Positions 1-28,061 of a DNA stretch of 28,061 bases are shown here, one piece after another. This stretch comes from a virus. A model generated the notes under the pieces. The model saw only the letters and a program-made list of their open reading frames with translations. It was not told the DNA's origin and searched no databases. How positions within the stretch are numbered: the stretch's first letter is position 1; each line of letters begins with the position of its first letter. The position numbers were made by a program, and so were the translations under genes. Location of the stretch: the IMG/VR virus record IMGVR_UViG_3300028025_003535, positions 1 through 28,061 of that record. One strand, written 5' to 3'.

Positions 1-674
1 ATATCTGTGACCGTATCTTGAATCCCGCCAGTTGTGTTTATGTCAGAGGATTCGGTTGAAGCGGTCACATATGGTGCTTTGTAGACAACGCGAAGGCGAC
101 CTGGGAATACCCCTTGGTCGAACCGTAACGCGAAGCCTGATGCGAAGTCATCTGTTGGGACATCACGTACGAGGCGTACTTTGCGTGCGACAGGATAGTC
201 GTCAACCATGTAGCGAACAGAAACACCAAGCAGGTCGATGATGTCGGTTACACCTGTGAGGTTTATCATGGTGTCTGAACCGTTGTAATCGATGTTTAAT
301 GTTTTGACTTGGAACAAACCGTTCATCGGGGATGATAGGTCACGGATTTCATCGTTGACTGCTTCCAATACTTGTGAACGTGGGAAGCGTGGGCTAACAA
401 CAATAATTGCGTCAGCGGTGTGTGATGCTGCGGTGGTTCCGTTGAAGCCGCGCTCGACTGTCATTGTTTTTGTTGCTGAATCAGTTGCCCAAATGTACAT
501 GAGTTCTGAATCGATTTCGCAAACCTGTCCAGCACGCAACCCTTCAAGGGCATACGTTGCAATAACACTCGTCGCGGACGAGTTGATACTGGACGCTAGT
601 TTGTTGCGCGGTTCAACTGTTCCCGATAGCAGTTGTCGCAACGTCCTATCGATGACGGTTGCGGCTGTGGTCAT
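1..674 (-). CDS. Virion head-tail connector/tail-like protein, C-terminal part cut by window edge
   Basis: The frame is open from an ATG at 672-674 leftward to the edge, giving at least 224 residues. The N-terminus (MTTAATVIDRTLRQLLSGTV) is followed by a stretch with EIDSELMYIW and TVERGFNGTTAASH. Proteins with this composition and these Trp/Gly-rich turns are common next to tail or connector genes in environmental and actinobacterial phages, usually unnamed. The later part (SVRYMVDDYPVARKVRLVRD) looks beta-rich. Its ATG follows directly on the stop codon of the upstream 41-aa gene, so it is translated as part of the late operon. The role in head-tail joining or the tail is inferred from context and resemblance, not from a diagnostic motif. 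Confidence 0.75.
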   Translation of the reverse strand, partial: MTTAATVIDRTLRQLLSGTVEPRNKLASSINSSATSVIATYALEGLRAGQVCEIDSELMYIWATDSATKTMTVERGFNGTTAASHTADAIIVVSPRFPRSQVLEAVNDEIRDLSSPMNGLFQVKTLNIDYNGSDTMINLTGVTDIIDLLGVSVRYMVDDYPVARKVRLVRDVPTDDFASGFALRFDQGVFPGRLRVVYKAPYVTASTESSDINTTGGIQDTVTD

Positions 675-800
675 TTACTTCTTTTTCTTAGCCTTAGCCT
701 TTGGTTTGCCGTACTCCATCATCTTTTCTTTGGAGCTTTCTTTCATTTCATGCTTCTTCTTGGCAGCTTTGGACTTGTACATTTCGCCTTTAGCAGACAT
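675..800 (-). CDS. 41-aa Lys-rich microprotein
   Basis: ATG at 798-800, TAA at 675-677, touching the next start. The protein begins MSAKGEMYKSKAAKKKHEMK and ends KAKAKKKK; 16 of 41 residues are Lys, with no Cys and no hydrophobic segment. It is the last of four consecutive small basic genes (52, 82, 42 and 41 aa). A purine-rich AAGAAGGGC precedes the start by about 8 bases, inside the previous gene. Such Lys-rich peptides recur beside tail genes in environmental phages without known function. DNA or RNA binding, or DNA packing in the head, is a guess from charge alone. Confidence 0.7.
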   Translation of the reverse strand: MSAKGEMYKSKAAKKKHEMKESSKEKMMEYGKPKAKAKKKK

Positions 801-802
801 GG

Positions 803-931
803 TTACATGCCCTTCTTTTTCTTAAACTTGCCCTGCATCTTCATAGGCTTGCCAGTTTTCTTGGCTTCCTTCTTAGCAGCCGCCATTCCTTTAGCACCGT
901 AACCGAACTCTTTTTTTCCTACCATTGGCAT
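803..931 (-). CDS. 42-aa Lys-rich microprotein
   Basis: ATG at 929-931 with a good Shine-Dalgarno (AGGAG, 6 bases upstream), TAA at 803-805. The product starts MPMVGKKEFGYGAKGMAAAK and ends KFKKKKGM; 14 of 42 residues are Lys. It resembles small basic proteins with an MPMVGKK-type start that are frequent in environmental phage late regions. It lies two bases upstream of the 41-aa gene, so the two are probably co-translated. Function unknown; the strong ribosome site argues that it is a real gene and not a chance frame. Confidence 0.75.
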   Translation of the reverse strand: MPMVGKKEFGYGAKGMAAAKKEAKKTGKPMKMQGKFKKKKGM

Positions 932-956
932 AATGTCTCCTGTCGACTCTTAGATG

Positions 957-1205
957 TTACCATTTAACTTTGTCTGCCCAGTATGCTGCGGACATCTTGC
1001 CTTTGGCGATGTTTTTGGCATGGCGGGCTTTGAAAGCTTTGTTTCTGGCGGTGCCTTCAGGCGAACCTTTGACACCCTGTTGACCGAACCTGATGAGTTT
1101 GACTTTGTCACCAGATTTGGCTAACACAGCATGGGATTTGTTGGCTTGTGGTGTGCGCTTTGGCTTGTTGTAGCCAGCGAACTTCTCGCCCCTGTACTCA
1201 ATCAT
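957..1205 (-). CDS. 82-aa basic phage protein
   Basis: The start (MIEYRGEKFAGYNKPKRTP) overlaps the stop of the upstream 52-aa gene as ATGA. The C-terminal half (KGSPEGTARNKAFKARHAKN, then IAKGKMSAAYWADKVKW) belongs to a small protein type I recognise from many marine and freshwater phages, where it sits near tail or connector genes; no function has been assigned. It is strongly basic (about 15 Lys plus several Arg) and has an aromatic C-terminus. The conserved YWA..VKW ending suggests a folded interaction surface rather than a disordered tail. Confidence 0.85.
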   Translation of the reverse strand: MIEYRGEKFAGYNKPKRTPQANKSHAVLAKSGDKVKLIRFGQQGVKGSPEGTARNKAFKARHAKNIAKGKMSAAYWADKVKW

Positions 1206-1360
1206 TTCTTCTTAGACTTCCCAGCCTGAGACAAAGCAATAGCAATAGCCTGCTTCTTCTTTTTCACTACTGGTCCACCCTTGCCCGAATGCAGAGTGCC
1301 TTCTTTGTATTCGCCCATTACCTTCTTGATTTTATTTTGGGATTTGGTTGGCTTCTTCAT
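1202..1360 (-). CDS. DUF6496-type 52-aa protein
   Basis: ATG at 1358-1360, overlapping the glycosyltransferase stop (ATGA); TGA at 1202-1204, overlapping the next start. The core reads KVMGEYKEGTLHSGKGGPVV followed by KKKKQAIAIALSQAGKSKKK. This matches the DUF6496 pattern known to me: K-V-M-x-E-[YF]-K-x-G-x-L-x-S-G, a basic patch, then QAIAIALS.A. The family occurs in phages and bacteria with no known role. The four-base overlaps on both sides show translational coupling within the late operon. Confidence 0.85.
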   Translation of the reverse strand: MKKPTKSQNKIKKVMGEYKEGTLHSGKGGPVVKKKKQAIAIALSQAGKSKKK

Positions 1361-2490
1361 TGTTTCTCCACTAGGTAGCCTGATGCACGGAGAACCTCGC
1401 GCACGTTTAACACTACAGGATAGGTGATACCAGGTTTCAGGTCAATGTTATGGGTGCCGATGCTGGCTTTTATTCTGCGGTTGACTTGTATTTCGCACAT
1501 AGGTTCTAGGGGTAGCCATTTGCCTGCGGCACGGTTCCCTGATGGTTTAACTATTTGTAGGAGTTGGTTTGCTGAGGTGTCCCAGTTGAATGCTGCGGTT
1601 TCTGGGGCGTAGGTTTCTGCTTTCTGACGGTAGCGTTCACGATGTTTGCCGATGTCTTTGATGGCTTCGGCTAGGGCTTCACGGTCAGGTTCATCCCAGT
1701 CACCCATGTTTTGCCAGACACCCTTGGCGGTGGGGACGGAGGTGGTTGGGATGCGATGAGTGGCTAGGTCGGAGAATTCTCGATGCCCGTGAGCGTCAGA
1801 CAGGATGGTGGGTACGCCTGCTGAGATTGCTTGGAGTGGCATCAGTCCGAAGCCTTCACCTCGTGACACCGATATGAAACAATCCATAGAACAAACTAGG
1901 TCGCGTTCTTCTTCTTCGGTCATCCATTGGTCATGTACCACCACGTTCGGATAATTCAGGTTCTTTGGGGCAAACAAGTGTGGTGGGACTATCTTGATAT
2001 GTAGTTCAGCATTGGGCAGGTTTAGTTCTAGGAATGTTTCCAGTACTACATCTAGTCCTTTGCGGTACCATTCTGAGCCGCCGCACAATATCTTGTATTT
2101 GTCGGTGCGTTGTATTGGTTTTGGGTGCCAGATGTTGCGGTCAACACCTAACGGTATGACATGCACGTTGTCGTGATGTTGGGAAAACAAATCAAAGTTA
2201 TGCAGGCTAGGAACAATGACTGTCTCAAAGTTGTGCAGATAATCAGAAAACTCTTTGGGTAGCCAGTTCGTTTCCCACATCGTCAACAGGCTTGGCTTCT
2301 GGTCTTCCAACCAGCCTTTAATAAGGTTCGGTCTAAGAGCGAACACCACATGTTCTGCGTCGTCACACAGGTTTACTTTGCTGGCTAATGCTGTCTTAAG
2401 CCCGACAACCATTTTGCCGTACCCGACTTTAGGGATGTCAACCCCAACGAGGTTTAGATAGTTGGCAGAATCCCTGTCTCCACTTGCCAT
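1357..2490 (-). CDS. GT4-type glycosyltransferase with altered EX7E motif and C-terminal extension
   Basis: 377 aa. A GT-B glycosyltransferase would move a sugar from a nucleotide-sugar donor to an acceptor in the infected cell or virion. The C-terminal donor-binding lobe is clear: HVIPLGVD near 110-117, a GGSEWYRKGLDVVL segment near 137-150, and SRGEGFGLMPLQAISAGVPT near 209-228. The family's EX7E pair is E212 and Q220, so the second Glu is Gln. The N-terminal lobe is short and has VGVDIPKVGYGKM. Residues from about 320 on (IQVNRRIKASIGTHNIDLKP) look like an appended non-GT domain. The start is preceded by AGGA and overlaps the 91-aa gene by 37 bases. Position among tail-like genes suggests modification of a virion protein; the acceptor is unknown. 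Confidence 0.88.
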   Translation of the reverse strand: MASGDRDSANYLNLVGVDIPKVGYGKMVVGLKTALASKVNLCDDAEHVVFALRPNLIKGWLEDQKPSLLTMWETNWLPKEFSDYLHNFETVIVPSLHNFDLFSQHHDNVHVIPLGVDRNIWHPKPIQRTDKYKILCGGSEWYRKGLDVVLETFLELNLPNAELHIKIVPPHLFAPKNLNYPNVVVHDQWMTEEEERDLVCSMDCFISVSRGEGFGLMPLQAISAGVPTILSDAHGHREFSDLATHRIPTTSVPTAKGVWQNMGDWDEPDREALAEAIKDIGKHRERYRQKAETYAPETAAFNWDTSANQLLQIVKPSGNRAAGKWLPLEPMCEIQVNRRIKASIGTHNIDLKPGITYPVVLNVREVLRASGYLVEKQ

Positions 2491-2729
2491 GATTCCTGTG
2501 CTTTCTTTTCCACGTTGGCAGCACCATCAATCTTCTTAGGTTGTAAGCCATTAGCGCGAAGACGTTTGTATGCTGGCATGTCTTTGTTCCAGTTACGTTC
2601 TGTTTGGTTAATCTCCGCCACCTTAGCCCCTCTGCTAGTGGTCGTGTTGGTTCCCATGCGGACACCTGCGACCCTGCAACCGAAGCAACCTTCGACATCT
2701 AGGTTGGGGTGTGTTTCCCTGTGCTTCAT
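2454..2729 (-). CDS. 91-aa conserved phage protein with CxxC motif
   Basis: The start (MKHRETHPNLDVEGCFGCRV) overlaps the stop of the 98-aa gene as ATGA. A CFGC pair near residues 15-18 could bind zinc with other residues. The central block (RNWNKDMPAYKRLRANGLQP) and the following KKIDGAANVEKKA are conserved in many actinophage and environmental phage proteins of the same size: a DM.AY.RLR..G.QP..IDG pattern. Function is unknown in all I know of. It precedes and overlaps the glycosyltransferase gene in another frame. Confidence 0.85.
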   Translation of the reverse strand: MKHRETHPNLDVEGCFGCRVAGVRMGTNTTTSRGAKVAEINQTERNWNKDMPAYKRLRANGLQPKKIDGAANVEKKAQESWQVETGILPTI

Positions 2730-3022
2730 GAAATGTATGCCCCGTATCCTGCCGCAGTTAAAGCGGTCACTTCGTCTTCTGTTATCTCGTTCTCGTGTCC
2801 GCCATAATATACCTTAGAAACCATACTCAGGCTTGACGGTTGGTCATCGGTATAAGTTCCGTTGGTAAGCAAGAAGATGTTGCGTCCGCGTGGTGATGGG
2901 TCTATTCTGCCGCCAAGACGGTTCGCGAGGCGTTGGTCTTTCGATAACCGTAGCCCTCCCATATAATCCCCAACGATTACTGGGACTACGAAGTTGTCGG
3001 TTGGTGGTCTAAAGATTGCCAT
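2726..3022 (-). CDS. 98-aa tail-associated protein, stand-alone copy of the neighbour's C-terminal domain
   Basis: The protein begins MAIFRPPTDNFVVPVIVGD and ends VTALTAAGYGAYIS. Its last 27 residues (YYGGHENEITEDEVTALTAA onward) match the last 27 of the upstream 344-aa protein (YFGGHDNFLTDAEITELTAA onward). The preceding part also aligns loosely: IFRPP/IFRVP starts, then NGTYTDD/DGSYTTT. It is therefore a free-standing version of that domain, presumably from duplication. Its start overlaps the upstream stop as TAATG. A structural role in the tail is inferred from the shared domain and operon position. Confidence 0.85.
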   Translation of the reverse strand: MAIFRPPTDNFVVPVIVGDYMGGLRLSKDQRLANRLGGRIDPSPRGRNIFLLTNGTYTDDQPSSLSMVSKVYYGGHENEITEDEVTALTAAGYGAYIS

Positions 3023-4056
3023 TAGGTGATACTACTTCCATAGCCTGCTGCTGTGAGTTCTGTGATTTCTGCATCTGTCAAGAAATTATCATGCCCACCA
3101 AAATAGGTGCGGGTAATGCGTTCTGGTCTGCGAGGGTCGGTAGTGGTGTAGCTACCATCGTCGAGACGGTACAAGTTTTTGGCGCGGGAGCCTTGTGGTG
3201 TGTGTGCAAATAGTCGGTCTGGTGGGTTTTCTGAAAGTCTGACCGCAAACGGATAGCCTTCAGTTATTGGGACACGGAAGATATGTGACTTGTCCCAGTT
3301 GACTGTGGCTGTTCCGTCGCCTGCGCCTGTTGCTGTAGTTCGGCGCGTTCTTGCACCAACCAAAGTCCCTGACCCTGTGCCTGAACCTTCCGCCGTGCGT
3401 ATAGCCGTGAGTATTCGCGTCGATGTCGACGTGCCTTCACCTTCGCCATTGCTAGTTCTGAGTACAACACGGTTGACAACAATAGTCGATGTGCCTGTGC
3501 CATTACCAGTTGCGGTTCTTACAGGGTTGATGTTCCAGTCAGCTGTTTCTGTTCCTGTGCCTGAATTTGTTGCGGTTCTTACTGCGGCGCGAACAACTGT
3601 TATTGCTGATGTTCCTGTGCCTGAGCCTGTGGCGGTTCGCAAGTAGAAGTGGATGACAAGACCTGTTGAGTCCATTGTCCCAATGCCAGAGCCTGTGGCG
3701 CTTCGGATTATTACTGCTAGTCCTGTTGCGGTTTGAGTTCCTGTGCCAGTATCTGTTCCTTGGCGTTGCTTTAGGACAGATGCGAAAGATGATGCGGTAC
3801 CTGTTCCCGATGCTGTGGCGGTGACAGTAATAATTGCACGAACACCAAGGTAGAAGCGTCCACCGTTTTTGTAGAAGCCTGTGTGATAATCGACAAGACG
3901 GTCAAGCCTTGTAACAGTTCTGCCTGATGCGCTTTGTGCTGTGCCGTTGCCTGGTCCTGTAGCGGTGCGTGCTACCGTACGGAAATATGTCCCCCGATAA
4001 AACGGATGGGTGTCTAAGAATGGTTCGCTAAAACCTGTGACTGCTGTTTGAGCCAT
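3022..4056 (-). CDS. Repeat-containing tail/fibre protein, about 20-residue RTATGxGxGT repeats
   Basis: 344 aa. After an N-terminal segment (GFSEPFLDTHPFYRGTYFRT) it consists mostly of repeats of the form R-T-A-T-G-S-G-T-G-T plus about ten variable residues rich in Val, Ile and Thr. Repeat-opening residues fall at 30, 78, 98, 118, 140, 160, 180, 200, 220 and about 239, so the period is close to 20. Such alternation suggests a beta-solenoid or stacked beta rod, as in phage fibres. Residues from about 258 form a separate C-terminal domain ending YFGGHDNFLTDAEITELTAA, repeated in the next gene. The start lies behind a GC hairpin containing the Shine-Dalgarno. The assignment as tail or fibre component is inferred. 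Confidence 0.8.
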   Translation of the reverse strand: MAQTAVTGFSEPFLDTHPFYRGTYFRTVARTATGPGNGTAQSASGRTVTRLDRLVDYHTGFYKNGGRFYLGVRAIITVTATASGTGTASSFASVLKQRQGTDTGTGTQTATGLAVIIRSATGSGIGTMDSTGLVIHFYLRTATGSGTGTSAITVVRAAVRTATNSGTGTETADWNINPVRTATGNGTGTSTIVVNRVVLRTSNGEGEGTSTSTRILTAIRTAEGSGTGSGTLVGARTRRTTATGAGDGTATVNWDKSHIFRVPITEGYPFAVRLSENPPDRLFAHTPQGSRAKNLYRLDDGSYTTTDPRRPERITRTYFGGHDNFLTDAEITELTAAGYGSSIT

Positions 4057-4057
4057 A

Positions 4058-4071
4058 AGGGGTTATCCCCT
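4058..4071 (-). promoter_or_regulatory. Hairpin holding the Shine-Dalgarno of the repeat protein
   Basis: On the minus strand AGGGG, loop ATAA, CCCCT forms a five-pair hairpin that ends one base before the ATG at 4054-4056. The only Shine-Dalgarno-like sequence (GGGG, about 10 bases from the ATG) lies in its 5' arm, so folding would hide it from the ribosome. This may lower or regulate translation of the 344-aa gene. Confidence 0.4.
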
Positions 4072-4076
4072 AACGG

Positions 4077-4439
4077 CTAGTCGAGCGACAGCGTGAGAGA
4101 AGTGATTTGGAAAGTATCGCCAGCGGTCACGGCTGCTGATGAGGATAGTGCGCCAGTCCACAAACAGTTACCTGCTGTGCTTGCATCCCACAGCGACCAA
4201 TGGCTGTAGGTTTCTGTTGCTGCTACGTTTGTCCATTCAACAGTTGCAGATGATGCCATCGAACCAGATGATGCTGCTGAAAACGAGATTGCTTTGCGGG
4301 TGGTTTCGGTTGCGGCGTTTGTTGTTCCTGCTTCACCAGCGTCTCCCGTATGGAGTTTTACATATGTGGCGGCAACAGCAAATGAGGTATTGCGGAGCGT
4401 ATTGAGTAACGCTAATTCTGCATAGTTAGAAATCGACAT
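4077..4439 (-). CDS. Small tail-fibre/minor tail-like protein
   Basis: 120 aa, starting MSISNYAELALLNTLRNTSF with AAAGG upstream. It shows the order of motifs familiar from small actinophage tail proteins: YVKLHTGDAGEAGTTN, then RKAISFSAASSGSMASSATV, then TYSHWSLWDASTAGNCLWTG ending in a Thr/Ser-rich strand region. In that family the LHTGDPG and WDA..GN..W.G blocks form a compact beta fold. It is the first gene after the capsid terminator, so it may be expressed at a lower level than the capsid. Exact place in the virion unknown. Confidence 0.8.
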   Translation of the reverse strand: MSISNYAELALLNTLRNTSFAVAATYVKLHTGDAGEAGTTNAATETTRKAISFSAASSGSMASSATVEWTNVAATETYSHWSLWDASTAGNCLWTGALSSSAAVTAGDTFQITSLTLSLD

Positions 4440-4473
4440 TGTAAACCTTTCGTGTTATATGACTATAGCAAAA

Positions 4474-4520
4474 CGAAAGCCCCCCATCTCCCGTCTGAGG
4501 GGAAACGAGGGGCTTTTGTT
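4474..4520 (-). terminator. Intrinsic terminator after the major capsid gene
   Basis: AAAGCCCC (4477-4484) pairs with GGGGCTTT (4509-4516). A weaker inner pairing, CCC (4490-4492) with GGG (4499-4501), can form between them. Read leftward, the stem is followed by a T-rich stretch (CGTTTTGC); read rightward it is followed by TTTTG, so it could act both ways. It lies between the capsid stop and the next gene in the same direction. Confidence 0.75.
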
Positions 4521-4557
4521 CAACCTTCAGCCATGTAGTCGGCTGCTTGGTTAGTTA

Positions 4558-5523
4558 TTAGTTAGCACCAATGCTTGATGCTGACTCGATACGGCGGAGC
4601 GATGCTTCGCGGAAGCGACCATAGCCACCCAACCAGTACCAACCCAATGGCTGCAAGCGCATGAGGAGGTCGGTTACGTTGCCACGGACAATCTTCGGTA
4701 CTGCACCGTTTCCGTCCTGTACGCTGTACGCCTTTGCAAGAGCCTGACGACCCATGATGTGCGTGCAATACGCGTCGATTGAACCAGTTGTGCTGGTACC
4801 GTTCGATGCGTTGGTGAATACCTTTGCGCGTGGGGTTTCGATAAAACGTACGGATTCGAACAAGCCGATTTCGCCGTTGTAGATTCCCTCTGGGTTGACG
4901 TAGTTAGCTGGCGTACGCCATGCTGCTGCGTCAGTTGCCGAACGGAAGTCGTACGAAACGTCTGGGTGGATAAAGCCGATGTATGAACCGTTGAAGGTCG
5001 CTACGTTTGCACTACGCAACTGTGCGACGGTCTTACGAACGTCGTCAGCGGCAAGTACGTCATCAGCCGAGATTGACTCACGGCTTGTTGGTGTGCTTGA
5101 ACCACCAGTTGCGTAGATAACGTTGGTTCCACCAGCAAGAACTTCACGGACAACCTGGTCGATTGAATCGCCTGCGTTGTATCCGATGATGTTTGCTGCT
5201 GCTGAGTCAACATCCAAGAACGCTGTTCCACGCAACTTGGCGGTGGTTACTACTGCGTTACCGTATTCGTTGAGAGTTACGGTTACTTGGCTGTCGGACA
5301 ATGCTGTTGGGGTTACGTCGGTAACTTCGTTCAACGTTGACGTTGCTGCTGCAATGTCGCTGAAGATGGTGAATGTTACGCCTGTACCTGGCATTGCCTG
5401 CTGTACTGGTTGTACGTCTGCTGCCTGGTCGAACAAGAGTTCTGAACGCAACGCGAAATACGCGAGACGGTCAAATGCTACCTGGTCTACGGACAGTGAC
5501 GAGAGTTGGGTTTCGCCTGCCAT
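4558..5523 (-). CDS. Major capsid protein, N4 gp56 family
   Basis: 321 aa, starting MAGETQLSSLSVDQVAFDRL with AAGGA 9 bases upstream. It forms the icosahedral shell (HK97-like fold). Recognisable family features are VTFTIFSDIAAATSTLNEVT near 50-70, the VTVTLNEYGNAVVTTAKLRG strand-helix near 80-100, YIGFIHPDVSYDFRS near 181-195, and the C-terminal PKIVRGNVTDLLMRLQPLGW block. Length is in the usual range for the N4-gp56 group. The scaffold gene lies directly upstream and a terminator directly downstream, a typical arrangement for a highly expressed capsid gene. It supports a podovirus-like or related head. Confidence 0.93.
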   Translation of the reverse strand: MAGETQLSSLSVDQVAFDRLAYFALRSELLFDQAADVQPVQQAMPGTGVTFTIFSDIAAATSTLNEVTDVTPTALSDSQVTVTLNEYGNAVVTTAKLRGTAFLDVDSAAANIIGYNAGDSIDQVVREVLAGGTNVIYATGGSSTPTSRESISADDVLAADDVRKTVAQLRSANVATFNGSYIGFIHPDVSYDFRSATDAAAWRTPANYVNPEGIYNGEIGLFESVRFIETPRAKVFTNASNGTSTTGSIDAYCTHIMGRQALAKAYSVQDGNGAVPKIVRGNVTDLLMRLQPLGWYWLGGYGRFREASLRRIESASSIGAN

Positions 5524-5555
5524 TTTAATTTTTCCTTTGGTTTAGAGGTTTGGTA

Positions 5556-6002
5556 TTAGTTTCCTAAAGCTATTCGTGCCTCTGCCAAAATTGAATCTAC
5601 TTCTTGTGGACTTCGCGCGTCTTGTAGTCTGCGGTTCCAGTCGATTGGTGGTTGAGCGGTTTGGGTTCCTGCAGCAATTTTTGCTGTTCGGTTCCAAGCT
5701 TGTGCTTCTTCCATTAATGGACTTGGTTCTGGGGGACTAATCAATTGTGCTTCCACTGCAGCTTGTCTGATGGACTCTGGGTTAAGTTCACCGTCATAAC
5801 CTTTAACGAAATACTTTGACGCTGGTGCAGTCAGGTCGATGCCTGCTTTCACGAACGCTAGTTCTCGTTTGGCGATGTCGGCTTCCGCAAGAAGTTTTTT
5901 GACTTCTGTGTTTTCCTTTTCCAGTTGACGCATCCTTGCCCTAACAGGGTTTCGGCTGTCGTCCATTTGGTCTTCGCTGTCGTAGTTGTCAATATCTGAC
6001 AT
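5556..6002 (-). CDS. Capsid scaffolding protein
   Basis: 148 aa. The start at 6000-6002 (MSDIDNYDSEDQMDDSRNPV) is preceded by AAAGGAGAG at ideal spacing; an upstream ATG at 6065 would add 21 residues but has no ribosome site. The acidic N-terminus is followed by a coiled-coil-like helix (RARMRQLEKENTEVKKLLAE, about 20-40) and a Gln/Pro-rich C-terminal half ending in a helical SPQEVDSILAEARIALGN. Size, charge pattern, coiled coil and position immediately before the capsid gene are those of phage head scaffolds, which guide capsid assembly and then leave the prohead. No protease is visible. Confidence 0.85.
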   Translation of the reverse strand: MSDIDNYDSEDQMDDSRNPVRARMRQLEKENTEVKKLLAEADIAKRELAFVKAGIDLTAPASKYFVKGYDGELNPESIRQAAVEAQLISPPEPSPLMEEAQAWNRTAKIAAGTQTAQPPIDWNRRLQDARSPQEVDSILAEARIALGN

Positions 6003-6124
6003 ATGGCACTCTCCTTTTGCCCACATCACTCTGGAGGGTAGTGATGGCTGCTGTTGATTTGTCACCCCATATTGCTCCGCACGGTTCGGGGGTTGTCCGT
6101 GAAGGTATTACGAACTATAACACA
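6003..6124 (-). promoter_or_regulatory. Leader of the scaffold-capsid genes with a hairpin near the ribosome site
   Basis: This 122-base gap is one of the longest within the late block. A perfect seven-pair stem (CATCACT/AGTGATG, 6024-6030 and 6040-6046) stands just upstream of the scaffold Shine-Dalgarno. On the minus strand its loop reads ACCCTCCAG, whose CTCC is complementary to GGAG of the ribosome site. A promoter for scaffold plus capsid would fit here, but I cannot point to convincing -35 and -10 boxes. Confidence 0.4.
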
Positions 6125-7273
6125 TTACATTCCGACTGTGGTGAGTCCTGTCTGCTGTCCGCCTTGACCTGAGTATCCGCCGCCTTCTTGGAAGGTTGCG
6201 GTGCGTCCGCGACGGCGGCGTGCGATTCGTTCTGCGGCAGCTTGGTCGTTGGTGAGTGTGCCTGCAACGATTTGTTCTTGGGTGAGTGCTTGTTCGCCCA
6301 TCAGGTTGGAACGGAATAGTTGTTCTTGTTGTCCGATTTGGGCGAAGCCTTGTTGGGCTTGTTCTGCGGTCACACCTTGTTTGGCTAATTGTTCTGCTTG
6401 TGCGGTTGTGATTTGCATGCCGCCTTGGGTTACGCCTGCTGCGGAGATTTGTGCGGCGCGGGCTTTGCGTTCTATTTCTTGACCTGATTTTGTTGGGTCT
6501 AGGAAGTAGGCGGCGATGTCACCGTCGGTGAGGTCGGGGACCATTCGTTTGAGTTGGTTGACGACTTCTGGGCTGGCTTGGGTTACTGCGTTATACCCTT
6601 GTTGTATTCTTTGGGCTAGTTCGACTGGGGAGATGTCGTTGGCGATGAAGTTGGCGAAAGCTTCTTGGGTGTCATAGAAGCCTTTTGGCATGCCAAGGTT
6701 CTTCAGGTTTGTTTTGTATGACATTTCCTGGTTGATGTACTCAGCTTCAGTAAGTTCAGGCAAACCTTTAGACACACGGTCAGCGTTGCCTTTGAACCGC
6801 TCCTTGTAGATAGGTGTTTCACGGATAGAACCAAACAATGCGTCAGCGTTACGCACCAACGTAGGGTCACCCATAACAGCCTGATTCAAATTGTCGAACA
6901 GTCCTTCAAGACCATAACGACGAAGTGTCGCTTTAAGTTCATCGGCTGCAGCGTTACCAACTGGAAGCACCGTAGGGGTCGCGGGGGTTACAGGGTTGTA
7001 AACCGTTGTTGGAATTGAGGGACCAGTCGGTGCCTCGTTGCTTGGTGTCGCTGGTACCGCACCAAAATCTGGAAGTGTTGTAGCAACATCCTGTGGTGGG
7101 CGTTGAGCCAACTGCACTTTAGCTGTGATTTGCTTGCGACCTTCAGGGGTTGCACCAAGTTCAGCAAAACGCGCGTTAAGCGCAGCAGTATCAACAGGCT
7201 TACCAGCAGCCTGTAGTTCAGCGGTACGTTGCTGGATGAATAGTTCTTGACGCTCTTGTTTAGATAATGCCAT
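6125..7273 (-). CDS. Probable internal virion protein (382 aa)
   Basis: Starts MALSKQERQELFIQQRTAEL with GAGG upstream. The N-terminal helix is followed by a Pro/Thr-rich linker (about 75-110), a helical middle (KATLRRYGLEGLFDNLNQAV, about 114-133; MVPDLTDGDIAAYFLDPTKS, about 244-263) and a Gln/Ala-rich stretch. The C-terminus (IARRRRGRTATFQEGGGYSG) is basic then Gly/Gln-rich. The LRRYGLEGL and DLTDGDIAAYFLDP blocks echo the helical segments of the 310-aa neighbour, typical of phage lumen or ejection proteins encoded as a set. It may leave the head with the DNA. Inferred from context; no enzyme motif seen. Confidence 0.75.
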   Translation of the reverse strand: MALSKQERQELFIQQRTAELQAAGKPVDTAALNARFAELGATPEGRKQITAKVQLAQRPPQDVATTLPDFGAVPATPSNEAPTGPSIPTTVYNPVTPATPTVLPVGNAAADELKATLRRYGLEGLFDNLNQAVMGDPTLVRNADALFGSIRETPIYKERFKGNADRVSKGLPELTEAEYINQEMSYKTNLKNLGMPKGFYDTQEAFANFIANDISPVELAQRIQQGYNAVTQASPEVVNQLKRMVPDLTDGDIAAYFLDPTKSGQEIERKARAAQISAAGVTQGGMQITTAQAEQLAKQGVTAEQAQQGFAQIGQQEQLFRSNLMGEQALTQEQIVAGTLTNDQAAAERIARRRRGRTATFQEGGGYSGQGGQQTGLTTVGM

Positions 7274-7275
7274 GA

Positions 7276-8208
7276 TTAACCTCTCACTGCTCCGAAACCT
7301 TTAGTAATAGTAGAAGCCACATCACGGTAAACCGTCTTAGCCTCATCAGTAGTCTGCCACTCAGGTAACGTACGCAGGAACTTGCCCCACTCTGTACCGT
7401 TCATCAAGCGAGTTTCATTCGTGTTCGGGTCTTGGTATGACAACAAACGCCCCCACTTGTTGGCATCTGTAAAGTCAACTGTGTAAGGGTCGATGTTAAG
7501 TACGCTCGCAGCAATTGCTCGATAGCTTGCGGTAGCTTGTGCAACGGTACGACCAGCATCCAACTGTCCTTTCAACGCAGGGTACAGGTTCTCCGCATCG
7601 CGACGCATCATCTCTTTGACCTGTTCAGGGGTCATCGTCTTCATGATGAGGTTCTGGGAGTATGCGTTGATGGTTGCGTCATCAAGTTTGATGCCGTAGT
7701 CGATAGCGTATTGGCGAACCGTTGCAGCGTCTAGTCCTTTTGTGGTTGCTTCGCCTGCTACACCACCAGGGGTTCTACCTGTTTTGGCTACTTCTGCACC
7801 AACATAACGGGCTGTTTCGTTGGTGTCCCAACCGTATTTGATGGCTTGGGTGGCAAGATTTTTTAGCGCAACAGGGTCTAGTGAGTAGCCTTGTTTGCCA
7901 ATGTAGGTTTCAAGTTCGAACTGTTTAGCGTTGATGTCATTGGCAAGGGTGGTTGGGTCTGTGGTTTGCTTGTCAAGATAAGCGCGTTCTTTAGCGTCCT
8001 TGGTTTTCGACCATTGTGTTGACTGAACTGCGTTAAGGAAACGGTCTTTAGTCCATTTCTGTTTAACGGCTTGGTCGATAATTACTTGTAGTTCACCTAC
8101 TGATTGGTAAAGGTCTGCTATCCAACCGTACTGTTCTTTGGCGTATTGGAACCACGCTGGGGTACCTTGTGCTGGTACTTTAGGTTCTGTTGGTGGTGTA
8201 GTTGCCAT
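7276..8208 (-). CDS. Probable internal virion protein (310 aa)
   Basis: Starts MATTPPTEPKVPAQGTPAWF with AAGGATAACC upstream. Almost entirely helical and Gln/Ala/Lys-rich: YAKEQYGWIADLYQSVGELQ, then WTKDRFLNAVQSTQWSKTKD, then YSLDPVALKNLATQAIKYGW near 130-150. These motifs (short helix pairs ending in W..) recur in environmental phage proteins placed between portal and capsid. There is no signal peptide or transmembrane helix. It is two bases from the next gene, so the three proteins of 239, 310 and 382 aa are made together. A virion lumen or ejection role is inferred. Confidence 0.75.
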   Translation of the reverse strand: MATTPPTEPKVPAQGTPAWFQYAKEQYGWIADLYQSVGELQVIIDQAVKQKWTKDRFLNAVQSTQWSKTKDAKERAYLDKQTTDPTTLANDINAKQFELETYIGKQGYSLDPVALKNLATQAIKYGWDTNETARYVGAEVAKTGRTPGGVAGEATTKGLDAATVRQYAIDYGIKLDDATINAYSQNLIMKTMTPEQVKEMMRRDAENLYPALKGQLDAGRTVAQATASYRAIAASVLNIDPYTVDFTDANKWGRLLSYQDPNTNETRLMNGTEWGKFLRTLPEWQTTDEAKTVYRDVASTITKGFGAVRG

Positions 8209-8210
8209 GG

Positions 8211-8930
8211 TTATCCTTGCATCCAGTTAGATAGTACGCCGATATATGAGGAGTAGTCGTTTGCTTCGGCTTCAGCAGGAGATAGTTTCTCTGCTTGTGT
8301 TTCAGCGAACACTTCCGCATTGGGTGGTTGTGTGATAGTCCCACCGCCTGCAGCAGCACGTTGGTAATTCATATCTAATTGGTTAAATGAATTAACCAGT
8401 TTGTTCATATCTTCTGGGGATAGTGTGCGACCTAACGCTGTTTGTGCTCCACCTTCAAATGCTTTCTTCAAAGTATCAGGGTCGTTCAATCTGAATGTTG
8501 GCAAACCAGAACCACCAACATCTTTTACAGGATTTTTAGCTAAATATGCCAGAGCTTCGTCTAACGATTTCCCTCTAATTGGACCGTCGTCTGGGGCGTT
8601 AAGAGCATTAATTTCTGTAAGTGCTTTACCAAAATATGATTTAAGTTTCGGGTCGGACCGATTACCCAATGATGCTTTATACCCTGGAAACGCCGCCATA
8701 AGTTGGGTTTGATATGAAATAAGTTTTTCTGTAGAAATTTTGTAAATAATATTAAGGTCTTTTGGTGCATAACCGTACGGCTTTTCAACAGTCCCGTATG
8801 ATTTTGGCATTACATAGTTTGGGTCTATGCCGCCAAGCATTGTTCCTGTATCAACTTCAACGGGCTTTAACAGTGGTACACATTGACCCGTTGCAGGGTC
8901 TTTTTGAAATCCTTCTGGACATTCAGCCAT
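8211..8930 (-). CDS. Probable internal virion protein (239 aa)
   Basis: Starts MAECPEGFQKDPATGQCVPL with AGGAATG upstream. The N-terminal CPEGF..DP.TGQCVP is a two-Cys motif often seen at the start of phage structural proteins. The middle (STEKLISYQTQLMAAFPGYK) and the segment PDTLKKAFEGGAQTALGRTL (about 152-171) are helical; the C-terminus contains LSPAEAEANDYSSYIGVLSN. It lies two bases downstream of the giant protein gene and two bases upstream of the 310-aa gene. Probably part of the same ejection apparatus; no catalytic motif is visible. Confidence 0.75.
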   Translation of the reverse strand: MAECPEGFQKDPATGQCVPLLKPVEVDTGTMLGGIDPNYVMPKSYGTVEKPYGYAPKDLNIIYKISTEKLISYQTQLMAAFPGYKASLGNRSDPKLKSYFGKALTEINALNAPDDGPIRGKSLDEALAYLAKNPVKDVGGSGLPTFRLNDPDTLKKAFEGGAQTALGRTLSPEDMNKLVNSFNQLDMNYQRAAAGGGTITQPPNAEVFAETQAEKLSPAEAEANDYSSYIGVLSNWMQG

Positions 8931-8932
8931 GA

Positions 8933-11900
8933 TTACATTCCTATTTCTGGTGGTTCGAACTCTCTAGATAATACATTTTCCCACAAAGCAGCAAACTCAG
9001 GGTATTGTTCAGCAAGACTATAACCAGTATCAGTTAGTGCTTGTCGTAATCCTGCTGCTGCTTTGGCTTGTCTCCAGCTTCCGCTCGCAAGTTTAGGGTC
9101 TGCAGCAACAATCGAATTGACTTGCGCCGTACGATACGCCCAATAGTCGGCAAGGATTTTTCCGCCAGGTGTGGCAAGAACTTTTTTGTCTGTAACCATT
9201 TTTTCAATTTGAACCATTTGGTTGGTTAGTTCACGTTGGCGTTCGCCGCTTGTTGCAGCAGGGTTCCACATCGGAAATTGTTGTTTCAGTTGGTCTGCGT
9301 GTGCTTTGAGTTGGGCTGAATAGTCGTTGGAACGCATTGTTTGTGATGGGGTAAAGCCTTGTTCCAAACCTGATTTGAGAAGAGTATCTTTTTTGTAGTT
9401 ATATGAAGTCCAAGCAAGACTGTTCAACGCCTTTTCTTGGCGTGCTTCAATGTCTCGTGGCTTGCGTAAACCAACCGCGGCTTGTGCGCTGTACGCCTTG
9501 ACATCAAACTCACCGTCTTGTGGTCCAAGATAACCAGCAACTAACGGATACTTGTCAAGCAACCCACGGTTAGACAGCTGCCATTGAGCGAACTCTTTTG
9601 TTGGTGATAATCCTGGAGATGCTTCACTTCCGCCAGCCAAATAAATCCAAGCTTCTGGACCGTACTTGTCAAGGAACTCGATTACACCGTCGGTGTATGT
9701 CCCGCCAGCCTTAATAGATTTATCGGTCATGGTACGCAATTCGTCCATTACCACGCCTGTAGTCACGTTCTCTGCACCAATTTCCGTAAAGTATTTGGTC
9801 ATTGAGGCACCAGGAAGCGCAATTTTAAAAAACGATTTCAATGCAAGAAGCAAGTCTGTTTTATTGATTGCGTCTTCAATGAGTCTGTCTCGTTCTTGTG
9901 CTGTTACTGGAACGCCATCACGGTTAGATGCAATGTTTGTCAACACGGCATTGAGCGTTGATGCACGGATATTGTCGTTTGTTTCTGTTGCACCTAATGC
10001 TTGGAGATTTTCAAAAAAGTCTAACAATGGGAGGCTACGAGAACCGCGCGAAGTTGCAGCACCAACAAGTCCTTGACCCCACATTGGGAGCAGGTAGTCC
10101 GCAATTTGTGAACGTGCCGCTGGGTCGCCAAATGGGAACACTGTTGCCCGTAGGTTGGCATACGCTTCCGATTTTGGAAGTATTGAGTCCATAATCATTG
10201 CACCAAAACCAAAGAATCCAGGTACCGCTGAACCGAGCATAGAAAGGTTTTTTGTTTGAATTCGTTCTTCGGCATTTAATCCAAACATTGAATACACTTC
10301 GCGTGAGAATGGTAAGGCTACCGCTTGCTGACCTGTATCTTCGTCAGTGAATACAATGCCGCGTCCTGCTTTTCCTCCAGCCCAGTCAGGCAGTTCTGTT
10401 TCTTCTAAACCTTGTTTTAGTTGTTGTGCTTGACCGATTGTGGCTGGATTATTTGCCATCAGTCTTGCCCATACAGACCATTGTTCTTTCCAAGCATCAA
10501 AGAAAGCAAATAACAATGAATGTCGGGAGCCGATGTATGAAACATTTTTAGAGTTATACAAAACTTCGTCGACACGCTGGTGTCCATGCATTTCACCAAG
10601 TAGTTCCACTTGTTTGCGTGTTGCTGTCCCGTTTGCGCGCGGCAATGCTGCACGAACCGAATCTTGTAACCAGTCTGCAACATCGCTTTTTTCTAATGCA
10701 GCAACCATTTTAGCTGCTTCTTTAGGGTCCATTGCTGGCATAAGTTCAATAATGCGTTGCCATTTATGGTATCGCTGGAATGGTCCGCGAGCAACTTTGG
10801 CTGATGTATCTCGGTACAAACTAAACAGTGTTGTAAACCAATTTTCTTTTTGAGTTATTTTTAATGTGGCTTCTGTTTTAGCAAATGGAACAACTTTTGC
10901 TGTATCCATATTTTGTAGCAAATTGTTACGAACCCAGTTGTTGAATGATTCCGTAGGCTCATACACGTTTACTGCAGTAGATGTTTTAATTTTCCATGCG
11001 TTGGTGCTTGAAATAGATTCTGAACCAAGTTTTCCTGTAGCGATAACACCGATAGCGGTTCTGTCTGCGCCAGTTCTTGTTAAAATGTCGTTGTAGATTG
11101 TATTAACCCAAGCAGAGTTTCCTTCTACCGAGGTCAATGGAGTTATCTTGCTCATGCCGTTTGTGCCTTGATTGCGTAATGCCTTAGACCAAATGGATTC
11201 AAAAACATTTTTAAGGTCGCCGTTAAGAAACCTATTTGGCAATTGCAGTACAGCGTCCGAACCACCAGCCAACATGGCTTTAGCAACTTCACGATACTCT
11301 GGGGTCTCTGACATTTGGACAATGTCTCGTGCGGTTCCCTTAACCCAGTTTTTATTTGCTTTTGATTCAGGGTTAATAATTGGGTTGTTGTTCATGTCGT
11401 ACGCAATGTCTTTAATTGCATTGCCACGAATTTGTCGTTCATAATTTAAAACACCTGGGGTTGCGCGCTCATCTGCCATTAAACCTTTAGCAAGTTCGGT
11501 TACGTTTCGCCCGCTACCTGGCAAAGATTCGTCAAGGCGTTGTTCAAACAAACGCACTTGCTTTAGCAAATCTGATTTCTTGCCGTACTTTGCTTCAAAA
11601 GTATTGATTAAATCTGTATATATTTTGATTTCTGCAGCATCACCAAAACTGTTTGCACGTTTAAGATTGGCATACAAATCATCAATATGTTCAATTTTTG
11701 GCATTATATCTTGTATTTGTTTACCAGATTTAATTGCCACACCAAAAGTGTTTACGTTTATATGACCCATCGCACCCAGAGCGTATAGAGATGACATGGT
11801 CATACCTTCAGAGACTGCAATGCGTAACATTTCGTCTGGGAGAATACGAGTAACCATTCTGATTGGCAATGGTGCGCCAAGTGCTAATGGTTTTAAAAGT

Positions 11901-14494
11901 TTCTTTTGAGTTTTTTCTAAAGCATTAAACATTGTTGGTCGCAAAAGTTTTTCCATTACAGGATTTCCCCTAAATGGTTCAAAGACTTTCCACAAATTTG
12001 TTGTTTCACGGATGACTTGATTCAGGTTTTCTGGTGAAACCATCATGAAACCCTTCATCATGAAGTCGGTTGAACGCACAATGTCAGCAGAACCAGCAGC
12101 CAGCCATGAAGCTGGGTATCCTTCGCCAACCGCATCCCATGTCCATTGAAGAATCCCATCATCCCACCCAGACCATTTGGAAACATCTTTAATCCATTTT
12201 TCAGGCACACCATTTTTGGTTAATGCTGGTCGGATAACCGTATCCATCCATGCGTCTGCCAACTCAAAACGATTATCGACTTCACCATTCGCCACCATTT
12301 TCATGGTTTTTGTCAGCATTTCGAAGCGTTCCTTTTTGGGAACTTTCATTACGTTCATGAGTCTGTTCATGTCTTTGATGGAAGCCATTGGGTCATCAAA
12401 AGAAAAGAATGTTGAGTTCGGCATCATTGCAAATTGGCGTGTTGTCCCCGATGACCATTGAGCAATGCGTGGTCCTGTTTGTGTTTTCCATGACCTCATT
12501 ACCCCTGGTACTTCACGGATGTTGTAAAACGGGTCTCCAGAAAGTACGCCTTCTTTAAGGATGGCATGAATCTCTTTTGTATCTATTACTTTGTTTGCTT
12601 TACGTGCGACATCTACTGCGTCTTGGATTTTGACGGCAAGCCCAACTGGGATGTTGCCGAGGAAATAATCGTATAGTTCGCCTGCGTTAGTAAATGATGA
12701 CAGTTTGTCTAGGGTTATTTTGCCGTCACGGGTAAATGGCATTTCGTCTATTTTGGTTGGTTCAAAACGAAACCCGCCATCAGCTTTGTCGACAAGCCCA
12801 AAACTTTGTTTAATTGAATCAATACTGTTACTTGGTTCTTTGTATGGGACAATTGCTGGTGGAGAATCTAAATGCACAAGTGACTGTTCGCCAATGCTTT
12901 CCTTGGCTAATGCTCGTGCTGCAGCTTCTGCATCATCTGGCAATTTTGAGCCAGCAGGTAACATGCCAAAAAACTCTTTAACAACTCCAGTGTCTTCCAC
13001 ACTTCCCCATGGCATGTCAATAATTTGTTTTGCTTCTGTTGACAAACCTGCGGCTGCGCGCGCGGTTCGCCATTCTTCATAAGCCAAGTCTGCTGCTCGA
13101 CCATAAACCAAAGTTGTTGCTGCTGGTTTGCCGATGTTGAACTTGCCCATCACACTCTTGATTGGGTTTGAATATGATGATATGTCGGTCCCTACAGTAA
13201 ACACTCCGTCAACAATCCCCGATAGTACTGACGCAATGTACCCATTTCGGTCAATGTAGCCTTCTTGGATTAATGGTTCTGTAGCATAACGACCAGGCGT
13301 CCATGTTTTACCGTCGATTTTTGGTAGACCTGCATCATGTGCTATGCGTGCTTCTTCGGCGGCTTTACCTTCTGGGAAAAATCCTGCACCAACATCAAGG
13401 CTTCCTTCAGTAACAGCCTGTTTAACAATTTGAGTAAGAATATTTCCTTCAATAACTGTTTTTTGGTAATCTTCCCAATTGTCCATTGGAATGGTAAATG
13501 TTCCAATAGAGCCACTTTGGTGGGTAAGCCTATATTCAATAGTGTTTTTTAATGCTTGTGCTGATGCAAGAAAAGCTGTACCGAGTGTTTTGGTTGTAGC
13601 GCGTACTGGTTTGCCAACTATGTCTTTAACGCTGATGCGCGACGGGAGTGTTACACCTAATGATTCAATTTCTAAACCACCCGCAGGACCAATATGGTCT
13701 GGGGCAAAAAACCCTGCAATTTTAAATGGCGTTCCAAGTACTCCACCAAGTACTGCTCCTGTCGAACTGACACCAAATTTAAAATCTTCGATTAGGGTTG
13801 CAGCAAATTTTTCTCCAGCTGATAAATCTGGGTTAGTAAATGCTGCACGAGCAGTCATCATGTTGTCTAATGTTTTGAATTTTGCTGGCAAATCTATTCG
13901 TGCATCAAACTTTCCAGTTCGTGTACCATCCATGTTGATGGTGTCTTTTGCAATCATCCCTGGAATTGCATCCCATTCTTCTTGGGTTTTAGACATGTAC
14001 AGTTTGACTACCTGAACTTCTTGAAGGTTCATTAGTTCTGATGCGTCTTTAATTTCTGGTACTGGGATGTTTCTCCAGTTGAGTCCGTTTTCCCAGGTTG
14101 GGTCTACTTTGTCCCACCAGTCTGGTTGATGGTCTTTTCGTACAGCCATTTCTTGTGGGGCGATACGCAAAAGGTCTGCAAGGGTGAAGTCTTGTTGTGG
14201 GTCTCCTGCAGGTGTTTTGGAACCAACAGGAATATTTTGTCTGCTTCGTAACGCATCGCTGTTTGCCAATGCTTGGCGTTGGGAATTGATGTGGACTTGT
14301 GATGGGTCAATAGGAGCATCTGACAACCCAACCGCTGCAGTTACTTCTGGGTTGGTGTAGTAGCTACCGTATGTTGATTGTGCTAAACGTTCAGCATGGT
14401 CAGCGGTAAACTTGTATGGGTATTGTTCTTTTTGTTTTGCGATTAGTTCCGCTGCGCGTGCTTCAGCTTCAAGTTGCTGGATGGTTTCTCTCAT
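8933..14494 (-). CDS. Giant virion protein (1853 aa), probable ejection/internal protein
   Basis: By far the largest gene here. The N-terminus is helical and Gln/Ala-rich (MRETIQQLEAEARAAELIAK). A Gly-rich hydrophobic stretch near 240-265 (GVSSTGAVLGGVLGTPFKIA) and another around 1450 (MLGSAVPGFFGFGAMIMDSI) might contact membranes. The rest is mainly helical with Trp-rich patches (DVSKWSGWDDGILQWTWDAV near 772-791). I see no RNA polymerase, peptidase, lysozyme or nucleotide-binding signature. Size and neighbours recall T7 gp16, N4 or P22-like ejected proteins that form a conduit for DNA entry, but position between portal and scaffold differs from T7. The start overlaps the 129-aa stop (ATGA) and lacks its own clear ribosome site. 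Confidence 0.85.
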   Translation of the reverse strand: MRETIQQLEAEARAAELIAKQKEQYPYKFTADHAERLAQSTYGSYYTNPEVTAAVGLSDAPIDPSQVHINSQRQALANSDALRSRQNIPVGSKTPAGDPQQDFTLADLLRIAPQEMAVRKDHQPDWWDKVDPTWENGLNWRNIPVPEIKDASELMNLQEVQVVKLYMSKTQEEWDAIPGMIAKDTINMDGTRTGKFDARIDLPAKFKTLDNMMTARAAFTNPDLSAGEKFAATLIEDFKFGVSSTGAVLGGVLGTPFKIAGFFAPDHIGPAGGLEIESLGVTLPSRISVKDIVGKPVRATTKTLGTAFLASAQALKNTIEYRLTHQSGSIGTFTIPMDNWEDYQKTVIEGNILTQIVKQAVTEGSLDVGAGFFPEGKAAEEARIAHDAGLPKIDGKTWTPGRYATEPLIQEGYIDRNGYIASVLSGIVDGVFTVGTDISSYSNPIKSVMGKFNIGKPAATTLVYGRAADLAYEEWRTARAAAGLSTEAKQIIDMPWGSVEDTGVVKEFFGMLPAGSKLPDDAEAAARALAKESIGEQSLVHLDSPPAIVPYKEPSNSIDSIKQSFGLVDKADGGFRFEPTKIDEMPFTRDGKITLDKLSSFTNAGELYDYFLGNIPVGLAVKIQDAVDVARKANKVIDTKEIHAILKEGVLSGDPFYNIREVPGVMRSWKTQTGPRIAQWSSGTTRQFAMMPNSTFFSFDDPMASIKDMNRLMNVMKVPKKERFEMLTKTMKMVANGEVDNRFELADAWMDTVIRPALTKNGVPEKWIKDVSKWSGWDDGILQWTWDAVGEGYPASWLAAGSADIVRSTDFMMKGFMMVSPENLNQVIRETTNLWKVFEPFRGNPVMEKLLRPTMFNALEKTQKKLLKPLALGAPLPIRMVTRILPDEMLRIAVSEGMTMSSLYALGAMGHINVNTFGVAIKSGKQIQDIMPKIEHIDDLYANLKRANSFGDAAEIKIYTDLINTFEAKYGKKSDLLKQVRLFEQRLDESLPGSGRNVTELAKGLMADERATPGVLNYERQIRGNAIKDIAYDMNNNPIINPESKANKNWVKGTARDIVQMSETPEYREVAKAMLAGGSDAVLQLPNRFLNGDLKNVFESIWSKALRNQGTNGMSKITPLTSVEGNSAWVNTIYNDILTRTGADRTAIGVIATGKLGSESISSTNAWKIKTSTAVNVYEPTESFNNWVRNNLLQNMDTAKVVPFAKTEATLKITQKENWFTTLFSLYRDTSAKVARGPFQRYHKWQRIIELMPAMDPKEAAKMVAALEKSDVADWLQDSVRAALPRANGTATRKQVELLGEMHGHQRVDEVLYNSKNVSYIGSRHSLLFAFFDAWKEQWSVWARLMANNPATIGQAQQLKQGLEETELPDWAGGKAGRGIVFTDEDTGQQAVALPFSREVYSMFGLNAEERIQTKNLSMLGSAVPGFFGFGAMIMDSILPKSEAYANLRATVFPFGDPAARSQIADYLLPMWGQGLVGAATSRGSRSLPLLDFFENLQALGATETNDNIRASTLNAVLTNIASNRDGVPVTAQERDRLIEDAINKTDLLLALKSFFKIALPGASMTKYFTEIGAENVTTGVVMDELRTMTDKSIKAGGTYTDGVIEFLDKYGPEAWIYLAGGSEASPGLSPTKEFAQWQLSNRGLLDKYPLVAGYLGPQDGEFDVKAYSAQAAVGLRKPRDIEARQEKALNSLAWTSYNYKKDTLLKSGLEQGFTPSQTMRSNDYSAQLKAHADQLKQQFPMWNPAATSGERQRELTNQMVQIEKMVTDKKVLATPGGKILADYWAYRTAQVNSIVAADPKLASGSWRQAKAAAGLRQALTDTGYSLAEQYPEFAALWENVLSREFEPPEIGM

Positions 14495-14880
14495 GTGAGC
14501 GGCTGGTTTTCTAGTTCAAGCAACAATTGCAACACAGCCGTGTTTGGATATTTTGAATACACATAACGCACTTGATTGATGAGGTCTTGTTTTCCGCCAG
14601 CCATCAACGTGTCGGGCAATGGTGTTACAAGTGCTTCTGCACCTGGACCTGCACCCATTGGGTTGCCTGCGGTTACTGGTTCCATTGGGCGTTCCGTTGG
14701 ACGGTCAAGATTGCCAAGCGAACCTGGAGCAATAACAGGTGCTTGCGGTGTTCCCATCGGCACGGCTTGTTGTGCTGCGCGTTGCGCGCCAGCTTCACCA
14801 TAGGTTTGACCTGTGGCTGCTGTTACCGCCATCTTGTTTGTTGGGTTTTGCAAATCGGTGCGATTAGCGTACGTTGCCAT
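14491..14880 (-). CDS. 129-aa protein between portal and giant protein
   Basis: Starts MATYANRTDLQNPTNKMAVT with GGGGGAAG upstream. The first two thirds are low-complexity, rich in Ala, Gly and Pro (QRAAQQAVPMGTPQAPVIAP). The C-terminus is a compact helical segment (KQDLINQVRYVYSKYPNTAV, then LQLLLELENQPLT) of the kind found in small phage proteins following the portal. The start is immediately downstream of the portal stop and the stop overlaps the giant gene start, so it may also couple their translation. Role unknown; a portal-associated or lumen protein is plausible. Confidence 0.8.
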   Translation of the reverse strand: MATYANRTDLQNPTNKMAVTAATGQTYGEAGAQRAAQQAVPMGTPQAPVIAPGSLGNLDRPTERPMEPVTAGNPMGAGPGAEALVTPLPDTLMAGGKQDLINQVRYVYSKYPNTAVLQLLLELENQPLT

Positions 14881-16704
14881 TTATAGTCTTCCCCCTAGTG
14901 AAAGAACCGCTCCTGGAGTGTTTGGTTGTTGTGCTACTGCAGCGTTACCACCACCAAGTTGTGCGAGTAGCCCTTGGATGTTTGGTGGACCTGCAGGTGG
15001 TGCTGCTTGCATCTCTGCACCCATTCCTGGCATAGCAAGACCTGGCATTGTTTCTGGTGCGCCTTGTGGTGCCATAGCTGCTTGGCGTTCTTGTGCGCGT
15101 TGCTGTGTCATTTGTACTGCTTGATAGATTGGGACGTTTTTTTCGATGGTGAGCATTGTGAGATACGCCAAATCGTCTGGCTGATAAGGTCCGTTAGGGT
15201 CAGCGGCTTGGGTCTGTATTGAGGACAGTAGTGCAGCTTCCATGGACTCAGCAGTAATGCGGTCTTTTTCCAGTTCGGGGTCTGTGATGAGTGGGTCAGC
15301 TTCGCGAGCAGATTCTTTAGACATAAGCCCAGTGCCAAGACGCTGACCGAGACCAACGATAAGACCGTTAACGTCCGAACCAGACGACGGATAGTTGACA
15401 TAATGGAAATCAGTTTCGAAAGTTTTGTTTGGTACATAGTGTGTCATTCCCCCTGATACTCGTCCTGGGATAAAGAATGATTTCTTTTGGTTACCCCAAT
15501 ATGCTTTTTCAATTCCGATAGCAATCTTATCTTCTTCGTAGAGTGCTTGTTCAAATACTGCTTGTGCTTCTTGTACACGGAAGTCAACTGTTGCTGACAG
15601 TACGTTTTCGCCTCTGCGTCCTGTACGAATGTTGGTTCCTGATTCGCCACCGAACTCTGCAGGGATTGCACCTTCAAGTCGCTCTTGTCGTTCCAAGCGG
15701 TCAAGTGCTGTGTCGGTTTTGTAGCCAGGGTTGGTCTGCAACTGTTGAATGTCGCCGCCCTTAACTACACCAAGTTGTCCTGTTTTGCCGTCAGCAAGCT
15801 GAATAATTTCAGGGTTTTCTCCTGGGCGTGATACAAGGTATTCGTCTGGGAAGATGCCGCGTTCGATAGCGATTTCGGTGAGTGCTTGCAAGCGTGCGCG
15901 GGTGAAGTACATTCCGAGGATGCCGTCGTATTGTCCGCGTGGCTGGTCTAGTGTGATGCGTGATGGGACTACGGCTAGTGGCATGCCTGTGCGGTTCGGG
16001 ATGCGTTCTAGTTCTACGGTTTCTAAACCTGCACGTTCTGGTGGTGTGAGTCCTTCAGCGAGTGGGGCTCCCATGACGGCGATAACGATTTCTTGGTCGT
16101 CGACATATTCGAGGATGGTGAATTTGGTGTCGAAGGTGAGTTTGCCCATGCGGAGTTTTCCGATGACTTGTTCACCGTAATAGTCGATAAGCCATTGTGC
16201 GGTTTTGGTGTAGGTGAAGATGCAGTCGTCTGGGACTAGGTTGTCTGGGTCTTCGGATGGTGCAGCGTAGGTGTCTAGTGGGTTGCGTACTGCCCATGTT
16301 GGTTGTAGTTTGCGGAAGTCTGGGCGCAGCATTACTGGGCTTGATGAGTATGCGAGGAAGTGGCGTGCGCGGCGGCGCATCTTCAGGTTCATCTTGTTGT
16401 GGTCCCAATAGGAGAGAACTACTTTTTTGCGTAGTCGTGCCATTTCTTGGGAGTCAAGGTTGCCTTGTTTTACTGGCGGGAAAAATGGCATCGGCATCGT
16501 TGATGCAATACGCATCGATGTTTGGTCCAAGCCTTGGATGAGTAGGTTCGCTACGTTTGTGCGTGCGTTGCGGTCTAGTTCTGAGAGTGGGATTACTACG
16601 TCGCCATTGGCTAGGTCGCGTACTTCGCGCATGCGACGCATGACTGGTCCTTGTGCTTCGCGTCGTGCGTTGTAAAGTTCGACAATTTGTTCGACGGATA
16701 GCAC
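14881..16704 (-). CDS. Portal protein
   Basis: 607 aa with a GTG start at 16702-16704 and AAGGAG 10 bases upstream. The portal forms the dodecameric ring at one capsid vertex through which DNA is packaged and ejected. The N-terminus (MLSVEQIVELYNARREAQGP) and the following RRMREVRDLANGDVVIPLSE are typical of podovirus-like portals, as is the middle RVQEAQAVFEQALYEEDKIA clamp/stem-like helix near 390. The C-terminal about 70 residues are Ala/Gly/Pro/Gln-rich (MTQQRAQERQAAMAPQGAPE) and look disordered. It sits directly downstream of the terminase gene, the normal order in a packaging module. Confidence 0.9.
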   Translation of the reverse strand: MLSVEQIVELYNARREAQGPVMRRMREVRDLANGDVVIPLSELDRNARTNVANLLIQGLDQTSMRIASTMPMPFFPPVKQGNLDSQEMARLRKKVVLSYWDHNKMNLKMRRRARHFLAYSSSPVMLRPDFRKLQPTWAVRNPLDTYAAPSEDPDNLVPDDCIFTYTKTAQWLIDYYGEQVIGKLRMGKLTFDTKFTILEYVDDQEIVIAVMGAPLAEGLTPPERAGLETVELERIPNRTGMPLAVVPSRITLDQPRGQYDGILGMYFTRARLQALTEIAIERGIFPDEYLVSRPGENPEIIQLADGKTGQLGVVKGGDIQQLQTNPGYKTDTALDRLERQERLEGAIPAEFGGESGTNIRTGRRGENVLSATVDFRVQEAQAVFEQALYEEDKIAIGIEKAYWGNQKKSFFIPGRVSGGMTHYVPNKTFETDFHYVNYPSSGSDVNGLIVGLGQRLGTGLMSKESAREADPLITDPELEKDRITAESMEAALLSSIQTQAADPNGPYQPDDLAYLTMLTIEKNVPIYQAVQMTQQRAQERQAAMAPQGAPETMPGLAMPGMGAEMQAAPPAGPPNIQGLLAQLGGGNAAVAQQPNTPGAVLSLGGRL

Positions 16705-16752
16705 TTAGAGTAAACTCCTTGGTTTTTTGATGACTAACGCAACTGTACTATA

Positions 16753-18735
16753 TTAGCCTTGTAGCATCCATGTTGGTCGCCATTGTCGTGGTGGGAGTTT
16801 GACTCCGCTTACGTTGGGGAAGTGTAGTTCTGCGAACCAGTTTGCCATTACTAGGTCGGTGCCGTTCTTTTTGTCTGGTGTCCATTTGGTAAGTTCGTCT
16901 ACGAGTGCGAGTGTTTTCCAGTTGCCTCGCATTGATGGGAGTCGGACTGCGCCAGCGCGGTAGAGCGGTGGGAGTAGTGCTTCGATACCGAGTTTTTCGT
17001 CGAATTTGTTTCGGTGTGTGGTGTGCGGGATGATGTTGACCATCTGTCGGGTTTGCCATTTGCGAACGAAGTCGTGGGCTAACAGGAATCGTTGTGCGGC
17101 GTTGACCTCTACCACGATATGTGATACAGGGTAGCCGTATGCGAAGGCACGGTTAGTCCAGTCTTCAAGTAACCCTGAATATGTTTGTGATGTGGTGTCA
17201 TAACCCAAGAGTTCTTCAGCTGTGAGCTTGACTCGCTCAACATCAATGAGGTATCGCAGGTTGGTGTGGGGTTGGTAAAGCCACCATTGGATTCCCCAGA
17301 ACTGTGACGGCGATGGGTCGACCGTGATGATGGATATTACGGGTGGTCCGAGACCTTCAGGGATTTGTCCTGGGAGTCTGTCGTTGTCGATGCATCCTTG
17401 GTAGAGAACTCCGTCTGGTCCTAGTCCGCCTGTGACCCAAACACGGGAAATGAGGTTGGCATCGTCTGCATCGTCTTCTTGTTGGTAGACAACTTTGAAG
17501 GTTCGCGGGTTCGAGTAGCGGATGTAGGACAAATCTTTCCAGGAGAGCCGTTGAGGGTCTAGAAGTGGTCCTTCAGGGTAGGGTTTTGCGTCGTATCGGC
17601 GTGATGCTGGACCTGTGTCTAGTTCTTCATAGTATGCCTTGTATACGATGTGCTTGTATTTCTGGCTTTTGGATGGTTCTGTGGCGGCTAGTGACTCTGG
17701 GGTGGTCATGTCCATGCCGTCGTAGTCGGTTTCGTCGACATCGTAAGAGATTTTGTTGAGGCAGTGGGCGTATAGGTCGCCTGTTCCTAGTCTTTGTCCT
17801 ACGACAGCTAGTAGTCCTGCGGGGTCTACACGGGCTTCGGCTACTTGGTCCCAGCGTTCTAGCATTTTGTCGCGTGTAGCACCTTCACGGGCGTTATCTA
17901 CTGATGCAACGTCGTCAAAAAGGCAAAGGTCGGCACGATGTCCGATGTATTCTGAGTCAATACCATAGGCACGAACGGTTGGTTCTTTGTTATCTAGCCC
18001 GTTTCCGTCTAGTTGTTCTACTACGAACTCTTCTGCACGCCACAATGCACCTTTGTCGGAGGGTTTGAACCTGCCGTAGTCGATAGATAGGCATCCTTCA
18101 GCGTTTACTGCTAGTCCTTTTTTGACTATTTCTGGGTCTGGGTGGATTGGTTGTGGGCGTTCTAAGGTTTCACGGATGCGTCGTGAGTATTGTTTTGCCA
18201 TGGCTTGTGAGATTGAGCCAATCATGACGCGGATTGAGCGGTTGCGTACGATTGCCCATACTGCAACATCGTGGAACAGGGTGGATTTGCCTGCGCCTGG
18301 TGGGACGTTGAGTACGACGAATTCTTTTTCTGGGTGTTCTAATAGTTCTACGAGGGTGACTGCGGCTTCTACTTGCCATGGTGAGGGAACGCGACCTAGG
18401 TAGTAGCGGCGGAAGAAGTCGAAGTCTTCTAAACCGCGTTGTGCTTCTGGGCAGAGTCGTCCTAATGGGATGGCTGGGGGTAGGTTGGTGGCTTCGTCTA
18501 GGTCTTGTTCGTATTGTTTGTGTTGTACACCACCGCCTTTGCCGCGGACACGGGTGGCTTCCAAGACGGCTTGGTCTAGTTTTGCTTTGGCTGCTTTGGA
18601 TTTCGCTAACCAGTTTGAGCCTGTGTTGATGTGTACGCCTGCGATGCGTGAGGCTTCGGTGATTGATGAGCCTGCTGCTATGGCTGCGAAGAATCTTGCT
18701 TTGTCTTCTGGTGCGACTTTGCGTTTGGTTCCCAT
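16753..18735 (-). CDS. terL: Terminase large subunit with N-terminal helix-turn-helix
   Basis: 660 aa. It is the ATP-driven motor and nuclease that cuts and packages phage DNA. Walker A is NVPPGAGKST at 143-152 and Walker B is DLCLFDDVAS at 269-278. The RNase H-like nuclease domain has its acidic residues at D473 (IITVDPS), E543 (IVVEVNAAQR) and D627 (KNGTDLVMANW). Residues about 10-50 (AAIAAGSSITEASRIAGVHI) form a helix-turn-helix of the type usually found in the separate small subunit, and no small subunit gene is adjacent. The portal gene follows. The start has only a weak ribosome site; 12 bases separate it from the upstream gene. Confidence 0.93.
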   Translation of the reverse strand: MGTKRKVAPEDKARFFAAIAAGSSITEASRIAGVHINTGSNWLAKSKAAKAKLDQAVLEATRVRGKGGGVQHKQYEQDLDEATNLPPAIPLGRLCPEAQRGLEDFDFFRRYYLGRVPSPWQVEAAVTLVELLEHPEKEFVVLNVPPGAGKSTLFHDVAVWAIVRNRSIRVMIGSISQAMAKQYSRRIRETLERPQPIHPDPEIVKKGLAVNAEGCLSIDYGRFKPSDKGALWRAEEFVVEQLDGNGLDNKEPTVRAYGIDSEYIGHRADLCLFDDVASVDNAREGATRDKMLERWDQVAEARVDPAGLLAVVGQRLGTGDLYAHCLNKISYDVDETDYDGMDMTTPESLAATEPSKSQKYKHIVYKAYYEELDTGPASRRYDAKPYPEGPLLDPQRLSWKDLSYIRYSNPRTFKVVYQQEDDADDANLISRVWVTGGLGPDGVLYQGCIDNDRLPGQIPEGLGPPVISIITVDPSPSQFWGIQWWLYQPHTNLRYLIDVERVKLTAEELLGYDTTSQTYSGLLEDWTNRAFAYGYPVSHIVVEVNAAQRFLLAHDFVRKWQTRQMVNIIPHTTHRNKFDEKLGIEALLPPLYRAGAVRLPSMRGNWKTLALVDELTKWTPDKKNGTDLVMANWFAELHFPNVSGVKLPPRQWRPTWMLQG

Positions 18736-18747
18736 GCGGGAGTTATC

Positions 18748-19431
18748 TTACTTGTTCTTTTTGTTTTTACCTAGAAGGTATCCGATGGCTGCTGCTGCTG
18801 GTGAGGATATTGCTGCACCTACTTTTGCACCAGTTTTAATTCCTTGTTTGGCTGATTCGGCAGAGTAGTTAGCAATTTTTGAGGCAACGTTTGATTCTTT
18901 TGTAATCATGCCTTTGATTGTTCCAGCGATTTGTTCTGTGGTACGCATTGGCATTTGGATGAAAGCTTCTTTGCCTGGTGTTGCACCGAACTGGGTGTAG
19001 ATGGTTCCTGCGGTTTGTTTGGTTTGTCCACCAATTGCTGGAAGTTTGTTCCCAATTTTGCTCATTGCACTGCCAAGATAGTCAACGCCTGCTGTTACAC
19101 CGATTTTCGATGCTGAGGTGTTGACTGCGCTAGTTACTTTTGATGCAATACCTGGGATTGGTCCTGCTCCACCACCCAGCATGATTGCGCTTACGGTAGT
19201 ACTGGCTATGTTGCCTTTAGAAAGTTTTGAGCCAGCTAGTGATGTTCCTAGTGGTGTGCTGGAACCTGCGAACATGCCTGTGTCTGCTGGTTTGTTTGGG
19301 GTTGGCATTTTTGTGCCGCCAGGTTTAACACTTGACACTGTTGCTTGTTTAAAATCTGCGAGTGAGCTGTTCCAGTCAACACCTTGAATGCTGGGCGGGG
19401 CAGGTTGAGATTTTTTAGGTTTAGGTGCCAT
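18748..19431 (-). CDS. Gly/Ala/Ser-rich phage protein, paralogue of the preceding gene product
   Basis: 227 aa. The first 70 residues closely match those of the 178-aa protein encoded just upstream: both have a basic Pro-rich start, W(N)(S/G)SLADFK, VKPGGTK.PTPN, then GMFAGS.TPLGTS.AGS.LS. The remainder diverges and contains Gly/Ala-rich hydrophobic stretches (MLGGGAGPIPGIASKVTSAV near 84-103; GAAISSPAAAAIGYLLGKNK near the C-terminus) that could insert in a membrane. No known domain is recognised. Its place before terminase suggests a structural or packaging-related role; a membrane-active or minor virion protein is possible. Confidence 0.75.
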   Translation of the reverse strand: MAPKPKKSQPAPPSIQGVDWNSSLADFKQATVSSVKPGGTKMPTPNKPADTGMFAGSSTPLGTSLAGSKLSKGNIASTTVSAIMLGGGAGPIPGIASKVTSAVNTSASKIGVTAGVDYLGSAMSKIGNKLPAIGGQTKQTAGTIYTQFGATPGKEAFIQMPMRTTEQIAGTIKGMITKESNVASKIANYSAESAKQGIKTGAKVGAAISSPAAAAIGYLLGKNKKNK

Positions 19432-19433
19432 GG

Positions 19434-19970
19434 TTATTTCTTTTTTACAATCTTCAAAGGACCTTTGCTTGTTCGCATAAGTTCAGAAATTTGGTTGCGC
19501 ATGTCATATTGTGTCAATCTTGATGATTCGGAAGGGAGCAATTCGCTGCTGGCTTCACCGAATCCTTGCTTTTGAGTTTTTGACATTCCCTTAGTTGATT
19601 GGGATTTAAGTTCAGATGATAGTTCTCGTTGTACAGATTTTACGGCTTCTGGTACTGAACGTACTACTTTAAAACCAGTTGCAGCTTTTATTGCAGAACC
19701 GATTGCCATTGCTGTGAGTGTGGTGTTAACAATGTTTTTTGCTGAAAGATTTGAACCAGCAATCGAGGTTCCAAGTGGTGTTCCGCTTCCAGCGAACATG
19801 CCTTTAGATACGCCAGTGTTTGGGGTGGGTACTTTGGTGCCACCTGGTTTAACGTTCCCTACGGTAGCTGTAGATTTGTTGTTTACGGTAACGTTTTTGA
19901 AATCTGCCAGTGAACCGTTCCAGTCAATTTTGTTTGGTGTTGGGTTTGGTTCAGATTTCTTTTTTGGCAT
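19434..19970 (-). CDS. First gene of the late block, paralogue of its neighbour
   Basis: 178 aa, starting MPKKKSEPNPTPNKIDWNGS. It shares the modular N-terminus (IDWNGSLADFK, VKPGGTKVPTPN, GMFAGSGTPLGTSIAGSNLS) with the 227-aa protein two bases downstream, while the C-terminal half is unrelated: Ser/Lys-rich and helical, ending SELMRTSKGPLKIVKKK. No Shine-Dalgarno is visible. TACCAT, a TANNNT-type -10 box, lies 8-13 bases before the ATG, so the mRNA may be leaderless, as is common in actinobacteria. Function unknown. Confidence 0.75.
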   Translation of the reverse strand: MPKKKSEPNPTPNKIDWNGSLADFKNVTVNNKSTATVGNVKPGGTKVPTPNTGVSKGMFAGSGTPLGTSIAGSNLSAKNIVNTTLTAMAIGSAIKAATGFKVVRSVPEAVKSVQRELSSELKSQSTKGMSKTQKQGFGEASSELLPSESSRLTQYDMRNQISELMRTSKGPLKIVKKK

Positions 19971-20007
19971 GTTGCAAATGGTAACACATTGATGGTATGT
20001 TTATTTA
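19971..20007. promoter_or_regulatory. Putative divergent promoter region
   Basis: Leftward: TACCAT on the minus strand (19978-19983) fits a -10 box that would start a leaderless transcript at the ATG of the 178-aa gene. Rightward: TTGCAA (19972-19977), 18 bases, TATGTT (19996-20001) is an acceptable sigma-70-like pair that would start the hairpin-rich RNA near 20008. Both calls rest on sequence likeness only. Confidence 0.35.
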
Positions 20008-20128
20008 CGGAAGGAAAATCGAAGCGGTACGGGCGGGACCGTAAAAACCAGCGACTAAGGCGTTGTACATACAAGTCTCCAAATAGTTACTTTAAACACA
20101 ACCTCGACAGTTGTGGGCTAGGAGGGGG

Positions 20129-20190
20129 AGAAGCGACATTACGGCGCAGTTTTTCTTGTCAAAGCGTGGGTTCGACTCCCATCGTTTTTC
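20129..20190 (+). other. tRNA-like element lacking D and anticodon arms
   Basis: GTGGG, loop TTCGACT, CCCAT (20166-20182) is a textbook T-arm. AGAAGCG (20129-20135) can pair with CGTTTTT (20183-20189) as a seven-pair acceptor stem with G-T wobbles. Only 30 bases lie between acceptor and T-arm, too few for D and anticodon arms, and the TTGTCAA that resembles an Asp-type anticodon loop has no supporting stem. It may be a domain of the larger RNA, a decayed tRNA or an old attachment site. Confidence 0.4.
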
Positions 20191-20517
20191 TTCTGCTATA
20201 GTCTTGTTCAACTTCACAAGTCGTCACTGTCGGGATGATAGCGATGCAAGCATTGGCTGTACCACGGTTGCATGTGGCGGGGCGTAAACAGGGGAACCTG
20301 GGTTGGTATCTATTCTTTGAAATAGGTAAGCAGCGTGATGAACGTCATCTCATCGAATAAAGGTGTCGGCTGAAATATGCTACGGCGACCTTCCGTGGGG
20401 ACGGGAACTGTGGGGGAGAGCAACGTACTGCTTGTTGTGGGGTTGCTGCCAACGGCAGGGTTACTAGCGCGCCCTGACGGGCTTGCTGGCATAGAAAGAA
20501 GGTGAGGGTCATGCTGT

Positions 20518-20548
20518 GGGTCCCCAGGTTGTGGGCACCCTTTTCTTT
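20518..20548 (+). terminator. Intrinsic terminator of the candidate ncRNA
   Basis: GGGT-C-CCCA, loop GGTTG, TGGG-C-ACCC (20518-20540) forms eight pairs around one C-C mismatch and is followed at once by TTTTCTTT (20541-20548). It points rightward although no protein gene precedes it on that strand, which implies a transcript from the non-coding region. Confidence 0.8.
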
Positions 20549-20698
20549 GCGCCCTCCCCAACCGTATCACAGAACACAGCCGTCGCACCAAATTTAGTGC
20601 TAAATAACATCCGTCAGAAACAGCAAAAAGAGTGAAAACATCTCGAAACGATAACCTACCCCTACCCCCTCCCCAGTGGCTCGGCAGACCCCTAGTTG

Positions 20699-20710
20699 GT
20701 GATATATCAC
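20699..20710. promoter_or_regulatory. Perfect palindrome GTGATATATCAC
   Basis: A 12-base perfect inverted repeat, half-sites GTGAT and ATCAC facing inward. A near copy (GTGATATATAAC) stands at about 20932-20943. It may be an operator for a phage- or host-encoded regulator. Confidence 0.4.
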
Positions 20711-20724
20711 ACAGGCAGGCAGGC

Positions 20725-20776
20725 GCGGACAGGCGTACGGGCGGACAGGTGTCCGCATAGCGGACAGGCGGACAGG
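20725..20776 (+). repeat. GCGGACAGG iterons with central inverted repeat
   Basis: Four direct copies of GCGGACAGG start at 20725, 20741, 20760 and 20768. The second copy is also half of a perfect inverted repeat, GCGGACA-GG-TGTCCGC (20741-20756). Clustered direct repeats of 9 bases resemble initiator or repressor binding iterons. Confidence 0.7.
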
Positions 20777-20983
20777 TGCACCCCTACCTACCTAGCCGAA
20801 AAGCAAAAGGGGCTACCCCCTCGCCGCAGGTATACAAGTTAGATACAAGTAGAGCATGAGCAAGGTCGCCTAGCTGTGTGTGTCGCTGTGTGTGTGATGG
20901 TTTACCGTGTTGTTATCGTGTTTTGTGTTGGGTGATATATAACGGATATATGTAAAGTATTCTACGAATGAGAGAGTATTTGT

Positions 20984-20997
20984 ATCACATATGTGAT
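20984..20997. promoter_or_regulatory. Perfect palindrome ATCACATATGTGAT upstream of early genes
   Basis: A 14-base perfect inverted repeat 45 bases before the first rightward ATG. It uses the same GTGAT/ATCAC half-sites as 20699-20710 but in the opposite arrangement. Its place within the presumed early promoter region suggests an operator. Confidence 0.45.
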
Positions 20998-21041
20998 TTA
21001 ATAGAGCTAGTAAGTACAACTACTAGACACAAGGGGAATAT

Positions 21042-21242
21042 ATGAACGGGAGCAAGCTAACCGCCGAACATATCGGTTACATATGCCAAGAATACATGGA
21101 GCCGCAATTAGTACGCGCGCAAGCCATGCGGGCGAAGAGCGAGACAGGCTCACTATATGGCAACGTATGTGATGACCAAATAAAGAAAATTACGGAGATA
21201 TTCGTAGCCGTTGGGTATTGGCAAGAGCGGAGCGGCAACTAA
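21042..21242 (+). CDS. 66-aa early protein, first gene of the rightward block
   Basis: ATG preceded by AAGGGGAATAT, a strong ribosome site. The product (MNGSKLTAEHIGYICQEYME onward) is soluble and helical, with a KKITEIFVAVGYWQERSGN C-terminus and no recognised domain. Its TAA overlaps the next ATG (TAATG). The upstream stretch shares a CTAGACA...AAGGGG layout with three other gene starts in this block. As the first gene after the control region it should be among the earliest expressed; function unknown. Confidence 0.75.
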   Translation: MNGSKLTAEHIGYICQEYMEPQLVRAQAMRAKSETGSLYGNVCDDQIKKITEIFVAVGYWQERSGN

Positions 21243-21430
21243 TGGACAGGGTACAGACACTAAGCAACGAAGCACTAGAGCTAGGGCTCTACTTGCTCAC
21301 CGAAAAGGCTAACCAGATGCAACAATTCGCCGCATTAGACAGGATAGAGGATATTTGCCGCGAAATAGGCGGTACACCGCGTGAGCTATTGAGCAATGCA
21401 AAACAACTACTAAAGACTAGGGGCAACTAA
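21242..21430 (+). CDS. 62-aa helical early protein
   Basis: The start at 21242 (MDRVQTLSNEALELGLYLLT) overlaps the previous stop as TAATG and has GGAG upstream. An in-frame start at 21218 would overlap more deeply and lacks a ribosome site. The sequence is helical throughout and ends ELLSNAKQLLKTRGN. The last eleven bases through the next ATG (GGCAACTAATG) repeat those at the first gene junction, suggesting a duplicated coupling site. Function unknown. Confidence 0.75.
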   Translation: MDRVQTLSNEALELGLYLLTEKANQMQQFAALDRIEDICREIGGTPRELLSNAKQLLKTRGN

Positions 21431-21615
21431 TGACACGCAGAGACTACCAACTAATAGCGGACACTCTCGCGCAACATAACCGCGAAGCCAACGAACGCGG
21501 GCGACAATTTGAAGCGGGCGCGGTGGCGGGCATAGCTTACGAATTGGCAACGAAACTACAGGCAGAAAACCCAAGGTTTAGCCGCGACACTTTTCTAGGG
21601 GCTTGCGGGCTTTAA
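21430..21615 (+). CDS. 61-aa conserved actinophage protein (MTRRDY type)
   Basis: Starts MTRRDYQLIADTLAQHNREA and ends PRFSRDTFLGACGL. Proteins with an MTR.DY..IA start and an NPRFDR..FL.ACG end are widespread small actinophage products with no assigned function; this is a full-length member. The start overlaps the previous stop (TAATG). Its 3' end carries the first arm of a CTAGGGG hairpin. Confidence 0.85.
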   Translation: MTRRDYQLIADTLAQHNREANERGRQFEAGAVAGIAYELATKLQAENPRFSRDTFLGACGL

Positions 21616-21663
21616 TCGGGTACCCCTAGCGCCGCGGGCGTGACGTTCAATCGTAACTAGGGG
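21595..21663 (+). promoter_or_regulatory. Mutually exclusive CTAGGGG/CCCCTAG hairpins
   Basis: CTAGGGG at 21595-21601, its complement CCCCTAG at 21623-21629, and CTAGGGG again at 21657-21663. The central arm can pair with either flank, so two alternative stems exclude each other just upstream of the 284-aa gene. This is the layout of an attenuator or switch, though no T-run follows either stem. Confidence 0.4.
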
Positions 21664-21681
21664 GCTATACAGGTAGTACAC

Positions 21682-21714
21682 TGTATTACAGTAAGACATA
21701 TAACTAACAAGGGG
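21682..21714 (+). promoter_or_regulatory. Repeated leader/promoter element, copy A
   Basis: TGTATTACAGTAAGACATAT (21682-21701) followed by AACTAACAAGGGG. It matches copy B at 23656-23689 at most positions, including the AGACATAT core and the AACAA.GGGG ribosome site. CATATAAC could serve as a -10 box. It serves the 284-aa gene that starts at 21720. Confidence 0.55.
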
Positions 21715-21719
21715 AATAC

Positions 21720-22574
21720 ATGCAGACAATAACAATAAGTAAGCGGGTACCGAATCTATCGGTAGCTCTAGAGTCTCGCGCAGACGCCATGGCAAGTGTT
21801 CTACACGACACTAACCGCGAATCATTAAAGGCGGCGCGGGTAGCTTGGGCAACATTCAGAGAGTCTAAGGGCTTTAAATATGACGCCCCGAAACTATTCA
21901 CCTACCCCGCAAGCCAAGCCAAGCTAGGTAAATCTAAAGAGTTTACGGTAGGGCTAACGTTACAACACGCCGCGGTAGCGGGCGTAGAGACATGCCCTTG
22001 GCGCGGCGAATGCGCGCGTATGTGTGTGCTAGATGGCGGTAATGGACGCTATGCGAACACGCAAAAGGGGCGCGACATTAAAACACAATTTTTGCACCAA
22101 TACCCCGTGGCATTTACGCGGCTACTACTTGAAGAGCTACGCGGACTAGCCGCTAAATATGACCGCGTCTTAGTCCGTTTAAACGTGAATTCGGATTTAC
22201 GGTGGCACCGAATCCTACCCGCGCTAGTAGACGGTCAGCTATTCCCTAACGTGTATTTTTACGATTACACGAAGAATGCCGCGGTGCTTAGCGGATGGGG
22301 AATGGTGGCGGCACATTATCGCGCGGTATATTCAGTGAACGAATCAAGCGACATAGACAAGGTACGCGCATTCGTTGCCCGTGGCGGTACCGCCGCCATC
22401 GTGACAACACGCAACAAGAACACGCCGCCGCCGTCCACGTTTATGGGCTTACCCGTGCTAGACGGTGATGCCACCGATAACCGCTACGACGAACGCGGCG
22501 CATGGGTAGACCTATCCGCCAAGGGTAAAGCTAGGGCGCTAATCGGTAAATCTGAATTCGTTCGGGCGATATAG
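21720..22574 (+). CDS. Gp88/DUF7227-like phage protein with three-Cys motif
   Basis: 284 aa, start MQTITISKRVPNLSVALESR with AAGGGGAATAC upstream. The Cys triad is C92, C98 and C102 (TCPWRGECARMC), followed by RYANTQKGRD, then RLNVNSDLRW at 153-162, FYDYTKN near 180-186, YSVNESS near 204-210 and VLDGDATDNRYD near 246-257. This order (GLTLAHA-like, CP...C..xC, RLN..SD.RW, FYDYTK, S.NE, DGD..D.R) defines a phage family I know under the Gp88 or DUF7227 labels. Its biochemical activity is unproven; the conserved Cys and acidic residues suggest a metal or Fe-S site and an enzyme. It is the largest gene of the early block and has its own leader. Confidence 0.8.
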   Translation: MQTITISKRVPNLSVALESRADAMASVLHDTNRESLKAARVAWATFRESKGFKYDAPKLFTYPASQAKLGKSKEFTVGLTLQHAAVAGVETCPWRGECARMCVLDGGNGRYANTQKGRDIKTQFLHQYPVAFTRLLLEELRGLAAKYDRVLVRLNVNSDLRWHRILPALVDGQLFPNVYFYDYTKNAAVLSGWGMVAAHYRAVYSVNESSDIDKVRAFVARGGTAAIVTTRNKNTPPPSTFMGLPVLDGDATDNRYDERGAWVDLSAKGKARALIGKSEFVRAI

Positions 22575-22585
22575 GAGGGGTGACC

Positions 22586-22819
22586 GTGAACCATTACAAG
22601 TATTTAAACATATCATGCCCTAAATGCGGGGCTATCGCGGGCGAATATTGCCACCCGAAAATAGACGGAGACGAACCGAACGCGCAACGATACGCGCAAT
22701 GTGTAGAGCGTTTACGCGAATTTATGCGGCAACATACCGCGACATCTTGCGGGCAATGCATCCAAGAGCTAACAACTATCCAACACTGGCGACACACTGA
22801 CAAGGAGCTAACACGATGA
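22586..22819 (+). CDS. Zinc-finger-like early protein (77 aa)
   Basis: The GTG at 22586 is chosen because AGGAGGGG (22573-22580) lies at proper spacing; the in-frame GTG at 22580 would overlap that site. The start region reads NHYKYLNISCPKCGAIAGEY followed by CHP, a CPxCG...G.YCH motif typical of small phage zinc ribbons, with a second CGQC pair near residue 55. It may bind nucleic acid or a host protein. Its TGA overlaps the next ATG. Confidence 0.75.
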   Translation: MNHYKYLNISCPKCGAIAGEYCHPKIDGDEPNAQRYAQCVERLREFMRQHTATSCGQCIQELTTIQHWRHTDKELTR

Positions 22820-22995
22820 CAACACTAGATGCATTAGGTATCGCGGGCGCGGCTATCTGCTTATCATTCCCGCTATGGGGCGCGTACATATTGCGCGCAT
22901 ATCTTGACAGTAGACCAACACGCGCGGAGCGGTGGCACCGTAACCATGAGAACGTGCTACGCCGTAGAGAGCAGATAAACCGCCGCGGATGGTAG
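22816..22995 (+). CDS. 59-aa single-pass membrane protein
   Basis: ATG overlaps the previous stop (ATGA) and AAGGAG lies upstream. Residues about 6-26 (LGIAGAAICLSFPLWGAYIL) form one transmembrane helix, followed by an Arg-rich cytoplasmic-type tail (RRREQINRRGW). This topology, short N-terminus and strongly basic C-terminus, fits a small inner-membrane protein. A holin is conceivable but the early, non-lysis context argues against it. Function unknown. Confidence 0.7.
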   Translation: MTTLDALGIAGAAICLSFPLWGAYILRAYLDSRPTRAERWHRNHENVLRRREQINRRGW

Positions 22996-23022
22996 CTGTA
23001 ATCCCGTACCGCGTAGGCGGCG

Positions 23023-23088
23023 CGTCATTCACGATGACGGCGGGAGCGACTAGGCATAACGTCTAGACAATTAAACCCAAGGAGGGTG
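23023..23088 (+). promoter_or_regulatory. Hairpin and leader element before the 49-aa gene
   Basis: CGTCAT-TCACG-ATGACG (23023-23039) is a perfect six-pair hairpin. It is followed by GTCTAGACAATTAAACCCAA (23061-23080) and GGAGG, a diverged version of the leader element at 21682 and 23656 (TAGACA, A+T stretch, AAC, then the ribosome site). Probably a further start point of transcription within the early block. Confidence 0.4.
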
Positions 23089-23092
23089 AGCA

Positions 23093-23242
23093 ATGCTAAA
23101 TAGAGAAATACTAAATATAGATATGGATATGAAGCGTAGACCCATCTACGACATAGAGCAGGATGTCTGGCAAGCTATCGCCGATGCGAACGGGCTTGAT
23201 TATGAAGACATAGCCGATGGCGACCTAGCCGAGTGGCTTTAA
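23093..23242 (+). CDS. 49-aa acidic early protein
   Basis: ATG with GGAGGGTGAGCA upstream. The product starts MLNREILNIDMDMKRRPIYD and ends DYEDIADGDLAEWL; the second half is strongly acidic. No domain recognised. It follows a 97-base gap that carries a hairpin and a leader element, so it probably heads a transcription unit. Confidence 0.65.
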   Translation: MLNREILNIDMDMKRRPIYDIEQDVWQAIADANGLDYEDIADGDLAEWL

Positions 23243-23244
23243 TC

Positions 23245-23454
23245 ATGGGCGAAATTATTATCATGGGTTTAAACGGCGGCGCGAAAGTGCTACCAATGAC
23301 CGCCACTAAACAAGAGATACTCTGCTCTATCTGTGCTATGGCTTGGGGGATTAGTAACGATGAAGATTACAAAGACCCGAAAACAAACGAATTAGTTTGC
23401 AATGGTTGCGCGTTAGACCATGAAGGAACCGACTACTACGAGGCAGGTAAATAA
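23245..23454 (+). CDS. 69-aa protein with two CxxC pairs
   Basis: The ATG at 23245 lies two bases after the previous stop; no strong ribosome site is visible, so coupling is likely and the exact start (alternatives MGLNGG or MTATKQ further in) is uncertain. CSIC and CNGC pairs about 25 residues apart (ILCSICAMAW ... LVCNGCALDH) predict a zinc-binding treble-clef or ribbon. Its TAA overlaps the next ATG. Confidence 0.65.
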   Translation: MGEIIIMGLNGGAKVLPMTATKQEILCSICAMAWGISNDEDYKDPKTNELVCNGCALDHEGTDYYEAGK

Positions 23455-23648
23455 TGGCAACGGCACAAGAATTAGCACTAAATATTGGTAAGCGCGGACA
23501 GCTTCGGGTATCGGGTACCGCGTTGACGTTCGCGGTCACGGTTACCGATGCGCGGAACCGCTACGGGAATCTTGACTACAAGGTGTCACCCGTGGACGGT
23601 AACGGCGAAGCATGGCACCAAGCTGACGCGATAATCCTTGACATCTAA
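23454..23648 (+). CDS. 64-aa small early protein
   Basis: Starts MATAQELALNIGKRGQLRVS and continues as an apparently beta-rich domain (TALTFAVTVTDARNRYGNLD, then DYKVSPVDGNGEAW). The RNRYGN..Y.VSPV.G.G..W pattern is familiar from small actinophage proteins of unknown function, suggesting a compact SH3-like or OB-like barrel. The start overlaps the upstream stop (TAATG). Confidence 0.7.
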   Translation: MATAQELALNIGKRGQLRVSGTALTFAVTVTDARNRYGNLDYKVSPVDGNGEAWHQADAIILDI

Positions 23649-23655
23649 TAATGAA

Positions 23656-23689
23656 TGTACTACGGTTAGACATATCAACAACAAAGGGG
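23656..23689 (+). promoter_or_regulatory. Repeated leader/promoter element, copy B
   Basis: TGTACTACGGTTAGACATAT (23656-23675) followed by CAACAACAAAGGGG. It is nearly identical to copy A at 21682-21714 apart from scattered substitutions and one extra A, although the genes downstream are unrelated. Selection on the DNA or RNA sequence itself is therefore likely. Confidence 0.55.
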
Positions 23690-23693
23690 AGCT

Positions 23694-24080
23694 ATGAATA
23701 AATACACAGTATCCGTGTGGAATCTAGAAAAGATTTACGCGAAATCAGAAGCTGAAGCGGTTGCAAGAATTAAAGCAGAATTTTATAACGGTTACTACCG
23801 TTGCCAAGATTTTGAATATGACGATGCTGAATTAGTAGAAGAAGAATTGACCGATGAAGATTTAGCGGTGTGGAATCTATGCAAAAGCGATGCCCCATAC
23901 CCCGACCAACCTTCATGCGAACTTGCCGATGATTTCAGCGAAGAGGGAGATGAACATTTAGTAATAACTATTTGCTCCGTATTCGTTGAAGCAGAAGACG
24001 AAGAAGAAGCAATGGTGAACGCGTCCGACTGCTTTTACTACATCAACAAAAATGAATTTGAAATACGAATCTCAGGATAA
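23694..24080 (+). CDS. 128-aa acidic protein with internal duplication
   Basis: ATG behind AAAGGGGAGCT. The sequence has two similar halves: TVSVWNLEKIYAKSEAEAVA (residues about 4-23) and VITICSVFVEAEDEEEAMVN (about 90-109), each a beta strand followed by a helix with an acidic EAEA/DEEEA stretch. The middle (DDAELVEEELTDEDLAVWNL) is extremely acidic. Such DNA-mimic-like charge is seen in some anti-restriction or anti-host proteins, but that is only a possibility. Base composition here is more A-rich than in the genes to the left. Confidence 0.75.
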   Translation: MNKYTVSVWNLEKIYAKSEAEAVARIKAEFYNGYYRCQDFEYDDAELVEEELTDEDLAVWNLCKSDAPYPDQPSCELADDFSEEGDEHLVITICSVFVEAEDEEEAMVNASDCFYYINKNEFEIRISG

Positions 24081-24091
24081 CAAGGGGAACA

Positions 24092-24187
24092 ATGAAACAT
24101 ATAACAACATACGAAGAGCTACGAGCAAGCTTACTTGCTTATCTATTTAACCAAGAAACATACAACCAAGGAGAAAACAATGAGTAA
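24092..24187 (+). CDS. 31-aa microprotein
   Basis: ATG at 24092 behind AACAAGGGGAAC, a strong ribosome site like those of the larger early genes; TAA at 24185-24187. The peptide starts MKHITTYEELRASLLAYLFN. Its last bases contain the ribosome site and ATG of the next gene, so it may mainly act as a leader peptide coupling that gene. Confidence is moderate because of its size. Confidence 0.55.
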   Translation: MKHITTYEELRASLLAYLFNQETYNQGENNE

Positions 24188-24362
24188 AGAAACAATACAG
24201 GCAGAAATCATTAGGGGATTTGAGGATTTACGATTCCTTCTATCCGAGGGTGTACGACTGGGCGAGCTACGCCCGATGCGTACATTCGCAATGCTAGAGC
24301 AACTAAACCAAGCCCAATTTCTTATTGAACAGGGCATGAAAGACAAGGAGACAGCACAATGA
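24180..24362 (+). CDS. 60-aa helical early protein
   Basis: ATG behind AAGGAGAAAACA, overlapping the 31-aa gene by 8 bases. The product starts MSKETIQAEIIRGFEDLRFL and continues as a second helix (RTFAMLEQLNQAQFLIEQGM). Two amphipathic helices suggest a helical hairpin or dimer. Function unknown. The stop overlaps the next ATG (ATGA). Confidence 0.7.
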   Translation: MSKETIQAEIIRGFEDLRFLLSEGVRLGELRPMRTFAMLEQLNQAQFLIEQGMKDKETAQ

Positions 24363-24538
24363 AAACACTAGAGACAACAAAGCTTATTGAAATCACCATG
24401 CTGGTAGCAGTAGAAACCTACGACGGAAACTTTGTCGGGGTGTCTGCAATGGACTACATCACCACCGCAAGCGAAGCACAGGTAATCGGATACACAGAGC
24501 GTCCAGTCATCGCAACATATATGGACGGTAAAGAATGA
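24359..24538 (+). CDS. 59-aa early protein
   Basis: ATG overlaps the upstream stop (ATGA); ACAAGGAGACAGCACA lies upstream. The sequence (MKTLETTKLIEITMLVAVET onward, then VGVSAMDYITTASEAQVIGY) alternates short strands and helices in a small alpha/beta protein. No family recognised. Its stop overlaps the next start. Confidence 0.65.
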   Translation: MKTLETTKLIEITMLVAVETYDGNFVGVSAMDYITTASEAQVIGYTERPVIATYMDGKE

Positions 24539-24720
24539 ACAAACAAGACACAGTAGTAATCAGATGGTCATGGGAAGATGTCCAATCATTACTGCCATAC
24601 AAATCAGAAAACGAATGTCGTGAAATGCTAAGCAAAATCAGCAATGGATTACATGACCGTTCAATAGAAGCTGGCTGGGAAATCATGGACACACTAATCA
24701 CATTGGAGACAGCAGAATGA
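24535..24720 (+). CDS. 61-aa early protein
   Basis: Starts MNKQDTVVIRWSWEDVQSLL, overlapping the upstream stop as ATGA. A short strand (TVVIRWSWEDV) is followed by helices (ENECREMLSKISNGLHDRSI). The WSWEDV..L...LS..E....L pattern recurs in small phage proteins without known function. Coupled to the following gene by the same four-base overlap. Confidence 0.7.
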   Translation: MNKQDTVVIRWSWEDVQSLLPYKSENECREMLSKISNGLHDRSIEAGWEIMDTLITLETAE

Positions 24721-24836
24721 GCGCAATACTAATAGCCGTACTGTATTTCGCTATCGGCTACAGCACACACAAACTCATCACCGTAAAGCGCAAGCGTGCA
24801 ATGCGAGCGCACCCAAGTTGGGGGTTAGGCAAATGA
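24717..24836 (+). CDS. 39-aa membrane microprotein
   Basis: ATG at 24717 overlapping the previous stop, with GGAGACAGCA upstream. The N-terminal MSAILIAVLYFAIGYSTH is a short transmembrane helix, followed by a basic tail (KLITVKRKRAMRAHPSWGLG). It resembles the 59-aa membrane protein at 22816 in layout but not in sequence. Function unknown. Confidence 0.65.
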   Translation: MSAILIAVLYFAIGYSTHKLITVKRKRAMRAHPSWGLGK

Positions 24837-25090
24837 AAGTCTATGACCTAACCCAAAAATCAGACCCACAACATATCTTCGTTATCTGTTATGACCCGAA
24901 CCAAAAGCTTTGGTATCACGAGACTGATGTAGAAGATGATGTGCTACCTAATGGCACGGTATGGAATGAGAACACACGCTCATGGCAAAGTGGTTACCTC
25001 GGTGACGGCGAATACCTTGACGGTGTAGAAGACTGTGCTATCGCATTACACAACGCTCTTGCCTATCTGAACGAGCAGGTGCAAGCATGA
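24833..25090 (+). CDS. 85-aa early protein
   Basis: The ATG at 24833 (MKVYDLTQKSDPQHIFVICY) is preferred because it overlaps the previous stop as ATGA; a start at 24818 would lie inside that gene. The sequence is acidic, Trp/Tyr-containing (PNQKLWYHETDVEDDVLPNG; TRSWQSGYLGDGEYLDGVED) and ends in a helix. Probably a small beta-rich fold with a C-terminal helix. No family recognised. Confidence 0.72.
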   Translation: MKVYDLTQKSDPQHIFVICYDPNQKLWYHETDVEDDVLPNGTVWNENTRSWQSGYLGDGEYLDGVEDCAIALHNALAYLNEQVQA

Positions 25091-25242
25091 GAACCACGAG
25101 CGACATACTTGAAGACTGGGTACACCAACACATCACCAATGAACCCACAGCACGACAGGTGGTCGACATCTTGCGGAAGCGTTGGGGTTGGACAGTACTG
25201 ATAGATGACATGAAGCAGTATGAGCAACAAGCTGACAGCTAA
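25087..25242 (+). CDS. 51-aa early protein, winged-helix-like
   Basis: ATG at 25087 overlaps the upstream stop (ATGA), with GAGCAGGTGCAAGC upstream. The sequence is MRTTSDILEDWVHQHITNEP followed by TARQVVDILRKRWGWTVLID. The T.RQV..ILR.RWGW segment could be a helix-turn-helix-like pair, but it is too short for certainty. The 3' end overlaps the next gene by 23 bases in another frame. Confidence 0.6.
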   Translation: MRTTSDILEDWVHQHITNEPTARQVVDILRKRWGWTVLIDDMKQYEQQADS

Positions 25243-25504
25243 CTATCGGCTATGGAAATGGAAACGGAACTACCGCAAACAAGGACAATACAAACGCCCT
25301 CGCAAGCTGTATGTCGTAGTCAAAATAGTAGGTAGCAGGGAATACGGGTACTGGCGTGGCTGTTACAAATATGACGGTCACACCTTTACCCCGCACCCCG
25401 CCAAAGCGTACCTATTCAAGTGCAAAGACCAAGCCGAAGCGACAGCAGACAACTCAATGCTGTACCGCTACGCCAACTACAAGGTGATACGCTACCGCAA
25501 ATAA
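25220..25504 (+). CDS. 94-aa basic protein, last gene of the early block
   Basis: Starts MSNKLTANYRLWKWKRNYRK and is strongly basic and aromatic (YKRPRKLYVVVKIVGSREYG; WRGCYKYDGHTFTPHPAKAY). The high Lys/Arg/Tyr content and beta-like strands suggest nucleic-acid binding. No known family recognised. It is followed 24 bases later by the terminator that closes the rightward block. Confidence 0.75.
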   Translation: MSNKLTANYRLWKWKRNYRKQGQYKRPRKLYVVVKIVGSREYGYWRGCYKYDGHTFTPHPAKAYLFKCKDQAEATADNSMLYRYANYKVIRYRK

Positions 25505-25528
25505 TGTGTTAGAGTTACAAGTTGAATT

Positions 25529-25575
25529 GCCCCGCTCCACAGATTTCCCCTTCTCTGTGTCGTAGTGGGGCTTTT
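25529..25575 (+). terminator. Strong intrinsic terminator closing the early block
   Basis: GCCCCGCT (25529-25536) pairs with AGTGGGGC (25564-25571) and CACAGA (25538-25543) pairs with TCTGTG (25554-25559), giving a two-part stem of about 14 pairs, followed by TTTTCACTTTT. It lies between convergent genes; in the leftward sense the tail is not T-rich, so it mainly serves rightward transcripts. It touches the whiB stop codon. Confidence 0.85.
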
Positions 25576-25838
25576 CACTTTTCCGAACGCCTCTTAGCCA
25601 GCGCATCACGCTGACGCGGGGTAAGCCCGCCGAACATACCGAACCTGCGAATGTCGTTAGCTTCACATTCCATTGCATACTCTAGACAAGCTGACCGAAC
25701 CGTACACTTGTTACAGAACGCCTGTGCCTCATCAAAAAAATCACGGTGGTTCACACCAACCTGTGGTTCAGGGAAGAACACTTCCCCCCCGATACCTTTA
25801 CAGTTTGCCTTGTCATACCATGCAGGGTGCATTGTCAT
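25575..25838 (-). CDS. WhiB-like Fe-S transcriptional regulator
   Basis: 87 aa. WhiB-like proteins are actinobacterial [4Fe-4S] regulators that bind the main sigma factor and alter promoter choice; phage copies can redirect host transcription or block superinfection. All four cluster ligands are present (C13, C42, C45, C51; CNKCTVRSAC is the CxxCxxxxxC core) and the GMFGG turn (67-71) is followed by a basic RQRDALAKRR tail for DNA contact. The ATG at 25836-25838 overlaps the upstream stop (ATGA) and has AAGG upstream; a longer in-frame start would run through the neighbouring gene. It is the strongest pointer to an actinobacterial host. Confidence 0.93.
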   Translation of the reverse strand: MTMHPAWYDKANCKGIGGEVFFPEPQVGVNHRDFFDEAQAFCNKCTVRSACLEYAMECEANDIRRFGMFGGLTPRQRDALAKRRSEK

Positions 25839-26026
25839 TTCTTTTTGCCCTTCTTCTTTGCTGTGGCGAGATGTTGCCGTAACACATGGCATAAACATTC
25901 GCATCCATCTATCTCGAAATCTGTCCACACTGCGACAGCCTTTTCTATCGTTCCGCAATGGTCACATATGCCAACATGCCCACAAGGGTAGACACATGTG
26001 CCATCGGGGAGTTCAGTCGTCGTCAT
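25835..26026 (-). CDS. 63-aa Cys/His-rich zinc-binding microprotein
   Basis: The start at 26024-26026 (MTTTELPDGTCVYPCGHVGI) has GAAGAAG directly upstream. Cys and His are dense: CVYPCGHVGICDHCG near 11-25, then CECLCH near 43-48, compatible with two zinc sites as in a RING-like or double knuckle fold. The C-terminus is a Lys-rich tail ending KKKGKKK. Next to WhiB and overlapping its start, it may be a partner regulator; that is inferred. Confidence 0.7.
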   Translation of the reverse strand: MTTTELPDGTCVYPCGHVGICDHCGTIEKAVAVWTDFEIDGCECLCHVLRQHLATAKKKGKKK

Positions 26027-26111
26027 CTTCTTCAGGTTTACCACACACGAGAGGTGTTCTCCCAATCGGGAAGTCACACGGGCAAGGTTTACGCTCGCCT
26101 TTTTGTACCAT
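26013..26111 (-). CDS. 32-aa Cys-containing microprotein
   Basis: ATG at 26109-26111 overlaps the upstream stop (TGATG); TGA at 26013-26015. It starts MVQKGERKPCPCDFPIGRTP and ends in a run of four Asp (KPEEDDDD). Cys residues C10, C12 and C23 could bind metal. It exactly fills the gap between two coupled genes and overlaps the zinc protein start by 14 bases, which supports it as real despite its size. Confidence 0.55.
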   Translation of the reverse strand: MVQKGERKPCPCDFPIGRTPLVCGKPEEDDDD

Positions 26112-26425
26112 CAGCTGACCACGCCAAGGAAATTGTCAATCTGTTTGGCGTTCACCATTGACAAGCAACCGATATACCCTGCGGTATCTACCACGGTGTC
26201 ATGTGCCCATCTACCCTCATCTAACGCCGTCCTGAGACGAGACAGTTTGACTGACACCATGAACAAGATGGCTTGCTCAACAGTCATGTCGATACCTGTG
26301 AGCGCCTTGAAGATGTCACGGGTCTGTGTGTAATCCTCTAACGGATGAGCGTAAGCGTCATGTCTGTCGCCTGTGATGAGGCTGTGTGCTTCTAATAGAA
26401 CCTCAGCGCCCTTCATAGTTCTCAT
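26111..26425 (-). CDS. DUF6378-like phage protein
   Basis: About 104 aa from the ATG at 26423-26425 (MRTMKGAEVLLEAHSLITGD); an ATG three codons later is also possible. The pattern A..L..GDRHDAYAHPLEDY, then LTGIDMTVEQAILFMVSVKL, then SRLRTA...DTVVDTAGYIG matches DUF6378 as I know it: a GDR...Y..P..NF start, a K..R segment and a D..DIAGY helix. Members are common in phages and are unassigned. Overall helical. Longer in-frame starts run deep into the upstream gene. Confidence 0.82.
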   Translation of the reverse strand: MRTMKGAEVLLEAHSLITGDRHDAYAHPLEDYTQTRDIFKALTGIDMTVEQAILFMVSVKLSRLRTALDEGRWAHDTVVDTAGYIGCLSMVNAKQIDNFLGVVS

Positions 26426-26654
26426 CTCTGAATGGGTTACGCCACACGGTTTGGAAACTATTAGCTTCAATCTGTTCCTTCTGCTCTGCGTCTTCGTAAC
26501 ACCTGATGATATGTATGCATGGGTCTGACCCGTCAGTGAACTCTGCGTCCTCAGTAATGGACATAGGTATCCCGTCATGGGTGTAACAAACAGGCGGTGA
26601 AATCCACCCGTTGTCCATCCCAGCTTTCAACCATGTGCTGAAATCGATGAACAT
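26403..26654 (-). CDS. 83-aa conserved actinophage hypothetical
   Basis: The ATG at 26652-26654 overlaps the ssb stop (TGATG). It starts MFIDFSTWLKAGMDNGWISP and continues PVCYTHDGIPMSITEDAEFT and DGSDPCIHIIRCYEDAEQKE. The WIS.PVC.THDG.P....E, then DPC.H..R pattern recurs in actinophage genomes at this size with no known function. Four Cys/His positions (C32, H35, C54, H56 approximately) could bind metal. Confidence 0.8.
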   Translation of the reverse strand: MFIDFSTWLKAGMDNGWISPPVCYTHDGIPMSITEDAEFTDGSDPCIHIIRCYEDAEQKEQIEANSFQTVWRNPFRDENYEGR

Positions 26655-27058
26655 CAGAACGCTTCTTCGTCGCCCAAGAAAGGCACAGCACCAAACTTTT
26701 GGGTGACTTGCTTCATCGTTTGTTCGGTCTTGTCTGCGAACACAGCATTGAACCTGACTGTCAAACCCAGTTCGTCTGCCAAGATTTTTGTTGTCCACTT
26801 CTTCTCACCAGTTTTCTTATCCTCGTATGATGAGATGTCAAGCTTGCCGACAACGAACACACGGCTACCCTTTTCAATGGATGATGCTGCATGCTCTGCC
26901 ATCTGACCGAACACGGTGACATTGTGCCACACGGTTACTTTTTTTTCATCTTTACCTGATGTTGTTGCAACAGTGAACGAGCCTTGCGCTAATCCTGATG
27001 CTGTGTATTTCAGTTCGATTGGTTTGCCAGCGTTGCCGACAATGGTGATGTTGTTCAT
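26654..27058 (-). CDS. ssb: Single-stranded DNA-binding protein
   Basis: 134 aa, MNNITIVGNAGKPIELKYTA, with AGAGGAAACCAA upstream. It coats single-stranded DNA in replication and recruits partners. The OB-fold features are clear: N-terminal NNITIVGNAG, GSFTVATTSG, then WHNVTVFGQMAEHAASSIEK (about 44-63) and GSRVFVVGKLDISSYEDKKT. The C-terminus ends in an acidic tip, GDEEAF, comparable to the DDDIPF tail that binds other replication proteins in bacterial SSBs. Shorter than host SSBs because the linker is minimal. The start overlaps the 52-aa gene stop (ATGA). Confidence 0.93.
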   Translation of the reverse strand: MNNITIVGNAGKPIELKYTASGLAQGSFTVATTSGKDEKKVTVWHNVTVFGQMAEHAASSIEKGSRVFVVGKLDISSYEDKKTGEKKWTTKILADELGLTVRFNAVFADKTEQTMKQVTQKFGAVPFLGDEEAF

Positions 27059-27213
27059 TTGGTTTCCTCTTTCATTGGATGAATATTGTTTGTTGTGCTA
27101 TTCCTATCACGCCCAAGACAAACATGGGTTGGTGGTTCGGAAACTTTTACATGGGTGAGCAGACGCATACTGCATCTATCGCATATCCATGATGTTGTGT
27201 GTCGCCCCTTCAT
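27055..27213 (-). CDS. 52-aa zinc-ribbon-like microprotein
   Basis: ATG at 27211-27213; TGA overlaps the ssb ATG. The product starts MKGRHTTSWICDRCSMRLLT and has CDRC at 11-14 and HVC at 30-32, giving a possible C-x2-C-x15-H-x-C zinc site. The last residues (MKEETK) are set by the ssb ribosome site. It fills the space between transglycosylase and ssb with a proper four-base overlap, which supports it. Function unknown; coupling of ssb translation is likely. Confidence 0.6.
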   Translation of the reverse strand: MKGRHTTSWICDRCSMRLLTHVKVSEPPTHVCLGRDRNSTTNNIHPMKEETK

Positions 27214-27223
27214 GCTGTTCAGC

Positions 27224-27697
27224 CTATGGTTTGATAGCCCACGGACCCCACCCGAAACCGTAACGGTCTACACCGTACTGGTAGATGGCTAGCCCTGCGG
27301 TTAGACAAGTAGCTGGTTTGAATAAGTCTGATGGTTTAGTGATGATGCCCTTTTCGGTTAGCCATCCAGTCCATGAACCATTCAGCTGAAGCAAGCAACG
27401 GCTTCCACCATTGGGGTCTTGGCGGTTGAACGAACGATTCAGCCCACGGCTCTCTCTAAAAATTACATAATCGAGAGTAGGCAATGCGTCCTCTGTCCAA
27501 CCAACCTGCCGTGCCAACGCCCACCATTGGGGGACTTTAGCGTCAGCTGGAATTGGTAGTGGTTCTTCCCTTACTAAACGAACATTGCTGGTTGCGGATG
27601 GCGTTCCTGTCGTCGTCTCTGTTGGTGCTTGTGCCATCGCTACCGTTCCCCCTGCTACCCCTAAACCTATAAGTGTTGCTATAAAAATCTTTAACAT
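27224..27697 (-). CDS. Exported lytic transglycosylase-like lysin
   Basis: 157 aa with GGAGAAACA before the ATG. A Sec signal peptide covers about residues 1-23 (MLKIFIATLIGLGVAGGTVA, then MAQ). A Thr/Ser-rich linker leads to a compact goose-lysozyme/SLT-like domain: VIFRESRGLN with candidate catalytic E82, DPNGGSRCLLQLNGSW near 94-109, and CLTAGLAIYQYG near 131-142, ending GFGWGPWAIKP. C101 and C131 could form a disulfide outside the cell. It would cut peptidoglycan glycan strands. Either the endolysin with its own secretion signal, or an entry or lysis-helper enzyme; it sits among replication genes rather than the late block. Confidence 0.85.
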   Translation of the reverse strand: MLKIFIATLIGLGVAGGTVAMAQAPTETTTGTPSATSNVRLVREEPLPIPADAKVPQWWALARQVGWTEDALPTLDYVIFRESRGLNRSFNRQDPNGGSRCLLQLNGSWTGWLTEKGIITKPSDLFKPATCLTAGLAIYQYGVDRYGFGWGPWAIKP

Positions 27698-27705
27698 TGT
27701 TTCTC

Positions 27706-28061
27706 CTAATCGTAGGTGGATACTGACATCAACTCCTTGACTTGCTCTGGGTATATAAGAAATCCTTTCGCGGGATTTGTGGAGTCTGCGGCTGCCGTTC
27801 GGATTTGTAATCTCTCGACGTTTGCTTTTATGTATCGGCGTAGCCTGCTGGTTTCAATTATAACAAATGCATTGGGTGAGAACAAATACACCCACCATTT
27901 GGCTTTAGTAGTGGCTATCCCTGATGGCTTCCATCCTGTATCACGTGGGTTCTGTTCGAACTCTACGAAGATGCGTCCGTTGCGGAAGCGGTCATACTTT
28001 ACTTCGAATGTTCCAGAGCTGAGTTGTGCTAGGAACTGTGTTACAAGTTCTTCGCCTTCAT
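27706..28061 (-). CDS. Nuclease-like protein, 5' end beyond right edge
   Basis: The frame is open from the right edge to TAG at 27706-27708, so at least 118 C-terminal residues are present. Near the edge it reads FEVKYDRFRNGRIFVEFEQN, then GWKPSGIATTKAKWWVYLFS and FVIIETSRLRRYIKANVERL. The D...(I/V)FVEFEQ stretch followed by KA.WWV and a basic helix resembles the core of PD-(D/E)XK nucleases such as phage Holliday junction or recombination enzymes, with E-x-E/Q instead of E-x-K. That fold assignment is tentative. The product is followed by the lysin gene 8 bases on. Confidence 0.7.
   Translation of the reverse strand, partial: EGEELVTQFLAQLSSGTFEVKYDRFRNGRIFVEFEQNPRDTGWKPSGIATTKAKWWVYLFSPNAFVIIETSRLRRYIKANVERLQIRTAAADSTNPAKGFLIYPEQVKELMSVSTYD

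Follow-up and report, generated by a model that had tools for sequence, protein, structure and literature searches.

A probable SigA-type early promoter reused before unrelated genes, and a separate three-way-junction RNA between early cistrons, in a family of uncultured phages

Introduction

The early transcripts of phage T7 carry intercistronic RNase III sites, which are long irregular hairpins located before several unrelated early genes. For a DNA element repeated ahead of unrelated early genes, the closest published counterpart is the start-associated sequence (SAS) of the cluster K mycobacteriophages, a 13-bp GGGATAGGAGCCC-like element found 3-7 bp before the start codon, and the cluster K ESAS consists of 17-bp inverted repeats (PMC3203893). 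In phage HK022 the put RNAs, encoded at two put sites, comprise two stem-loops (~70 nt) and are located in operon leaders near the early promoter (PMC9378689).

The DNA analyzed here, referred to as the window, is a 28-kb IMG/VR virus fragment from a phage family with genomes of ~39-40 kb. The structural genes of the window are oriented leftward, and small genes starting at 21042 are oriented rightward; the latter are presumably early genes, judging from the gene order and the presence of the GP88 family. A first-pass annotation had reported two near-identical stretches and two weaker versions of them before unrelated early genes, and proposed a phage-specific promoter or a translation signal.

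Materials and Methods

Relatives of the window were gathered by searches with the GP88-family protein and with the terminase. A weight matrix was made from the 20-mers of the element alone, without -35 information, and used to scan 54 related loci in their early regions. As the RNA helices were misplaced in plain MAFFT alignments, the covariance model for the RNA was grown in two rounds from five close orthologues.

Results

The Window and Its Relatives

None of the annotated phage records had a DNA match to the window. The nearest annotated proteins are distant; the GP88-family protein is ~30% identical to mycobacteriophage (Mycobacterium) proteins, and the terminase is ~25-28% identical to those of Streptomyces/T7-group and other phages. 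When bacterial genomes were searched for a host, neither the terminase alignment nor one strict RNA pattern gave a match. Features of the window are listed in Table 1. Short G+C-rich direct repeats (GCGGACAGGCG) were found at 20725-20783, in the large intergenic region from which the late and early genes diverge. On the replication side, a DUF6378 protein and a single-strand binding protein are encoded by convergent genes (26111-26578 and 26654-27058), and relative L094 also has a YqaJ recombinase.

Table 1. Coordinates of genes, promoter elements and RNA structures in the window.
Feature	Position	Strand	Remarks
Major head protein	4558-5523	leftward	
Portal	14881-16704	leftward	
Large terminase	16753-18735	leftward	
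RNA copy 1 (three-way junction)	21623-21668	+	P1 CCCCTAG/CTAGGGG, two inner hairpins; compensatory changes in L003/L004/L006/L008; directly upstream of site 1
Hairpin P4 of copy 1 (ATACAG..CTGTAT)	21667-21686	+	Overlaps left part of site 1
Site 1, TGTATTACAGTAAGACATAT	21682-21701	+	-10-like TACAGT at 21687-21692; no TTGACA at 17 bp
Site-1 leader	21702-21719	+	Shine-Dalgarno AAGGGG at 21709-21714, then ATG of GP88 gene at 21720
GP88-family early gene, 284 aa	21720-22574	+	Pfam PF17338, 1.5e-34; phrog_1617; downstream of RNA copy 1 and site 1
RNA copy 2 (three-way junction)	23002-23050	+	Model R3 64.6 bits, E 6e-13; covariation; fold z -2.7
Hairpin P4 of copy 2 (CTAGGC..GTCTAG)	23050-23066	+	3' arm is the proposed weaker copy
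49-aa gene (MLNREILNID...)	23094-23243	+	Downstream of RNA copy 2; kept in L003, L004, L007, L008
Site 2, putative -35 box TTGACA	23638-23643	+	Exact, 17 bp upstream of TACGGT; same spacing in 20/34 matrix-found sites
Site 2, putative extended -10/discriminator, TGTACTACGGTTAGACATAT	23656-23675	+	-10 hexamer TACGGT at 23661-23666
Site-2 AC-rich leader	23676-23693	+	Shine-Dalgarno AAGGGG at 23684-23689, then ATG at 23694; same layout in relatives
128-aa orphan gene	23694-24080	+	Downstream of site 2; absent from L003

Site 2 and Its Relatives Have the Layout of a SigA-Type Promoter

The two stretches reported as near-identical, sites 1 and 2, were located correctly. They share 17 of 20 nucleotides and are the sole matches at three or fewer mismatches, 0.01 being expected in shuffled sequences. 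Compared over 33/34 nt they differ by three mismatches and small gaps, and both end in AAGGGG. The genes behind them are unrelated, as had been noted. L003 lacks the 128-aa gene, and its second element, the same promoter as site 2, stands before the next gene instead.

The matrix scan placed the best ~29 matches all on the early-gene strand. Among the 34 sites scoring above 15 bits, an exact TTGACA was found 17 bp upstream of TACnnT in 20 and 26 bp upstream in one; the other spacings between 8 and 30 gave none. Since the matrix held no -35 information, there is good support, for site 2 and its relatives, for reading the element as the -10 and discriminator portion of a SigA-type early promoter that continues into an AC-rich leader and a Shine-Dalgarno sequence. 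A direct scan for TTGAC[ACT]-N16-18-TAnnnT gave 50 matches on the early strand vs. 11 on the other, and 43 of the 50 were followed by a Shine-Dalgarno sequence and a start codon within 60 nt. The open reading frames downstream of the element belong to at least 18 families with no mutual similarity. The expectation that relatives would carry further copies before early genes was thereby borne out, and the proposal of a promoter common to separate early units could be upheld for site 2 and its relatives, although not for the weaker copies (see below).

A TTGACA-like -35 sequence 16-18 bp from TAnnnT, as in SigA/sigma-70 promoters, was found for site 2 (TTGACA-17-TACGGT) and not for site 1. Like extended -10 promoters of this class, the element combines TTGACA, a 17-bp spacer, TAnnnT and conserved positions -17 to -15. 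It deviates from them by an invariant C at the third -10 position, an invariant G-16, the discriminator AGACAyA and an overlapping dyad; the invariant bases of 18 non-redundant promoters include G-16, T-12, A-11, C-10 and T-7. Site 2 goes undetected in a simple sigma-70 scan, its TACGGT agreeing with TATAAT at only three of six positions. A search of 10 related records for a T7-type RNA polymerase (PF00940) gave no match, and the control genomes gave no positive either. Because of the canonical TTGACA at 17 bp, the element is probably read by a host SigA-type polymerase, given an assumed sigma preference of the host. The promoter is therefore not purely phage-specific as had been suggested; it is of an ordinary kind with phage-specific flanks, the phage-specific part being the extra conservation around the -10.

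In L043, L044, L048, L056, L073, and L082 the first early gene is preceded by a different, less common promoter type, TTGACA-N17-TATAGT with a conserved TGTAnTTGTAAGG behind it. Outside the early region, L103 (G007, ~6361, + strand) and L107 (G008, ~6489, - strand) have a promoter-like TTGACATAnGGTATCAC..GTGATAC whose -10 is covered by an inverted repeat; it precedes a gene starting MQI and is a possible operator.

The two weaker versions did not hold up. For the one at 23061-23085, TAGACA is the 3' arm of the hairpin behind a three-way-junction RNA. Its -10-like TAACGT reads CAACGC in L003 and CAATGT in L004 and is not conserved among L003, L004, and L007, and a weaker promoter at this position was dropped as TAnnnT is not conserved. 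For the version before 21042, CTAGACA reads CTAGATA, CTACTAA, and CTACACA in three relatives. The leader of the first early gene (20950-21041), with a perfect palindrome ATCACATATGTGAT at ~20985-20998, is kept in L003, L004, and L006, and the first early gene behind it differs in all four phages. From the sequences compared, the leader is fixed and the genes behind it are swapped.

A Dyad Overlaps the -10 Sequence

An imperfect 17-bp dyad, TGTAnTAC-n-GTwAnACA, is centred on -9 and extends across the -10. When every centre was tested, complementarity over eight pairs was 63% at this single centre vs. ~7-38% elsewhere, part of the dyad being forced by the TAnnnT hexamer. The element also shows conservation beyond that required of a sigma site, which suggests a candidate operator overlapping the -10. 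The element could in that case be primarily an operator, with a dimeric phage repressor or activator bound to TGTAnTACnGTAnTACA and promoter function being secondary. Such a reading would account for the invariance of G-16 and C-10, neither of which sigma needs, and for site 1 of L004, which is an almost perfect dyad. However, TTGACA is fixed at 17 bp, so promoter function is present, and a dyad operator alone was dropped for this reason. Neither did the two halves covary (-17 is C or T with the A opposite kept), nor did the gene annotation searches identify a candidate regulator gene. We regard a primarily operator function as somewhat doubtful, and retain the promoter with a possible operator.

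A Three-Way-Junction RNA Recurs Between Early Cistrons

Folding and alignment gave an RNA of ~46-50 nt in which helix P1 encloses two hairpins, P2 and P3, often followed by a hairpin P4. The helices are 4-7 bp long. The loops (GUAG or UACAG; UCRYG) and a 3' ACGAU tail are conserved; a tRNA-like (T-loop) reading of the junction was dropped, the loop being UCRYG and not UUCRA. Among 26 distinct sequences pairing was found in 97.6% of cells vs. 65% in shuffles, and both sides had changed in 14 of 15 pairs (120 cells vs. 35 in shuffles), counts biased in favour of the structure, since the model itself shaped the alignment. Four compensated pairs and 98.7% pairing were already present in the MAFFT alignment of the five starting sequences, which used no structural information. 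Sliding the partner by 1-3 columns destroyed the covariation signal. The three-way-junction structure is thus shown by covariation across the aligned sequences. Copy 2 and four relatives fold better than shuffles; copy 1 does not (z -1.1), and scored 18.6 bits with model R3 (E 0.017, filters off).

The covariance model found the RNA ~40 times in relatives. With the last model, 500 kb of related loci yielded 30 matches, each of them on the early-gene strand and 27 with E <=1.4e-5; loci fetched by RNA pattern yielded 15 strong matches, some of these records being shared with the earlier set. L008 has four copies, and more divergent ones were found in L043, L044, and L048. The start of the RNA lies 5-16 nt behind the preceding gene's stop codon in 33 of 37 copies, and where a next gene could be identified, 27-67 nt separate its start from the end of the RNA. 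From this placement the RNA therefore occupies the spacers between early cistrons. The downstream genes fall into 18 groups, one of which, with nine members, joins the GP88 and 49-aa genes that were separate in another analysis.

In Rfam 15 there was no match at gathering thresholds, and none at E up to 5 for 21590-23110. In two GP88-bearing mycobacteriophages the model found nothing convincing. A looser pattern matched seven other contigs, which the model did not confirm. A description of the RNA was not found in the open-access literature, and it is apparently undescribed.

The RNA could be a put-like antitermination signal, or a phage RNA-binding protein could use it as a translational operator. 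The conserved loops and the 3' ACGAU suggest recognition and would also suit a binding protein, and there are several copies per genome with unrelated genes behind them. As in HK022, a structured phage RNA is found in presumed early transcripts, with copies before different operons and a -10-like sequence nearby. Here, however, the copies follow directly after stop codons within operons and are not operon leaders, and a three-way junction located between cistrons is not a put RNA. A put-type role would fit less well than an intercistronic one, and we consider antitermination or operator function possible, with the balance leaning against it.

Site 1 Lacks a -35 Sequence and Follows an RNA Copy

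Site 2 has the full promoter layout; site 1 has kept the -10 and lacks the -35. This also applies to the counterparts of site 1 in L003, L004, L006, L037, and L054, in which the -10 and discriminator are retained and TTGACA is missing at 17 bp. A conserved block, ACTAGGGrCkATA, precedes site 1 and its counterparts and is the end of the RNA structure. We propose that transcription may start weakly or under regulation at site 1, or pause there. If it is no promoter at all, the -10-like sequence could pause RNA polymerase while the three-way-junction RNA and P4 fold upstream. A strong -10 with no -35 directly behind structured RNA in the window and in L003, L004, L006, L037, L054, and L068 is in line with this, as is the conserved -10-like sequence of HK022 putL, for which sigma-dependent pausing was proposed (PMC9378689). 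However, the likely upstream promoter is ~700 nt away from site 1, a distance at which sigma has usually been lost, and most RNA copies have no -10-like sequence behind them. Pausing in place of promoter function is accordingly unlikely.

A translation-start signal like the SAS is very improbable for the element as a whole: AAGGGG is located a few bases before the start codon in nearly all copies, and to that extent the proposed translation signal stands, but the conserved block stops 14-31 nt short of the start codon and is tied to a TTGACA 17 bp further upstream that translation does not need.

Discussion

We find it quite probable that the observations reflect a reused SigA-type early promoter, possibly with an operator, and a separate intercistronic three-way-junction RNA. 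The promoter would have the form TTGACA-N12-yGTnnTACnnT-wnACA, with a short AC-rich leader and then AAGGGG behind it. By reusing it before unrelated early genes, the family would let several early units fire from the host polymerase at infection, and a phage regulator may switch these promoters together via the dyad.

The element resembles the cluster K SAS and ESAS in being repeated, in its restriction to non-structural genes, in preceding different families and in the inverted repeats of a subset (PMC3203893). It is nevertheless not an SAS; sequence and position differ, and SAS is not tied to a -35 box. The ESAS inverted repeats, unlike the three-way-junction RNA, have no covariation support for RNA pairing.

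The RNA is a separate structured element between the cistrons of early operons. Because of its position after stop codons, an intercistronic role appears most likely, in mRNA processing or stability; it may give each downstream cistron a protected 5' end or insulate the next cistron. The T7 RNase III sites occupy a comparable place as structured spacers just before unrelated early genes, whereas the three short helices found here are too short for a standard RNase III duplex. Compared to the two stem-loops of the HK022 put RNAs, the present structure is also shorter.

The chances appear even that the phage family punctuates its early operons with a recurring three-way-junction RNA after stop codons, kept by structure while sequence and flanking genes change, and that this is an undescribed RNA class setting mRNA ends or recruiting a regulator for many early cistrons, alongside the shared operator-promoter.

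Altogether, what began as a vague sequence repeat resolves into two layers of regulation, both open to testing, in a family of uncultured phages. The first would be a shared early promoter, likely with an operator, that stays constant while genes are swapped behind it. The second is an RNA supported by covariation and absent from Rfam 15 that fills the spacers of early genes. If it is a processing or stability signal, this compact three-way junction would represent a phage punctuation device and a landmark for early operons in metagenomic phages.
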